Positions 1-64,000 of a stretch of DNA of 64,000 nucleotides are shown here, in pieces. This stretch comes from Rosistilla ulvae (GTDB lineage Bacteria > Planctomycetota > Planctomycetia > Pirellulales > Pirellulaceae). Numbering within the stretch: position 1 is the first letter of the stretch; every line of letters begins with the position of its first letter. The notes beneath the pieces were generated by a model. That model was not told the DNA's origin. It did no database searches and saw only the letters and a list, made by a program, of their open reading frames with translations. The translations under genes were made by a program, and so were the position numbers. The stretch lies in the NCBI RefSeq assembly GCF_007741475.1, contig NZ_CP036261.1, forward strand, positions 2,976,001 through 3,040,000, given 5' to 3'.

Positions 1-2982
1 AATTCCGTTGAGTTTCTCGCCCCGCAAGCACCGGTGAACCAGTGGCGTATCCGCGTCCCGCAGGCCGGCGTCAAAGTGAACATCCATCCGATGATCGCCG
101 CCACCGAAGAGACGCCGCCGTCGACGAAGCCGAAGGAGAACGACGACGCAGAAGAACCGGGCGATGACGACGCGGAGAAACCGCCGGCGCGCGACGAGAC
201 GGTGGTGCTGGCTTTTGTCGGCGCCGCTCCCAGCGTCCGCATCGACTGGACACCGCGCAGCGAAGGGGCCAGCGGGATGGCTGCTTTGGCGACAGCTCAA
301 TCGCGGCAGCAGCTGACGATCGAAGAAGGGATCGTACGAGCGAGCACTTGGCTGCAATATGCGATCAGCCGGGCCGAGTTGGCGGAACTGCAAATTGAGG
401 TTCCCAAGGGCTACAAAGTAACGGGCGTGCTGGATGCCAACGTCCGCGGTTGGCAAGTCGAAGCGGACGGCGAGGTGCAACGGATTTCGGTCCAATTGTT
501 CCAGCCGGCCAAAGGGAGCCAGACGGTGCTGGTCGAACTGGAACGGTTCAGCAATCAAGATGTCGAGCAATCGCAGCTGCAGGCGCCGCTGGTGCGAGCA
601 CTGGGCGTCGGCCGCCAACACGGCCAGGTCGTCGTCCGGTTGGCTGAATCGCTGCGGGGCGAAGTGACCACGCGAACGGGCCTGCTGCAGATCGACGCCG
701 CCGAATTGCCTGCGGAATTGAAGCAGGGCCGCTGGGACTTTGCCTATCGATTCTCCTCGCTTCCGACGACGCTGACGCTGCAACTGCAGAAGGTTCAACC
801 GCAGATCCAAGCAACGCAGTGGGTCGAAGCGTTTGTCGAACCCGAACAGATCACGTTGGCGTTGACCGCGCGATACAACATCCGTCGATCGGGCCTGTTT
901 CAATTGGCGTTCGACGTCCCAACCGATTACGAAATCCGATCGGTCCGCGGGCTGGCCGCCGGCGATGCGGCAGCCGCTCAATACGACACACACCACTTCA
1001 GCAGCGATCAGGAAGGTCGCTTGATTGTCAACCTGTCGGCCAAAGCGATCGGCGATGTCTGCCTGACGATCGAGATGCAACGGCGGTTGGACGATCCCAA
1101 CCTGCGAGCGCCCACCGGCGAGGCGTCCGACCTGCAAATTCCGCTACCGCGCGTGGCACGCGACAGTGTCGAGATGGTTACCGGCAAGTGGATCGTCTAC
1201 GCGCCCGAGAGCTTGCGGACCAATCCGACGCCGACGGGGCTGCAACCGATCGCGCTGCGAGATGCCAGCGTCGGGATGCCTGTCAGTCAAGCGAGCCGGT
1301 TTCCGACGGCGCGGCCGATCCTCGCGTACGCCTACGCACAGCAAGATGTTGCACTGGAACTGGCGACTCAGCGACGCAAGCCTCAGATCACGGTCCGTCA
1401 ACTGTTGGAAACCGACGTCGCCGCCGGAGCGGTCCAGTACAAAGCGAGGTTCCTTTTCGACATCCTTTATAGCGGCGTGAAGTCGCTTCGGATCGACATC
1501 CCGACGGCGATTGCAAGCCAGATTCGCAACACGACCGGAGGCGTGCAGGATTTGGTGATCCAACCGCAGCCGGAGGATGTTCCCACGGATTACCAAGCCT
1601 GGCAATTCAGTGGTGAAACGGAGTTATTGGGTCGTCGCGAGATTCGGCTTCAATGGGAAGAGAAACTGACCGGACTGGGCGTTGGGCAGAGCAAAGATGT
1701 TGCGCTGCCGTGGCTGCGTCCGGCGGGAGTCGATCGCGCGTGGGGGCAGATCGTGATCGGTAAAGCGGAAACGTTGGACGTGCGGCCCAAAGGGGAATCG
1801 GTGGGGCTGCGGCCGATCGATCCGCAGACCGATCTGATCGAATCGATCCGCGTTCCCGGAGCGGCCAGGGCGTTCGAATTCCACGACGACTGGAACCTGA
1901 CGATCACCGCGACGCGGTATGAACTGGAAGACGTCAAACACACAAGCATCGAACGGGCTGTGTTGCGGATGGTCGTCGGTGCCGATCGGCAGACGTCGGT
2001 ACAGGCGTTGTATCGGATGCGAAGTGCCCGCCAGCGGTTGGAGGTCAAGCTGCCGGCGGCGTTTGATCCGGGCAAAGGCTTCAACCAAAACCCGCTGCGA
2101 ATCAATGGCCGACCGGTCCCGTTGGAACGCGGCGACGCCGGGGAATATTACATCCCGCTGGCCGATCAGTCGCCCGAGCAGGCGTTTGTGCTGGAGCTGC
2201 GGTATGCCGTTGCCAGCGATCAACGCCACCTTCCCCTGCCCGAATTCCCCAACGATCCGGCGGTCCAGAAGGTCTATCTGTGTGCCTACCTGCCGAAGGA
2301 CCAAGCGGTTGTCGGGACGGGCGGTCCGTGGGACAGCGACCTCGAGGACCGATGGCGTCGACAGCTGGCCGGTTACCGTTACAACAATCCCAACGACAAC
2401 CAACTTGTCGCTTGGGTGACCGATGGGATCGCGATGGCCAGCTCCCCGACCAGCGACTTCCAAACCCAAGGCCTTCTCTACACATTCAGCACCGCCGGGC
2501 CGCCGCAAGGAGAAGCGAGTGCGTTGCGGGTGACATCGATCTCCAAAGACATGCTCGATGCGGCGATCTTCCTGTTGATCGCCGTGCCGGGAGTGATCCT
2601 GGTCACGCAATCGATGACGGTGCGGTTGTTTGCCGTCGGTATCGTCCTGTTCGGCTTGGTCTTCAGCAGCGTCTTTCTCCCCTCGCTGTCGCTGCAGTTG
2701 TTCGACAGTGTCCTGTTCCTGGCGCTGTTTCTCGTCTTGGCAGTTTGGATCCTGATGGGACTCATGCGTTGGTTCCGTGGTCCGGTCGGCGGTCAATCGC
2801 CGCCGCCGGATAGTCAGACACCTAAGCCGTCGCAGCCATCCGATTCCTCGGGAACGCCGCCCAGCGGAACGCCACAGCCGACGATCGCGATGTCGGCGAC
2901 CGAATCGACAAAAGCGAGCGGCCTGTTTGGCCAAGGCGGCTTGTTCGGTTGGAGCCAACGCCGCGCAGGAGGTGCCCAATGA
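1..2982 (+). CDS. Giant membrane-anchored protein of unknown function, 3' part
   Basis: The frame is open from the first base, so the N-terminus lies outside; 993 codons are visible before the stop. I recognise no catalytic family. An acidic, proline-rich stretch lies at visible residues about 36-66, followed by a long region with no obvious motif, three hydrophobic segments at about 853-927, and a Pro/Ser/Thr-rich tail. This suggests a protein held in the membrane near its C-terminus, with most of its mass probably outside the cytoplasm (inference). Residues around 146 (ANVRGWQV) resemble residues around 1511 of the next gene (ANVRDWSV), with similar spacing around them, so the two are probably paralogues. 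Its stop overlaps the next start (ATGA), and the next gene's ribosome binding site lies in its last codons, so the pair is likely co-translated. Confidence 0.8.
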   Translation, partial: NSVEFLAPQAPVNQWRIRVPQAGVKVNIHPMIAATEETPPSTKPKENDDAEEPGDDDAEKPPARDETVVLAFVGAAPSVRIDWTPRSEGASGMAALATAQSRQQLTIEEGIVRASTWLQYAISRAELAELQIEVPKGYKVTGVLDANVRGWQVEADGEVQRISVQLFQPAKGSQTVLVELERFSNQDVEQSQLQAPLVRALGVGRQHGQVVVRLAESLRGEVTTRTGLLQIDAAELPAELKQGRWDFAYRFSSLPTTLTLQLQKVQPQIQATQWVEAFVEPEQITLALTARYNIRRSGLFQLAFDVPTDYEIRSVRGLAAGDAAAAQYDTHHFSSDQEGRLIVNLSAKAIGDVCLTIEMQRRLDDPNLRAPTGEASDLQIPLPRVARDSVEMVTGKWIVYAPESLRTNPTPTGLQPIALRDASVGMPVSQASRFPTARPILAYAYAQQDVALELATQRRKPQITVRQLLETDVAAGAVQYKARFLFDILYSGVKSLRIDIPTAIASQIRNTTGGVQDLVIQPQPEDVPTDYQAWQFSGETELLGRREIRLQWEEKLTGLGVGQSKDVALPWLRPAGVDRAWGQIVIGKAETLDVRPKGESVGLRPIDPQTDLIESIRVPGAARAFEFHDDWNLTITATRYELEDVKHTSIERAVLRMVVGADRQTSVQALYRMRSARQRLEVKLPAAFDPGKGFNQNPLRINGRPVPLERGDAGEYYIPLADQSPEQAFVLELRYAVASDQRHLPLPEFPNDPAVQKVYLCAYLPKDQAVVGTGGPWDSDLEDRWRRQLAGYRYNNPNDNQLVAWVTDGIAMASSPTSDFQTQGLLYTFSTAGPPQGEASALRVTSISKDMLDAAIFLLIAVPGVILVTQSMTVRLFAVGIVLFGLVFSSVFLPSLSLQLFDSVLFLALFLVLAVWILMGLMRWFRGPVGGQSPPPDSQTPKPSQPSDSSGTPPSGTPQPTIAMSATESTKASGLFGQGGLFGWSQRRAGGAQ
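2967..2972 (+). promoter_or_regulatory. Strong ribosome binding site AGGAGG
   Basis: A perfect AGGAGG lies 6 bases before the ATG at 2979, inside the last codons of the upstream gene. It selects that ATG over an in-frame upstream codon at 2949 and supports translational coupling of the two giant genes. Confidence 0.75.
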
Positions 2983-5900
2983 ATTTTCACTTCTCGATCA
3001 ATGCGGTCTCTTGCCGCCGAATCGCTCGGTTTATTGTCCTAGCCCCGATCCTAATGTTGTGGACGGGAGGGACCTTCGCCGCCGATCCGCCCAAAACAAA
3101 GGCTGACTCGGAGACTCCGATTCGCGAGATCTTTGTCCCCTTCGAAGACCTGAACGTGCTTTTGGAAAGCAACACAAACCACGTCTTTCTGACGCGGCAG
3201 CAGTACAGCGACCTGATCGCTCGAGCCAAGCAGACGCCGCTGGTGCAGACGCCCACCGCAGCGACTGTATTGTCGGCGCGATACGAAGCGACGGTCGAGA
3301 CCGGCCGCGTGATGATCGACGCAGCGATCGAGATCGACGTCTTACGGAAGGGGCTGCAAGTCGTTCCGCTCGCGCTGGAACGGATCGGCGTGCTGGAGGC
3401 GACTCTCGATGGTAGCCCGGCTGCGATCGGAAAAGGAGAATCGGGCGATCCGTCGCTGTTTGTCGAAGGGATCGGCCGGCATACGCTGAAGCTCCGCCTG
3501 GTTGCAGCGCTCAGCAACACCACGACGCAGCAAACGTTTACGCTTCAGCTGCCGACGCCGCCGGCGACGTCGTTCTATTTGACCGGGCCAGGCAACGTCC
3601 AGATGGCCGATTCGACGCAGGTCGTCAGCCAGCGCTACGATGCGGATACCGATCGCTCGCGGCTGCAGTTGTTGATCTCGCCCGGGATCAACCAGCTGGC
3701 GATGGGGATTGGAAATCGACAGATGCGTCAACAGAGTGTCGTCGTGGCGCGAAGCGTGTTGGTGGCAGAGGTGACCGAGAGCTACCAGCGTTTGCACGCG
3801 ACGGTGTCGATGGAAGTCTTGCACGGTGGTGCGACGGAGTTCCGTTTTGCGATGCCAGCGGGCTTCGACGTGACGCATGTCGATTCGCCGTTGATGAGTA
3901 AGTTTGAAATCAGCGAACAGGAAGGGGAATCGATTTTGATCGTCTCGCTGCGACAAGCCGCTCGCGGAACCGAGGTCTTCAGTATCACCGCGGAAAAATC
4001 GACAAGCGATCCGATCGATCCAAACGGAACGCAATGGACCGCGCCGCAATTGGTCCCGATCGATGTCGCGGGCGTCGCATCGGTCGTGGGCGTCCTGTTG
4101 GATGGACGTTTGGATTTACAGAGCCTGCAGCCCGAAGGATTGATCCCGATCGATACGGCTGTGATCACCGCGGCGATTCCGCCAAGCGTCTTCGAAGCGG
4201 AACCGGGCGCACCGCTGATCCGCCCCGTCGCCGCTTATTACGCAGCGCAGCGCGAATACGGATTGACCGCTGCGTTTCGCCGGCCGCCGGCGACGGTCCA
4301 GGCGAGCACCAATCTGTTGCTAACGCTCAGCCAGCAACGCCATGCGATTCGCGGACAGTATTCCGTCTCGCCGACTCAGGAAAAACTGTTTCAGATTCGC
4401 TTTCGCGTCCCGCCGCAATGGCATGTGACGGAAGTCACCGACGGGGCGCAGCAGCCGCTCGAATTCGAGGCACTCGATTCCGAACAGGATTCCGCCGGGC
4501 AAGTCGTTCGCGTGCGATTGGCTCATGGAATCGCACCGGGCGAGCGTTCGGAGATCCGCTTCCGCGCAGTCCACACGCCCGACAAATGGCTCGACGGTTG
4601 GCAGTCGACGTCGGTCGAATTCCCTCGATTTGAATTGATCGATGTCGCAACGTCGGTCGGTGCGATCGCTGTCAGAGCGATCGACGACATGACGGTCCAA
4701 ACCGATGCCTTGGATCAACTGGTCCCGCTGGACGACAAGCAGAAGGGAGCGTTTGGGTTGAACGATGTGCAAAGCGATCTCGCCTTTGAATTCGATCAAC
4801 CGCAGTGGTCGGCTCAATTGACGGTCGAGCGTCTGCAACCGAACATCACCGCCGAGAGCTTTACGTTTTTCAAAGTCCAGCCCGACGGGATCTTCACGCA
4901 CGGCGAGATCGTTTACGACGTGACGCAGGCCGGCGCCCGAACGCTTTCGTTTTTCCTACCAGCGGAGGCTCCCGAGACCTTAAATATCCGTGGCAGTCAC
5001 GGCGCGGTGGTCAAAGAGTTTTCGAGCGAACTGTTGGACAACGGCCGGCGTTGGACGGCGAGATTGGCGGCTCCAACGGTTGGCGTCTGCCGATTGATCG
5101 TCGACTTTCAAGATCGCTTGGCCGACGATCAGCCCAAGGGATTGGTCTTACCGATTCCACGAGCCGATGGAGTGCGATTCCAGACAGCGCTTGTGGCTGT
5201 CGAGGGGCATGGCGAACTGGACGTGCAGATCGATCCGGGCGAAGCGCGGCCGGTCGATGTTGGCAAACTCGCGGGAGCGGACTATCTCGTCGGCCGCCGC
5301 TTGCTGGGAGCGTTTGGTTTCTTGGGCGATCCGGGAACAATCACCGTCGATGTCTTCCGCCGCGATGGTTATGGTCTGCCACCGGTGATCGTGCAGCGGG
5401 CCGAATTAGTGACGCTTGTCGGAACGCACGGCAGCAGCCAAACCGCAGCGCGATACCAGCTGGGCACAAAGGCCTCCTATTTGGAAGCGGTTCTGCCGAC
5501 GGGCGCCACGTTGTGGTCGGTCCGTGTCGACGGGAAATCGGCGAAGCCGCAGAAGCAGGGAACCAGCCTGTTGGTAAGTCTTCCCGAAGGAGACGCCCGG
5601 GCGATCCGCGATTTACAAATCGTCTATGCGACGCCGATTCGGTCGACTGGAGCGTACGGTCGCTTTCGGAGCGATGCGCCGCGGTTGTATCTGCGCGACG
5701 ATTCGGGCGGCCGAGCGGGAGAGGTTCCCGTCGCCGACCTGAAATGGCACCTCGAACTACCAGCTGGCTTTGTGATCGCCGACGAAGCGGGAACGGTCCG
5801 CAGTGGGGCTTCGGCCAGCCAGCCGTTGCCCATTCGCAACGCGCTGTCGATCATTCCGGCATCGCGGATTCATGCGCGACATCGCACTTCGACATCGATT

Positions 5901-8900
5901 GATATGTCCGCTGCGCCGGCAGAAGTGGCGTTAGGAATGGCCAGCGGTCTGGAAGAGCCCAGCAATGAACTGAAAGCTGCCATGGAGATCGATTCCGACG
6001 CGGCGGCGGATCTGTTTGATGCCGCACCTGTCGCCGCCGGCGCTGCGTTGCAACAAGCGATCCCAACTCCGAAGGCAGAAGCTGCGAAGCGACCGCAGAT
6101 CGCGTGGGCGTTGGAGGGTGTGGGGAGTTTGGAAATCGAAGTCGATCGGCCGACGACCGGTCAGCGCGTGACATTAACCAGCTTAGGTGCGGCGCCGCAG
6201 GTCGATGCAACGATCGTCGATTCGCATCGCTTATATCTGCTGGGGTTGGCGACGATGATCTTGGTCGGGTTGGGCGGATTGTTGTTGACTTTGCGGAGCT
6301 CGTTCGTTCACGTCTGTTACGTGTTGGGAGTCCTGTTTTTTGCGAACCTGATCCCCGTGGCGTTTGGGTTGGAACGGGAACTTTCGCAACCCGCGACGCT
6401 CGCCTGCCAAACCGCCTTCCTCTTGGGACTCCTTTATCTCGGCGTCGCCTGCTTCCGTTGGGGGCGATCGATTGTTCGAGGGCCAGTCGTCGCGAGCTGT
6501 CTATTGATGCTCGGTTTTGCGATCGGCATCGCTTGCCCCGCGTCAGCTCAAGTCGCGGATCCGACAGTTGATTTGCCCAACGCGATCGATTTGGAAAAGC
6601 TTGCGTCGATGTTGGCCGATGAGCGTCCGATCACGCTGCCCGAGGGAGCGGTGATCGTTCCCTATCAGGCCGACGCGGGAGCGGATGGTTTTCGGCAAGC
6701 CGAAAAAGTGCTGGTGCCCTACAAGACCTACGTTCAGTTGTGGAATCAGGCCTTCCCCGACAAAGCGATCGACAAGCCGCCGGTCGCTGCGGAATATGCA
6801 CTGGCCGGGGCGAAGTACCAAACGCGGCTCGACGGCGACGGTTTCCTGATGCTTCGCGGGGAATTGCTGATCGATCTGTTCAGCGATCAATCGGTGACGA
6901 TTCCATTGCCAATCGAAGGCGTCGTTTTTGAGCAGGCTCATTTGGATGGCAAGGCGGCGCGGATGCGGTTGGTCGCTGCAAAACCAACGGCAGAAGCTGG
7001 CGTTAACCAGGTGACTCAGCAGGCGGATCCGGCGGCCGGACGAGCGTTCGCCGACCGTTCGCTGATGACCCTTGAGATCGAAGGCAAGGGAAGACACTCG
7101 TTTGAATTTGTGGTCCGATTGAACTTGCAGCGGACCGGAGGATGGCGTGTCGCAGCTGGAAGAATCCCCGTTGCCGCGGCGGCTCAGATCGAAGTCGTCG
7201 TCCCCGCCGCAGGGACCGAAGTTCGTTTGACCGGCGTCAACGATCGGGAGCAGTTCGAGACGACGGCGGCCGACGAATCGATCGTCGCGGCGCTGAAGGC
7301 CGACGGACGGATCGCGATCCAATGGCGGCCTCGAGTCGCGTTGGGTGAAGTCGACGAGAGCTTGACCGCTCGATCCGCTGCCGTCATGGACGTGCAGGAG
7401 GATGGGCTGCGCGTCGTTTGGCAACTGGAACTCTCCTTCCCGCGCAGCCGCCGCAGCGAACTGTCGCTCGAAGTTCCCGACGGCTTCCAAATCCAAGGGG
7501 TTCACGGGGCGAACGTTCGCGATTGGTCGGTCGTTCCACTGGAGGGCCGGCAACGCGTCGACGTGACGCTACTAAAGGAAGCTGTCGGCGAAGAGCGGTT
7601 GGCTATCGTTTTGGCTCAGCCCACGAGGGCGGGCGACCGGTCCAAGTCGCTGCAGACGCCGGCTGTCGGTGTCGTCGGTGCGGTACTGCACACGGGGATC
7701 GTCCAGATTCGGCGAAGTCCGTTGCTGGACGTGGTCGCCGCGGAAACAATCGGGGTGGCGCGGACCGACATCGATGAAAAGCAGATTGCCACGCTGTTAC
7801 GAGTCGCCCACTACGATGAAAGCCCGTTGGGGATTCGTCCTTTCCAAGCGTACAGCTTCAACGCGACGCCGTTTACGTTGTCGTTGACCGCTGCGCCGAT
7901 CGAAGCTCGCGGCTCGGCGACGCTGCAAACCATCCTGCGGATCACCGAGCGGAAAGCGGACGTCGAATGCCGTGTCGAGATGCAGGTTCACGATCGCCCG
8001 ACGCATCGGATTCGTCTGCGTTTGCCCGCCGATTTCGAGATCGATGACGTCTCGGCTCCTTGCGATTATCAATGGTCGACCACAGCGATCGACGGCGATT
8101 CGCAGCATCGCCTAATGTCGATCTTCTTGGCGGAAGGGCTGGAAGGCAATTTTGCCATCGTCGTTCGTGGCGGTTCGTTGCGCGACGATCCGCAGCAGGA
8201 CGTCGCGTTGCCCGCGATCCAGGTTCTCGACGTGCAGCGACAGCAGGGAGAGATTGCGATTCAGATCGATCCTGCCTATTCGGCCGTGGCGGCTGATTTG
8301 GAGAACTGCACCGCGACGCTGCGAGGCAATGTGAATCGATGGCTGCAAGCGGATCAACGGCGGGCGACGACGCTGGCGATCGCTTACCGGCAGCCTGAAT
8401 ATTCGGGGATCGTCCGCGTGACGCCACAGCAAGCGATCGTGAAGGGGCGAACCTTCACCAACGTTCGCGTGACGCAGCGTGCGATCGAAGAATTGATCGT
8501 GATCGCGTTGGACGTTTCGCGAGCAGGAATCCGTGAGTATTCGTTCCTGCTGCCGGCGCGGCTGGCCGACGCCACGATCCAGCAAGCGTCGCTGCGACGC
8601 AAGACGATCGCTGCGGTCGCCGAACGTCCCGATTATGTCCGCGTGACGATTCAGTTGCAGGACGACATGATGGGGCAGGTTCGTGCCCTGGTCCGCCAGA
8701 CGCGGCTGTTGGACGACGCGCCGCAAACGATCCCGATTCCGATTTTGGAAACGGGCCAAACGATCGGTCGTTTTGCGACACTGGAAAACGACGGCCGGGA
8801 TGAAGTGGTGATCGACGAACCGATCGGCATGGAACCGCTGGGGCGATTGCACAGCCAACGACGCGTGTTGACCGACGTCTTGGGAGCTTCGTTTGGCGAT

Positions 8901-10736
8901 GCCTTTGTCGTCGACGAATCGGCCTCCGCGCCGCAGCTAGGGTTTCGCACCCATCAACGAGCCGAAGTTCGCACCGCCGGGGCGAGCATTGGCAAAGCGG
9001 AGACGGTGTTGGTCGTCGACGACGCGGGCACCTACCGCGCGGCGGTCGAATATCGGATCAACAACGATACCGAACAGTTTTTGGAAATCGAACTGCCTCG
9101 GGATGCTCGGCTGTGGACCGCCAGCGTCGCCGGCGAACCGGTGAAACCGACGCTGGTTCCGGGGGCTGCGAGTCAGCAGAACGTGCGGATTCCGCTTGTG
9201 AAAACCGCCGAAGGGGATACCGATTACGGCGTCGTGCTGAAGTATGGCGGAGCGATCGATCTGAACGGCCTGCGTTCGCGGGTCGAGTTTCCGTTGGTCC
9301 ATACAACAAACATCCATGTCGAGATCAGCCAGGTGCGGTTGCTGCTGCCCGAGTCGCATCGTTGGTATGGGTTTGACGGCACGATGCAACGCGTCAACAA
9401 CGAAGGGGATTACCGGGCATTGGATTTAAAACATCTGACCCAACAGTTCCGGATGCTCTCCAGTGCGCTCAGCAGTAAAAACGAATATTCGAAAGTCCGC
9501 GCCGAGACGAACCTAAAAAAGCTGGGCCGGATCGTCGAAGCTCATCAGAACGATTACGCCGAGTTCTACGAGCAGAGCGAAGCGGTTCGGAAGGAATTGG
9601 ATCTGAACAGCATCACGCAACAACAGGCTGCCGAACAGGTGGTCGAGAACCGCCGCAAGGCCGATCAAATGTTGTGCGTCGGCAACAGCGATCAGCTGCA
9701 GTCCTACTTCGATCGCGGTTCGAATTCGCGCAGCCGACGTGTGGTCGATCAATTGGGGGAATTTGGCAACTTTTCAGCTGCCCAGGCCAACAAACCTGGC
9801 AAACATACAGAGGGCCGGGAATCGCAGACGTTCAACCGCGATTGGTTTGCGCAAAACGGGTTGGCAATGCCGCAGGAACCTGCGGCGGGGAAGGACGCGA
9901 AAGCGAAAGGGATGGAGCAAACGCCTCGACTGCAGACCGATCCACGATCGCAACGAGAAGCCGACAAAAATCGAAGCATCGACAAATCGGCACTGCCTGC
10001 GCTGCGATTCGACGACGCCCAACCGGAGGCGCCTCGCGCGGCGACCCAAGATCGCCGCGGGCTGCGCGACGATGTCAGTCGCTATTCGCAGCAACTGAAG
10101 CGCGAACAAAGTCCATCGCCACAGACCTCTTCGCCGCAGCGATCGATCTCGCCCCGAGGCGGTGGAATGGGGGGCGGCGGGTTTGCGTATGAGGCAACGC
10201 CAGCGGATAGCGATCGGTATCGTGGCCAGCCCGGGCCATTCGGCGATCCACAGGATCCATTTGGAGGCAACCAAACCGGCCAAACCGATCCCTTTGCCGC
10301 CGTCCCCGATGCGCCGGCTCAGCCTCAAACTTTGCCGAATCAAAGTTTTGGACGACAAGCAAATTCCGGCATGGAGATGGGAATGGGGATGGCGTTTGGA
10401 GAGGACGCTCGATCCGAGCGATTGCTCGAGGAAGCCGAAGGGTTTGATCGCGGGATGCAGTTCGGGGATCGACTGAATCTGCCACCGGCGACAGGAGCGA
10501 TCGCCAGCAACGTCTACTTGGCGAGTCTGGAGACCGAATTGCCGCTGGATCGGGGCGGGCAGGAGTATTTCTTTTCGGCTCCCCGCGGCGAGATCGAGAT
10601 CACTGCCCAAGCGATCCCGTCGTCGTCGCTCCGCCGCGGCGTTCGTTTAGCCGCGATGGGACTTCTGTTCGGCGGATTTCTGATCGCGACGACGCTGGTT
10701 CGCCGCCATAACGCACGCCATCCGCAAGCGGCTTGA
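2979..10736 (+). CDS. Giant secreted/membrane protein of unknown function, apparently two fused halves
   Basis: 2585 residues. The N-terminus has a basic start, a hydrophobic core and a TFA/AD-type cleavage site near residue 35, so it should be exported. A first half of about 1050 residues is followed by several hydrophobic segments (about 1083-1190). The last of these ends in CPASAQ like a signal peptide, after which a second large domain begins. The openings of the halves look alike (REIFVPFEDL and EKVLVPYKTY, each followed by a similar 'ARYEA/AKYQT' stretch). Residues about 2150-2230 are helical and charged, possibly coiled coil. The region about 2280-2480 is Gln/Pro/Gly-rich and low in complexity. 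A final membrane segment lies at about 2555-2578 before a short basic tail. The ATG was chosen for its AGGAGG and ATGA overlap. Function unknown; a cell-envelope structural or surface role is only a guess. Confidence 0.82.
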   Translation: MNFHFSINAVSCRRIARFIVLAPILMLWTGGTFAADPPKTKADSETPIREIFVPFEDLNVLLESNTNHVFLTRQQYSDLIARAKQTPLVQTPTAATVLSARYEATVETGRVMIDAAIEIDVLRKGLQVVPLALERIGVLEATLDGSPAAIGKGESGDPSLFVEGIGRHTLKLRLVAALSNTTTQQTFTLQLPTPPATSFYLTGPGNVQMADSTQVVSQRYDADTDRSRLQLLISPGINQLAMGIGNRQMRQQSVVVARSVLVAEVTESYQRLHATVSMEVLHGGATEFRFAMPAGFDVTHVDSPLMSKFEISEQEGESILIVSLRQAARGTEVFSITAEKSTSDPIDPNGTQWTAPQLVPIDVAGVASVVGVLLDGRLDLQSLQPEGLIPIDTAVITAAIPPSVFEAEPGAPLIRPVAAYYAAQREYGLTAAFRRPPATVQASTNLLLTLSQQRHAIRGQYSVSPTQEKLFQIRFRVPPQWHVTEVTDGAQQPLEFEALDSEQDSAGQVVRVRLAHGIAPGERSEIRFRAVHTPDKWLDGWQSTSVEFPRFELIDVATSVGAIAVRAIDDMTVQTDALDQLVPLDDKQKGAFGLNDVQSDLAFEFDQPQWSAQLTVERLQPNITAESFTFFKVQPDGIFTHGEIVYDVTQAGARTLSFFLPAEAPETLNIRGSHGAVVKEFSSELLDNGRRWTARLAAPTVGVCRLIVDFQDRLADDQPKGLVLPIPRADGVRFQTALVAVEGHGELDVQIDPGEARPVDVGKLAGADYLVGRRLLGAFGFLGDPGTITVDVFRRDGYGLPPVIVQRAELVTLVGTHGSSQTAARYQLGTKASYLEAVLPTGATLWSVRVDGKSAKPQKQGTSLLVSLPEGDARAIRDLQIVYATPIRSTGAYGRFRSDAPRLYLRDDSGGRAGEVPVADLKWHLELPAGFVIADEAGTVRSGASASQPLPIRNALSIIPASRIHARHRTSTSIDMSAAPAEVALGMASGLEEPSNELKAAMEIDSDAAADLFDAAPVAAGAALQQAIPTPKAEAAKRPQIAWALEGVGSLEIEVDRPTTGQRVTLTSLGAAPQVDATIVDSHRLYLLGLATMILVGLGGLLLTLRSSFVHVCYVLGVLFFANLIPVAFGLERELSQPATLACQTAFLLGLLYLGVACFRWGRSIVRGPVVASCLLMLGFAIGIACPASAQVADPTVDLPNAIDLEKLASMLADERPITLPEGAVIVPYQADAGADGFRQAEKVLVPYKTYVQLWNQAFPDKAIDKPPVAAEYALAGAKYQTRLDGDGFLMLRGELLIDLFSDQSVTIPLPIEGVVFEQAHLDGKAARMRLVAAKPTAEAGVNQVTQQADPAAGRAFADRSLMTLEIEGKGRHSFEFVVRLNLQRTGGWRVAAGRIPVAAAAQIEVVVPAAGTEVRLTGVNDREQFETTAADESIVAALKADGRIAIQWRPRVALGEVDESLTARSAAVMDVQEDGLRVVWQLELSFPRSRRSELSLEVPDGFQIQGVHGANVRDWSVVPLEGRQRVDVTLLKEAVGEERLAIVLAQPTRAGDRSKSLQTPAVGVVGAVLHTGIVQIRRSPLLDVVAAETIGVARTDIDEKQIATLLRVAHYDESPLGIRPFQAYSFNATPFTLSLTAAPIEARGSATLQTILRITERKADVECRVEMQVHDRPTHRIRLRLPADFEIDDVSAPCDYQWSTTAIDGDSQHRLMSIFLAEGLEGNFAIVVRGGSLRDDPQQDVALPAIQVLDVQRQQGEIAIQIDPAYSAVAADLENCTATLRGNVNRWLQADQRRATTLAIAYRQPEYSGIVRVTPQQAIVKGRTFTNVRVTQRAIEELIVIALDVSRAGIREYSFLLPARLADATIQQASLRRKTIAAVAERPDYVRVTIQLQDDMMGQVRALVRQTRLLDDAPQTIPIPILETGQTIGRFATLENDGRDEVVIDEPIGMEPLGRLHSQRRVLTDVLGASFGDAFVVDESASAPQLGFRTHQRAEVRTAGASIGKAETVLVVDDAGTYRAAVEYRINNDTEQFLEIELPRDARLWTASVAGEPVKPTLVPGAASQQNVRIPLVKTAEGDTDYGVVLKYGGAIDLNGLRSRVEFPLVHTTNIHVEISQVRLLLPESHRWYGFDGTMQRVNNEGDYRALDLKHLTQQFRMLSSALSSKNEYSKVRAETNLKKLGRIVEAHQNDYAEFYEQSEAVRKELDLNSITQQQAAEQVVENRRKADQMLCVGNSDQLQSYFDRGSNSRSRRVVDQLGEFGNFSAAQANKPGKHTEGRESQTFNRDWFAQNGLAMPQEPAAGKDAKAKGMEQTPRLQTDPRSQREADKNRSIDKSALPALRFDDAQPEAPRAATQDRRGLRDDVSRYSQQLKREQSPSPQTSSPQRSISPRGGGMGGGGFAYEATPADSDRYRGQPGPFGDPQDPFGGNQTGQTDPFAAVPDAPAQPQTLPNQSFGRQANSGMEMGMGMAFGEDARSERLLEEAEGFDRGMQFGDRLNLPPATGAIASNVYLASLETELPLDRGGQEYFFSAPRGEIEITAQAIPSSSLRRGVRLAAMGLLFGGFLIATTLVRRHNARHPQAA

Positions 10737-10855
10737 AACCTGCAATTCGCAACTTTCCACCCTTCACGCCCGATCGATGGTGTTTTCGGCAACGACGTCG
10801 CGTATATACTGCTCGCTGTTTGATTCCGAATTCCCTTCAACGAGTCGTGGCGGCT

Positions 10856-12319
10856 GTGAGTATTTGGTGGATTGTTGCGATCGCGGTAGCGGTCGTCTTG
10901 ATTTCGATCTTGTGGCTGCGGCTGCATGCCTTTCTGGCGTTGGCGATGGCTGGATTTTTGGTCGCCGTGCTGACTCCCGACGTCGCGTTGGTCGATTACG
11001 CTGACCTTCAGATGGAGAAGTCCAAAGGGGCTTGGACTCAGAAGGAGGCCGCGTCGTTTGTCAGCAGCACCGGCGCCCAGCGGCTGGCTCAATCGTTTGG
11101 CGACTACGCGGGGAAGATCGGGATTCTGATCGCCCTGGCCAGCGTGGTCGGCAGTTGTTTGATGCACAGCGGCGCCGCGGCGGTGATCATCCGCCGAATG
11201 CTGGCGATCGTAGGGGAAGCCCGAGCCTCCTACGCGTTGGCGGGCAGTTCGTTTCTGCTGGGGATCCCCGTTTTTTTCGACACCGTCTTTTATCTGATGG
11301 TTCCGTTGGCCAAGTCGCTGCGGCGACAGGTCGGCAAAGATTATGTGCTCTACATCCTGGCGATCCTTGCCGGCGGATCGTTAGCTCATTCGCTGGTGCC
11401 ACCGACTCCGGGACCACTGGCCGTCGCAGCGGAATTGCACATCGAGATCTTCGACATGATGGTCGGCGGACTGGCGATCTGCTGTTGTTCGAGCGTCCTT
11501 TCGCTGTCGGCAGCCGCCGTGATCAACCGCTTCGTTGACGTTCCGCTGCGCGATGACGAGACACCGGCGGACGAAAAATCGGCCGGCGGGCCACCGTCGA
11601 TCGATGAAGTCGAGGGACCGCCGTTCTGGTTGGCTCTGCTGCCGATCGCTTTGCCGGTGCTGCTGATCGCTGGCGGAACGGCTTGGAATATGTGGATCGG
11701 TAGCTTCGATTCTGGCGCCGCGCCAGCCTGGACCGATTCGCTGGGACGGATTGTCAAACTGGCCAGCGACAAAAACGTGGCATTGGGAATCGCCGCGGCG
11801 ATGGCGATGGGGCTGCTGCGTTGGGCTCCCGCCGACAGCGACCGCAACCAATTGATCGGCAAGGCGTTGGCCAGCGGCGGCGTGATCATTTTGATCACCA
11901 GCGCCGGCGGAGCGTTTGGGACGATGCTGCGATACGCGGGGATCGCCGAAGCGGTGGCGGAGATGACTGGCAGCCTGCCGGGATTGATGCTGCTGCCGCT
12001 CGCCTTTTTAGTGACAGCATCGATCCGCACGCTGCAGGGTTCGGCAACGGTCGCGATGATCACCGCCGCCGGCGTGCTGCAGGGCTTTGCCAATCCCGAG
12101 ATCTTGCCGTACCATCCAGTTTATCTGGCAACGGCGATTGGGGCGGGATCCAAGCCGATCATGTGGATGGCCGACAGCGGGTTCTGGGTGATCTGCAAGA
12201 TGAGTGGGATGACCGAAAGCGAAGGGCTGCGGACGTTGGCTCCGATGAGCATCGCGATGGGGATCTCCGCGTTGATCTTCACCGTGTTGGGGGCGTGGCT
12301 GTTGCCGATGAATCATTGA
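10856..12319 (+). CDS. GntP-family (gluconate:H+ symporter-like) permease
   Basis: About 487 residues, almost entirely hydrophobic, with roughly a dozen predicted membrane segments. Family hallmarks are the N-terminal block of helices with LRLHAFLALAMAGFLVA, the GIPVFFDTVFYLMVPLA motif in the middle, LVPPTPGPLAVAAEL, and the C-terminal GSKPIMWMADSGFWVI block. GntP proteins import gluconate or related sugar acids and hydroxy acids; the true substrate cannot be read here. The frame is open upstream to 10733, but that extension is Arg-rich and non-hydrophobic and overlaps the previous stop, so I prefer the GTG at 10856 directly before the first helix; the start is uncertain. It lies 119 bases after the giant gene, with no catabolic gene beside it. 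Confidence 0.85.
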   Translation: MSIWWIVAIAVAVVLISILWLRLHAFLALAMAGFLVAVLTPDVALVDYADLQMEKSKGAWTQKEAASFVSSTGAQRLAQSFGDYAGKIGILIALASVVGSCLMHSGAAAVIIRRMLAIVGEARASYALAGSSFLLGIPVFFDTVFYLMVPLAKSLRRQVGKDYVLYILAILAGGSLAHSLVPPTPGPLAVAAELHIEIFDMMVGGLAICCCSSVLSLSAAAVINRFVDVPLRDDETPADEKSAGGPPSIDEVEGPPFWLALLPIALPVLLIAGGTAWNMWIGSFDSGAAPAWTDSLGRIVKLASDKNVALGIAAAMAMGLLRWAPADSDRNQLIGKALASGGVIILITSAGGAFGTMLRYAGIAEAVAEMTGSLPGLMLLPLAFLVTASIRTLQGSATVAMITAAGVLQGFANPEILPYHPVYLATAIGAGSKPIMWMADSGFWVICKMSGMTESEGLRTLAPMSIAMGISALIFTVLGAWLLPMNH

Positions 12320-12407
12320 TCCTCTGCGAACCGCTCGGCGACGTGTCGGCGTTCCATTTTCATTGGCACGATCGCCGCACCGCGGCGACCTACGGACACC
12401 CCGACGA

Positions 12408-13652
12408 ATGACCATTTGTGCAGAAGTGATTGCGATCGGCGACGAGATCACCAGCGGCAGCCGCTTGGATACCAATTCTCAGTGGCTGGCGTCGCAGTTC
12501 GGCGACCTGGGCGTGCGGACTTTGTATCACAGCAGCGTCGGCGACGATTTCGATGCGTGCGTCGACGTCTTCCGGATCGCGATCGGCAGGTCCGACTACA
12601 TCGTGATGACCGGTGGGCTCGGCCCGACGCAAGACGATCTGACCCGCAAGGCGATCGCGGCGGCGACCGATCGCCCGATCGAGATCCGCCAGGAAGCGCT
12701 CGATCACATCCAATCGTTTTTCGTCGGCCGCGAGATGCCCGATCGGAATCGCTTGCAGGCGGAGTTTCCGCAGGGGAGTCGATTGATCCACAACCCGCAC
12801 GGCACCGCGCCGGGAATCGATCTGACGGTCGAACGCCCCGGTCGCCCCGATTGCCACGTCTTCTGCCTGCCCGGCGTGCCAGCGGAGATGCGTCAGATGT
12901 GGAACGCAGGCGTGGCGGTCCGAATGCGTGAATTGCTAGGTGTGCAGCGAGTCGTCCGCCAACATGTGGTCAAATGTTTTGGTGTCGGCGAGAGCGACAT
13001 GGAGTCGCGGATCGCCGACCTGTTGGATCGCAAACAGACGCCGCAAGTTGGGATCACTGTCAATCGGGCGACGATCTCGCTGCGGATTTTTGCCGAGGGG
13101 AGCGACGAAGCCGATTGTCAATCGCAGATCGATCGCGTCACCGAGAGCTTGCAACAGCGTGTCGGCGAGTTCATCTTCGGCGCAGGGGACGATTTTGAAC
13201 TGCAAGATGCCGTGATCGAACTGCTGGACCGGCGAGGTGAAACGCTTTGTTGTGTCGAGCACGGTTTCAACTCTCTAGCCGACACTTGGTTGAGCGCATG
13301 CGAACGCCCCGATCTGTATCGCGGCGGTTTGTCGTTGAGCGATCAACGAGCGTCGAACCGCTGGCGAAGTGTGCTCGGCATTCCGCAGAATGGTTCGCCC
13401 GAGCAATGGACGGCAGAGGTGATGGAGCGGTTTGATGCCGATTGGGCGTTGGCTATCGACGGCTATCCGACGATCGTTCCCGAAGAGGGCAAGACCAATC
13501 CTAGCTCCGACATCCGGCTGGTCGTGACCGGTCGAAAACTGGCGACGCCTCGCTCGCTCACATTCCATATGGGCGGGCATCCCGATGTGTTGCCGCCACG
13601 GATCGGCAAGGCGGGACTCAACTTTCTGCGTCAAGTACTACTAGCGAACTAA
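12408..13652 (+). CDS. cinA: CinA-like protein (molybdopterin-binding-fold domain with a divergent C-terminal domain)
   Basis: 414 residues from the ATG at 12408. The N-terminal COG1058/MoCF-type domain is clear: AEVIAIGDEITSG, then DTNSQWLA, MTGGLGPTQDDLTR, and LPGVPAEMRQMW near residue 160. In other bacteria this domain acts on ADP-ribose in pyridine-nucleotide recycling. The C-terminal domain should be an NMN deamidase, but the usual AESCTGG motif is not present; the equivalent place reads CCVEHGFNSLAD, so deamidase activity may be lost (inference). The rest of the C-terminal domain (GIPQNGSPEQW, HMGGHPDVLPPRIGKAG) keeps only a general resemblance. The ATG is preferred to an in-frame codon at 12363 because family similarity begins at MTICAEVIAIGDE. 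It lies 14 bases before the PPK2 gene, so the two may be cotranscribed. Confidence 0.85.
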   Translation: MTICAEVIAIGDEITSGSRLDTNSQWLASQFGDLGVRTLYHSSVGDDFDACVDVFRIAIGRSDYIVMTGGLGPTQDDLTRKAIAAATDRPIEIRQEALDHIQSFFVGREMPDRNRLQAEFPQGSRLIHNPHGTAPGIDLTVERPGRPDCHVFCLPGVPAEMRQMWNAGVAVRMRELLGVQRVVRQHVVKCFGVGESDMESRIADLLDRKQTPQVGITVNRATISLRIFAEGSDEADCQSQIDRVTESLQQRVGEFIFGAGDDFELQDAVIELLDRRGETLCCVEHGFNSLADTWLSACERPDLYRGGLSLSDQRASNRWRSVLGIPQNGSPEQWTAEVMERFDADWALAIDGYPTIVPEEGKTNPSSDIRLVVTGRKLATPRSLTFHMGGHPDVLPPRIGKAGLNFLRQVLLAN

Positions 13653-13666
13653 CGGCGAGGCGAACG

Positions 13667-14500
13667 ATGGATTTGTACGATGAATATCGGGTCAAACCCG
13701 ATTCCAAGGTGGAACTCAAGGATATCGATCCGCGCGAGGACAAGCCGTTTAAGGATCGCGAGGAGGCGGAGCGATCGACGGTGGAGAATGTCGAAGCGAT
13801 TCGCCAGCTGCAGTACCGGATGTTTGTCGAAGGGAAGCAATCGCTGCTGATCGTGTTGCAAGCGCCCGACGCGGCGGGCAAAGACGGCTTGATTCGTCGG
13901 GTGTTGGGGAAGATGAACCCGCAAGGCTGCCGCGTCCATTCGTTTAAGAAGCCGACCGAACTGGAGCTGGCTCACGATTTTCTGTGGCGGGTCCATCCCT
14001 GCGTTCCCGCCCGCGGGCAGGTCTCGATCTTCAATCGTTCGCATTATGAAGATGTGCTGATCGTCCGCGTCCACGACTTGGTTCCCAAGAGCGTTTGGAA
14101 GGAACGCTACGACCTTATCAATTCGTTTGAGTCGCTGCTGGCCTCGGCGGGGACTCGGATTTTGAAGTTCTATCTGCACATCAGTCCGGAAGAACAGTTG
14201 GAGCGGTTCAAGGAGCGGTTGGATCTTCCCGAGAAGCACTGGAAATTGAACGCCGCCGATTACCACGAACGGGATCGCTGGGACGATTATCGCGAGGCTT
14301 ACCAAACCGCGTTCGAGAAATGTAGCCCCAAGCATGCGCCGTGGTTTGTGATTCCGGCGGATCGAAAGTGGTATCGCAATGCTGTCGTTTCGCAGATCGT
14401 TCGCAAAACGCTCGAAGAGATGGATCCGCAATTGCCGCCGGTGACCGAGGATTTGGCGGAGATACGCCGGCTGTACGGGATGGCCGAAGGGGAGGAATAA
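13667..14500 (+). CDS. ppk2: Polyphosphate kinase 2 family protein (PPK2)
   Basis: 277 residues, a typical length for a single-domain PPK2. The Walker A loop is APDAAGKDG (about residues 66-74), followed by RVHSFKKPTELE with the family's conserved basic residues, a Walker B-like SIFNRSHYEDVL, and a lid region (RFKERLDLPEKHWKLN) rich in Lys and Arg. PPK2 enzymes transfer phosphate between polyphosphate and nucleotides; whether this one phosphorylates AMP, ADP or NDPs cannot be told by eye. The ATG at 13667 has a GGCGAGG-like site just upstream. It stands directly after the CinA-like gene, so both may serve nucleotide metabolism (inference). Confidence 0.92.
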   Translation: MDLYDEYRVKPDSKVELKDIDPREDKPFKDREEAERSTVENVEAIRQLQYRMFVEGKQSLLIVLQAPDAAGKDGLIRRVLGKMNPQGCRVHSFKKPTELELAHDFLWRVHPCVPARGQVSIFNRSHYEDVLIVRVHDLVPKSVWKERYDLINSFESLLASAGTRILKFYLHISPEEQLERFKERLDLPEKHWKLNAADYHERDRWDDYREAYQTAFEKCSPKHAPWFVIPADRKWYRNAVVSQIVRKTLEEMDPQLPPVTEDLAEIRRLYGMAEGEE

Positions 14501-14669
14501 CGACAATCGTGCGTATTGGCACGCATTCTCCCGATCCAACGCAGCCTGCCAAGGCTTCAACTGCGGTGCGACGGGGCGATCCCGCTGTTGTATGACCGCT
14601 GGTTTTGGTAGCCTAGTCGTTTGATCGCAGACTTACGCGAACCTTCGCATCTTGGCAACCTGGAAGAAC

Positions 14670-17249
14670 ATGCAAACGCAGCAGCAAGGTTCGTTACCCG
14701 ATCCGCAAACGGCCGCCGTGATCAGTGTCTTCGCAGGTTATTCGCCTCCGGTTGGCAGTTACGATGAATTGTTTGCGGCCCCACAACAGATGCGTTCCCA
14801 CTGGAAGCGATTCGCTGCGGCAATCAATCGCGTGGGAAATGAGGAGATGCTGCGTCGTTGGACGCAGGCCAAGCGGCTGATCCACGAAAACGGGGTCACC
14901 TACGGAGCGTACGGCGATCCGTTGGACAAACCGCGGCCGTGGGAGCTGGACGCGCTGCCGCTGATAATCCCCCAAAAAGAATGGGGCAATCTCTCCGCTG
15001 GACTGCAACAACGCGCCAAGGTTCTCGAGCTGACGCTGGCCGATCTGTATGGGCCGAAGAAGTTGATTCGCGATGGCGTTCTGCCGCCGGAGATCATCTT
15101 TGCCCATCCTGGTTTTCACACCACGCTGCACAATTTGAAGCCGAGCATGGGGCGGTATCTGCACAGCTACGCCGCCGACCTTGGGCGCGCTCCCGACGGC
15201 GGTTGGTGGTTGCTTGCCGATCGCACCGAAGCACCTTCGGGAGCCGGATACGCGTTGGAAAACCGCGTCGTCGAATCGCGGATGTTGCCCGAGGGATTTC
15301 GAGCCTGCAACGTCCAGCGACTCGCTCCCTACTTTCGCGCCCTGCGGGAGACCTGCCGCCGGATCGCGACGCGGCATAAAGACAATCCGCGGATCGTGCT
15401 ACTGAGCCAAGGGCCGTCGAGCGAAAACTATTTCGAAGACGCTTACCTTTCCCGCTACCTCGGTTACACGCTTGTCGAAGGGGCCGATCTGGCAGTCCGC
15501 GATCGCTGTGTCTGGATGAAAACGCTGGGCGGTTTGTATCCGGTCGATGTGATTTTGCGGCGCCCCAATACCGTCGACTGCGACTCGCTGGAACTTCCGT
15601 CCAGTTCTCCCGGTGCGATTGCGGGACTCGTCGACGCGGCAGCGGCTGGAAACGTTGCGATCACGAATCCGCTGGGCTGCGGTTTGGTCGAGTCGCCAAT
15701 TTTCATGGCCTACATCGGGGCCCTGTGTACTGCATTGTTAGGCGAAGATCTGAAGTTGCCCAGCGTGGCGACTTGGTGGTGTGGCGATGCGGTCAGCCGC
15801 GAATATGTGCTCGCCAACCTCGATCGCTTGGTGATCAAACGCGCCTTCCGCCAACGGGGCCACGAACGTCAGGTGACCGAACACCTCAAGCAATTGCCCA
15901 ACGATCAATTGGCCGAACGAATCAAAGCCCGACCCTCCGAATTTGTCGGCCAGGAGCGAGTCGTTCGATCGACGATGCCCAACTGGGGCGGCGGCAACGT
16001 CTCGGCGGCTTATCTTGCAATGCGAGCGTATATGATCGCGTCGGGCGATTCATTTGAAGTCATGCATGGCGGGCTAGCGCGAACGTCGACCGAGCTCGGT
16101 TCGTTGGAGATGTCTTTGGTTTCCGGTGAGGGGAGCAAAGACATTTGGATCCAAGGCAAAGAGCCACCGCAGCACGACAGCCTGTTCCAAGGCCGGCACG
16201 AACCGGTCAAGCTGCGTCGCAGCGGCGACGATCTACCCAGCCGCGTCGCCGACGATATTTATTGGCTCGGTCGCCAAGTGGAACGAGCCGATTCGGCAGC
16301 CCGGTTGCTGCGTGCGGTGACGATGCGATTGACCAGCGAATCGGCGAGCCATCTGCGCTCGGAACTGCCGATGCTGCTGCGAACGATGGCCGATCAAGGT
16401 CAGATCGAACCGGGGTTTGTCGTTGAAGGGATTCGCCAACAGTTACCTGCGATCGAAGAGAACCTGCCGATTTCGACTTTCGACGCGACCGCATCGGGTT
16501 CGCTGCGATCGATGCTGGCCGCGACCTACAGCACCGCCTCGCGGGTCCGCGATCGTCTGTCGGCTGACAGTTGGCGTGTTCTGGTTCGGATCGACGAACA
16601 GTTCCGGGCCCCCGCGACGGGGACGTGGGATCTCACCGATCTCTTGAACATGTCGAACGAATTGATCGTCGACCTTGTCGCCTTTATCGGCATGATGTCC
16701 GAGAGCATGACTCGCACGCAAGCGTTCCACTTCATGGACCTCGGCTTGCGGATCGAACGGGCCACGCAGACGACGTCGCTGTTGAACAACTGTTTCTCGG
16801 TCGGGCAAGAGATCACCGGCGAGATGCTCGAAGCGTTGCTGCAGGTTTGCGACAGCCTGATGACCTACCGTTACCGCTACCTATCGAACTTGAACGAGGT
16901 ACCGGTACTCGATTTGTTGTTAACCGATGAGACCAACCCACGCAGCGTCGTCTACCAATTGCTGCGGATTAAGGATCATGTCGACCGGTTGCCGCGAACC
17001 GAATCGCAACCGACCAGCAGCGAGCAGCGGATGCTGCTGTCGGCGTTATACGCGGTACGGATGTTAGATATCGAAGCGATCGGCGAAAATCACTCCGAGG
17101 ACCGCCGACGGGAGCTGGTCGAAGTGTTCGAAAAACTGGAACAGCATCTTCCACAGCTGTCCCAGGCGATTACCAACAAATACATGGTACACGCCGGCCC
17201 ATCGCGACTGCTGACATCGATCGACCAAGTGCGGATGAGCAAGCCATGA
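14670..17249 (+). CDS. Circularly permuted ATP-grasp protein with C-terminal alpha-E domain
   Basis: 859 residues from the ATG at 14670, which follows GGAAG; a TTG at 14652 is an alternative. Residues about 70-480 match the circularly permuted ATP-grasp type 2 family (PNTVDCDSLELPSSSPGAI, then NPLGCGLVESPIFMAYI, and RRSGDDLPSR at the domain junction). Residues about 520-840 form a helical alpha-E (DUF403) domain (VADDIYWLGRQVERAD, FMDLGLRIERATQTT). In many bacteria this pair is found next to transglutaminase-like proteins and has been proposed to make or modify peptides by ATP-dependent amide ligation; no product is established. Here it overlaps the transglutaminase-like gene by ATGA, the usual arrangement. 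Cytoplasmic: no signal peptide is seen. Confidence 0.9.
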   Translation: MQTQQQGSLPDPQTAAVISVFAGYSPPVGSYDELFAAPQQMRSHWKRFAAAINRVGNEEMLRRWTQAKRLIHENGVTYGAYGDPLDKPRPWELDALPLIIPQKEWGNLSAGLQQRAKVLELTLADLYGPKKLIRDGVLPPEIIFAHPGFHTTLHNLKPSMGRYLHSYAADLGRAPDGGWWLLADRTEAPSGAGYALENRVVESRMLPEGFRACNVQRLAPYFRALRETCRRIATRHKDNPRIVLLSQGPSSENYFEDAYLSRYLGYTLVEGADLAVRDRCVWMKTLGGLYPVDVILRRPNTVDCDSLELPSSSPGAIAGLVDAAAAGNVAITNPLGCGLVESPIFMAYIGALCTALLGEDLKLPSVATWWCGDAVSREYVLANLDRLVIKRAFRQRGHERQVTEHLKQLPNDQLAERIKARPSEFVGQERVVRSTMPNWGGGNVSAAYLAMRAYMIASGDSFEVMHGGLARTSTELGSLEMSLVSGEGSKDIWIQGKEPPQHDSLFQGRHEPVKLRRSGDDLPSRVADDIYWLGRQVERADSAARLLRAVTMRLTSESASHLRSELPMLLRTMADQGQIEPGFVVEGIRQQLPAIEENLPISTFDATASGSLRSMLAATYSTASRVRDRLSADSWRVLVRIDEQFRAPATGTWDLTDLLNMSNELIVDLVAFIGMMSESMTRTQAFHFMDLGLRIERATQTTSLLNNCFSVGQEITGEMLEALLQVCDSLMTYRYRYLSNLNEVPVLDLLLTDETNPRSVVYQLLRIKDHVDRLPRTESQPTSSEQRMLLSALYAVRMLDIEAIGENHSEDRRRELVEVFEKLEQHLPQLSQAITNKYMVHAGPSRLLTSIDQVRMSKP

Positions 17250-18136
17250 AGTACCGGATCACCCACACCACAAAATACAACTACAGCCAGCCGGTTGGAG
17301 TTTGTCACAACAAGATCCATCTCGCCGCGCGTTCGCTGCCACAGCAAACGGTGACCAACTTCCATTTGTTGATCAAGCCGGATGCGTTTGCGTCGACGTG
17401 CCAGAAAGATTATTTCGGCAATCGCGTCGATTACTTTTCGATCCAAGAACCGCATCGCAGTTTGACCGTGACCGCGACCAGCAATGTCGAAGTCCGTCCG
17501 ATCACGCGGCCGCCCGCCTTTACTGCATCGCCGCCGTGGGAGGATGTCGCGCAGGGCATCGCCAAACGCCGCGACGAATTGAGCCTTTCGGCGTATCAGT
17601 TTTCGTTCGCCTCGCGGATCGTGCCACGCGATCCGGCGTACACTGAATATACGTTGGCAAGTTTCACCAAGGGACGGCCGATCGTTGAAGCGGGGCTCGA
17701 TCTAACGCGGCGGATCTTCGAAGACTTTAAGTACGATCCGCGAGCGACCACGGTCAGCACGCCTGTCGACGTCGTCTTCAAGCAACGAGCGGGCGTCTGC
17801 CAAGACTTTGCCCACCTGCAAATCGCCTGCTTGCGGTCGATCGGTCTGGCCTCTCGCTACGTCAGCGGATACCTGCGAACGCTGCCTCCGCCGGGCAAAG
17901 AGCGGTTGATCGGCAACGACCAATCGCACGCTTGGTTGTCGCTGTATTGTGGCGACGAGATCGGTTGGGTCGATTTCGATCCGACGAATAATATGATCCC
18001 CGCTACCGATCACATCACAATCGGCTGGGGGCAGGACTACAGCGACCTCTGCCCGATCCAAGGCGTCTTCATCGGTGGCGGCAAGAACCGGATGGATGTC
18101 AGCGTCGACGTGGCGACGATTTCGCCCGACGCTTGA
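17246..18136 (+). CDS. Transglutaminase-like cysteine protease-fold protein
   Basis: 296 residues. The N-terminal domain (YRITHTTKYNYSQPVGVCHN) is the bacterial transglutaminase-like N-terminal type. The catalytic core shows the Cys in QRAGVCQDFAHLQIACLRS, the His in DQSHAWLSLY and the Asp in GWVDFDPTNN, a complete Cys-His-Asp triad. Such proteins may act as peptidases or transglutaminases; the substrate is unknown. Its start overlaps the stop of the ATP-grasp/alpha-E gene (ATGA), so the two are translationally coupled and probably work on the same peptide or amide bond (inference). No signal peptide, so it is likely cytoplasmic. A palindromic repeat starts shortly after its stop. Confidence 0.92.
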   Translation: MKYRITHTTKYNYSQPVGVCHNKIHLAARSLPQQTVTNFHLLIKPDAFASTCQKDYFGNRVDYFSIQEPHRSLTVTATSNVEVRPITRPPAFTASPPWEDVAQGIAKRRDELSLSAYQFSFASRIVPRDPAYTEYTLASFTKGRPIVEAGLDLTRRIFEDFKYDPRATTVSTPVDVVFKQRAGVCQDFAHLQIACLRSIGLASRYVSGYLRTLPPPGKERLIGNDQSHAWLSLYCGDEIGWVDFDPTNNMIPATDHITIGWGQDYSDLCPIQGVFIGGGKNRMDVSVDVATISPDA

Positions 18137-18169
18137 AAGTTGGCGCCGGACGTGTCAGGCTTGTGAACC

Positions 18170-18299
18170 TGTCATCGGCCTGTTGATTTACTCAGCCGTT
18201 TGGGCGTTAGCCCCGGTTCAAGCACCGTTAAACCGGGGCTAACGCCCAAACGGCTAATTCGAGGAAACTCGTTGTGACTAAACCGACAAGCCGTCATGC
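18170..18299. repeat. Dispersed palindromic repeat, copy 1
   Basis: A perfect 25-base inverted repeat has arms at 18194-18218 and 18231-18255 (core GGGCGTTAGCCCCGGTT) and a 12-base spacer. Outside it lies a weaker outer pair (about 18170-18190 with 18279-18299; roughly 12 of 21 positions pair). The same nested layout occurs at 23181-23310, where the outer arms are perfect. The right end covers the in-frame ATG at 18296, so that ATG is unlikely to be the start of the kinase gene. Confidence 0.85.
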
Positions 18300-18376
18300 G
18301 GGTACGCTACAAACATCCGTCGTGTGAAGCCTTCGGGATTTGGTTCGCTGGCGTGCTCATCTACCTAGAGTTCCGA

Positions 18377-20233
18377 ATGCGATCGATGATGGAAACGCGA
18401 GAAAACAACGGCGGCTACTTCGGGTGCATCCGTGTTCTGGCCATGGCCGCCGTGTGTTTCCTTTTCTTCTTTGGTGCGAGCATTGAGGCCGCCGACACAG
18501 ACACCGACGCGGCTCACTCCGTCGTTGTGTTCTATTCCTTTCGGCACGTGATGCCCGTCAACGTCGACTGGGATCGCGGGATTCGTCGCGGTCTGGCCCT
18601 TTCCGGACTGGAGAACATCAAAATTGAAGTCGAGTATCTGGACCTCGATCGCTACTCCGATCACGATTTCCGCGAACGGCTGGTCGATTTGCTGGAGCAC
18701 AAATATGCCAACCGGCGGATCGACGTCGTGATCCCCGTCTACACGCAAGCGATTGAGTTTGTGCTGGCACAGCGGGCGCAGTTGTTTCCGAACGTTCCGT
18801 TGGTCTGCTGCACCGCGAAACCGGACCTTGCCGAACAGATCCGCGGCGTCCCCGAGGCGACCGGAACGGAATTCGACGTCGACTATTGGAAGACCGTCCA
18901 GGATGCGAGGTGGCTGTTTCCCAAAGCACGCACGCTGTATCTGATTGGCGGCGTGGGTGAAACCGATCGGCACTATCGTCGCATGGCGCATCGGGCCCTC
19001 GACGGTCCGCTGGCCTCGCGGGGGATGGAGATCGTGGATGTGGAAGGACTGCCGATAGCGGAGCTGAAACAGTTGATGTTGCAGGCGGAGCCCGGCAGCG
19101 TGGCGTTGATGCTGACATGCGATGAGGATCGCGACGGCAACCATCCGTTTACCGTCGACGTCTCCAAGCAGTTGTGCGCCGATTCTCCAATCCCCGTGTT
19201 TGGCACCTACGACACTTTAATTGGAACGGGAGTTGTGGGGGGCCATGTTTGGTCGATCGAAAGGCATGGCGAACTCGCAGGACAGCTTGCGTCGCGGATC
19301 ATCGCGGGCGAAGACGTCGCGGAGATTCCGATAATCGGACGTCACGAAACGCAATCCGTTTTCGACGCGCGGCAATTGATTCGCTGGAAGATCGATACCG
19401 ACGCGCTGCCACCGGGTTCGAAGATCCGGTTCGCCGAAGCTTCGATTTGGGATCTGTACCGGAGTCAGATTGTATTAGGCATCGGGCTATTGTCGCTGCA
19501 AACCCTCATCATCGCGGGCTTGATTGTGAATCGATCGCGTCGGATCAAGGCGGAGCGATCGTTGTTTGCAAGTCGCGGGGAAGCCAGGGATTTGGCCGGA
19601 CGTTTACTTTCTGCACAAGAAGACGAACGACGGCGGCTGGCGCGGGAACTCCACGACGACCTTTCCCAACGATTGGCGGCGTCGGCGATCGGTATAGGAC
19701 AGTTGGAGCTTGGGGATTTGGGGAACGCCGATTCTCGTGCGAGGTTGAAACAGATGAAAGAAGACTTGATCGGACTTTCGGATGATGTCCATCAAATGTC
19801 GTATCAGATCCATCCGTCGATCTTGGAAGATCTGGGCTTGGAGGATGCGATCCGCAGCGCGTGCGATCGTTTGGCCCGCCGCGATAAAATCGACGTCGAA
19901 TTTCGATGTGGAATGTTGCCCGATCCTTTTAGTGACGCGATCAACCTGTGCTTATATCGAGTCGCCCAAGAGTCGCTGTGGAACGCGGCGCGGCATGCGG
20001 AGACGCAGCGAATCGATGTGGTGTTGACCGCCGATCCCGAAACCGTGAACCTGGAGATCCGTGATTTTGGGGTCGGATTCGACAGCGACGCGGCGTTGAA
20101 AAACGGAGGTCTCGGTCTGGCGAGTTTGCACGAGCGGGCGCGAATCGTTGGCGGTGATCTCTCTATCGAATCGCGTCGTGGCAACGGGACGACGATCTCT
20201 TTAAGGATTCCTTTGTTGGACGAAGACCGATGA
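18377..20233 (+). CDS. Sensor histidine kinase with periplasmic ABC-binding-protein-like sensor domain
   Basis: 618 residues from the ATG at 18377 (other candidates at 18386 and 18389). A signal or anchor sequence (IRVLAMAAVCFLFFFGASI) is followed by an ABC-transporter-substrate-binding-like domain (about residues 45-320) that resembles the PF04392 family (VVFYSFRHVMPVNVDWDRGI, VFGTYDTLIGTGVVGG). A membrane segment lies at about 361-385, then a HisKA_3 dimerisation domain with phospho-acceptor His at about residue 426 (ARELHDDLSQR) and an ATPase domain (ESLWNAARHAE, DFGVGFDSD, GGLGLASLHERA). Ligand unknown. It overlaps the regulator gene by ATGA and very probably phosphorylates it. Confidence 0.9.
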   Translation: MRSMMETRENNGGYFGCIRVLAMAAVCFLFFFGASIEAADTDTDAAHSVVVFYSFRHVMPVNVDWDRGIRRGLALSGLENIKIEVEYLDLDRYSDHDFRERLVDLLEHKYANRRIDVVIPVYTQAIEFVLAQRAQLFPNVPLVCCTAKPDLAEQIRGVPEATGTEFDVDYWKTVQDARWLFPKARTLYLIGGVGETDRHYRRMAHRALDGPLASRGMEIVDVEGLPIAELKQLMLQAEPGSVALMLTCDEDRDGNHPFTVDVSKQLCADSPIPVFGTYDTLIGTGVVGGHVWSIERHGELAGQLASRIIAGEDVAEIPIIGRHETQSVFDARQLIRWKIDTDALPPGSKIRFAEASIWDLYRSQIVLGIGLLSLQTLIIAGLIVNRSRRIKAERSLFASRGEARDLAGRLLSAQEDERRRLARELHDDLSQRLAASAIGIGQLELGDLGNADSRARLKQMKEDLIGLSDDVHQMSYQIHPSILEDLGLEDAIRSACDRLARRDKIDVEFRCGMLPDPFSDAINLCLYRVAQESLWNAARHAETQRIDVVLTADPETVNLEIRDFGVGFDSDAALKNGGLGLASLHERARIVGGDLSIESRRGNGTTISLRIPLLDEDR

Positions 20234-20874
20234 AACGCACACGTGTGCTATTAGCGGACGATCATCGAATCGTTGCCGAAGGGTTGCGGAATATTCTGGA
20301 ACCGGCCTTCACTTTGGTTGCGATCGTTGAAGATGGAAGGGAATTGATCGAAGTCGCGCTACGTGAACAACCCGATGTGATCGTCGCCGACATCACGATG
20401 CCTTTGCTGAACGGGCTCGATGCGATCGACGCCATACGATCGGCGGGTTGCCAAGCCAAAGTTGTCTTCCTGACGATGCATCGCGATGCGACCTACGCCG
20501 CCCGCGCGTTGCGTTCGGGAGCGAGCGGATTTGTGCTGAAACATTCGGCCGCCGAAGAATTGTTGACCGCGATCCGCTGTGCCATCGCAGGCGAAACGTT
20601 TGTGACGCAAAGCATTGCGGAAAGTATCGAACAAATGCCGGCGTCGCGTCGAGCCAACAAGCAGATGGAACAACCATTGCTGACTCCACGACAACGTGAA
20701 GTTTTGCAACTGTTTGCCGAAGGGCATACCGCGCCGCAGGTCGCCAAGGTTTTGCAAATATCAAAACGAACCGCTGAAAACCACAAGGCGCGTATCATGT
20801 GTGCCTTAGGAGTTTCTTCGACATCGGATCTCGTTCAATACGCAATTCGGCATGGGCTAATCGCTGGGAAATAG
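20230..20874 (+). CDS. NarL/FixJ-type response regulator
   Basis: 214 residues. The receiver domain has the acidic pair in LLADDHRIV, the phospho-acceptor Asp at about residue 54 (VIVADITMPLLNGLDAI), the Thr in FLTMH and the Lys in FVLKHS. The C-terminal LuxR-type HTH is standard (LTPRQREVLQLFAEGHTAPQ, then SKRTAENHKARI). Translation is coupled to the kinase gene by an ATGA overlap. The next gene in the same direction is a secreted sulfatase after a 436-base leader, so regulation of that sulfatase is a fair guess but is not shown by the sequence. Confidence 0.95.
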   Translation: MKRTRVLLADDHRIVAEGLRNILEPAFTLVAIVEDGRELIEVALREQPDVIVADITMPLLNGLDAIDAIRSAGCQAKVVFLTMHRDATYAARALRSGASGFVLKHSAAEELLTAIRCAIAGETFVTQSIAESIEQMPASRRANKQMEQPLLTPRQREVLQLFAEGHTAPQVAKVLQISKRTAENHKARIMCALGVSSTSDLVQYAIRHGLIAGK

Positions 20875-21310
20875 AGCCGAACGTGCTTCGAAGCCGTTTT
20901 GGTTATGTGCACTTCGTACACGTTTATCAACTGGGTATGTAGATTGCCTAGCCTGGATTTGTTTCCTATTTTCTAGCGTCGTTTGAGTAATTCTACTCAT
21001 ACGACGTGGCGGTTTGTGGGGTATACATCAGTGTCTTAATCGACACGGTAATGGTGGATCCGACGCAATTGTGAACGGAGAGGCGGTATGGATTTCTTGA
21101 ACCCCCGCAGACGGTTCAGTTTTCTGTTTAGTTTACCGGCAGGTGGCTAAGTCGCGACGTCTCCTTATCTTCGTTTCGGATCGGTTTCCGTTCGAGTTTG
21201 GCCCCCCATTGGGGCTGAACAATTCGTAGCAAAGCTTGTTGCTTGGCTTTGCTTTTGTTTAACCGCTACGTGCTTGCCGCGAGCGCAACGTTCTGTGAGA
21301 ACCCTCAACT
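20875..21310 (+). other. Long leader upstream of sulfatase, no gene
   Basis: No convincing coding frame. The stretch holds several short inverted repeats: GAGTA-ATTC-TACTC at 20984-20997, GTGTC-TTAATC-GACAC at 21031-21046, GCCCC-CCATT-GGGGC at 21201-21215, and a longer hairpin at 21228-21253. It probably carries the sulfatase promoter and an untranslated leader. I could not fix a promoter with confidence. Confidence 0.6.
21228..21259 (+). terminator. Possible attenuator/terminator hairpin in sulfatase leader
   Basis: Perfect 8-base arms AGCAAAGC (21228-21235) and GCTTTGCT (21246-21253) with a 10-base loop are followed by a T-rich run (TTTTGTTT). The hairpin lies about 50 bases before the sulfatase ATG and has the form of an intrinsic terminator. 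It could be an attenuator or a stop for transcription from upstream. The stem is short, so this is tentative. Confidence 0.4.
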
Positions 21311-22852
21311 ATGAAAATCAAGCTAACAAGTTTCCTTTTGGCGGCGGGGCTTTGCCTCTCGGCCACCGCTCAGGACAAGCCGAATATCCTTGTCATCTGG
21401 GGTGACGATATCGGCACCGAAAATATCAGCGACTACAACCGTGGGATGATGGGCTACAAAACGCCTAACATCGATCGCGTCGCAAAAGAAGGTATCTTCT
21501 TCACCGACTACTACGGCCAACAATCGTGCACCGCCGGTCGTGCGGCGTTCATCGGTGGCAGTGTTCCTGTCCGCAGCGGAATGACGAAAGTCGGTCTTCC
21601 GGGCGCAAAAGAAGGTTGGCAGAAGACCGACGTCACGATGGCGACCGTCTTGAAAAGCCTCGGCTATTCGACGGGCCAATTTGGCAAGAACCACCAAGGC
21701 GATCGCGATGAACACCTGCCAACACAGCATGGATTTGATGAGTTCCTCGGCAATCTATATCACTTGAACGCTGAGGAAGAACCCGAAAACGAAGACTATC
21801 CCGCCGACATGAAAATGGCCGATGGGCGAACGTTTTTGCAAGTCTTTGGTCCGCGTGGCGTGATCAAAGCGAGTGCCGATGGAAAGATCGAAGATACGGG
21901 ACCATTGACCAAGAAGCGGATGGAAACGATCGACGAGGAAACCATCGCTGCGGCGAAGGACTTCATCACGCGTCAGCACAAAGCGGGCAAGCCGTTCTTC
22001 TGCTGGTGGAACGGAACTCGGATGCACTTCCGCACGCATGTGAAGAAGGAACACCGGCACAAAGGAAACGATGAGTACACCGACGGCATGATCGAACACG
22101 ACATGCAAGTTGGCGAATTGTTGGATCTCCTGGATGAACTGGGCATCGCCGACAACACGATCGTTCAATACTCCACCGACAACGGCCCCCACTACAACAC
22201 TTGGCCCGATGCCGGAACGACACCGTTCCGTAGCGAAAAGAACTCGAACTGGGAAGGCGCCTATCGCGTTCCTTGTTATGTGCGTTGGCCCGGCAAGTTC
22301 GCCGCAGGCACAACGCTCAACGGAATCGTTGCTCACGAAGACTGGTTGCCAACCTTTGCCGCAGCTGCGGGGTCGACCGACATTAAGAGCAAACTACTCG
22401 AAGGCGTTGAACTTAACGGGCGCACCTACAAGAATCACATCGACGGTTACAACCAACTCGACTACCTAACGGGTAAGGTCGATGAATCACCGCGTCGTGA
22501 ATTCATGTATGTGAACGATGACGGTCAAATCGTCGCGATTCGCTACGACGCTTGGAAAGCTGTCTTTCTTGAGAACCGTGGGGTGGCCTTTGAGGTTTGG
22601 CGAGAACCGTTCACCGAACTCCGCGTTCCGTTGCTGTTCAACCTTCGTCGTGATCCGTTTGAAAAGGCACAGCACAATTCGAACACCTACAACGATTGGT
22701 TCTTGTCGCGAGTCTATGTGTTGGCTCCGATGCAGCAATTCGCTGGAAAGTTCCTGATGACGATGAAGGAGTTCCCGCCGAGCCAAACGCCTGGTTCGTT
22801 TAATCTGGAGAAGATCCAGAAACAGATCGAAGGCAGCTTGGGCGGACGATAA
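21311..22852 (+). CDS. Secreted sulfatase (formylglycine-type arylsulfatase family)
   Basis: 513 residues. A clear signal peptide (MKIKLTSFLLAAGLCLSATA) precedes the sulfatase core PNILVIWGDDIGTENI. The maturation motif CTAGR (Cys at residue 73) fits C-x-[PA]-x-R, so the Cys should be converted to formylglycine by a maturase not in this window. Other family marks are GKNHQGDRDEHLPTQHGFDE and YSTDNGPHYNTWPDAG. Sulfatases remove sulfate esters, in planctomycetes often from algal polysaccharides; the substrate here is unknown, and the family resembles plain arylsulfatases acting on a wide range of esters. Base composition reads a little less GC-rich than its neighbours. It follows a two-component system and ends at a hairpin. 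Confidence 0.95.
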   Translation: MKIKLTSFLLAAGLCLSATAQDKPNILVIWGDDIGTENISDYNRGMMGYKTPNIDRVAKEGIFFTDYYGQQSCTAGRAAFIGGSVPVRSGMTKVGLPGAKEGWQKTDVTMATVLKSLGYSTGQFGKNHQGDRDEHLPTQHGFDEFLGNLYHLNAEEEPENEDYPADMKMADGRTFLQVFGPRGVIKASADGKIEDTGPLTKKRMETIDEETIAAAKDFITRQHKAGKPFFCWWNGTRMHFRTHVKKEHRHKGNDEYTDGMIEHDMQVGELLDLLDELGIADNTIVQYSTDNGPHYNTWPDAGTTPFRSEKNSNWEGAYRVPCYVRWPGKFAAGTTLNGIVAHEDWLPTFAAAAGSTDIKSKLLEGVELNGRTYKNHIDGYNQLDYLTGKVDESPRREFMYVNDDGQIVAIRYDAWKAVFLENRGVAFEVWREPFTELRVPLLFNLRRDPFEKAQHNSNTYNDWFLSRVYVLAPMQQFAGKFLMTMKEFPPSQTPGSFNLEKIQKQIEGSLGGR

Positions 22853-22870
22853 CCCCACCGCCATTGAAAT

Positions 22871-22894
22871 CTCACGCAGCATAGGCTGCGTGAG
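22871..22894 (+). terminator. Hairpin after the sulfatase
   Basis: Perfect 10-base arms CTCACGCAGC and GCTGCGTGAG with an ATAG loop lie 18 bases after the sulfatase stop. There is no T-run, so it may be an RNA-end hairpin rather than a full intrinsic terminator. Confidence 0.5.
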
Positions 22895-23180
22895 TCGGGT
22901 GGACCGAAATTGGCTTAACATTCGGACACCGGCTGCTATTCCAAGGGATGGCACATCGAGAAATCGACTCTCCGTCCCCTTGGGATCTTCTTTGTCCAGC
23001 GTTCCGTCTGGTACTCTTGACTTCGTCTTGTGATGGACGCTGTCGCTTCCGGGGGGAATGCGTCATCGGTGGCTTCCGATTGGCACCGGATTCGCTAAAC
23101 GGTACTCGCAGGGTAAATCACCGTTTCGGTTTGACGTACCGCCAGCCCACGATAGCATCCGGTTGTCCAAGGGAACCGAA
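22895..23180. other. Intergenic stretch without recognised content
   Basis: No convincing coding frame, RNA gene or repeat was seen between the sulfatase hairpin and the large palindrome at 23181. Short open frames here lack family features or good start sites. Confidence 0.5.
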
Positions 23181-23310
23181 TGCTAGCGGCTCGTCGGTTT
23201 AATCAGCCGATTGTGCGTTAGCCCCGGTTCCGCTGCCACTAAACCGGGGCAAACGCCCAAACGGTTAATGCAAGGAAGCTCGTTGTGACTAAACCGACGA
23301 GCCGCTAGCA
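23181..23310. repeat. Nested double palindrome, copy 2 of the dispersed repeat
   Basis: The outer arms, 23181-23201 and 23290-23310, form a perfect 21-base inverted repeat (core GCGGCTCGTCGGTTTA). Inside them is a second inverted repeat, 23205-23229 with 23242-23266, with several mismatches. The order and the inter-arm sequence (AAGCTCGTTGTGACTAAACC) match copy 1 at 18170-18299. Here the outer pair is perfect and the inner one decayed; in copy 1 the opposite is true. No coding potential. Confidence 0.9.
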
Positions 23311-23500
23311 CGGGCCGGCTGATTTACCTAAGCACAAACTCTTAACAGTCCTGGATGGTCGCTGAGCGAGCCTAGCACATTGGCTGGTTCTTTGTTTAAT
23401 ATGACGGATCGTTCGTGTTTCGGATCGAACGCTGCGAGGTGGGTACCATCGCTGTGGTTCGAGTCCATTCCACCCAATGGTTCAGAAGAGTTTTTAAAAG

Positions 23501-23728
23501 ATGCCGATCTACGAATATCAATGCGAAGGCTGCGGACACGCGGTCGAAGTGCTGCTGCGTCGCTTCGATGAACAACCCGAATGCCCCGACTGTGGCGGAA
23601 CCAAGCTGGACAAACTGATGAGCGTTCCTGCGTCGCCATCGACTGGCAGCGGCGGACAATTGCCCGTCGCCGGTTCGGGCGAAGCGTGTGGTGCGCCGCG
23701 TTGCTGCGGCGGCGGTTGCCAGATGTAG
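23501..23728 (+). CDS. FmdB-type zinc ribbon protein
   Basis: 75 residues. The N-terminus MPIYEYQCEGCGH plus CPDCGG gives the two CxxC knuckles of the FmdB/CxxC_CxxC_SSSS family. A Gly/Ser-rich linker leads to a C-terminal Cys cluster (CGAPRCCGGGC). FmdB was named as a putative regulator of formamidase/acetamidase, but most members have no proven role. It stands alone between the palindromic repeat and the cysteine hydrolase gene. Confidence 0.9.
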   Translation: MPIYEYQCEGCGHAVEVLLRRFDEQPECPDCGGTKLDKLMSVPASPSTGSGGQLPVAGSGEACGAPRCCGGGCQM

Positions 23729-23769
23729 CGACCGCGGCTGTTCTTCAGCAGCCCGATCTTGCTAGCTTC

Positions 23770-23794
23770 GTGGCTCGCGCGCCGCGCGAGCCAC
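23770..23794. repeat. Near-perfect GC-rich palindrome
   Basis: GTGGCTCGCGCG and CGCGCGAGCCAC flank a single base, giving 12-base arms. It lies in the gap after the FmdB-type gene. There is no T-run. It may be a remnant of a dispersed repeat or an RNA-end hairpin. Confidence 0.6.
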
Positions 23795-23966
23795 GCTCGG
23801 GCTGGACGGACGGTCGTCCGATAGTCTCCTGAAACGCTGCCTTCTACGTGCCGTGAGTGTCCGCGTGACGGCGGCGTGGAATCTCGGGCTGGTTGGAAGA
23901 AAATGGGACTCGCGTTAGGATGAGCCAACGAACACTCTAACGCCACGACCTTTATAGACGAGTCCG

Positions 23967-24533
23967 ATGGATCCAACCTTTCGAAGCAGCCGCTTGATCG
24001 ACCGTGCGCGAAGCGGATTGCTGGTCGTCGACCTGCAGACCAAGCTGCTGCCGGGGATCGAGCAGAGCGAGCAAATCGTCGCCAACACCGATCGGCTGTG
24101 CCGAGCGGCGGAATTGTTGAACGTTCCGCAAACCGCTTCGGTTCAATATCCGCAGGGGCTTGGCCCGTTGGAAGCTCGCCTGGCCGAGCGGTTCCCGACG
24201 CCCGACGAGAAGCTCGATTTCAGCGCGGCCGGCTGTGCCTCGATTGCCCAGCTTGCCGAAACGCACAATTTGACTCAATGGATCGTTGTCGGAATCGAGA
24301 CCCATATCTGTGTTTTGCAAACCACGTTAGATTTGTTGGCACGGCAATTGGATGTCTTCGTCGTTGCCGATGCCGTTGGGGCCCGCGGCGATCGCGATCA
24401 TCGGATCGGACTGGATCGGATGCAAGCCGAAGGGGCGACGCTGGTGACGACCGAAAGCGTCTTGTTCGAGTGGTGTCAGACCGCCGCCGATCCCAAGTTC
24501 AAACAGATCAGTGCCATCGTTCGCGAGGGCTAG
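23967..24533 (+). CDS. Isochorismatase-like cysteine hydrolase
   Basis: 188 residues, usual for the single-domain family. The catalytic Asp is in LLVVDLQTKLLPGI, and the nucleophile Cys is in VVGIETHICVLQTTLDL, where the ETHICV form is common to the YcaC-like and nicotinamidase-related subgroup. The basic residue is less certain, probably the Lys in DEKLDF. Substrates in the family range from isochorismate to amides, so none can be named. No partner gene beside it indicates a pathway; the next small gene starts 53 bases later. Confidence 0.9.
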   Translation: MDPTFRSSRLIDRARSGLLVVDLQTKLLPGIEQSEQIVANTDRLCRAAELLNVPQTASVQYPQGLGPLEARLAERFPTPDEKLDFSAAGCASIAQLAETHNLTQWIVVGIETHICVLQTTLDLLARQLDVFVVADAVGARGDRDHRIGLDRMQAEGATLVTTESVLFEWCQTAADPKFKQISAIVREG

Positions 24534-24586
24534 CCGACCGGCTCGCAATGCGAAACCCAAAACATCTCAATCAGGATTAAAAGCAG

Positions 24587-24889
24587 ATGCCGAAAGTGAA
24601 CTCCCAAGTTGCCAACACCCTGGGCAAAGAAAAAGCCAAGGAGAAGTTGGACTACATGGCCGAACGCATGGAACGCGATTACGGCGACAAGGTGAAGAAC
24701 ATGCAGCGGGTCTGGGACGAAGATACGTTGACGATCTCGTTCGAAGCGATGGGCTTCAAGATCAAATCGCTGCTGTCGGTCGGCGAAGACGTTGTCGATG
24801 TCGAAAGCCAACTGCCTTTGGCGGCGATGCCGTTCAAGGGAATGGTGCAGACACGGATGGTCGACACGTTGCAAAAGATGCTCAGCTAG
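24587..24889 (+). CDS. Polyhydroxyalkanoic acid system family protein (PHA_gran_rgn-like)
   Basis: 100 residues. The pattern ([30 protein letters not shown], then [20 protein letters not shown]) fits the small PF09650-type proteins, found near polyhydroxyalkanoate genes in some proteobacteria and alone in many others. The fold is predicted to be a small alpha/beta unit; no enzymatic residues are expected. No PHA gene is in the window, so the name says little about function. It precedes ettA in the same direction. Confidence 0.75.
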
Positions 24890-25001
24890 TTCGGTCGCCG
24901 CAGACCGGATCGGCAATCGTTTCGCGATCGGCGGGACGAATCAATTTTGGATCGAATCATACACAGATCGGGCACAGCCCAGCGAACTTGAAGCGAAGAG
25001 A

Positions 25002-26672
25002 ATGGGAAAACACCACATCTACCAAGTCGAAGACTTAACCAAAAAGCACGGCCAAAAGGTTGTCTTGGAGAACATTTGGCTGGCGTTCTACCCCGGTGCC
25101 AAGATCGGCGTTTTGGGCCCCAACGGTGCGGGCAAAAGTACGCTGCTGAAGATCATGGCCGGCCAGGATACCGAATTCGAAGGTGTCGCGCGGCTCGCGT
25201 CGGGCTACACCGCCGGGTATCTGTCGCAAGAACCTCATCTGGATCCGACCAAAACCGTCGCTGAAAACGTGGCCGTTGCGGTTGCGGAACGCCAGGCTGT
25301 CTTGGATCGCTACACCGAGATCGGCACGCTGTTGGGCGAGATCGAAGATCCCGACCAGATGCAGAAGTTGTGCGACGAGATGGCCGACTTGCAGGACAAG
25401 ATCGACGCCGGCAACCTGTGGGAACTCGAACGCCAAGTCGAGATGTCGATGCAGGTGATGAATCTTCCGCCGGGCGACGCCGACGTGACCAAGCTGTCCG
25501 GTGGTGAACGCCGCCGCGTCGCGATGTGCCAGCTGTTGATCCGCCAACCCGATCTGCTGCTATTGGACGAACCGACCAACCACTTGGACGCCGAATCGGT
25601 GCAGTGGTTGGAGGAACATCTTGCCAAATATCCCGGCACCGTCGTCGCGGTCACTCACGATCGCTACTTCTTGGACAACGTCGCTCAGTGGATTTTGGAA
25701 ATCGATCGCGGCAAGGGCTTCCCATTCGAAGGCAACTACACAGCTTGGTTGCAGGCGAAAGAAAAGCGAATGGAAGGCGAAAGCCGCAAGCAACAGGCGC
25801 GGCAACGCACCTTGGCTCGCGAGCTGGAATGGATTCGGATGAGTCCCAAGGCACGGCAGTCGAAGAGCAAAGCGCGTATCGCGGCTTACGACAAGATGGT
25901 TGCCGAGGAGTTCCAGGAACGTCCAGACGAATTGGAAATCCAGATTCCGCCCGGGAAGCACTTGGGCGAATTGGTGATCGAAGCGAAGAACATCAACAAG
26001 GCCTTCGGCGACAAGGTGTTGATGAAGGACCTTTCGTTCAACCTGCCCGCCGGTGGTATCGTTGGCGTGATCGGGCCCAACGGTGTCGGTAAGACGACGT
26101 TGTTCCGGATGTTGACTGGTCAGGACACGCCCGACAGCGGCGAATTCCGCGTCGGCCCGACGGTCGATCTCGGCTACGTCGACCAGAGTCGTGATTCGTT
26201 GAACGACGACGCGACGGTCTATCAAGAGATCAGCGGCGGGCACGACACGATCGACCTGGGCGGTCGCGTTGTGAATTCGCGCAGCTATGTCACGCGGTTC
26301 AATTTCAAAGGGCCCGACCAAGAGAAGAAGGTTGGCAGGTTGTCCGGTGGTGAACGCAACCGCGTTCACTTGGCCAAACTGCTGCGTCGCGGCGTGAATG
26401 TATTGATGTTGGACGAACCGACAAACGATCTGGATGTCGATACGTTGCGTGCTTTGGAAGAAGCGATCCAGAACTTTGCGGGCTGTGTCGTCGTGACGTC
26501 GCACGATCGTTGGTTCTTGGATCGACTGGCGACGCACATCCTGGCGTTCGAAGGGGATGGATACGCGCACTGGTGCGAAGGGAACTTCGAAACCTATGAA
26601 GCGCAACGCAAGGAGCGATTTGGCGAATCCGACGACGGTCGCAAGACTCGCTACAAGAGTATCCACGCTTAG
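25002..26672 (+). CDS. ettA: Energy-dependent translational throttle protein EttA (ABC-F ATPase)
   Basis: 556 residues, matching the family's usual 555. There are two ABC ATPase domains. First: Walker [10 protein letters not shown], signature [10 protein letters not shown], Walker [15 protein letters not shown]. Second: [33 protein letters not shown]. The linker between them carries the arm region ([20 protein letters not shown]) typical of EttA. EttA binds the ribosomal E site and gates early elongation according to ATP/ADP. The frame is open further upstream to 24792, overlapping the previous gene, but similarity begins at [12 protein letters not shown], so the ATG at 25002 was chosen. Cytoplasmic, no transmembrane part. 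Confidence 0.96.
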
Positions 26673-26757
26673 TGGACGTCGCTCTGATAGCGTTGGATCG
26701 GATTCTTGCTGGCGTTGCCGTTGTGCAACCCGATTCCGACGCTTAGCGGACGTCGCT
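26664..26757. repeat. Short direct repeat spanning the stops of two convergent genes
   Basis: 26664-26683 and 26738-26757 match at 18 of 20 positions (core GCTTAG-GGACGTCGCT with one variable base). The first copy holds the ettA stop and the second the stop of the convergent DUF1570 gene. Read on the minus strand, both copies encode an SDV-basic residue-stop ending. Confidence 0.65.
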
Positions 26758-27828
26758 TAAAAACTGTTGAATCTGCGAAGCGAGCATTGGTATCGATATG
26801 CCAATCGCTCGCTCGAAATCGCTCCGGCGCTCGACCGCCGGGTAGGTGATAAAGGGAAGCCGCGAGCTGTAGTGCGTTACCAGTTGTCGCAGCACATCGG
26901 GGCGACGATCGGCCAGATAAAAGGTCATCGCCCAAGCGACAGCGTATGCCGATTCGGCATCGGACGCGAACCGCTGGTCGTCCTGAACCAATTCCTCGAT
27001 TGCGGCGGCCAGCGATTGCGAGTCGGGAAAACGCTGACGCAGGCTGGTCAGCATCTCTCGGTTGACGCGATCTGGTAAGCTCGGGTGGTTCGCTGGATCG
27101 TGGATCCCCGCGGCTTCGAACATCGTTCCAAAGCCCTCGATGATCCAGTGCGGTTGCTTTGCGACGCGCGAGTGGATGCCCCAGTTGAAGGCGGATTGAT
27201 GAGCCGCTTCGTGGCGGATCGTCGACGAAACGCCTCCCGCCGACGCGCCGTGATCGTACAGCGCCACGCGGTTGCTGTTTTGCGAATAATATCCCAAAAC
27301 GTTGGCTCCCAGCGGCCGGCCGCGATCCGATTGGGCATAGCGAAGGAAGCTCGATCGGTCGGGGAAGACGATCGCAACCATTGGGAACCTCGCCTTGCGA
27401 AGTGGTAGATTTCGCGTGCGGCAGTGCTGCAAGAACGATCGGTGCAGATCCTCCAGCAACTGCGGCCAGTGTGTCCCGCGTGTCGGGTGGACGACAAGAT
27501 AGTTCGACGTCGATGTGACTTGATGCGTGCTGCCGAACTCGCGATACAGTTGGCTGCGCAGTTCAGCCGAACTGGCTGCGTCGAAGCGTCCCGCGTCGAT
27601 GGTCAGTTGCGATGCATCGGCCGGATCAAAATCGAACAGTCGCCCGTCGCGTTGCAACACGACCGCTCGGTCCGGTGTCCACAACAACGACATCCCCTGC
27701 ACGAATTCTCCCCCCAGGCTCATCGCTACCATCGGGTCGCGATCGGCCGCGCGCAGCTTGGGGCCGGCAAATGTTGTTACAAAGGCGAGCCCTGCAAAGA
27801 TCCAAATGGTGTGATGGGGAGCTGACAT
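26743..27828 (-). CDS. Secreted DUF1570-type putative metallopeptidase
   Basis: 361 residues from the ATG at 27828, which begins MSAPHHTIWIFAGLAFV, a good signal peptide; an upstream in-frame start at 27864 would add 12 residues. The HEAAHQSAFNWGI segment supplies an HExxH-like zinc motif (HEAAH), and the context (RHEAAHQ, then WIIEGFGTMFE) is that of planctomycete DUF1570 proteins, which resemble gluzincin peptidases. Activity is not proven for the family. Convergent with ettA and divergent from the secreted protein gene at 28019. Confidence 0.8.
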   Translation of the reverse strand: MSAPHHTIWIFAGLAFVTTFAGPKLRAADRDPMVAMSLGGEFVQGMSLLWTPDRAVVLQRDGRLFDFDPADASQLTIDAGRFDAASSAELRSQLYREFGSTHQVTSTSNYLVVHPTRGTHWPQLLEDLHRSFLQHCRTRNLPLRKARFPMVAIVFPDRSSFLRYAQSDRGRPLGANVLGYYSQNSNRVALYDHGASAGGVSSTIRHEAAHQSAFNWGIHSRVAKQPHWIIEGFGTMFEAAGIHDPANHPSLPDRVNREMLTSLRQRFPDSQSLAAAIEELVQDDQRFASDAESAYAVAWAMTFYLADRRPDVLRQLVTHYSSRLPFITYPAVERRSDFERAIGISIPMLASQIQQFLSDVR

Positions 27829-28018
27829 ATCCGTGGCAAATTTGCTGCGAGGTTTGCGCCCCAAAACGGGGAACGTGTTACGATGGAACGGTAGACGCCG
27901 GGCCGCTGCCCTTGCTTGGAAACCCTACGCCATCGAACCCCTTGGGGAACGAACGGCGGCGGCCGTGGTGGGCCGAACGCTTGAACTTACGATTCTCTCA
28001 CTTAAGCCCGTGCCGATC

Positions 28019-29398
28019 ATGACGATTAATTCGACCCGATTGTCCCCGAAGTCTTGGCTTCCGCGTTGGAATCCTGTCGGGCTGTTGTTGCTGATCGTCA
28101 TCGCAAGCTGCTCGATCGCCGCGGGGCAAGAGTCGACCGATACCGACGCCGACGATCGTCAAGCGAGAGCGGAGGTCGACCGATTGTTCTCGGGGCTCGA
28201 CGGACGAACGCTCGCCGAACGCCAAGCGGCCGAGCGCGATCTGATCGATCTGGGGCCGCAGATCCTGAAATTTCTGCCGCGTGAAAACGATCTCCCCACA
28301 GCGGAGATGCGACAGCGGATGCGGCGGATTCGCAGCCAGTTGGAACAGCTGGAATCGACGACCTCGATCGATGCAACGCCTGTCACCATCCGCGACGCGC
28401 GAACGCTTGGCGACGCGCTTGGGCAGATCTCAGCGCAGACGAAGGTGCAGTTTGCCGGTGCGATCAAAGAATCGTTGCCGGTCAAGATCGACGCCGTCAA
28501 AATTCCGTTCTGGAACGCTGTCGATGAAGTCCTCGACGCGGCCGAATTGGATATCGATCGCTTTGGCGGTGTCGAGGGATCGTTGAAGTTGGTTCCGCGC
28601 AGTCCCGATCGTCCCCGCCGCAGCGATACCGCTGCCTACAGCGGAGTCTTTCGCGTCGAACCGATCAGCGTCACCGCGCGCCGCGATTTGCATAACCCGC
28701 GGCTCAGCGGACTCGATCTGTTGATCGACATCTCGTGGGAACTGCGGCTGACCCCGATCGGGCTCTCGCTGCCGCTGAAAGAGTTTGGGGCGAAGCTGGA
28801 CAATGGCGATGTGCTGCAGTTGCAAGCCTCCGCCGAGACGGCTGAAGCGATGCCCAACGCGGGGATTCCGTCGACGCAAACTTTGATCCCGTTTGAATTG
28901 CCCGCCGGACGCCCCGCGAAGATCGATACGCTTTCGGGAACGATCGACGCGTTGTTGCCGGGCAAGATCAAACACTTCGATTTCGATTTGGGCGACGATA
29001 ACTTTCCGCCGAGAGATGCTGGCGATGTGACGGTCACGTTGGAAAGTGTCCGCGGCAACGGATCGCTGCACGAGCTGCGGGTGAACGTGAAATTCAAACA
29101 GGCCGATCGCGCACTCGAATCGCATCGCGGCTGGGTCTTCGACAATCCAGCTTACGTGACTGCGGCGAATACCGATCAAGACGAAACGCGGGAAGATGCT
29201 GCCGCCGAACAGGCCCCACCGCCGCGAATCGAAAACTTGGGGTATGAGATCTATCGCCAAACTTCCGACGAGATCGGGATCGGATATCTGTTCGATCTCG
29301 AGGGCCAGCCGGCTCGCTTTCGCTTCCACTACGAAACGCCCGCGTCGATCGTCCGCAGCGAAGTTCGTTTCACCTTGCACGACATCCTGTTGCCATGA
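28019..29398 (+). CDS. Secreted protein of unknown function with an N-terminal HEAT-like segment
   Basis: 459 residues from the ATG at 28019, chosen because a signal peptide (GLLLLIVIASCSIAAGQ) begins soon after; the frame extends upstream to 27833 without export features. Residues about 50-110 (LFSGLDGRTLAERQAAERDL, IDLGPQILKFL) look like a single HEAT-like helical hairpin often found in planctomycete secreted proteins. The rest is probably beta-rich, with no catalytic motif I recognise. Its stop overlaps the start of the downstream foldase gene (ATGA), so the two are coupled and may act together outside the cytoplasm (inference). Confidence 0.75.
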   Translation: MTINSTRLSPKSWLPRWNPVGLLLLIVIASCSIAAGQESTDTDADDRQARAEVDRLFSGLDGRTLAERQAAERDLIDLGPQILKFLPRENDLPTAEMRQRMRRIRSQLEQLESTTSIDATPVTIRDARTLGDALGQISAQTKVQFAGAIKESLPVKIDAVKIPFWNAVDEVLDAAELDIDRFGGVEGSLKLVPRSPDRPRRSDTAAYSGVFRVEPISVTARRDLHNPRLSGLDLLIDISWELRLTPIGLSLPLKEFGAKLDNGDVLQLQASAETAEAMPNAGIPSTQTLIPFELPAGRPAKIDTLSGTIDALLPGKIKHFDFDLGDDNFPPRDAGDVTVTLESVRGNGSLHELRVNVKFKQADRALESHRGWVFDNPAYVTAANTDQDETREDAAAEQAPPPRIENLGYEIYRQTSDEIGIGYLFDLEGQPARFRFHYETPASIVRSEVRFTLHDILLP

Positions 29399-30324
29399 TC
29401 CATTGCCGCGTTCGATTGTTGTCGTTGCTACTGGCTTGTCTGTGCGGGCTGACCGCGACGGGACAAAGCCAACCGGAGAGCGGTGCGATCGCCTGGATCG
29501 GTGACGATCCGGTGTTGGCTAGCGAGATCGATCTGCTGGTTCATCGCCGTGGTTTGGCGGCCACCGATCTGAATGCCAATCCCACGCTCCGCTCGGCGAT
29601 CGCCAACGTTTTGGTCCGGCGGCATCTGGCCCTTGCGGCGCTGCGGGATCAGTCGGGCAAAGCGGGAGCGGCGATCATCGACGATGCGATCCAAGCGTGG
29701 CAGCAGCAGGTGTTGGCGAGTGGCAAGACGCTGGAAGAATTTGCAGCCCAACAGCAGAGCGATGTCGCAGCGCTGCAGGCCGAGGTCGCTTGGTTGAGTC
29801 TATGGAACGATTACCTGCGCGTTCGCTTGAACGATGCGAATCTGCAGCGGTTCTTCGAGACGCGGTCCTCGCTTTACGATGGGACGCAGGTCGACGTCTC
29901 GCAGATCTTCCTGAGCGATCCGGCACAGCTGGAGGCTTTGGAAAAGATCGCCGATCGGATTCGCAGCGACGAGATCACGTTTGCCGATGCGGCAGCCGAG
30001 CACTCGCAAGCCGGTAGCGCCGACGATGGTGGACGGATCGGTTGGATTGGGGCCGATGGCGACCTGCCAGCAGTGGTTGCCGAAGCGGCGCTGATGGCGG
30101 ACCCTAATACGTTGCTGCCGATCGTTCGATCGGGGCTTGGGCTGCACCTGGTTTACGTCCACGTAAAGCGGAACGAAGAACGGAGCTTTGCCGATTTGAC
30201 CGACCATCGGCGGCTGCGTCGCGACGCGGCTGATTTCTTGTTCGAGCATCTGGTGGATCGCGGGCAAGCGTTGCACGACGTCCGTTGGCAAGAGGGCCAA
30301 TCGGAACGACCTCTAGGGCGCTGA
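29395..30324 (+). CDS. Parvulin-type peptidyl-prolyl isomerase, SurA/PrsA-like
   Basis: 309 residues. A signal peptide (LLSLLLACLCGLTATGQ) is followed by a SurA_N-like helical region and one parvulin (rotamase) domain at about residues 155-265: VSQIFLSDPAQ, FADAAAEHSQ, DGGRIGWIGADGDLP, IVRSGLGLHLVYV. Such enzymes help exported proteins fold. The ATG overlaps the preceding stop (ATGA). The coupled secreted protein may be a client or partner, but nothing in the sequence proves it. Confidence 0.88.
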   Translation: MIHCRVRLLSLLLACLCGLTATGQSQPESGAIAWIGDDPVLASEIDLLVHRRGLAATDLNANPTLRSAIANVLVRRHLALAALRDQSGKAGAAIIDDAIQAWQQQVLASGKTLEEFAAQQQSDVAALQAEVAWLSLWNDYLRVRLNDANLQRFFETRSSLYDGTQVDVSQIFLSDPAQLEALEKIADRIRSDEITFADAAAEHSQAGSADDGGRIGWIGADGDLPAVVAEAALMADPNTLLPIVRSGLGLHLVYVHVKRNEERSFADLTDHRRLRRDAADFLFEHLVDRGQALHDVRWQEGQSERPLGR

Positions 30325-30464
30325 GTCGCACGTCAGAAGGCTGTTGCGGCGCGATCTCAGGACTGGCTGACCACGCCGGGAAACGCCGCGTTGCACCACT
30401 CGTAATGCCTGGGCTGGCCGTTACACTTATTTATCGACGTAGAACCTAATCCGTTGGACGAGCG

Positions 30465-31931
30465 ATGGTGAGAGACAACGACATGCCCAGTACGATCGTA
30501 ATCTTTGGTGCCTCGGGCGACTTGACGAGTCGCAAATTGATTCCCGCGTTATTTCGCTTGTTCCAAAAGAAACGACTGCCCGAGGGGACTCGAATCGTCG
30601 GCGTTTCGCGGAGCGATTTCAGCGACGAACAATGGCGCAACCAGCTCGGCGAAACGACTGAAAAATTCTTGCCCGCCAGCTTTACTGCCGAGGATTGGAA
30701 GCAGTTCTGCCAGCATGTTTATTATCGCCCGGGCGATATCACCAAAGCCGATGATTTTGTCGCATTGGGGAAGCACCTTGACGAGTTGGAAGGTGCGGCG
30801 TGCGACCGCGTTTATTATCTGTCCACCTCGCCGCGGCTGTATGAATCGGCGATCACGCTGATGGGACAAGCTGGCTTGGCCGACGAGAGCGCAGGCAGTC
30901 GCCGGGTGATCATCGAGAAGCCGTTTGGGACCGATCTGGCATCGGCCGAAGCGCTAAACCAATCGATTCACAAATCGTTCCACGAAAACCAAATCTATCG
31001 AATCGATCACTATCTGGGCAAAGAGACCGTTCAGAATCTGTTTGCATTGCGTTTTGCGAACACGATCTTTGAACCACTTTGGAACCGCAACTACATCGAC
31101 CACGTGCAGATCACCGTGGCTGAAGAGGTGGTGATTGGCCGTCGCGGGGGATACTACGATACGTCGGGCATTTTGCGCGACATGTTTCAGAATCACTTGC
31201 TGCAGTTGATGATGATCACCGCGATGGAGGCACCGGCGCGTTACGACGCCAACCTGGTCCGCGATGAAAAGGTCAAGGTGCTGCACAGCGTGCGACCGAT
31301 GTCGGGGAGCGATTTCGCCTGCAACACGCTTCGCGGACAATATCAGGGCTACCTGCAAGAGGATGGCGTCCCGGCGGGCAGCCAAACGGCGACCTTCGCC
31401 GCATTGAAGCTGTACATCGACAACTGGCGTTGGAAGGGCGTGCCGTTTTATCTGCGCAGCGGCAAAGCGATGTCCTGTCGCACGACGCAGATCGTGATCC
31501 AATTCCGTTCGCCTCCCCATTTGCTGTTCCCATCGGGGAAGATGCGGACGCCCGAAGCGAATCAATTGGTGATCCAGGTCCAACCGGCCGAAGGACTGCA
31601 GATGTACTTCCAGTCCAAGGTACCCGACACCGAGATGAAGACCCGCACCAGCCACTTCGATTTCCGCTTCCAGGACGCTGGTCCCGACGGAATGCCCGAC
31701 GCCTACCAACGTCTGTTGATGGATGCTGTTAACGGCGATGCGAGCTTGTTTGCACGCAGCGACGAGGTCGAATTGGCGTGGAGCATCATCGATCCGATCA
31801 TCAATGCGTGGGGCAGCGCCGCCGCTCCCGACCTTCACGTCTACGAACCCGGACTGTGGGGCCCGACGGAGTCGTCCGAATGGATGCAGGGTCAAAAACG
31901 CAGCTGGTTTGATGTCTGCCCGGTGCTTTAA
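30465..31931 (+). CDS. zwf: Glucose-6-phosphate 1-dehydrogenase
   Basis: 488 residues (or 482 from a second in-frame ATG at 30483). The N-terminal Rossmann motif is IVIFGASGDLTSRKL, and the family active-site signature is IYRIDHYLGKETVQNL. Further marks are IIEKPFGTDLASA and the C-terminal RTSHFDFRF. The enzyme oxidises glucose 6-phosphate to 6-phosphogluconolactone, reducing NADP+ or NAD+, at the head of the oxidative pentose phosphate pathway. No pgl or gnd gene lies next to it. The start is not resolved between the two ATG codons. Confidence 0.97.
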   Translation: MVRDNDMPSTIVIFGASGDLTSRKLIPALFRLFQKKRLPEGTRIVGVSRSDFSDEQWRNQLGETTEKFLPASFTAEDWKQFCQHVYYRPGDITKADDFVALGKHLDELEGAACDRVYYLSTSPRLYESAITLMGQAGLADESAGSRRVIIEKPFGTDLASAEALNQSIHKSFHENQIYRIDHYLGKETVQNLFALRFANTIFEPLWNRNYIDHVQITVAEEVVIGRRGGYYDTSGILRDMFQNHLLQLMMITAMEAPARYDANLVRDEKVKVLHSVRPMSGSDFACNTLRGQYQGYLQEDGVPAGSQTATFAALKLYIDNWRWKGVPFYLRSGKAMSCRTTQIVIQFRSPPHLLFPSGKMRTPEANQLVIQVQPAEGLQMYFQSKVPDTEMKTRTSHFDFRFQDAGPDGMPDAYQRLLMDAVNGDASLFARSDEVELAWSIIDPIINAWGSAAAPDLHVYEPGLWGPTESSEWMQGQKRSWFDVCPVL

Positions 31932-32014
31932 ACCGATGCGATCGAAAACGCCCAGAAGCCGGTCGCGATGATCGGCCGCGGCAGTTTCCACAACTTAAGA
32001 CGAGGATTAGGCCG

Positions 32015-32644
32015 ATGGGGCGTTTGAATCAGTTGAGCCATCCTCTTGTGGCTCATCATTTGGCCACAATGCGGGACGAGAAGACCAGTCCCGCCGAATT
32101 CCGAGCGACGGTCAGTCGGCTTGCAATGTTGTTGGGAGTCTACGCTACCGAGGATCTGCCGACGGCGGCCACGACGGTCAGGACTCCGTTGGCCGATTGC
32201 CCTTCGCAAACGCTAGCCGTTCGCGTGGGGCTGGTTCCAATCTTGCGAGCCGGACTGGGATTGGTCGAACCGCTGCACCAATTGATTCCCGATGCAGAGG
32301 TTTGGCATTTGGGGATGTATCGCAACGAGGAGACGGCCGAGCCGGTCTCGTATTACGACAAACTGCCCAGCCGCGACGCGGTCGATGTGGCGCTGGTGTT
32401 GGACCCGATGTTGGCGACTGGCGGATCGATCCGCAGCGCCGTCGAGCGGTTGATCCGCTGGGGCGTCCCCGATATTCGCGTCTTGAGCGTGATCGCGGCC
32501 CGCCCAGGGCTGGAACGCGTGCAGGCGGAATTCCCCGACGTCTCGATCTTCGTCTGCGCCGTCGACCCATCGCTGAACGACCAGCAGTTTATCGTCCCCG
32601 GCTTGGGAGACGCCGGCGACCGGATTTTTAATACGGTCGATTGA
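32015..32644 (+). CDS. upp: Uracil phosphoribosyltransferase
   Basis: 209 residues, the standard length. The N-terminus LNQLSHPLVAHHLATMRDE, VGLVPILRAGLGLVEP, and the PRPP loop LVLDPMLATGGS are diagnostic, and the C-terminus QFIVPGLGDAGDRIFNT holds the uracil-binding region. It makes UMP from uracil and PRPP in pyrimidine salvage. An AGGA-like site precedes the ATG. It lies 83 bases after zwf in the same direction and may be cotranscribed. Confidence 0.97.
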   Translation: MGRLNQLSHPLVAHHLATMRDEKTSPAEFRATVSRLAMLLGVYATEDLPTAATTVRTPLADCPSQTLAVRVGLVPILRAGLGLVEPLHQLIPDAEVWHLGMYRNEETAEPVSYYDKLPSRDAVDVALVLDPMLATGGSIRSAVERLIRWGVPDIRVLSVIAARPGLERVQAEFPDVSIFVCAVDPSLNDQQFIVPGLGDAGDRIFNTVD

Positions 32645-32811
32645 TGGCTGGGATTCGCAGCGGTTCACTTAGTCGCAAGCGGTCGCTGTACGCATAATTA
32701 AGCGACTCGCGAGTCTTCGGTCTTTGGAGTCACAGAAGACGTTGTGCGAGCAGATCGGTCCCTTGTCCAAGGGAAATTAGTCGATACTGCTCTACAGTTT
32801 TTGAAGTGTGA

Positions 32812-33783
32812 CTACGGCGCGATAAGTCCAACCACTTTGGGCGCATCGGCGATCCAGCGAAGCTGCACGTTGCCAGGGGACATTCCCGGAAAGGCTGCAA
32901 AAATCGGTATGCCGCCCCCGGACCCGGACGTTGAAAGCTGAACGGAGTTCAGATTGATCCATCGATCGACCACGCCTGTGTTGACTGCAATCATTTGAAT
33001 GTTCTGATTGAAGATGATCTTCACCGCGATATTGAAAATGCCTTGCGAGACAATCGTTCGAGAGTCTGTGATGATGTAGAAGCGGTGTTTCCAGTTCAGG
33101 TAGGCGATGAACGCAAGGAGCGACATGAAAAATGCGGAGATAAAGGTCATAACAATGCCTGGAACCATTGCACCAGAAGCTATCAACATCATGGATGTGC
33201 ACAGCATAGGGATGCCGGGGACCGCGCTCGCAACGATCATGCTTAATATCTTCGCACTAACGGAAGGATTGCTCGCGTAAAGTATCGTCTCTCCATTCTG
33301 GATGTAGTCTCGAAAACGTGGCGGTATTTTACTTAAGGGGAGCGTCTGTGGGGCATGCGGCCGCGGTCGCTCCGTTTTATCACTAGACCATTCTGCATTG
33401 GTCTGAAAATGCGGTGCGGAGCCGGTAACGGGCTCGGTATCTAGATCGCTGTTAGGATTCTCACCGGCACGATCTTCGTCACTGGGGAAGGGAAACTTGT
33501 TCGCGTTCGAAAACGAACCTGCGGTGTTCGCTTCTGGAGAAAGCTGTGGAGGTTGGGGTGGGGATGGCACGAATGGCGGCGCGACATCGCTTGTTTGGGC
33601 CGTGTTATCGATTGGCGGGAATAACGATTTCAAACGCGACGCAAGCACCGGCGCGGCCATACCCGGCTTCCAGATCGTGTCGCTCGGCTGCAAACCTCCT
33701 TGGGCAGCAAGTCGCTTCAATTCGGCTCCTGCAACGGGGCCATGCTCCGTGCCGTTACGATAGTATCGCCACTCGTCTGCCAT
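32812..33783 (-). CDS. Membrane protein with GYF_2 and bacterial PH domains
   Basis: 323 residues. Residues 1-55 (EWRYYRNGTEHGPVAGAELK, then SDTIWKPGM) form a GYF_2 (DUF4339) domain. A Pro/Asn/Ser-rich linker runs to about residue 165. Two hydrophobic segments (SMIVASAVPGIPMLC and ISAFFMSLLAFIAYL) are followed by a PH-like YdbS/DUF304-type domain (RFYIITDSRTIVSQGIFNIA). The topology suggests a small membrane protein with a cytoplasmic protein-interaction domain. No function is assigned. The codon and base composition are visibly more AT-rich than the flanking metabolic genes. Confidence 0.8.
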   Translation of the reverse strand: MADEWRYYRNGTEHGPVAGAELKRLAAQGGLQPSDTIWKPGMAAPVLASRLKSLFPPIDNTAQTSDVAPPFVPSPPQPPQLSPEANTAGSFSNANKFPFPSDEDRAGENPNSDLDTEPVTGSAPHFQTNAEWSSDKTERPRPHAPQTLPLSKIPPRFRDYIQNGETILYASNPSVSAKILSMIVASAVPGIPMLCTSMMLIASGAMVPGIVMTFISAFFMSLLAFIAYLNWKHRFYIITDSRTIVSQGIFNIAVKIIFNQNIQMIAVNTGVVDRWINLNSVQLSTSGSGGGIPIFAAFPGMSPGNVQLRWIADAPKVVGLIAP

Positions 33784-33975
33784 GATTGCCTTACAATGGG
33801 GGTGGGGGATTTGAAGGAAGGATGGTGCTCAGTGAAATTCAGCACGTCACGCATGTCAAGAACGAACACCGCGAATATATTGGCAGGCATCAAAATGCGG
33901 CGAGTGGCGTCCGATGCGGTGCTAGTGAGAGATAGGGGCCTGGATGGAAACGTTGCGCCGATTCCGTCGGCGCAT

Positions 33976-34000
33976 AAAAAAACCCGACGCAAGCATCGGG
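33976..34000 (-). terminator. Intrinsic terminator of the small zinc-ribbon gene
   Basis: Read on the minus strand, the stem CCCGATGC...GCGTCGGG (one G-T pair) is followed by seven T residues. It lies 23 bases after the stop of the gene at 34023-34286, the right place and orientation for a Rho-independent terminator. Confidence 0.85.
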
Positions 34001-34022
34001 CATTGGTGGTAGCAAAGGGGTG

Positions 34023-34286
34023 CTAGTTCGCGGTAAGATTAGCATCCGCGTTGTTGTTTGTGGTCAGTAGGTTATCGGCGCGTTGGAGCGCTTGATCCAC
34101 ACGTGCCAGCAGAGCACTGTCGTCATCCAAAATCGACTGTGTGCTGGTGGGATCGGCGGCGGTGAATTCCGCGAGGCAGTGTTGGCAGGCGACAGCCCGG
34201 CCGAGCAGCTCGATACCGATCTCCAACTTGCGACCGCAAGTTGGGCACGGCTGAACAAAACGATGAGTCATTTTTGGCATCTCCAT
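34023..34286 (-). CDS. Small zinc-ribbon protein
   Basis: 87 residues (or 82 if started at the second MTHRF methionine). CPTCG near residue 14 and CQHC near residue 34 form a four-Cys zinc ribbon of the type common in small planctomycete proteins. The C-terminal half is acidic and Asn/Thr-rich (DDDSALLARVDQALQRADNL) and probably helical. No function can be given. It has its own terminator, which supports it as a real transcript. Confidence 0.75.
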   Translation of the reverse strand: MEMPKMTHRFVQPCPTCGRKLEIGIELLGRAVACQHCLAEFTAADPTSTQSILDDDSALLARVDQALQRADNLLTTNNNADANLTAN

Positions 34287-34617
34287 TACCCAGTTCTTAT
34301 CTGAGTGATTCGAACGAGATCAGCAGTGTACCCGATCGCACACCACAAAACAAGTTTTCGAACTCACAATCGACCCACCTTCGCCACGCTGCGGATGTCT
34401 TTCCCGCCTTAACGCCACGATGTGGCAACTTACCTTACCTTAGTTTTTAAGGTCGCAATACTGAGTTTACCTTCGTTAACGTTGGTAGGCAATGGATATT
34501 TCACGGTTTACGGCTCTGCCGAGTCTTAGGCCGGCTGGTTTTGGATCGCGGCGTGCGGTCTGAGCAGCACGAACTAATTTCCAAAAAATTTCTCGAATCC
34601 CACCTGGAGCATCCCAA
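34287..34617. other. Divergent intergenic region, no gene
   Basis: The gap between the minus-strand zinc-ribbon gene and nagB should hold promoters for both. It is notably AT-rich compared with its surroundings, and a nearly palindromic CTTACCTTAGTTTTTAAGG run lies near 34431-34452. I see no coding frame, RNA gene or clear promoter hexamers. Confidence 0.5.
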
Positions 34618-35385
34618 ATGGACCTCGTTATTGCAGCTAATTCTGACTTGATGGGGCGCGAAGCCGCCCAGATCGCCGCTGCGGATCTTGTCGCCGCAAT
34701 TAAAAATTCGGGCCAAGCGAGACTTTTGGTCGCCACCGGCGCCTCGCAGTTCACCGTTTTGGAGCACTTGATCCAGCACGATGAGATCGATTGGTCGGTC
34801 GTCGATGGCTTCCATTTGGACGAATACGAAGGGATCTCGCCCGATCACCCCGCATCGTTCTGCAAATACTTGAAAGAGCGATTTGTCGACCGCGTCGGCC
34901 TTCGCAGCTTCCGTTTCCTGCGTGGCGATCAAGACATCGAAGCGACTGTCAGCGAAGCCGCAGCGGCGGTATCGGCGGCACCGATCGATGTCGCGATGGT
35001 TGGCATCGGCGAAAACGCTCACTTGGCGTTCAACGATCCGCCCGCCGATTTCGAAACCAACGATCCCTATCTGATCGTCGATCTCGATGAAGCTTGCCGG
35101 TTGCAACAGGTTGGCGAAGGCTGGTTCGATTCGCTCGAATCGGTTCCTAAGCGAGCGATCAGCATGTCGGTCAACCAGATCTTGAAGTCGAAGCGGATCG
35201 TTTGCAGCGTTCCCGATGAACGGAAGGCCAAGGCGGTTCAGGGATCGTTCGAAGGCGAAATCTGCCCCAAGACTCCTGCATCGATCTTGCAGCGCCATCC
35301 GCAAACGACGCTGTTGGTCGACGAACCAGCCGCTTCGCTGCTGTCGGCTGAATCGAAGGAGAAAGCGCGAAAGGTTCAGTCATGA
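34618..35385 (+). CDS. nagB: Glucosamine-6-phosphate deaminase family protein
   Basis: 255 residues. Family marks are GFHLDEYEGISPDHPASF near residue 65 and VGIGENAHLAFNDPPADF near residue 130. NagB converts glucosamine 6-phosphate to fructose 6-phosphate and ammonia. The E. coli active-site segment reads NDGHIAFNEP; here the Asp is replaced by Asn (ENAHLAFNDP) while the His is kept, a variant also known among NagB-like proteins of other phyla, so the exact reaction should be regarded as likely rather than certain. It overlaps the following nagA by ATGA, which strongly supports amino-sugar catabolism. No signal peptide. Confidence 0.88.
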   Translation: MDLVIAANSDLMGREAAQIAAADLVAAIKNSGQARLLVATGASQFTVLEHLIQHDEIDWSVVDGFHLDEYEGISPDHPASFCKYLKERFVDRVGLRSFRFLRGDQDIEATVSEAAAAVSAAPIDVAMVGIGENAHLAFNDPPADFETNDPYLIVDLDEACRLQQVGEGWFDSLESVPKRAISMSVNQILKSKRIVCSVPDERKAKAVQGSFEGEICPKTPASILQRHPQTTLLVDEPAASLLSAESKEKARKVQS

Positions 35386-36314
35386 GCGACAGCGAATCGC
35401 TACCGAAGTTCTTCGACCTGCAGGTCAACGGCTTTTTTGGTGCCGACTTCAACGACGCATCGCTCTCCGAATCGCAGCTAGATGCCGCCGTAACGCGGCT
35501 GCAGCAGGACAACGTTTCGGGGATCTTGGCGACGGTGATCACCGATTCCAACGAAGCGATGTTGGCTCGCGTGCGGCGAATCGTCGAGTTGCGGAAACTG
35601 TTGCCAGCGGCGGCGGCGATGATTCCGGGGCTGCACATCGAAGGCCCGTTCATCAGTCCGGTCACCGGATATATCGGGGCTCACCCAGCGGCTCACGCCC
35701 GGCAGTGCGAACAAGGCTTCATGGAAGAGTTGTTGGCGGCTGGCGAAGGACTGATCCGGTTGGTCACGATTGCACCGGAACAAGATCCCGGCGGCAAGCT
35801 GACGCGCTGGTTGGTCGATCAGAACGTGGTCGTCGCCGCGGGGCATTGCGATCCGAGCGTGGAGCAATTGGCCACGACGATCGATCAGGGCTTGAGCATG
35901 TTCACGCATCTTGGCAATGGTTGCCCGCAACTGATGCATCGGCACGACAACATCATCCAACGCGTGCTGTCGATGTCCGATCGGTTGGTCGTTTGCATGA
36001 TCGCCGACGGGTTTCATGTTCCGTTGGTGGCGCTGCAGAACTACATCCGCTGCATCCCGCCAGAGAATCTCGTCTTCACGACCGACTGCATCGCAGCAGC
36101 CGGTTTGGGAGCGGGAGTCTATACGCTGGCCGGGCAACAGATCCGCGTCGAAGCGGGGATGCCACCAACCTCCGCCGACGGATCGCACTTCGTCGGTTCG
36201 TCAGCTCAGATGCCCGACATGTATCGCCGGCTGCGCTATGAGTTGGGGATCAGCCAGAAGCAGTTGGAGTATTCGATGTTCGAACTGCCCCGCCGAGCGA
36301 CGGGCTGTGCATAG
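35382..36314 (+). CDS. nagA: N-acetylglucosamine-6-phosphate deacetylase
   Basis: 310 residues, shorter than the usual 380 because the N-terminal beta-sandwich is reduced; it starts directly at FFDLQVNGFFGADFND. Metal and active-site features are GLHIEGPFISP (the metal-binding Glu), VVAAGHCDPS, MFTHLGNGCPQ and the catalytic Asp in VFTTDCIAAAGL. It removes acetate from GlcNAc-6-P to give the NagB substrate. It overlaps nagB (ATGA), so both are made together. Converges on the pilT-like gene. Confidence 0.92.
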   Translation: MSDSESLPKFFDLQVNGFFGADFNDASLSESQLDAAVTRLQQDNVSGILATVITDSNEAMLARVRRIVELRKLLPAAAAMIPGLHIEGPFISPVTGYIGAHPAAHARQCEQGFMEELLAAGEGLIRLVTIAPEQDPGGKLTRWLVDQNVVVAAGHCDPSVEQLATTIDQGLSMFTHLGNGCPQLMHRHDNIIQRVLSMSDRLVVCMIADGFHVPLVALQNYIRCIPPENLVFTTDCIAAAGLGAGVYTLAGQQIRVEAGMPPTSADGSHFVGSSAQMPDMYRRLRYELGISQKQLEYSMFELPRRATGCA

Positions 36315-36343
36315 CCGCCCGCTGTGGCGATGACCATGGAGAC

Positions 36344-36370
36344 GCGTCCGGGATGTCATGTCCCGGACGC
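36344..36370 (+). terminator. Hairpin after nagA
   Basis: Perfect 10-base arms GCGTCCGGGA and TCCCGGACGC with a 7-base loop lie 29 bases after the nagA stop. No T-run follows. It may mark the RNA end of nagBA. Confidence 0.5.
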
Positions 36371-36376
36371 ACGTGC

Positions 36377-36472
36377 TGGAGTAGAGCCTTTAGGCGATCG
36401 ATGCGATGTCGAGCCTTCGCCTGAAGACTCGACTCCAACGCGATGTTGAGGTCGCCTGAAGGCTCTACTCCA
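36377..36472. repeat. Compound inverted repeat between nagA and the PilT-type gene
   Basis: Arms at 36377-36397 and 36452-36472 (core GTAGAGCCTTTAGGCGA) pair with one mismatch, and a related inner hairpin at about 36409-36433 repeats the GAGCCTTCGCCTGAAG motif. It fills the gap between two convergent genes and looks like a dispersed palindromic element. Confidence 0.75.
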
Positions 36473-36484
36473 ACGTTGCCGGGA

Positions 36485-37702
36485 TCAGATGATGCCGGGG
36501 GCTTTGACGTCGATTCCCTTGAGCGCCATCTTGAGGGCGTCTTTGTTGGGAGCGACGGCGAAGGCGGTTGGGCGGTCGATCAATTCGTCGTCGATCAACT
36601 GCTTCAGACTCATCGTAAAGTCCTGCATGCCATCCTCGGCACCGATCCGAATCGCATCGGGCAGCTTGCTGTCGTGCCCTTCGAGGATCAATTTGGTGAT
36701 CATCGGCGTGAAGGTCATGACTTCGCAGGTCGGCACACGGGAGACGCCTGGTTTGATGCTGCGGAGCAATTTCTGGGCGACGATCCCCTTCATATTAAAG
36801 GCGATCGCCGAACGGATCGCGCCGTGCAACGATTCGGGGAAGAGGTCGAGAATACGACCGATGCAGGTCGACGCACTCGCCGCGTGAATCGTTCCGAAGA
36901 CCAAGTGACCGGTCTCTGCGGCGTGGATCGCCGTCATAAAGGTCTCTTCGTCGCGAAGCTCACCGACCAGGATGATGTCGGGATCTTCACGCACCGCGTG
37001 TTTCATGCCGACGCTAAAGTCGACGACGTCCTGGCCGATCTCCCGCTGGTTGATCAGACTCTTATCCTCGGTGAAGATAAACTCGATCGGATCTTCGAGC
37101 GTTAGGATGTGCTTGCGATAGATGCTGTTGATGTAGTTCAGCATCGAACCGATCGTCGTACTTTTTCCCGAACCGGTGACTCCCGCCAACAGCACCATGC
37201 CCTGTTCGTAGTGGCACAATTTTTCGATCGATTCGGGGAGGAAGAGCCCGCGAAAGTCGGGGATGAAATTGCTGATTCGCCGCGCGACAAGGCCCATGTT
37301 GCCGAGCGATTTGAGCATGTTGATACGGAATCGCCAGCGAACGCCATCGACTTCGCATTGATACGAAAAGTCGGCCCCGCCCTCCTCTTCGAAGATCATC
37401 AGATTGCGTTGATCCATCATCGGCAGCAACAGATCGACCATCTCTTCGGTGTCGATCGGGCCACGATTCAGCGGCTTCAGTTCGCCACCGACGCGGACCA
37501 TCGGCGGTTGGCCGACTTTCAAGTGAAGATCGGAGCCTTCCAGCTTGACCAAGGCGCGGAAGATCTTGTCGACCGGCAGCTCTTTTTTCTCTTGCAGCAG
37601 GCTCGATTTCAACCGAGCCATCATCGCGGTGCGTTGCGCCTCGGGCGAGATCGAAGGATCGGGAGCGGGGATCGCGGGCTTTTCAGCTGTCTTTGGCTTC
37701 AT
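36485..37702 (-). CDS. pilT: PilT/PilU-type ATPase (type IV pilus retraction family)
   Basis: 405 residues. Hexameric secretion ATPase marks are Walker [11 protein letters not shown], Asp box [10 protein letters not shown], Walker [15 protein letters not shown] and the His box [10 protein letters not shown]. The N-terminal PAS-like part ([20 protein letters not shown]) and the C-terminal [13 protein letters not shown] also fit PilT/PilU. It would power pilus retraction or a related machine in the cytoplasm. A 45-residue Pro/Lys-rich N-terminal extension precedes the conserved part. No other pilus gene is beside it, so its partner machine cannot be identified here; PilU-like or PilT-like cannot be separated by eye. 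Confidence 0.9.
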
Positions 37703-37763
37703 CGTCGTCTGCTTTCGTCTTGAGGTCTAACAATGGGCGGCGGTCACGTCCCGATGATCTCTT

Positions 37764-38549
37764 TTATCGGCAGACACCCGATCCCAGTCGAACAGGAATT
37801 CCACGGTCCGCCATCACGCGTTTGGTCTCTTCAATTGTAAACTGTCCGAAGTGGAAGATGCTGGCCGCAAGAGCCGCATCGGCGCGGCCGATTTCGATTG
37901 CGTCGGCCAAGTGCTCCGGTTTCCCCGCCCCGCCGCTAGCAACCACCGGGATCGAAACCGCGTTGCTGACCGCTGCGGTGATTTCCAAGTCGTATCCGTC
38001 GCAGGTTCCGTCGGCGTCCATGCTAGTCAGTACGATCTCGCCGGCGCCGAGCCGCTGAACTTCTTGAGCCCAGGCGACAGCTTGCAGCCCTGTCGGCTTG
38101 CGGCCGCCGTTGATGAAGACTTCGAATTTTGTCTCTCCATCGACGACGACCCGCTTGGGATCGATGTTCACGACGATGCATTGGCTGCCAAATCGATCGG
38201 CTGCCGCGCGGACCAGTTCGGGATCCTTGCAGGCGGCTGAATTGATCGAGACCTTGTCGGCACCGGCGCTCAACAGCGCACGGATGTCTTCGAGGCTGCG
38301 AATTCCGCCGCCGACGGTCAAAGGCATGAAGATCTGTTCGGCCGTGCGTTGCACGACATCGATGATGATGTCCCGCTCTTCGTGGCTGGCGGTGATGTCC
38401 AGGAAGACCAATTCGTCGGCCCCTTCGCGTTCGTAACGCGCCGCGACTTCGACCGGATCGCCGGCGTCGCGAAGGTTGACAAAATTCGTCCCTTTGACGA
38501 CGCGACCTAAACTGACGTCCAGACAGGGGATAACACGTTTTGCGAGCAT
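37764..38549 (-). CDS. hisF: Imidazole glycerol phosphate synthase cyclase subunit
   Basis: 261 residues from the ATG at 38549, which begins [20 protein letters not shown], the canonical HisF start; the frame is open upstream to 38735 but without similarity. A beta/alpha barrel is indicated by [32 protein letters not shown] and [13 protein letters not shown]. The two catalytic Asp residues are present (PCLDV and SMDADG). With HisH it makes IGP and AICAR in histidine synthesis. It is separate from other his genes, as is usual for planctomycetes. An unrelated PilT-type gene follows. Confidence 0.97.
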
Positions 38550-38810
38550 GATGTTCTGGAGAACTCCGCTTGGTTTGGGGATACGTATCCGATCATACGC
38601 CAACCGCCATTTGCAAGCGAGACGGTGTCTGCCGGCGACCGAAGGGATCGGTCGGTGAGCTAGCCCCCGTCTGTTCAATGTGCCCTGGGGGCTGCCGTTC
38701 GCTTCGCCCGACCGACTCCACGGCACCATGGCCACGCCCGGCTGGATTGCCTTGGCAATAACTAACTTGTTCGACCGGAACGACTTTGGCGATGTCGGCG
38801 AGCCCCGTCG

Positions 38811-41800
38811 CTAAGCTAACAAAAACTGCCGCAGCGATTCGTCGATCGCCGCGTTGTCATTGGGTTCGTCGTCGCGATCGGCATCCCCGCTGGAGTGATT
38901 CCACGCGGGTGTCGCGTCGGGGGAACCATCCGCCGTGGCTGCGTCTTGCTGCGGAATGGCGGTCAATTCCAACAGTGCAGCGTCGGTGGCTGTCGCAGTC
39001 TGCTCGGCTTCGGGAGCGGGAACAGCGGTGCGCGAAGGGTTCGAATTTAGATAATTCAACACCTGCAACGCATCGATCGGACGAATGATGCTGTCGCCAT
39101 CGACATCGAGATAGTGAGGTGGTGCCTGCCCCTCGGGGACCGTTTGAGCTCCATAGCGATTCAGGTAGTTCAGGATGATCACCGCGTCGATCGGGGCGAC
39201 ACTACCATCGTCGTTGACGTCGAATCGGTCCCCTGGGTTTTGCCACGCCGAAACACAATTCGACGTATAAAAATCACCTACATCGGAATCGAGGACCGAG
39301 ACGGTGAAGGCGTCCGATGCGGTCAACGGCACTTCACCCGAATCGGTTACGCGAACGCCCAGCGAGATCACTCCCACGTCGTCTGATTGCGGAGTGCCAT
39401 GCAAGTTGCGGGTGACGCTGTCGTAGGACAGCCAATCGGGCAATTCGCCTTGGCTGCTCGAAAGCGATACTTCAAACGTGGTGTTTGCATCGGGGTCGGA
39501 GAACAAATCGTCGCCAAAGGTGAAACAGAATCGGCGTCCGACTTGCAATTGCAAATTCGCAAAATCCTGCCTGATCGTCGGCCGTTCGTTGACATCTTGC
39601 ACGACGACCTGAACCGTTTGGGTGTCGAAGAGCCCTGTTGAGTCGGTTACCAGGATCTCCAACGCAAATTCAATTTGGGAGCCTTCGAAATCGAGGGTTG
39701 TTCCCGGTCGCAGCGACAGTCTTCCGGTGGCGTCGTCGATCGTAAACACCGCCGCGCCGTCACCAGCAACGATCTCGTATCGAAGCGGATCGTTGGAGTC
39801 GGGGTCGATCGCAGCGACCGATGCGTTCAATGGTCCCGTGGGAGAGTTTTCCGGAACGGTTAAGGTTTGCGAAACGATCGTCGGAGTTTCGGGGGCGTCG
39901 TTAACGGTGATTGGAATGATCAAGTCGGAGAAGTTGGGCGGAAAGGAAGCGTCGGTTGCCCGCAATTGAATCGAGTATTCCTGGTCCGACTCGAAGTCGA
40001 GGACCGCGCCGTCGGCGACTTTCACCTGGTTGGTCAGCGGGTCGAAGACAAACTTTGTCGACCCGCCACGTTGCGTGATCGTGACCTCTTCCCCTTCGGG
40101 ATCGATCGCCGACACGGAAGCCACGACGGTTCCGGCGGCTGCATTTTCAGCGATCGCCGTGGCGTCAAATTCGACCTGGGGTGGTTCGTCCACGTTTAGA
40201 ACCTGGATCGTCAGCGGTGTCTCCGAGCTCAACGCTGTGGCGGGTTCACCGTCGCCGTCGGGGACCTCTACAACGCGCACGACGATCTGGTATGTCGTCT
40301 GATTTTCATAGTCCAATGTCGCGTCGTTGGCTAACCGGATCTCGCCGGTGTTACTGTCGATCTCGAACATCGATTGGCCATTGCCCGAGACGATCGTTCG
40401 GGAGAAGAGATCGTGTCCTTCGGGATCGAAAATGGCGGGTAGGGCCACGAGGCTGCCGGGTTGCGCATCCTCGCCGATGGTGATCGGCGTGTCATCCAAT
40501 TGCGGCGGTTCATTCGCATCGAGCACCATGATCCGAACCTGGCCCAGTTTTGTTTGTGGCTTAAGCCCTTGGTCGGTCGCGGCGATGGTTAGCAACATTT
40601 CAGGGCTGGTTTCGAAATCGAGCACTGCCGGGTCGATCAAGGTCAGCACACCCGAATCGGGATCGATCGAAAATGCTTCTCCCCAAACGGGGTCGGCGAT
40701 CGCGAATGTAAACTGTCCACTCTCTTCGCCGATCGGCGCATTGGGGGATTCGGGCTCGATGCTGTCTTCGTTCAACGCGTCTTGGTCGCTGGCCAGGACC
40801 GTGCCGAGAACGAATCCGCCGGCAGCGTCTTCGGCAACCGTGAATCGATTGTCGGCAAACGTCGGCGCGTCGTTGGCATTATTTATCGAAACGGTGATCG
40901 TGGCCTGATCCGTTTGCCGGGGCAAAAAGCTATCGGAGGCTTCGACGACCAGCGTATACTCTCGGGACAATTCGAAATCGAGCCCGCGTGGATTGCTGAC
41001 CCGAATCTCCCCGCTGATTGGATCGAGGGCGAAGTATCTTCTGCCGGTGCCGTCGACCAACCGATACCGGATGCTCTGCCCAGCGTTGGGATCGGAGGCT
41101 TGCACGATTCCAACGGGCGTGACGATCGGCGAGTTTTCATCGACCTCCATGACCAGCGTGGTCGTGTCGATCACGGGAGGCTGGTTATTGGTAAACACAA
41201 AGTCGACGTCGAAGTGCTCGGTGGAATCGATCGTGACCGCTTGCGTTGCGTCGACTGGCAGAACAGGAATCGCGCCGACGCCTTCGGGAATTGTGATCTG
41301 GTAGCTGTCCGGCGTCAGGTAACCCAAGTGGTATTCGCCGGCGGCGTCGGTTATTGCGATCGCTTCCTTTTGGGTGACGACCATGCGGTCGTAGTTGACG
41401 TACCATCCATTGCCCGATTCCTCGTAGATCAGCACCGATGCGATTTCGCCGGTCGCCGATTGCAATCTCAGTTGTTGTCGTTGGCCGTTCTGCAATGACA
41501 CGCTACGGGTGAAGGCAATCGATTCGCCATCGCGATTAAACGCTTCCATTCGCACGACCGCTGGCAGGGAAAAAGCATCGCCGATTGCATCGATCTGCAC
41601 CGAATCGGCATCGCGATAAAAATCGACGCGCAGCACATCGTTGAACCCAAACGATGCCGCGTCGTCGCCGAACACCCGCGTACCGGTGGAAGCCAGGCCG
41701 ATTGTTTCGGTTATCGATGAAACCCCACCTTTCAGAGCACCGGTCGATCGATCGGCAACACTCAGCGTGATCCCTGGAAAGAGATTTGTCATTTCGGTGC

Positions 41801-42758
41801 CGGCGAGAACCGAATCGGGTTCGATCACCGTCGTGATCACGTCGCGGATCCCGTTACCATTCGTGTCAGCCAGTACGGTGACACCGGGGATCGGAGCACC
41901 AGCGGAGTTGTTGGTCACCCTGCCGCGGACTCCGCCAAAGAAATTATAGGTCCCCACGTGGTCCAATTCGCGTCCGCTGAAAACGGTCGGCGTCGCCGAA
42001 TCGCTGATCACGCTTCCGTTGTTCAAACGGAGTCCCTGCGTGTCGCCGAAATCGTCGTACAGTCGGGCGGCAACCCAATCCTCCGCTCCCGATCCGCTGG
42101 AGTCTCCGATCCGGGCAACGTAGTCGTAGTTGTCGCCGGTGTTTTCGTCGGTCGGGATATAGGTGGAATTGGCTTGCAGCGACTGTTGGTTGGATTGCGG
42201 GCCGAAGACGGTTTGCCCATATCCATAAAAATCATGGATCCTTCCGATCGTAACCGAATCGTGAATCGTCCATGTTGCGGCAACGCCGTCGGGATCGATC
42301 GTGCCATCGTTGTCGAGATCGATGTCATCGCCAGCGACCGGGGCAGTCGAGGATTGCAGGAAAAACGCCGTCGCGGTGAAGACGGAGAAATCACCGGCCA
42401 GATGCACCCCCGCCGGCAGCCCGCTCATCGCGGTCGAAGAACTGACCAAGGCGTTGGCCGACGCGTCGATCGAAAACGAATGACCGGCCTGCGCCACGAC
42501 CAGAAATCCATTGGCGCCGTAAGATTGCCCCGAAAGATCCAGGACCGTTTCGACCCGTCCGCCCAGTGAATTACCGGTGCTCTCGACCACCGTAAAATAC
42601 GTGCCTTGGGGAATCGTCGCATCGGGCTGCCCACGCAATTCGAAGAACTGTTCCGTGGTGTCCATCGAAAGCTCGCTAATCACGCCAGCCAACAGATGTC
42701 GGCGTTCCAAAGCTTCGAGCCGAAGCCCACGTTGTCGTTTGGTCCGGTGGTGCATCAT
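38811..42758 (-). CDS. Secreted cadherin-repeat/dockerin protein
   Basis: 1315 residues. The N-terminus has the planctomycete LEPR-XLL-like export signature (LRLEALERRHLLAG). A lamin-tail-like domain (residues about 28-150) is followed by an SdrD B/CNA-like segment (GGVRGRVTNNSAGAPIPGVT) and by five cadherin-like repeats from about residue 540, each with a DxNE/DAP linker and an LDFE motif. A dystroglycan-type cadherin-like domain follows (LPDWLSYDSVTRNLHGTP). Near the C-terminus two dockerin-type I Ca2+ repeats (DVNDDGSVAPIDAVIILNYL and DVDGDSIIRPIDALQVLNYL) appear, then an acidic tail. Surface or extracellular adhesion is likely; no cohesin partner is in the window. Confidence 0.9.
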   Translation of the reverse strand: MMHHRTKRQRGLRLEALERRHLLAGVISELSMDTTEQFFELRGQPDATIPQGTYFTVVESTGNSLGGRVETVLDLSGQSYGANGFLVVAQAGHSFSIDASANALVSSSTAMSGLPAGVHLAGDFSVFTATAFFLQSSTAPVAGDDIDLDNDGTIDPDGVAATWTIHDSVTIGRIHDFYGYGQTVFGPQSNQQSLQANSTYIPTDENTGDNYDYVARIGDSSGSGAEDWVAARLYDDFGDTQGLRLNNGSVISDSATPTVFSGRELDHVGTYNFFGGVRGRVTNNSAGAPIPGVTVLADTNGNGIRDVITTVIEPDSVLAGTEMTNLFPGITLSVADRSTGALKGGVSSITETIGLASTGTRVFGDDAASFGFNDVLRVDFYRDADSVQIDAIGDAFSLPAVVRMEAFNRDGESIAFTRSVSLQNGQRQQLRLQSATGEIASVLIYEESGNGWYVNYDRMVVTQKEAIAITDAAGEYHLGYLTPDSYQITIPEGVGAIPVLPVDATQAVTIDSTEHFDVDFVFTNNQPPVIDTTTLVMEVDENSPIVTPVGIVQASDPNAGQSIRYRLVDGTGRRYFALDPISGEIRVSNPRGLDFELSREYTLVVEASDSFLPRQTDQATITVSINNANDAPTFADNRFTVAEDAAGGFVLGTVLASDQDALNEDSIEPESPNAPIGEESGQFTFAIADPVWGEAFSIDPDSGVLTLIDPAVLDFETSPEMLLTIAATDQGLKPQTKLGQVRIMVLDANEPPQLDDTPITIGEDAQPGSLVALPAIFDPEGHDLFSRTIVSGNGQSMFEIDSNTGEIRLANDATLDYENQTTYQIVVRVVEVPDGDGEPATALSSETPLTIQVLNVDEPPQVEFDATAIAENAAAGTVVASVSAIDPEGEEVTITQRGGSTKFVFDPLTNQVKVADGAVLDFESDQEYSIQLRATDASFPPNFSDLIIPITVNDAPETPTIVSQTLTVPENSPTGPLNASVAAIDPDSNDPLRYEIVAGDGAAVFTIDDATGRLSLRPGTTLDFEGSQIEFALEILVTDSTGLFDTQTVQVVVQDVNERPTIRQDFANLQLQVGRRFCFTFGDDLFSDPDANTTFEVSLSSSQGELPDWLSYDSVTRNLHGTPQSDDVGVISLGVRVTDSGEVPLTASDAFTVSVLDSDVGDFYTSNCVSAWQNPGDRFDVNDDGSVAPIDAVIILNYLNRYGAQTVPEGQAPPHYLDVDGDSIIRPIDALQVLNYLNSNPSRTAVPAPEAEQTATATDAALLELTAIPQQDAATADGSPDATPAWNHSSGDADRDDEPNDNAAIDESLRQFLLA

Positions 42759-43211
42759 GATGTTTTGTCCCTGATGTCGATTGCTGAGCCCAATTAAATT
42801 ACTGGCGGGCCGGGAATCTTTTATAAGAGCAAGAAAAGTCCAGGGCCTGATATTAAGGTTTGGGATTTGCTGAGTCTACAAAGTATGGAGAAATTCCTTT
42901 CCCCAAAGGGATGTGGCTGCGGAGAGCGGCTGCAGGACGATTCCTGGGCTATCGAGTGTTTATGTTCCAACGCTTCGCTGGCACGTGTTAGCCGTTCGTC
43001 GGTTGAGCAACCCGACGCGTGAGCATGGGATTGATCCGCCCCGTACGTTCACGTGTTGGACGGAGACTCTTGCGCTCAATTCGGTGATGCGGCTAAAACG
43101 ACAAGCCGTATTCGCGTGGCGGCTGCTACTTCAAAATGGAACCACGGATTCGCTCTGGGACGATTTCGGTCGTGACTCCCGGTACTCGGCGGCATCGATT
43201 AAGATGGAGTG
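42759..43211. other. Divergent intergenic region, no gene
   Basis: Between the dockerin gene and the metal permease gene. No convincing coding frame. It should hold both promoters; AT-rich tracts lie next to the dockerin start. A weak palindromic element is listed separately. Confidence 0.5.
42980..43112. repeat. Possible decayed third copy of the palindromic repeat
   Basis: The left end TGTTAGCCGTTCGTCGGTTG and the right end GGCTAAAACGACAAGCCGTA resemble the outer arms of the repeats at 18170 and 23181, at a similar distance (about 130 bases), but the inner palindrome is not recognisable. Weak by eye. Confidence 0.35.
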
Positions 43212-44534
43212 ATGAACGCATTGCAAAGCTTAACATGGTCGCTGGACGGTTGGATCATCGTCGCGGGATGTCTTTGCGCGCTTTCAGCGGCGTTGCTCGG
43301 CAATTTCCTGGTACTTCGCAAGATGAGCATGCTGGGCGACGCGATCACCCACGCGGTCCTGCCCGGCCTAGCTGCGGCGTTTCTGCTGACGGGCAATCGC
43401 AGCAGCATCGCGATGTTTGTCGGCGCGGTGATCGTCGGCGTGCTGACGGCGCTGTTCAGCGAGTGGATCCGAGGGTTTGGCAAAGTCGATGAAGGGGCGT
43501 CGATGGGAGTCGTCTTTACCTCGCTATTTGCCCTTGGTCTGGTGATGATCGTGCAAGCCGCCGATCACGTCGATCTCGATCCGGGCTGCGTGTTGTATGG
43601 CGCGATCGAATTGACGCCGTTGGATCTTGTGCGTTTCGCCGGGCTGGAAATCCCCCGCGTCGTCGCGGTGCTGAGCGTGGTGCTGTGCATCAACATCGCA
43701 TTTGTGACGCTGTTCTATAAAGAGTTGAAACTCAGTTCGTTCGACGCTTCGCTGGCGACCGCGTTGGGCTTTCGAGCGACGTTGATCCATTATTCGCTGA
43801 TGACGCTGGTGGCGATCACCGCGGTGGCAAGTTTTGAAAGCGTCGGCAATATCTTGGTCGTGGCAATGTTTGTTGTGCCGCCAGCGGCGGCGCTGATGTT
43901 GACCGATCGGCTGTGGATGGTGATTTTGCTGAGCAGTCTGATCGCGATCGCCTCGGGCGTGCTAGGGCATCTGTCGGCGCTGGTCGTTCCCGGTTGGTTC
44001 GGGTACCGCAGCACAAGCACCTCGGGGATGATGGCCGTTGCCACGGGGTTGCTGTTTGTTGTCGCGATGCTGTTTGGACCTCGACACGGTGTGCTGGTCA
44101 AATCGATTCGGCGGCGAATCCTCAGCTGGCGGATCTTGGCGGAAGATGTGTTGGCGGTGATGTTCCGCATGGAAGAGCACCGCGACCATGTTGTCGCGAC
44201 GGGAGCCCAGTTGGGGCAACGCTTGATGGCCGGTCCGCTCTCGACTGCTGTGTTGTTGCGAATGCATCAAGGGCGTGGCAACGTGCAACCGATCGACGCC
44301 GGATATCGGTTGACCAAGCGTGGACGCACCCAGGCGCGGTGGCTTGTCCGCAGCCATCGCCTGTGGGAACAATACCTTGTCGATGAAGCGGGAGTCGACA
44401 CCGACCGACTGCACGCCAAAGCGGACGCTCTGGAACATGTGACCGATGCGGAGATGGGGGACAAGTTGAATCGCGAGACCCGCGATACGCAAACCGATCC
44501 CCACGGCAGTCCGATCCCACCGCTAGAGCACTGA
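43212..44534 (+). CDS. Metal ABC transporter permease fused to a DtxR/MntR-like domain
   Basis: 440 residues from the ATG at 43212, with GGAG just upstream. Residues 1-300 form an ABC-3 family permease (ZnuB/MntB/TroC type): about eight membrane segments, GDAITHAVLPGLAAA, LGFRATLIHYSLM and VVAMFVVPPAAALML. From about residue 310 a soluble domain follows whose end (HRLWEQYLVDEAGVDTDRLH, ADALEHVTDAEM, DPHGSPIP) is the iron-dependent repressor metal-binding domain, including the His and Glu residues of the family. The protein could be a permease that senses cytosolic Mn2+ or Fe2+ on its own tail (inference). No ABC ATPase, binding protein or separate repressor is beside it in this window. Confidence 0.88.
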   Translation: MNALQSLTWSLDGWIIVAGCLCALSAALLGNFLVLRKMSMLGDAITHAVLPGLAAAFLLTGNRSSIAMFVGAVIVGVLTALFSEWIRGFGKVDEGASMGVVFTSLFALGLVMIVQAADHVDLDPGCVLYGAIELTPLDLVRFAGLEIPRVVAVLSVVLCINIAFVTLFYKELKLSSFDASLATALGFRATLIHYSLMTLVAITAVASFESVGNILVVAMFVVPPAAALMLTDRLWMVILLSSLIAIASGVLGHLSALVVPGWFGYRSTSTSGMMAVATGLLFVVAMLFGPRHGVLVKSIRRRILSWRILAEDVLAVMFRMEEHRDHVVATGAQLGQRLMAGPLSTAVLLRMHQGRGNVQPIDAGYRLTKRGRTQARWLVRSHRLWEQYLVDEAGVDTDRLHAKADALEHVTDAEMGDKLNRETRDTQTDPHGSPIPPLEH

Positions 44535-44620
44535 TCGGCGCGGCTTGGATACGCGAGCCTCAGGAGCCGCGTTCCTGCATCTATGGCACGCCAACTTTCG
44601 GTTTGAAGCTGTCAGGCAGT

Positions 44621-46024
44621 TCATGCAATCAGCTCATCGATCACCTTGCCGCCGAATTGACTGAGCTGTTTAAAGCGTCCGGCGTGATAGTAAGTCAGTT
44701 TGTTGTCGTCCAAGCCCAGCAGGCGAAGCAGGGTGCAGTGGAAATCGCGGACGTGGTGGACGTTTTCGACAGCGGTCATGCCCAGCTCGTCGGTCGCTCC
44801 GATCGTATGTCCGGCATTGCAGCCGCCTCCAGCCATCCAGATCGTCATCGCGTTGGGATTGTGATCGCGACCGTATGCTACGCCGCCACGAACTCCGTTG
44901 TCCGGAGTGCGACCGAATTCGCCGCACCACACGATCAGTGTGCTCTCCAACAATCCACGCTGTTTCAAGTCTTGGATCAGCGCGGCGATCGGTTGATCGA
45001 CGCTGCGGACTAGGTTGCCGTGAGCGCGTTCGATGTAGTCGTGGCTGTCCCAGGAACCGTTGTAGAGTTGGACGAAGCGGACTCCTTTTTCAACCATCTT
45101 TCGAGCCAGCAGGCACTTGCGGCCAAAGGCATCGGTCGCCTCGCCGCCGATGCCATAAAGGTCCAGCGTCTTCGCGTCCTCTCCCGATAGATCGATCGCA
45201 TTGGGGACTTCCATCTGCATCCGGAAGGCCAGTTCATAACTTTCGATCCGAGCGTTTAGGTCATCGTGAGCGGGATGCTTCGCGGCATGGTCGGCGTTGA
45301 GCTTGTTCAAAAAATCGAGATTCGCTCGCTGCCTCGCGGCGGTCACGCCGGGCGGCGGTTGCAGGTCGAGGATCGGCGATCCCTTGGGACGCAGCGGCGT
45401 TCCCTGATAGAAAGCGGGCAGGTAGCCGTTGCTCCAATTCGCCGCGCCGCCTTGAGGATACGACACCTCGGGCAGGACCAGGAAGCCGGGCAGGTTTTGG
45501 TTTTCGCTACCCAGTCCATAAGTCACCCAAGCTCCCAGTCCCGGATCGCCGCCAAAGCGATTGCCGCAGTTCATTTGATACATCGCCGTCGGATGATTGA
45601 CGCTGTCGACTTGGCATCCGCGATAGAAGCACAAGTCGTCGGCGAGCTTGGACAGGTGCGTCCAGTTGTCCGCCATGTCGGCTCCGCTTTCGCCATGTTT
45701 GCCGAAACGAAACGGACTTTCGACGTAGTAGCGTTTGCCGCTTTTCATCGCCGATTTCTGCTCTCCCCGGCGAGTGAATTCCTTCAAGTGCAACTTGCGC
45801 AGCGACGGCTTGGGGTCGAAGGTGTCGATGTGCGAAGGCCCACCCTCCATCATCAGAAAGATGCAGTTCCTAGCCTTCGCCGGAAAATGTCCAGCCTTGG
45901 GAGCAAGGGGGGAAGTGGAGGTGCCGTTGGCACGGGCATCGTCGGAAACCAGTGCAGTCGCGGCGATGCTGCCAAGCGAGGTGCCAAGTCGGAAAAGACT
46001 TTCGCGGCGATTGATTGTATGCAT
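44621..46024 (-). CDS. DUF1501 protein with Tat-like signal
   Basis: 467 residues from the ATG at 46024, or 472 from 46039 (MLDSTMHTINRRES); both ATG codons lie in or beside a 15-base direct repeat. The N-terminus (NRRESLFRLGTSLGSIAATA) is a twin-arginine-type signal. The body shows DUF1501 features: IFLMMEGGPSHIDTFDPKP, NGSWDSHDYIERAHGNL, WCGEFGRTPDNGV. The family shares an alkaline-phosphatase/sulfatase-like fold and is almost always paired with PSD1 proteins in planctomycetes; its reaction is unknown. The partner PSD1 gene lies upstream at 46881 in the same direction, but 857 bases of repeats and a RAYT gene lie between. Confidence 0.9.
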   Translation of the reverse strand: MHTINRRESLFRLGTSLGSIAATALVSDDARANGTSTSPLAPKAGHFPAKARNCIFLMMEGGPSHIDTFDPKPSLRKLHLKEFTRRGEQKSAMKSGKRYYVESPFRFGKHGESGADMADNWTHLSKLADDLCFYRGCQVDSVNHPTAMYQMNCGNRFGGDPGLGAWVTYGLGSENQNLPGFLVLPEVSYPQGGAANWSNGYLPAFYQGTPLRPKGSPILDLQPPPGVTAARQRANLDFLNKLNADHAAKHPAHDDLNARIESYELAFRMQMEVPNAIDLSGEDAKTLDLYGIGGEATDAFGRKCLLARKMVEKGVRFVQLYNGSWDSHDYIERAHGNLVRSVDQPIAALIQDLKQRGLLESTLIVWCGEFGRTPDNGVRGGVAYGRDHNPNAMTIWMAGGGCNAGHTIGATDELGMTAVENVHHVRDFHCTLLRLLGLDDNKLTYYHAGRFKQLSQFGGKVIDELIA

Positions 46025-46039
46025 GGTTGAGTCCAACAT
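46025..46039. repeat. 15-base direct repeat, copy 1
   Basis: GGTTGAGTCCAACAT, identical to 46725-46739 exactly 700 bases away. It overlaps the start region of the DUF1501 gene. Each copy is followed 8-9 bases later by an AATACCAGCACGA half-palindrome, so the two copies bracket the RAYT module. Confidence 0.8.
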
Positions 46040-46047
46040 ATTTAGGC

Positions 46048-46073
46048 AATACCAGCACGAAGCGAAAACGCGT
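46048..46073. repeat. Decayed half of the AGCACGAAGCG palindrome
   Basis: AATACCAGCACGAAGCG followed by a degenerate end (AAAACGCGTG) resembles one arm of the palindromes at 46105 and 46747. No opposite arm was seen immediately beside it. Confidence 0.65.
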
Positions 46074-46104
46074 GCACACCACACGTTCAAAGCCGCGTAT
46101 CAAA

Positions 46105-46170
46105 AATACTAGCACGAAGCGCAAGCGAGTGATTCCACTTGTTCACTCGCTTGCGCTTCGTGCTAGTATT
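46105..46170. repeat. REP-like palindrome at the 3' end of the RAYT gene
   Basis: The arms 46105-46132 and 46143-46170 form a perfect 28-base inverted repeat (core ACTCGCTTGCGCTTCGTGCT) with a 10-base spacer. The right arm includes the RAYT stop codon (minus strand TAC-TAG). The same core occurs at 46747-46865 and three times at 51695-51819. Confidence 0.92.
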
Positions 46171-46669
46171 GGTCTTCGAGTCCTTTTCTGTCCTGAGCTT
46201 CTCTCACGTATGCTATCGCGGATTCTAGATCGGCTTCGTGATTGATGTATCGGCAACTAGCACCTTCGGTCCAAAAGTGTTCACGCTTTGGATAGCTTGC
46301 TTTCAACTTACGAGTACACCAGGCTTTCAGTTGATCACGAACGGTTTCTGGTGGATATCCACTTGCGGTCGCAATCACATGGACATGATTCGATCGCGCA
46401 CTGACTTCATGCAGCAACCAGTTCCGGATTTTGCAATGCTCCTCCACCGTCGCTTCAACGACCTGGCGGTTATCAACCGTTAACAGGAACTCAGGTTCTT
46501 TCATCTGAGACTTGGCAAACTTTTGCAGTGGTTCGCAAGGAGGCCTCGCTCCTCCTTTTCCCCATTGATGCCAACCACGCTCGTCTCCGGGAAGCCAAGT
46601 CCCATAACATGTCCACGTGACAAAATATGCGAGGGGCTCTTCGGTGTTGAATGGGCGATCGGACATCAA
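46163..46669 (-). CDS. REP-associated tyrosine transposase (RAYT), Y1/IS200-like fold
   Basis: 168 residues. The N-terminus (AYFVTWTCYGTWLPGDERGW) is diagnostic of the RAYT/Transposase_17 family. The HUH-type metal motif is NHVHVIATASG, and the likely catalytic Tyr is in AIAYVREAQD near the C-terminus. RAYTs are single-copy, domesticated relatives of IS200/IS605 transposases that cut and move small palindromic REP elements. Here the gene is flanked on both sides by palindromes with the same core (46105-46170, 46747-46865), and its stop codon lies inside one. It sits between two genes that usually form an operon (PSD1, DUF1501). The catalytic residues look intact, so it may be active. Confidence 0.88.
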   Translation of the reverse strand: MMSDRPFNTEEPLAYFVTWTCYGTWLPGDERGWHQWGKGGARPPCEPLQKFAKSQMKEPEFLLTVDNRQVVEATVEEHCKIRNWLLHEVSARSNHVHVIATASGYPPETVRDQLKAWCTRKLKASYPKREHFWTEGASCRYINHEADLESAIAYVREAQDRKGLEDQY

Positions 46670-46724
46670 CCTGCGCTCCGGCGAACAGCGATCGCGACAT
46701 TCACGACGCAGGATTCAATGTAAC

Positions 46725-46739
46725 GGTTGAGTCCAACAT
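46725..46739. repeat. 15-base direct repeat, copy 2
   Basis: Identical to 46025-46039. On the minus strand it reads ATGTTGGACTCAACC, the start of the DUF1501 gene in copy 1, but here the frame ends after about 12 codons. It looks like a duplicated remnant of that start. Confidence 0.8.
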
Positions 46740-46746
46740 CTCCAAA

Positions 46747-46865
46747 AATACCAGCACGACGCGCAAGCGAGTGGTCATCCCCCAATAAACGCACGACCGC
46801 AAGCGGGGGGCGTTCGTTCGTAGGCTAATTCATTCATTCACTCGCTTGCGCTTCGTGCTAGTATT
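46747..46865. repeat. REP-like palindrome pair upstream of the RAYT gene
   Basis: The left arm 46747-46773 and right arm 46839-46865 match the palindrome core with two changes in the left arm. The 65 bases between them include GC-rich partial repeats (GACCGCAAGCGGGG). It lies between the PSD1 stop (46881) and the RAYT gene. Confidence 0.85.
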
Positions 46866-46880
46866 GGTGCTTGGCGACCA

Positions 46881-49800
46881 TCAGTACACGTATACAAATT
46901 CGTTGCTATTCATCAGCACTAAACAAACATCCGCCAAGGCTCGGGCTTTTTGATCCATTTCGCTCGGTTGGATATCGGGTTGGAAGTCGTCGAGAGCGTG
47001 TCTTGTTTCGGTGAAACGGAATCGCTCGCCAGTGTTCTCCTCAACCGCTTCGCGGATGACTTCACGAGCTGGCGGGTCGACCGGATCCGCTGTCGCTGGC
47101 AGCATCGACCAGATCCGCTGCCAATGCGTCACGGATCGCTCGATCTCTTCCGCCGTCGCTTCGCGGCTAAACAATCGTTGATAAATCATGCCGATCGCTT
47201 CGGTCGGATCGGAGGTGTTTTGTATCGCTTCGCTTGCCAATGCCCTCGCCCGGGCGTGGGTGTTGCGGCTGTTAAACATTGCAAACACCTGCGGCGTGAC
47301 TGTCGATGTGTCGCGGCGTTCGCAGGAGAAGTCGGGGGATGGCGCGTTGAAGACTTCGAGCCCCGGAGTGACTAAGCCGCGGAGTTTCAAGACGTAGATC
47401 GAGCGGCGGTTGCGTTGCTGTGGCTTGGGATTCGGTGTCCACGCCGCAGCAAACGTTCCCATCACCTGACGCGGTTGCAACGCAACTTCCGCATTGATGA
47501 TCGGTCGGCAGGGAATGCCACCCACCGCGGGATTTAATTCGCCGCTGACACTCAGCATCGAATCGCGAAGCTCTTCGGCACTCAAACGCCGCGGCAGGAA
47601 GACTGCGTACGCGTACGACGCGCGGGCCATCGCGTCGCGATCAAGCGTTTGGGGCTCTTGTGTTTCATCCGCTTCCGCGGGGTGCGGGTATCGAGTCGAC
47701 CGACAATAGGTGTCGGAGTTCATGATCGTGCGGTGCAGGTGCTTGATCGACCAACCGCTGGCAACCAGTTCACCAGCTAACCAATCGAGCAACTCGGGAT
47801 GCGTGGGGCGTTTGCCAGTCGAGCCGAAGTTATTGGGATTTCTCGCGATCGCGCGACCAAAGTGCCATTGCCAGATCCGGTTCGCGATCACGCGCGTGGT
47901 GAGCGGATTTTTGGGATCGGCGATCCAATTGGCGAGCACTGTTCGGCGACCATCAATCGTTCCGGGGATCTCCGCCGAAACCTGGTCCGCGATCACACTC
48001 AACACTCCCGCAGCGACAGGTTCGCCCGCGTCAAACGGGTCGCCGCCGGTATGGATCACCGATTTTTCGAGCTCACCGCGAGTGCGATCATTGGGCATTC
48101 GAAGCGGTTGGGAGACGGATGTCATCGACGGCGTGTGGCCGTTGTAGACCGAATGCGCAAAAGGTTGGTAGCGATCGAATTCCCATTGCAGTCGTTGCAT
48201 GCCTTTGCGAGAGACGCGTTCGAGCCCAAATTGTTGCGGAGTGAATCCGACGCGGACCGGTGGTATCTCCTGTGGATCGACTCCCGCAGAGATCAGAGCA
48301 CCACGAGCGGCAGCAAAAATCCCCCGCCCCGAACGTTTCTGTTTTGCCTTGGCAACCGCATCGTTCCATCGCTGCTTGATGGTCGCCTTTCGCTCCGCGA
48401 AAGTGTGTTCAGCTTGAGTCGTCGTTTGCTCCGCAGTCGGGCGTTGATCATCGGAACGCTCTTTCGCGGAGCGAAAGACGCCCATGTCGGCGTACCATTT
48501 TTCTGCGTTCTCCAGCAGGACTTCATCTAACTGCTGCTGCGTTTGGGCGTAGCTGTTCCGCTGCTGTTCGAGATACGTCTTCTCATCAAAACCGCTGGTG
48601 TTCTCATCCCGCAGAAAACGGGCAGGTCGTTCCGCCAATTGCGTCGTCGCGAAAACGGCTTGGATGCTGTAATAATCGCGAGTAGGGATCGGATCGAATT
48701 TGTGATCGTGACAACGACAGCATTGCAGCGATTGGCCGAGAAACGTTTCGCCCACGCTGTTGGTCACGTCGTCCAGGAATCGCATTCGGGCTACCTTGGC
48801 GACTTCCATGCCTGTCAATTCCCAAGGGCCCATGCGAAGGAACCCCACGGCGATGATGCCTTCAGGATCGTCGGGATCGATCTCGTCCCCCGCGATCTGC
48901 TCGCGGACAAATTGGTCGTAAGGTTTGTCGTCGTTAAACGACCGAATGACATAGTCGCGGTATCGCCAGGCGTTGCCCCGCTGGTAATCGTTAGCGAAGC
49001 CGGAGGAGTCGGCGTAGCGAGTCACGTCGAGCCAATGTTGGGCCATCCGTTCGCCGTAATGAGGTGAAGCGAGCAAGCGATCGACGAGCGATCGAAAGGC
49101 GGTTTTGTCATCCGCTGGGTCGCTGAGGAAGCTAGCGATCTCGCCGGGCGTCGGTGGCAATCCGGTCAGATCGAAGGTTGCGCGGCGGATCAGCGTCCGG
49201 CGGTCCGCTCGCGGTGCGACGGCGATCCCGTCGGGCATTGCATCGTCGATAAAGTGATCGACATCGCCCCGTTTCGCTCCGCCAGAGTGCGCAGCGTTTG
49301 CCGCACTTTCGTGGAGCGAAAGGCGACCTTTGACCGGTTGATACGCCCACAGGCCCGCCGGGTCGTAGCGCCGGTTGGTCCAGTTGCTATCGAGACCGCC
49401 GGAGGTGTTGACCTTCACGCCATCTTCGGACGACCAGGCGTCGGCGTATTCCGTTTCGATCGCGAGCGTCCGTTCATCCGCTGGCCAGTGGGCTCCCGTT
49501 TCAATCCAACGCCCGAGCCACCGGAGTTGTTCATCGCTGAGGGCTTCGCTTTCTTTCGGTGGCATCGCTGAGAAAGCGTCTTCGCCTCGTGCCGCCGCCA
49601 GATAGATCGAACTCGCGTTGGGCTGTCCCGGTACGATGCCAGCTTCGCCGCTGTCTCCGCCGGCAAGCAATGGAGCGATCGCGCGGAAGTCGATTCCGCC
49701 TTCGATCGCTTCGGGATCCTGGCCGTGACAGCCGAGGCACTTCTCACGGAACATCGGTGCGATCCGGCGGACGAAGAGGACTTCGCTTTCGCCGGATAGT

Positions 49801-49934
49801 TCTTTGTTTGGTTTGTCTGCGGCGCTTGCCGGTGCGATACCGCTGGTGAGGAGGATTGCCAGGAGGGCCAACGTGTGGATTGTTCGAATGATCGATCGGT
49901 GGGGACGCACTTTCGCGGAGCGAAAGGCGACCAT
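46881..49934 (-). CDS. PSCyt1/DUF1549/DUF1553 (PSD1) planctomycete protein
   Basis: 1017 residues if started at the ATG at 49934; in-frame starts at 49991 and 50024 are possible. A signal peptide (TIHTLALLAILLTSGIAPA) is followed by a planctomycete cytochrome c-like domain with the haem motif CLGCHG, then DUF1549 (FDLTGLPPTPGEIASFL, RMAQHWLDVTRYADSSG) and DUF1553 (TRVIANRIWQWHFGRAI, RRLSAEELRDSML). Such proteins accompany DUF1501 proteins and sulfatases in planctomycetes; the function is unknown. Its frame contains palindromic repeat segments at 48379-48485, 49262-49330 and 49910-49934, which add short charged stretches (FRSAKER, TFAERKATIK, SGGAKRGDVD). The likely start codon also lies in a repeat. 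It is divergent from a sulfatase gene. Confidence 0.9.
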   Translation of the reverse strand: MVAFRSAKVRPHRSIIRTIHTLALLAILLTSGIAPASAADKPNKELSGESEVLFVRRIAPMFREKCLGCHGQDPEAIEGGIDFRAIAPLLAGGDSGEAGIVPGQPNASSIYLAAARGEDAFSAMPPKESEALSDEQLRWLGRWIETGAHWPADERTLAIETEYADAWSSEDGVKVNTSGGLDSNWTNRRYDPAGLWAYQPVKGRLSLHESAANAAHSGGAKRGDVDHFIDDAMPDGIAVAPRADRRTLIRRATFDLTGLPPTPGEIASFLSDPADDKTAFRSLVDRLLASPHYGERMAQHWLDVTRYADSSGFANDYQRGNAWRYRDYVIRSFNDDKPYDQFVREQIAGDEIDPDDPEGIIAVGFLRMGPWELTGMEVAKVARMRFLDDVTNSVGETFLGQSLQCCRCHDHKFDPIPTRDYYSIQAVFATTQLAERPARFLRDENTSGFDEKTYLEQQRNSYAQTQQQLDEVLLENAEKWYADMGVFRSAKERSDDQRPTAEQTTTQAEHTFAERKATIKQRWNDAVAKAKQKRSGRGIFAAARGALISAGVDPQEIPPVRVGFTPQQFGLERVSRKGMQRLQWEFDRYQPFAHSVYNGHTPSMTSVSQPLRMPNDRTRGELEKSVIHTGGDPFDAGEPVAAGVLSVIADQVSAEIPGTIDGRRTVLANWIADPKNPLTTRVIANRIWQWHFGRAIARNPNNFGSTGKRPTHPELLDWLAGELVASGWSIKHLHRTIMNSDTYCRSTRYPHPAEADETQEPQTLDRDAMARASYAYAVFLPRRLSAEELRDSMLSVSGELNPAVGGIPCRPIINAEVALQPRQVMGTFAAAWTPNPKPQQRNRRSIYVLKLRGLVTPGLEVFNAPSPDFSCERRDTSTVTPQVFAMFNSRNTHARARALASEAIQNTSDPTEAIGMIYQRLFSREATAEEIERSVTHWQRIWSMLPATADPVDPPAREVIREAVEENTGERFRFTETRHALDDFQPDIQPSEMDQKARALADVCLVLMNSNEFVYVY
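48379..48485. repeat. Intragenic palindromic repeat inside the PSD1 gene
   Basis: The arm 48379-48403 (core CGCCTTTCGCTCCGCGAAAG) and the opposite arm 48461-48485 pair with two mismatches across a 57-base spacer. The same element is perfect at 50095-50163. It stays in frame and encodes FRSAKER and TFAERKATIK. Confidence 0.9.
49262..49330. repeat. Second intragenic copy of the palindromic repeat
   Basis: The right arm 49306-49330 matches the consensus with two changes; the left arm (about 49262-49287) is more decayed. It encodes RLSLHES and SGGAKRGD in the PSD1 frame, a different frame of the element from the copy at 48379. Confidence 0.8.
49910..49934. repeat. Half-palindrome at the PSD1 start
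   Basis: A single 25-base arm identical to the arm at 50139-50163. On the minus strand it begins ATGGTCGCCTTTCGC, so it supplies a possible start codon and the first eight residues (MVAFRSAK) ahead of the PSD1 signal peptide. Confidence 0.85.
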
Positions 49935-50094
49935 TGCCGCAACGACGCCTGTTTGCCGTGTGCTGGAATCGGGTTCTGTTCGTCCGTACATATTCTTTCC
50001 CGCACAGGCAGCTTGGTTGGACAAGAAAATCGCCAGAGGCTTGAATTATGGTCGATTCTGCATACCCCTGCCATACAATCGGGTCGCCGCCCCC

Positions 50095-50163
50095 ATGGTC
50101 GCCTTTCGCTCCGCGAAAGTGCGGTCCGGATGCACGCTCTTTCGCGGAGCGAAAGGCGACCAT
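50095..50163. repeat. Perfect palindromic repeat between the PSD1 and sulfatase genes
   Basis: Arms 50095-50119 and 50139-50163 form a perfect 25-base inverted repeat (core CGCCTTTCGCTCCGCGAAAG) with a 19-base spacer. It lies in the region between two divergent genes, 32 bases before the sulfatase start, and could affect expression of either. Confidence 0.92.
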
Positions 50164-50195
50164 CGAACTACCTTCCCAACGTACGGATAAATACG

Positions 50196-51653
50196 ATGAT
50201 CAATCGGGTAACAATTTGGGCATCCAGCATCGCGATCATGCTGGTAGTGACTGGCGACGTCGTTCAAGCGGCAGACGACAGGAAGCCCAATATCGTCTTC
50301 ATCATGGCAGACGATTTGGGCTGGGCGGACGTCGGCTACAACGGCGCGGAGTTCTACGAAACGCCCAACATCGACGCGCTCTGTCGGTCGGGGATGGAGT
50401 TCACCGATGCGTATCCCGGTGCTGCGAATTGCATGCCCTCGCGGTCCTGCATCATGAGCGGAATGTATACGCCGCGGACGAAGATGTGGACTCCCGGAAT
50501 GGTCTCCAAGGGAGAGCAGCGTTACATGCGGTTGCTGGTTCCCAGCCGGCAGAACAACAAAGGGGACGGCAAAATCCCGACTGTCGGTAGCTTGGATCCC
50601 GAGGTCTTTTCGCTGGCCCGCTTGCTGAAACAAGTCGACTACAAAACGTTGCACCTGGGCAAATGGCACCTCGGTTCGGGCAGCGGACTCGGCTTCGACA
50701 GGAACGATGTCGACGGTCGAGGCGCCGACTTGAAGAAGGATCATAAATTCTACGGCAACAAAAATGTCGCTCAGTGGCTGACCGATGCGGCTGTCGATTA
50801 CATCGCCAAAAACAAAGACGATCCGTTTTTTATCTATCTGAACCACTTCGACGTTCACACTCCGATCAATGCTCGCGCCGCCGTGGTCGACAAATACAAG
50901 AGGAAGCTGGCATCTAAAAAGTGGAGCCGGAACTGGAACCCCGTTTACGCTGCGATGATCGAAGCTGTCGATACATCGGTTGGCCGGCTGCGGCAGGCGA
51001 TCCAAGAGAACGGGATCGAGCAGGAGACGCTGGTGATCTTTACGTCCGACAACGGCGGGTATGGCAGAGCGACCTGGAACACGCCGCTGAAAGGTTCCAA
51101 AGGTGGCTTCTACGAAGGCGGTATTCGCACGCCGCTTGTCATGAGTTGGCACGGGAAGATCAAGCCGGGAACCGTCTGCGATACGCCGGTGACGGGCGTC
51201 GATTACATGCCGACGTTTGCCGAATTGACTGGGGCGCCGCTGGCGACCGATCAGCCGCTGGACGGCGTCTCGATCGTTCCGCTGATGATGGGCAATGCGA
51301 TCGCTCGGCGCGCGATCTATTGGCACTACCCGCTGTATCTCAACGGAGAAGTGCAGGTGAAGCCGATCTACGGGACCGACCGGATGTATTGGCGAGGGAC
51401 GCCCTGCAGCGTCATCCGGATGGGTGATTGGAAGCTGATGGAGTTCTTTGAGACCGGATCGATCGAGCTCTATAACCTGCGGGATGATTTGGGAGAAAGC
51501 AGTGATCTCGCCGACCAACATCCGGAAAAGGCGGCCGAGTTATTGAAGGTGCTCAAGAAATGGCAGGTCGAAACGGACGCCGATATCCCCCGGACGCTCA
51601 ATCCCGATTTCGATCCCGATTATGCGCCAGCGGGGAAGAAGGGAGCACGGTGA
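50196..51653 (+). CDS. Secreted sulfatase (formylglycine type)
   Basis: 485 residues from the ATG at 50196, chosen because a signal peptide (MINRVTIWASSIAIMLVVTG) starts there; the frame is open far upstream only because it crosses the palindrome region. Core motifs are PNIVFIMADDLGWADVGYNG, the maturation motif CMPSR with Cys at residue 79, GKWHLGSGSG, and TSDNGGYGRATWNTP. The enzyme should hydrolyse sulfate esters after formylglycine formation; the substrate is unknown, probably a polysaccharide (inference). It is divergent from the PSD1 gene and ends before a block of three tandem repeats. Confidence 0.95.
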   Translation: MINRVTIWASSIAIMLVVTGDVVQAADDRKPNIVFIMADDLGWADVGYNGAEFYETPNIDALCRSGMEFTDAYPGAANCMPSRSCIMSGMYTPRTKMWTPGMVSKGEQRYMRLLVPSRQNNKGDGKIPTVGSLDPEVFSLARLLKQVDYKTLHLGKWHLGSGSGLGFDRNDVDGRGADLKKDHKFYGNKNVAQWLTDAAVDYIAKNKDDPFFIYLNHFDVHTPINARAAVVDKYKRKLASKKWSRNWNPVYAAMIEAVDTSVGRLRQAIQENGIEQETLVIFTSDNGGYGRATWNTPLKGSKGGFYEGGIRTPLVMSWHGKIKPGTVCDTPVTGVDYMPTFAELTGAPLATDQPLDGVSIVPLMMGNAIARRAIYWHYPLYLNGEVQVKPIYGTDRMYWRGTPCSVIRMGDWKLMEFFETGSIELYNLRDDLGESSDLADQHPEKAAELLKVLKKWQVETDADIPRTLNPDFDPDYAPAGKKGAR

Positions 51654-51694
51654 GCGCGGGGCGATGGAGGCGTATCGATGGGGATGGGAGGAGA

Positions 51695-51819
51695 TCACTC
51701 GCTTGCGCTTCGTGCTGGTATGGTAGAAGTGTCGCCGTGGGATCACTCGCTTGCGCTTCGTGCTGGTATGGTTGGAGTGACGCAGTGAGGTCACTCGCTT
51801 GCGCTTCGTGCTGGTATGG
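51695..51819. repeat. Three tandem repeats with a 48-base period
   Basis: Identical 29-base units start at 51695, 51743 and 51791 (core ACTCGCTTGCGCTTCGTGCT), separated by 19-base segments that are themselves related (about 13 of 19 match). The unit is one arm of the RAYT-associated palindrome with GGTATGG in place of AGTATTGG. The block lies between convergent sulfatase and trpG/pabA genes. Confidence 0.92.
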
Positions 51820-51825
51820 GGGCGT

Positions 51826-52407
51826 TTAACTCCAGTTGAGGAAGCGGGTTAGCAGTGCGATACCCGGTTCGGTCAAGAAGCTCTCGGGGTGGAACTGCCA
51901 GCCTTCGAGCTGGAATTTCTTGTGTCGCACGCCCATGATCTGCCGCGTTCCGCCGGTGTCGGTCCAGGCGGAAACGATCAGATCCTCGGGAAGCGAAGCG
52001 GGTTCGATCACTAGGCTGTGATACCGCGTCGCGACAAACGGCATCTCGATTCCTTCGAACAATCCGCCGTTGTCGTGGTAGATCTGGTCGGTCTTGCCGT
52101 GCATCAGTTCGGGGGCGCGGATGATCTTGCCTCCCAAAGCTTGGCCGATCGACTGATGCCCCAGACAGACGCCTAACAAAGGGATCCGCCCGGCGAAGTG
52201 TTTGACGACATCGACGCTGATCCCCGCCTCGCTGGGAGTGCAGGGGCCCGGCGAGATCAGGATTCGCGAGGGCTTCAGTTGTTCCAGCTCTTCGATCGAA
52301 ATCTGGTCGTTGCGACGAACCTGCACATCGATCTGCGGCTGGATTTCGCCCAACCGCTGGACCAAGTTGTAGGTGAACGAATCATAGTTATCGATGACAA
52401 CGACCAT
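51826..52407 (-). CDS. trpG: Anthranilate/aminodeoxychorismate synthase glutaminase subunit
   Basis: 193 residues from the ATG at 52407 (MVVVIDNYDSFTYNLVQRLG), the standard class I glutaminase start; the frame is open upstream to 52551 without similarity. The catalytic Cys is in LLGVCLGHQSIGQALGG, and the His-Glu pair is in GWQFHPESFLTEPG. The ISPGPCTPSEAGIS segment is typical of TrpG and PabA. It gives ammonia from glutamine to TrpE or PabB, neither of which is nearby, so it may serve both pathways. The stop is close to the tandem repeat block. Confidence 0.93.
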   Translation of the reverse strand: MVVVIDNYDSFTYNLVQRLGEIQPQIDVQVRRNDQISIEELEQLKPSRILISPGPCTPSEAGISVDVVKHFAGRIPLLGVCLGHQSIGQALGGKIIRAPELMHGKTDQIYHDNGGLFEGIEMPFVATRYHSLVIEPASLPEDLIVSAWTDTGGTRQIMGVRHKKFQLEGWQFHPESFLTEPGIALLTRFLNWS

Positions 52408-52707
52408 AGTGCTTTCTTCGTGCTTCGAACCGGCGACCAGCTTGCGTCGCGTAAATTTTTTCCGCCAGCGATCAGCTGTCCGGCGGTCAGTGGACGTTAA
52501 CCGACCAACGCCAAGCTGGAATTGCAATACCACTAAGCTGCAAAAAATCAAAACCAGCGAACTTGCCTAAACGGTCTTTGGCAATCTTTCCTTGGGACCG
52601 TATAATTTCATTCGGGTTCGCCAGATTCGTTGCAGCCATCGCTCGATGGCCGATCGGTTTGCGAACCAGTCTTTTACAAATCTACAACAAGTTTGAGAAG
52701 ATGTAAC

Positions 52708-53247
52708 GTGTTATCCGTCCGCCCCAAGATCGCTGAGCTTAAATTTCAGGTATTCGGACGATCGCTACATCCCGAGCTGTTCGAGTTTCATCGGTCGCGT
52801 CGGATCCAACGCGATGCGTTTCATGCGGAGATCTCGATCACCAACTCCGGACATGTGGTTACCTGGCGCGGCAACGGGATCACGATCTCCGAAGTCGCAG
52901 CGTCGTCGCAGCAGTTGCTGCCGACCCGCCGCCGGTTGATGGAATACCCGCTTCGCGGTTCGCGAACCGACCGCGCCGAATGTCGATCGGGCGTCACCTA
53001 TTCCACGCGGTTTACACTCGAACCGGTCGCTACCGATCTGTTTTGGACGATTCAAAAGCAATTGACCGCCGACGCCACCGAGGGCTTGCTGCATCGCTTC
53101 GATTCCAACGGACGAATCGCGATGGGAGCGGTCAGCTACATCAACATCGAGACCCGTGCGCGATCGATGATGATCCAAGCCATCCATACCTTTCCCGAGG
53201 ATCAAGCGATCGTCAAAGTCGAATCGACCTTTGCGATCGACGGCTGA
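52708..53247 (+). CDS. DUF2617 family protein
   Basis: 179 residues from the GTG at 52708 (VLSVRPKIAELKFQVFGRSL); the frame extends upstream to 52630 but similarity should start at LSVRPK. The pattern (ELFEFHRSRRIQRDAFHAEI, SGHVVTWRGNG, then MIQAIHTFPEDQAIVKVE) is that of DUF2617, a planctomycete/actinobacterial family with no known function. No catalytic motif or signal peptide is visible. It lies divergently from trpG and alone before the long nqr leader. Confidence 0.8.
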   Translation: MLSVRPKIAELKFQVFGRSLHPELFEFHRSRRIQRDAFHAEISITNSGHVVTWRGNGITISEVAASSQQLLPTRRRLMEYPLRGSRTDRAECRSGVTYSTRFTLEPVATDLFWTIQKQLTADATEGLLHRFDSNGRIAMGAVSYINIETRARSMMIQAIHTFPEDQAIVKVESTFAIDG

Positions 53248-53869
53248 GCCCAGACCTTTAAAGGCTGTTTCGACGCTCCATTCTCGGTGATGGTCGGCGC
53301 CGAATGGATGGGGCCGCTCGCTGGGGACGGCTCCGAGCTAACCGCCAGCACGTCACCGCGAACGTTTGCTGCGGCGAATCCTAGGAGCCTGTGTTGTAGC
53401 CCTGCCGGGATCTTGTAGCCCGTTAGCTCGACTGCTGTCGGCAAAGCCGAGGCGTGGTGCAGTATCGCAAGCGGCGGCGTGGCCAAAAAATATCGCGGGG
53501 CGGCGTGGGCTTCCTGTCTCCTGCCGTCGACAATCGGGAGAGCAAGGGTCCGTTAGCTGGCTGCTGGGGAATCCTCTCCTCCGTTGTGGTGATCACTGCA
53601 GGGCCTTGCAGAGGGGGCTGCGTCGATCTGCTCGGGAAACTGGCAATGTGGCGTTGTCATCCGCTATCGACTGTGCAATAGTTTCTCAGGATCTCGTTGT
53701 TCGGATGCCAATTCTTGGCAAAGAGAACAGGGACAGATGAGGCAGAGATTCCTTTCTGACCCGGCGTTACAGTCGCGACGAAGTTCCGTTATGATACGCG
53801 CGTTGTTGCCTCCGGTAAGCGAAGCTCAAAGTTGAATCGATCGGCTGTGAGTTTTCTTTAGCCAACGGC
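53248..53869. other. Long intergenic region upstream of nqrA, no gene
   Basis: About 620 bases without a convincing gene. Short frames on the plus strand (for example near 53366-53740) are Arg/Cys-rich and lack family features. The last 100 bases probably hold the nqr promoter. No repeat of the dispersed families was seen. Confidence 0.55.
53767..53795 (+). promoter_or_regulatory. Possible sigma-70 promoter for nqr
   Basis: A -10-like TATGAT (53790-53795) follows a weak -35-like TTACAG (53767-53772) with a 17-base spacer. Only the -10 is a good match, and planctomycete promoters are poorly characterised, so this is a weak call. Confidence 0.3.
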
Positions 53870-53887
53870 TTGTGAAATTTTTCACAA
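53870..53887 (+). promoter_or_regulatory. CRP/FNR-type operator palindrome before nqrA
   Basis: TTGTGAAATTTTTCACAA is a perfect palindrome with the exact CRP core TGTGA-N6-TCACA (53871-53886). It lies 58 bases before the nqrA ATG. A CRP/FNR-family regulator could control the operon. If the promoter at 53767 is used, the site lies downstream of it and would more likely repress. Confidence 0.55.
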
Positions 53888-53945
53888 TAGGTTCCCGTCA
53901 ACATTATTTAGGCGGTTCGCTCCCACGACGAATCGGTGACCGAGA

Positions 53946-55283
53946 ATGACCACTATCACCAAAGGCTTGAACTTACCGATCTCCGGCGAGCCGCAGCAGC
54001 TTGTCGAATCGTCCCACGCGGTAACTCGCGTCGCGCTGTTGGGCGACGACTACATCGGTATGAAGCCGACTATGCTTGTGAACGTCGGCGACAAGGTAAA
54101 GTTGGGCCAGGCTGTATTTTCCGACAAGAAGACCGCTGGTGTCACCTACACCGCTCCCGCTGCGGGAACGGTTGTTGAGATCAACCGCGGAGCAAAGCGT
54201 CGCTTTGAATCGCTGGTGATCGAAATCGAAGGTGACGACAGCGAAACCTTCGACACGCCGAGCGATCTGAGTGTCGCCAGTGGCGAAGCGATCACCGAGG
54301 TTCTGACCGCTAGCGGTCTGTGGTCGGCGTTCCGCACGCGTCCCTTTGGCAAGGTGCCTGCCCCGGGCAGCCAACCGCATTCGATCTTTGTTCAAGCGAT
54401 CGACACGCATCCCTTGGCCGCCGATCCTTCGGTTGTCATGCGTGGCAAGGCGGAGCAATTTGCGATCGGGCTCAACGCGATCAAAAAGCTGACCTCCGGC
54501 AAGACATTTGTTTGCAAGAACCCAGACGCCGAGATCCCCGGTGCCAACGTCGATGGCGTGACACTCAGCGATTTCAGCGGTCCCCATCCCGCCGGTCTGC
54601 CTGGTACCCATATCCATTTCTTGGATCCCGTCGGTCCGACCAAGACCGTTTGGTACATCGGTTATCAGGACGTGATCGCGATTGGCCACTTGTTCGAAAC
54701 CGGCAAGCTGGATCCGACACGAATCATCTCGTTGGCCGGCCCCTGCGTTTCCAAGCCTCGCTTGATCGAAACACGTCTGGGTGCTGATCTGACACAACTG
54801 ACCGCGGGCGAACTCGAAGGGGACAATTTGCGAATCGTTTCGGGGTCGGTCTTGGGTGGTCGCACCACAACCGATCCTTGTATGTTCTTGGGCCGCTACC
54901 ACACCCAGGTCAGCGTGCTGAAGGAAGGAAACGAACGCGAGTTCTTGGGCTGGCAAAAGCCCGGCTTTGAAAAGTTCTCGATCACGCGAGTGTTCGCTTC
55001 GGCTCTTACCCCCGGCAAGCGATTTGCGATGAACACTGGTACCCACGGCAGCGAGCGGGCGATGGTCCCGATCGGGTCGTACGAACGGGTGATGCCGTTG
55101 GACATCCTGCCAACTCAGTTGTTGCGATCGTTGATCGTTCGCGACACCGAAGAGGCGCAGCAGTTGGGCGCTTTGGAACTCGAAGAAGAAGATCTGGCAC
55201 TTTGCACGTTTGTCTGCCCAGGCAAATACGAATTTGGTGAGATCTTGCGAGAGAATCTGACCACGATCGAAATCGAAGGCTGA
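53946..55283 (+). CDS. nqrA: Na+-translocating NADH:quinone reductase subunit A
   Basis: 445 residues, the usual length. The N-terminal [15 protein letters not shown] and the middle [16 protein letters not shown] with [17 protein letters not shown] are typical of NqrA, as is the C-terminal MGERxLV-like region ([20 protein letters not shown]). NqrA is a cytoplasmic subunit of the six-subunit Na+-NQR that contributes to quinone binding. It is first in the operon nqrABCDEF, all present in the usual order, with 143 bases before nqrB. A CRP-type palindrome lies upstream. Confidence 0.97.
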
Positions 55284-55426
55284 TCCAGTCGGCCGCCGCC
55301 GAGCCCGGCTGGCGCAAGACACAATGACACGAAAGCCCAGCCCCAATCGGTTGCCGCTTTCGAAATATTATTCGCGGCTAGCGTCACGTCGCTTTATCAC
55401 TCACCACTAACGTAGCCCCTTATATC

Positions 55427-56785
55427 ATGAAAGCGCTGCGAGAATTTCTCGACCAGAAGGTCGAGCCTTGGTTCAAAAAAGGCTCACCGCTGGCAATGCT
55501 CCATCCGATGTACGAAGCGCCCGATACGTTTCTGTACACTCCGGGACACGTTGCCAAAGGTTCCACTCACGTCCGCGACAACATCGACCTGAAACGGATG
55601 ATGATCATGGTCGTGGTCGCTTTGATTCCCTGCACGCTGTTTGCGATGTGGAACACCGGCTACCAAGCCAACTTGGCGATGGCCAAGATGGAATCGGCGG
55701 GCTACGAAATCCTGACCCCTGCGGAATACGAACTGGTTCCCAAGACCGAGATTCCGCTCCGCAAGCTGGCCAAGACCGACTGGCACTACACGATCCAATC
55801 TGCGATTGGTTTAGGACGCGATCCGGGCAGCTTCGTCGACAACTTTGTCTTCGGTGCGTTGCACTTCCTGCCGATCTACATCGTCTGCATGTTTGTTGGT
55901 GGTCACATCGAAGCTCTGTTCTGTGTCGTTCGCGGCCATGAAATCAACGAGGGCTTTCTGGTTACCGGCTTGCTGTTTCCGCTGACGCTACCGCCCACGA
56001 TTCCGCTGTGGCAGGTCGCCATTGGGATCGCGTTTGGCGTGATCGTCGGTAAAGAGGTCTTCGGCGGTACCGGACGCAACTTCCTCAACCCCGCTCTGAC
56101 CGCCCGTGCGTTTCTGTACTTTGCTTACGCTGGTGAGATCAGCGGCGACAAGGTTTGGACCGCAGTCGACGGCTTCAGCGGTGCAACCAGCCTGGGTGCG
56201 ATGGCATCGGCGGTTCCCGGAGCTGGCATGGCTCCTGTGACTGGCGAATTCGACGCAGCGGGTGAATTGGTTGCCGGCGGAATCGCGACCTCATGGGGAA
56301 CGCAAACGCTCACCTGGTGGGACTGTTTCCTGGGAACGATCCAAGGTTCGATGGGCGAGACAAGCGCTTTGGCGTGCTTGATCGGAGCAGCGATTCTGAT
56401 CGCCGCGGGCATCGGATCGTGGCGGATCATGGCTGGTACCGTGGTCGGTGCGGTTGCGACCGCAGCGTTGATGAACGCGATCGGCAGCGACAAGTACGCG
56501 ATGTTCGAGATGCCGCCGATGTGGCACTTGGTTGTCGGCGGATTCGCTTTTGGTGCGGTCTTCATGGCGACCGACCCGGTCTCCGCAGCGATGACCAACA
56601 CCGGACGCTGGATCTACGGCGTGCTGATCGGATTCATGACGATCCTGGTTCGTGTTGTAAACCCCGCTTATCCAGAAGGCATCATGCTGGCGATCCTGTT
56701 CGCCAACGTGTTCGCTCCACTGATCGATTATTACGTTGCTCAAGCCAACATCAAACGGAGGGTCGCTCGTTATGCCACCTCGTGA
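55427..56785 (+). CDS. nqrB: Na+-translocating NADH:quinone reductase subunit B
   Basis: 452 residues with about ten membrane segments. The covalent-FMN site is in [13 protein letters not shown], with the acceptor Thr at about residue 254. [12 protein letters not shown]-type and [14 protein letters not shown] segments are also family marks. NqrB forms part of the Na+ channel and carries riboflavin and FMN. The 143-base gap before it may contain an RNA processing or internal regulatory site; no clear motif was seen. Its end overlaps the nqrC start by 14 bases. Confidence 0.97.
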
Positions 56786-57593
56786 TTCAATGACCAATAC
56801 GGTTTTGGTCGCCCTGGTCCTGTGTCTGGTTTGCTCCAGCTTGGTCAGCGTCGCCGCCGTCAAGCTGAAACCACTGCAAGAGATCAACAAAGCGCTCGAC
56901 GTCCAGAAGAACATTCTCGACGCGACCGGGATGGCGATGGAGCAGTTGGGGATTCCAGCGAACCAATTGACCAAGACTCAAGTTGAAACGATGTTCGAAC
57001 AGATCGAGACCAAATTGGTCGATCTCGAAACGGGCGACTATGTCGATGCAAGCCCCGAGGAGGTCAGTTCATTTGATCCCCGCAAAGCGGCTCGCGATAA
57101 AGATGAAAGCACCGCCATCGGCGATACCGCTTATCCAATCGGACTCGGACGCCGGGAAACGGTCTCCAAGGTCTACTTGGTGAAAACGGCCGATGGTGAG
57201 TTGTCGCAAGTTGTGTTGCCGGTCTACGGCAACGGACTTTGGTCGACGCTGTACGGTTTCCTCGCCTTGGACAAGAACCTAGAGACCGTCAAAGGCATCA
57301 CGTTCTACGAACATGGTGAAACGCCGGGCTTGGGAGGTGAAGTCGACAATCCCGCTTGGAAGGCCGAATGGGAAGGTTTGACAATTTACAACGATGAAGG
57401 CCAGCCGGAGTTGGGTGTTAGCAAGGGCCCCGCGCCGCTTGACGACAACTACCTGGTCGACGGCCTCAGTGGTGCGACGATCACCTGTCGTGGTGTCACG
57501 AATCTGGTTCGTTACTGGGTCAGTGAAGACGGTTTCAAACCGTATCTCGCGAAACTCAAAACGGAACTTCCAAAATCGGGAGGGAAGTCATAG
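56772..57593 (+). CDS. nqrC: Na+-translocating NADH:quinone reductase subunit C
   Basis: 273 residues from the ATG at 56772, which has GGAGGG 10 bases upstream and overlaps the nqrB end by 14 bases; an in-frame upstream start at 56736 is not favoured. A single N-terminal membrane helix ([20 protein letters not shown]) anchors a periplasmic flavin domain. The FMN attachment motif is [13 protein letters not shown], acceptor Thr at about residue 236. LGLGRRE-like and [15 protein letters not shown] segments match the family. ApbE, needed to attach FMN, is not in the window. Confidence 0.96.
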
Positions 57594-58220
57594 ATGGCTG
57601 CTATAAAATCAAAAGACGTTTTGCTGGGACCGATCTTCCACAATAACCCGATCGCCCTGCAAATCCTTGGCATCTGTTCCGCCCTGGCGGTTACCAACAA
57701 GATGAGCACCGCGTTTGTGATGTGCTTGGCGGTAACCTGCGTGGTGGCGGCCAGTAACGCCGCGGTCAGTTCGATCCGAACCTACATTCCCAGCAACATC
57801 CGGATCATCGTGCAGATGACCGTGATTGCATCGCTGGTGATTCTGGTCGATCAATTGCTGAAGGCTTACCTGTACGACATCAGTAAACAATTGTCGGTCT
57901 TCGTCGGTCTGATCATCACGAACTGTATCGTGATGGGACGCGCTGAAGGCTTTGCAATGAAAAATAGCGTCGGGATGAGCTTCCTTGACGGCATCGGCAA
58001 CGGTCTCGGTTACAGCATGGTGCTGATGGTCGTTGCGTTTTTCCGAGAACTACTGGGCAACGGATCGCTGTTCGGATACCAGGTGATGGAATTGACTCGC
58101 AACGGTGGTTGGTACAACCCCAACAACTTGATGTTGTTGCCACCGAGTGCTTTTTTCCTGATCGGTTTCCTGATCTGGGCGATTCGCGTCGCACGGCCCG
58201 AACAAGTCGAGGAGGCTTAA
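57594..58220 (+). CDS. nqrD: Na+-translocating NADH:quinone reductase subunit D
   Basis: 208 residues with six membrane segments. The family Cys residues that help bind the intramembrane Fe-S cluster with NqrE are present ([11 protein letters not shown] and [15 protein letters not shown]). [19 protein letters not shown] is also typical. Its ATG follows the nqrC stop directly, indicating tight coupling. Confidence 0.96.
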
Positions 58221-58221
58221 C

Positions 58222-58836
58222 GTGAACGAATCATTGATGACTATCTTTATGAAGGCTGTCTTCATCGAGAACTTGGCGCTAGCCTTTTTCTTGGGAATGT
58301 GCACCTTCTTGGCGATCTCCAAAAATGTGAAGACCGCCGTCGGCCTTGGCTTGGCTGTGATCGTGATCCAATCGATCACGGTTCCCGCGAACAATTTGAT
58401 CTACACCTACCTGTTGAAAGAGGGTGCGTTGGCACGCTTTCTGGGCAGCGAATATGCAACGCTGAACTTGGAATTCCTGGGCTTTATCAGCTATATCGGC
58501 GTGATCGCCGCGATGGTCCAGATTCTCGAGATGGTGTTGGATCGCTTCTTTCCACCGCTATACAACGCGTTGGGAATCTTCCTGCCGTTGATCACCGTGA
58601 ACTGCGCCATCTTGGGTGGTAGTTTGTTCATGGTCCAACGCGAATACGATTTCGCACAGAGCGTTACCTACGGTTTCGGCTCGGGCGTTGGATGGGCGTT
58701 GGCGATCGCCGCCCTTGCGGGAATTCGCGAGAAGATGAAGTACTCGGATGTCCCACCGGGACTTCGTGGCTTGGGAATCACTTTTATCACCGTCGGTTTG
58801 ATGGCGATGGCTTTCATGGCCTTCGGCGGCATCTAA
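58222..58836 (+). CDS. nqrE: Na+-translocating NADH:quinone reductase subunit E
   Basis: 204 residues starting at a GTG one base after nqrD ends, with six membrane segments. The cluster Cys residues are in [13 protein letters not shown] and [33 protein letters not shown] is typical. With NqrD it surrounds the Fe-S cluster and part of the ion path. Confidence 0.96.
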
Positions 58837-58926
58837 ACATCTGCTGCGACGCGTCAGGCGTCGCGGTAGCGTTTAACTTTTTCAAATTTATGCATTCTGG
58901 AAACACTGGTAACGAGTAATTTCCCT

Positions 58927-60147
<1,221 letters not shown>

Positions 60148-60217
60148 GGGCCGGCGGACGGCAATACTGCAAACCGGTTTCGCATTCGGCGACGCCGGTC
60201 GCAATCAAAGCTTTATG

Positions 60218-60254
60218 ACAGGACCTCGAATCGAATTCGAGGTCCTGTTTTTTT
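60218..60254 (+). terminator. Intrinsic terminator of the nqr operon
   Basis: Perfect 14-base arms (ACAGGACCTCGAAT and its complement) with a CGA loop are followed by seven T residues (60248-60254), 70 bases after the nqrF stop. This is the clearest Rho-independent terminator in the window. Confidence 0.95.
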
Positions 60255-60460
60255 ATGGATGGACCTATCGAGAGTTGTCGCGCGGCGATTCTCGGGAAGT
60301 TTGCATGGTCGCGTGAAGAGCGATTGCCGGCCAGGCGATTCCGCATCGCGAATGCAAGTCGCATGCAGGAGGGGCTTGATCAGCTAGAGCATCCGAGGGT
60401 GAAGAGGCGACTCGGAGAGGCGCAAGCCTCGGTGGTTGGGGATTGAAGAGCGTCGGCAGC
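60255..60460. other. Gap between nqr terminator and the DUF2203 gene, no gene
   Basis: About 200 bases with no recognised coding frame or repeat. The DUF2203 gene ends here from the opposite strand. Confidence 0.5.
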
Positions 60461-60925
60461 TTAGCGGCCGCTGTAGCTGGCGATGTCGGGACCTTCGCCG
60501 AACAGAACGCTATCGATTTCGCGGTCGGTGGTGATCGGATCGGCAAGCTCACGCCAGGAATTGACTCCCGGTTCGTTGAGCGACCATCGCAATCGCACCG
60601 CGCGGTCTCCGACCCAGGCGGGGAATTCGACAGCCGAATCGTCTCCTTCGACGATCTCCGCACCGATCGCTGTCAGTTCGCTGATGAACGCGCGAATCTG
60701 GCGACGATCTTCGTCGAGCGAGCGCCGCATCGCTTCGAGTTCTTCGTGGTAAGGCCCCGAGGAGGCATCGGGACGCGACATCAGGACTTCATCGACTCGC
60801 GACTGCCGCAATTTGACAGCTTCGCGCAGTTCTTTGATGTCCGACACGATCGCACTGACCAGCGGCAGGGTCTTGTCGGCCTTGGCGGGCGTGAACCAGC
60901 GAGTTGCAGCAGCGGTGGTGGTCAT
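60461..60925 (-). CDS. DUF2203 family protein
   Basis: 154 residues. RWFTPAKADKTLPLVSAIVS at the start and the C-terminal VRLRWSLNEPGVNSWRELAD fit DUF2203, a small family with no proven function. The middle (residues about 25-95) is a long charged helical stretch, probably coiled coil. No signal peptide. It converges on the nqr operon and is divergent from mqnB. Confidence 0.8.
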   Translation of the reverse strand: MTTTAAATRWFTPAKADKTLPLVSAIVSDIKELREAVKLRQSRVDEVLMSRPDASSGPYHEELEAMRRSLDEDRRQIRAFISELTAIGAEIVEGDDSAVEFPAWVGDRAVRLRWSLNEPGVNSWRELADPITTDREIDSVLFGEGPDIASYSGR

Positions 60926-61218
60926 GGCAGTTACGATTTCTTGGATGGGGGCCGAGCTTAAAAATCGTGGAGAGCCCTGTGGTTTCCCAACGACTCCATT
61001 ACCTATTATGTAAGACTAATTCGCAAGCCCCATTGGTTCCCAAGGAATCAAAGAGTTTTTCGATTAGCCGGTCAGAAACAACATGAAAAGTTACGGATGT
61101 TCGTTTGGTTCGGCAAGTGATGCCGGCCGGAACGGTCCGTCGATATCGCGGTGGTACCAGGGAATTGTTCGTCTCTTGGAACCTGCGGTCAACCAATCCC
61201 CTGCTACCATCCATTGTA

Positions 61219-61932
61219 ATGATCGATCCAGTCCCTGACACATCCGAGGGCGACCACTCGGCGAACTTTAGTGCGTCGCGGGGGCGTTTGGTGCTGGTTC
61301 CAACCCCTGGGGAATTGGGCCGGGTTCACCGTTCGCTGGTCGCCGCAACCTCAGTCAGGTTAGAGCTTTGCGGTTTTGGACCGATCGCCGCGGCAGCGCG
61401 AACTGCCAGCCTGATTGCACTGCATCGACCGGCTCGAGTTTTTTTAGTCGGAATCGCCGGCGCGGTCGGAGAGCGGTTGGCGGTTGGCCAAGCTAGCGAA
61501 TTCGATTCGGTCAGCTGCCACGGGATCGGCGCTGGAGGCGGTTCCGACTTTCAAAGTGCCAGCGAATTGGGCTGGAAACAGTGGTCGCCGGAGACGGGCG
61601 ACGCCATTGGGGACCGTCTCGCGTTGACTACCGCCGCCGCCGCGGAGGCCGATCGGGATTTGGTCACCGTCTGTTCGGCATCGGCAAGCGAGGCCGACGT
61701 GCAAGCCTATTTGCAGCGTTTCCCCGAAGCGGTAGCCGAGGATATGGAGGGCTTTGCCGTGGCGATGGCCTGCCGGATGCACGGTATTCCGCTGACGATC
61801 GTCCGTGGAATTTCAAACATCGCCGGGGATCGGGACAAGTCGCGATGGCGAATCACAGCGGCGTTGGACGCCGCCAGCGAATTGTTGCAACACGTCTTAG
61901 ATCGTCCGGCCAACGGAGCAAATAGCGGATGA
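61219..61932 (+). CDS. mqnB: Futalosine hydrolase
   Basis: 237 residues from the ATG at 61219; the frame is open upstream to 61105 without similarity. It has the nucleoside phosphorylase fold: LVLVPTPGELGRV, CGFGPIAAAARTASLI, VFLVGIAGAVGERLAVG, then the substrate Glu/Met in EAVAEDMEGFAVAMAC and VRGISNIAGDRD. It cleaves futalosine in the alternative menaquinone pathway. It overlaps mqnD (ATGA), which confirms the pathway. The menaquinone produced would serve the respiratory chain into which Na+-NQR feeds (inference). Confidence 0.92.
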   Translation: MIDPVPDTSEGDHSANFSASRGRLVLVPTPGELGRVHRSLVAATSVRLELCGFGPIAAAARTASLIALHRPARVFLVGIAGAVGERLAVGQASEFDSVSCHGIGAGGGSDFQSASELGWKQWSPETGDAIGDRLALTTAAAAEADRDLVTVCSASASEADVQAYLQRFPEAVAEDMEGFAVAMACRMHGIPLTIVRGISNIAGDRDKSRWRITAALDAASELLQHVLDRPANGANSG

Positions 61933-62765
61933 AAATTCGACTCGGAATATCAACCTGCCCAAACGACACTTTCACATTTCACGCCTTGATGGAGCGGTTG
62001 GTCGATTGGCGAGGGCTCGATTTCGAAATCGAACTGCTCGACATTCAACAGCTGAACGATCGCTTGTTCGCCGGCGATTTTGACGTCGCCAAAACCAGCT
62101 TCCACGCCGCGCTGCTGTTGGCCGATCAGACGCTGGTTCTGCCCAGCGGATCGGCGCTTGGGTTTGGCGTCGGCCCGTTGCTGCTTTCGGCTCGCGAGGG
62201 GCAGGTTCCGGATTCGCTTTCACAGATGACACTCTGCCCCGGACGACACACCACGGCAACGTTACTGTTTCAGTTGTTCTATCCCCAAAAGACGGAGCTG
62301 CAGCAGGTCGTCTTTTCGCAGATCATGCCGATGCTGCGACGCGGCGAAGCCGACTTTGGCGTCTGCATTCACGAGGGACGATTCACTTGGCAGTCCGAGG
62401 GGCTTGGGCTGGTGGAGGATCTCGGCACGCGATGGGAATCCGAAACCGGGTGCCCTTTGCCGCTGGGCGGTTTGGTCGCGCGGCGAAGCTTGCCCGACGA
62501 GACGCTGGCGCGGGTGCAGGGCGTGATTCACGATTCGCTCTGCTTCGCGATGGCCGATCGCAGCGCGGCGATTCCGACGATGCGACGATATGCCCAGGAG
62601 TTCAACGACGAAGTTTTGATGCAGCACGTCGACCTGTACGTCAACGATTGGACTGTCGATCTGGGGCCGGTCGGTGCGAACGCGCTCAGCCAGCTTTCCC
62701 AGCGTGCGGCGGCCAGCGGAATCTTGCCGAGTGGCTTGGAACCGTTACAGGTCTGGGGTCGCTAG
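61929..62765 (+). CDS. mqnD: 1,4-dihydroxy-6-naphthoate synthase
   Basis: 278 residues. Periplasmic-binding-protein-like fold: IRLGISTCPNDTFTFHALME, ELLDIQQLNDRLFAGDFDVA, and FGVCIHEGRFTWQSEGLGLV are hallmarks of MqnD. It converts cyclic dehypoxanthinyl futalosine to 1,4-dihydroxy-6-naphthoate. It is coupled to mqnB by ATGA. mqnA and mqnC are not in the window. Confidence 0.94.
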   Translation: MKIRLGISTCPNDTFTFHALMERLVDWRGLDFEIELLDIQQLNDRLFAGDFDVAKTSFHAALLLADQTLVLPSGSALGFGVGPLLLSAREGQVPDSLSQMTLCPGRHTTATLLFQLFYPQKTELQQVVFSQIMPMLRRGEADFGVCIHEGRFTWQSEGLGLVEDLGTRWESETGCPLPLGGLVARRSLPDETLARVQGVIHDSLCFAMADRSAAIPTMRRYAQEFNDEVLMQHVDLYVNDWTVDLGPVGANALSQLSQRAAASGILPSGLEPLQVWGR

Positions 62766-62931
62766 TGTCGATGGGGTTAGTTGATCCATTCATCGGCGTT
62801 TCAATGGCGCGGTGCATTCCGGGCCAAAACTTCGGCCTGCACCTTGTTTCACTGCGGTGAATCGAGGACGATCAGAAAGTGTTGCACATCGTCTCACGCC
62901 CTCCCTCCAAGCGACCCCTCAGCGGCCTTCA

Positions 62932-64000
62932 ATGAGTCTATTTGTCTTTGGTCACAAGAATCCCGATACCGATGCGATTTGTTCGGCGCTGGCCTATGCG
63001 AACTTATTAAAGAAGACCTCTCGGCCCGATGCGATTGCGTGCTGCTGCGGTCCGCCCAACAAGCGGACGGAGTTTGTCTTGCGAAGGGCGGGGCTCGATA
63101 CGCCGCGAATCGTAATGGATGTCCGTCCGGAAGTCGAAGACGTTTGCCGCACCGATGTCGTCACCGCTTGTGATACCGACATCTTTTCGGAGGTCTACGA
63201 GCGACTGAAGCAACATTCCTTGCGAGCGATCCCGGTTCTTTCCAGCGAAGGCGAATTGGTCGGGATTCTCAACTTGTTGGATCTGTTGGAGCTGGTCTTC
63301 CACGGCGACGGCGATCCGACCAAGTCGCGGACCGTCAATTCCAGCCTGGCCAAGATCTGCGAATGTCTGAAGGGGCACTTCCAACATGTCAGCAACGCCG
63401 ACCAACGCGATGACTTTATCGTCAGCGTGGGGGCGATGAGTGCTCACGGTTTCGTCGAACACATCAAAGACTACCCGCCCGAAAAGTTGTTGGTCGTCAG
63501 CGGCGATCGCCCGACGATCCAGTTGCCGGCGTTGGAGCGTGGCGTTCGGTGTTTAGTTGTCACCGGCGGATACACCCTTTCGCCCGGCCTGCTGGAACTG
63601 GCCAAAGCCAAAGACGTTTCGGTGCTGGTCAGTCCATTCGACACCGCGACGACGACGGTTCGAATCAAAAGTGCTCGCGGGATCGGACCGGCGATCACCG
63701 ATCGATTCCTCTCGTTGTCGAACAAGGACACGATCGCTTACGCCCGGTCGAGCGTCGAGCGTTCGCGGCAGTCGATCTTTCCCGTCGTCGACGATTCGCA
63801 GCGACTGTGTGGCGTGTTGTCGAAATCGGATCTGATCGATCCTCCGAAACCTCAGTTGGTGCTTGTCGATCACAACGAATTGGGGCAGGCGGTCGACGGA
63901 GCTGCCGAGGCGGAGATTATCGAAGTCTTGGATCACCATCGTCTTGGCGGCGGGCTGCGTTCGAGCCAGCCGATCCGGTTTATCAACGAACCCGTTGGTT
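62932..64000 (+). CDS. Family II (Mn-dependent) inorganic pyrophosphatase with CBS and DRTGG domains, 5' part
   Basis: 356 codons are visible from the ATG at 62932 and the frame runs off the window end, so the gene is partial. The DHH-type metal sites are split around an insert: SLFVFGHKNPDTDAICSALA at the start, then VLVDHNELGQAVDG and VLDHHRLGGG near residues 310-340. Between them lie a CBS domain (VVTACDTDIFSEVYERLKQH), a DRTGG domain (LLVVSGDRPTIQ) and a second CBS domain (RQSIFPVVDDSQRLCGVLSK). The insert is known to bind adenine nucleotides and regulate activity in related enzymes. It hydrolyses pyrophosphate to phosphate in the cytoplasm. It begins 167 bases after mqnD. Confidence 0.93.
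   Translation, partial: MSLFVFGHKNPDTDAICSALAYANLLKKTSRPDAIACCCGPPNKRTEFVLRRAGLDTPRIVMDVRPEVEDVCRTDVVTACDTDIFSEVYERLKQHSLRAIPVLSSEGELVGILNLLDLLELVFHGDGDPTKSRTVNSSLAKICECLKGHFQHVSNADQRDDFIVSVGAMSAHGFVEHIKDYPPEKLLVVSGDRPTIQLPALERGVRCLVVTGGYTLSPGLLELAKAKDVSVLVSPFDTATTTVRIKSARGIGPAITDRFLSLSNKDTIAYARSSVERSRQSIFPVVDDSQRLCGVLSKSDLIDPPKPQLVLVDHNELGQAVDGAAEAEIIEVLDHHRLGGGLRSSQPIRFINEPVG

Follow-up and report, generated by a model that had tools for sequence, protein, structure and literature searches.

A class 3-like RAYT gene amid a genome-wide REP family in the planctomycete Rosistilla ulvae

Tyrosine transposases known as RAYT, or TnpA_REP, are said to occur together with GTAG REPs, a pairing reportedly described by Nunvar in 2010 and by Bertels and Rainey in 2011. 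The 64,000-nucleotide stretch of R. ulvae DNA analysed here (hereafter the window; C1:2976001-3040000 of the host genome, G000, a single contig of 7.48 Mb) contains a gene of this kind, RAYT-A, surrounded by palindromes of another sequence. The locus raises the question of whether gene and palindromes belong together and, if so, which part of the repeat the protein would recognize and whether the system still moves. A preliminary description had seen here a self-contained, possibly active planctomycete version of the REP/RAYT pair with a repeat of its own.

RAYT-A and the REP-A repeats

RAYT-A lies between a DUF1501 gene and a gene for a planctomycete cytochrome (PSCyt) protein. The features of the locus, in window coordinates, are as follows.

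46025-46039, forward strand: 15-nt direct repeat GGTTGAGTCCAACAT, copy 1, adjoining the DUF1501 start codon
46047-46078, reverse strand: degenerate REP-A arm, with three mismatches in the 20-nt core (46054-46073)
46105-46132, reverse strand: REP-A arm, left half of a perfect inverted pair (REPIN)
46143-46170, forward strand: REP-A arm, right half of the perfect pair, overlapping the stop and last codon of RAYT-A
46163-46669, reverse strand: RAYT-A, class 3-like TnpA_Y1/RAYT gene, 168 aa from TTG
46725-46739, forward strand: 15-nt direct repeat GGTTGAGTCCAACAT, copy 2, 5' of RAYT-A, bracketing the gene together with the adjoining REP arm
46747-46773, reverse strand: REP-A arm, left half of the pair 5' of RAYT-A
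46839-46865, forward strand: REP-A arm, right half of the pair 5' of RAYT-A
51693-51836, forward strand: REP-A tandem array of three 48-nt units in direct orientation

The RAYT-A protein matched the Pfam model PF01797 (Y1_Tnp) at 29.1 bits, above the cut-off of 23, and carries the HUH motif NHVH at residues 94-97, followed by W133, Y154 and Q159; the metal motif and the candidate tyrosine had thus been placed correctly in the preliminary description. In an alignment of 27 proteins, including that of the window, N94, H97, W133, Y154 and Q159 were invariant and H95 was present in at least 90% of the rows, the departures from NHVH being seven NHCH, two NHAH and one NYVH. The N-terminus is conserved as well (TW..YG, with T18, W19, Y22, G23, G28, R31 and G32 invariant in the 27 rows), and the protein-family profile spans 159 positions. 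Because the relatives point to it, the ATG at 46664-46666, one codon inside the TTG, is preferred as the likely start. The reading frame and the catalytic residues are intact in the window, the stop and last codon (46163-46170) being supplied by a REP-A arm, and the genome contains a single copy of the gene.

A structure model built from two sequences (mean pLDDT 72.4, two of the five models good) gave 27 PDB matches at E ≤0.001, every one titled as a transposase and the majority being IS608 or ISDra2, with TM scores to the PDB matches of about 0.5; the REP-bound RAYT structure 4ER8 came at rank 28, with E 1.2e-3. A sequence-profile search of solved structures with the RAYT-A family returned zero matches. 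Judging from motifs and predicted fold, the protein is an HUH/Y1 enzyme, which probably cuts and rejoins single-stranded DNA.

The 28-nt arms at 46105-46132 and 46143-46170 are 100% complementary and the arms at 46747-46773 and 46839-46865 are 93% complementary, in agreement with the two inverted repeats originally reported (46105-46170 and 46747-46865). Allowing up to three mismatches, the core ACTCGCTTGCGCTTCGTGCT was found at eight sites in the window (46054, 46111, 46145, 46753, 46840, 51697, 51745 and 51793), compared with 0.00 expected from 100 shuffles. The degenerate arm at 46054 is additional to those listed previously, while the three arms reported at 51695-51819 are present, but as direct repeats of the 48-nt unit and not as inverted arms.

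REP-A is a genome-wide REP family. The 20-base core occurs in G000 in 153 copies at ≤2 mismatches (78 forward, 75 reverse), as against none for the reversed-pattern control, and most of the clusters are far from RAYT-A. The G000 stretches examined held 153 copies at ≤3 mismatches in 35 clusters, 146 of these being at ≤2 mismatches and 99 exact. As many as 118 of the 153 examined copies form 59 inverted pairs; among the 95 adjacent pairs at ≤110 bp, these 59 have TAC/GTA outside, 15 have the opposite arrangement and 21 are direct. The unit reads 5'-TAC-n-AGCACGAAGCGCAAGCGAGT-G, and the GTA adjoining the core on the other strand was found, base by base, in 146, 143 and 146 of the 146 copies with ≤2 mismatches, the intervening base being free. 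The foot is therefore TACn, which distinguishes REP-A from the GTAG type, and the view of the preliminary description that this planctomycete gene has REP-like palindromes of its own was borne out, the palindrome recurring elsewhere in the genome. The REP-RAYT pair at the window is genuine.

A fold like that of the IS608 and ISDra2 TnpA proteins, a Y----Q motif that is said, in its class 3 form, to be akin to the class 1 motif (Quentin 2018, PMC6006769, in the part of the text available), and 15-nt direct repeats that bracket the gene beside REP arms could all be taken to indicate an ordinary IS200/IS605 insertion sequence, with the flanking palindromes as its ends. This candidate was rejected, and we regard it as very improbable: one gene copy stands against 153 repeats, mostly in distant clusters, and the match to the NCBIfam IS200 model is 24 bits, with a cut-off of 55. 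RAYT-A shares with IS608 and ISDra2 TnpA the Y1 fold and the HUH/Tyr site, and their hairpin with a 5' guide serves as a model; it differs from them in that no paired-end insertion sequence was found around it and that 153 REPs accompany the one gene.

A second palindrome, REP-B (CTTTCGCGGAGCGAAAG), is found (≤2 mismatches) within 120 bp of 47 of the 153 REP-A copies. REP-B palindromes also occur inside the 1047-aa PSCyt reading frame (48387-48403, 48461-48477 and 49306-49322), the protein containing the peptide FAERKATI, typical of REP-B, as well as around the PSCyt start and in the 5' part of a sulfatase reading frame (49910-49926, 50103-50119 and 50139-50155). Downstream of the PSCyt stop, in the region 46873-46882, the ten bases GGCGACCATC match the beginning of REP-B; all three congeners have them, and they are perhaps a remnant of that repeat.

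The repeat unit and its match with the protein

The palindromes of the preliminary description are real at the level of the inverted pair and not at that of the arm. With a DNA energy model, the inverted pair folds stably (-36.2 kcal/mol, z -13.45), unlike the single arm, which folds no better than shuffled sequences (-1.6 kcal/mol, z +0.59). The perfect 28-base palindrome was nevertheless rejected as the functional unit, considering that the two arms are unequal in 32 of the 59 pairs and that the differences fall mostly at two places: core positions 8 and 13 account for 42 of the 58 arm differences, where a uniform spread would give 5.8. In the whole set of 153 copies, these positions deviate from the majority in 26 and 25 cases, and every other position in at most five. 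They correspond to the third loop base and the bulge of a weak predicted arm hairpin, whose parts are, in order, CAC, GA, A, GC, loop GCAA, GC, GA and GTG. Because the arm differences concentrate at loop and bulge, the constraint is read as acting on the arm hairpin and not on the long pair. The repeat unit would then be one arm, 5'-TACnAGCACGAAGCGCAAGCGAGTG, predicted to form a weak bulged hairpin with a GCnA loop. An alternative for the two-position pattern is the co-existence of two arm subfamilies, comparable to the E. coli Y and Z REPs mentioned in the available part of Quentin 2018 (PMC6006769).

The strong fold, on both strands, of the 28-bp pair at the 3' end of RAYT-A (46105-46170) might suggest that the inverted pairs are transcription terminators or mRNA ends for the neighbouring genes, and that the Y1 gene is a bystander. 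We find this unlikely, in that terminators would not account for arms that are unequal in over half of the pairs and mostly at the same two positions, nor for array units that can be unpaired direct repeats; moreover, the match between protein and repeat described below would be left unexplained.

The flanks of all 30 related loci (from L039, that of the window, to L068) contained, as judged by eye, at least two units with the core GC-G[CT]nA-GC, a bare core which, taken alone, turns up about every 1.9 kb in the window. Two types of repeat were distinguished, the type labels, the repeat units and the tested hairpins having been selected visually from the very sequences on which the counts were then made. 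Type I (A[GA]CnCG..., mismatched stem) was found at 22 loci including the window, whose proteins have NHVH or NHAH, and in one case NYVH. Type II (mostly AGCGGn or AGCCGA, with a paired stem and one bulge) was found at eight loci, whose proteins are seven with NHCH and a long-branch one with NHVH (L064). On the tree of 27 proteins, repeat type changes twice, compared with a mean of 7.0 after shuffling (0 of 500 shuffles as low), and the long branch of L064 accounts for the second change. Among these sequences, repeat type follows the protein tree.

The tree covers 27 of 31 loci, the omitted ones being L041 (a near twin of L040), L045 and L052 (which contain stops) and L058 (on the same contig as L038). 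A contig scan for relatives found only L038, which is the same gene as L058 of genome G081. In five further loci (L055, L063, L066, L067 and L068), the match is interrupted by a stop, and only the open portion of each was used for the tree. Several starts were assigned manually.

The repeat alignments, with one to three units per locus, were also inspected for covariation. In the type II alignment (19 rows from seven of the eight loci, omitting L064 and all but one of the L059 units, with offset stems), five of eight pairs showed two-sided change and 98.7% of the cells were paired; two-sided cells numbered 16, whereas shuffling gave 4.4 and did not reach 16 in any of 500 runs. In the type I alignment (30 rows from 20 of the 22 loci, omitting L041 and L066), 94% of the cells were paired, and the only varying pair (A-T/C-G) was unpaired in nine of the 30 rows, so that covariation lends weak support to the hairpin predicted for type I.

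Our preferred reading is built on observations of repeat number, pairing, the conserved foot and the signature of the protein, and on the agreement between repeat type and protein tree. We consider it likely, with reasonable confidence, that RAYT-A is a single-copy HUH/Y1 endonuclease gene of class 3 signature amid a REP family recognized by its product, with the arm hairpin as the unit and with cutting and spread of REP pairs as the outcome. The recognition target would be one single-stranded arm, 5'-TACnAGCACGAAGCGCAAGCGAGTG, folded as a short bulged hairpin composed of a CAC/GTG stem, a GA/GA internal mismatch, a bulged base, a GC/GC stem and a GCnA loop, with the TACn foot on its 5' side. 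The protein would choose and bind one strand of the arm, the 5' foot possibly acting as a guide by analogy with TnpA_REP as presented in the available text of PMC8266576, and Tyr154 would cut that strand at or near the foot and then rejoin it. REP pairs could spread in this way, probably during replication, when the DNA is single-stranded, and the resulting arrays would afterwards expand or shrink via recombination. The locus and its kin offer a defined repeat unit and a structural prediction that is open to mutation of the loop, the bulge and the foot.

In the family at large, the protein (E ≤0.001) is present in 102 of 241 genomes, and the REP-A core at ≤1 mismatch in 58, with a single occurrence of the reversed control, in G181. 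A degenerate type I pattern is present in 83, and its reversed control in none of the 241. At least ten copies of the degenerate repeat were counted in 27 of the 102 genomes with the protein versus six of the 139 without it (Fisher p 8e-7, kinship not removed). The six are G168, G017, G063, G132, G199 and G238, and three of these assemblies are less than 95% complete. Of the 102 protein-bearing genomes, 49 have zero copies of the type I pattern, which would be expected wherever their repeat is of another type; each of the top 14 genomes by protein score has at least two copies of the degenerate repeat. In the phylum, the 27-protein profile found matches in 65 of 392 sampled genomes, 62 of them outside the family, where the weak matches may represent other Y1 classes.

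Congeners, array dynamics and present activity

The preliminary description linked the abundance of the repeat to the presence of the gene. The association holds across the 241 genomes, but was rejected for the closest relatives, which keep the repeats without the gene. The congener G168 (99% complete, one contig, 94-95% DNA identity around the locus) has 149 REP-A copies, and G167 has 14 at ≤1 mismatch; a protein of the RAYT-A subgroup was absent from both at E ≤0.001.

At the orthologous site of G168 (window 46040-46870), between the same two genes, there is another RAYT-like gene, encoding 246 aa with NHVH and YIQYNP (L105:351-1091, with flanking REP-B at 1172-1188 and 1288-1304). The matches of its protein to the NCBIfam RAYT model (2.3e-13; 50.3 bits, with a cut-off of 80) and to Pfam Y1_Tnp (19.1 bits, with a cut-off of 23) both fall short of the threshold. 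The gene was found in G168 and was absent from G000 and G167. REP-B has 75 exact copies in G000, 93 in G168 and 12 in G167. G000 and G168 thus both retain REP-A and REP-B, while at the same site G000 has RAYT-A and G168 the other gene. In G167, the DUF1501 and PSCyt neighbours are about 135 kb apart, REP-A-like remnants without RAYT-A are found at both break ends, and a stretch similar to the 15-nt repeat adjoins the DUF1501 gene. The 15-nt direct repeats and REP arms on either side of RAYT-A could permit clean loss of the gene by recombination, with the REPs left behind as in G167.

A broader scheme, which we put forward tentatively and judge to be rather doubtful as a whole, is that RAYT genes of different classes swap at one REP-rich site, which has a class 3 gene with REP-A in G000 and a class 2-like gene with REP-B in its sister species G168. 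Under this scheme, REP families would persist without their own enzyme, be re-mobilized when the gene returns and act as recombination seams; class 3 proteins would moreover recognize the hairpin of a single arm, with a GA mismatch in its stem and a GCnA loop. Recognition of such a hairpin was not met in the available part of the description of GTAG REPs. Two sister species that have both REP families in common, with different RAYT genes at one site, represent a natural contrast; the need of a REP family for its own RAYT in order to persist or grow can therefore be tested by comparison.

It is possible, at somewhat less than even chances, that copy number now results from local recombination and slippage only, and that the enzyme was an ancient source, by now idle or domesticated for another task. 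The array at 51.7 kb of the window consists of one unit in G167, two in G168 and three in G000, as slippage or recombination would produce. For 20 of the 35 REP-A clusters of G000, both flanks were matched among the stretches of G168 examined, and the other 15 did not match on both sides. REP-A is present in G168 as well in 19 of the 20 matched clusters, the exception being the site of RAYT-A itself, a figure biased to shared sites because most G168 stretches were picked for holding REP-A. Copy number differs between the two genomes in 17 of the 20, the largest excesses of G000 being 13 vs 1 and 8 vs 2, with 4 vs 9 in the reverse direction, which again fits recombination and slippage. The persistence of so many copies in G168 without the gene points the same way; exact copies are only somewhat rarer there (85 of 149, vs 99 of the 146 examined in G000; Fisher p 0.07).

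An idle enzyme, in contrast, does not sit well with the intact frame and catalytic residues of RAYT-A, and the family-wide match between repeat type and protein type presupposes that the protein has been at work over that time scale at least. Slippage alone would also not explain why a REPIN-bearing unit of about 330 nt, 82-88% like the 2.25 Mb array, recurs at 5.986 Mb in G000 (L119, C1:5986768-5987100). The L119 site is occupied in G167 by a reading frame that matches Y1 weakly.

The suggestion that the system is possibly active did not gain ground. About 320 kb of G000 were compared with G168 (340 kb) and G167 (400 kb), and further clusters with chosen stretches of G168; no clean REP insertion against an empty site was seen, and because of this we make no claim of present transposition. 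Synteny between G000 and G167 breaks at two REP-A clusters (3022037-3022873 and 3083221-3083367). Enrichment of breaks at REP-A is not claimed, because at least two further breaks are away from REP-A clusters (3044282-3072953 as a whole, and 3075739-3075930). Elsewhere in G000, two REP-A arrays enclose 15.3 kb (C1:97435-112787) with a Y1 gene (106194-106532); this segment is absent between the matching flanks of G168, which are joined there by 216 bp.

Relation to known systems

A class 3 of TnpA_Y1 proteins was described in Planctomycetes from 10 members and enlarged to 24, with repeats found by manual inspection; its authors called for experiments (Quentin 2018, PMC6006769). According to the available part of that paper, the class is characterized by NHVH, W[TA] and Y----Q, a length of about 178 aa and an extended conserved N-terminus (profile of about 155 aa), while its repeats are atypical, weak flanking secondary structures, possibly of high copy, with the foot CnGA. 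RAYT-A agrees with this account in NHVH, WT, Y154----Q159 and the conserved N-terminus, the profiles being of similar span (159 positions vs about 155); the fuller motif YV[VI][AENY]EQ is matched in part, as YVREAQ. REP-A likewise agrees in the weak fold of its single arm and in its high copy number (153). As for the foot CnGA, most type II units (AGCGGA, AGCCGA) fit it, whereas the type I of the window, TACnAGCnCGA, is one base longer, and type I has a mismatched stem, a comparison made with the class 3 repeats by description only.

RAYT-A and REP-A are therefore best filed with the class 3 TnpA_Y1 'REPtrons', as a probable variant in its repeat, the assignment being by signature. It follows that the planctomycete version with a different repeat is less new than the preliminary description implied: the repeat is probably a variant, but class 3, with its atypical REPs, had already been reported from Planctomycetes (Quentin 2018, as far as the available text goes). 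In a literature search that did not use the class 3 name as a term, no further paper was recognized as treating the class.

With the RAYT/TnpA_REP systems, as described in the available part of PMC8266576, the locus has in common that the Y1 gene is single-copy and lies amid its own REPs, that these form inverted pairs (REPIN/BIME) and that a genome contains several REP families. Canonical RAYT systems (class 2), in the descriptions available, differ in having a GT[AG]G foot and a stable REP hairpin, compared with the TACn foot and the arm z of +0.59 of REP-A; their motifs end in NP, while RAYT-A has Y-x4-Q and, at 16.2 bits, is far below the cut-off of 80 of the NCBIfam model REP_Tyr_transpos (NF047646). 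Many tyrosine transposase genes with flanking repeats were reported by Di Nocera 2013 (PMC3733652, available part) in 'R. baltica', which is read here as the planctomycete Rhodopirellula baltica. The REPs are sorted there by GTAG or CGTC tags, neither of which is present in REP-A, as compared by description.

Other Y1 genes of the three congeners (L033 and L034 in G000, L080 in G167, L078 and L092 in G168) encode Y-x3-Q-x2-HH, like subclass 1.2, and have their own repeats or palindromes on the flanks, even though subclass 1.2 has been described as generally without typical IS200 terminal structures.
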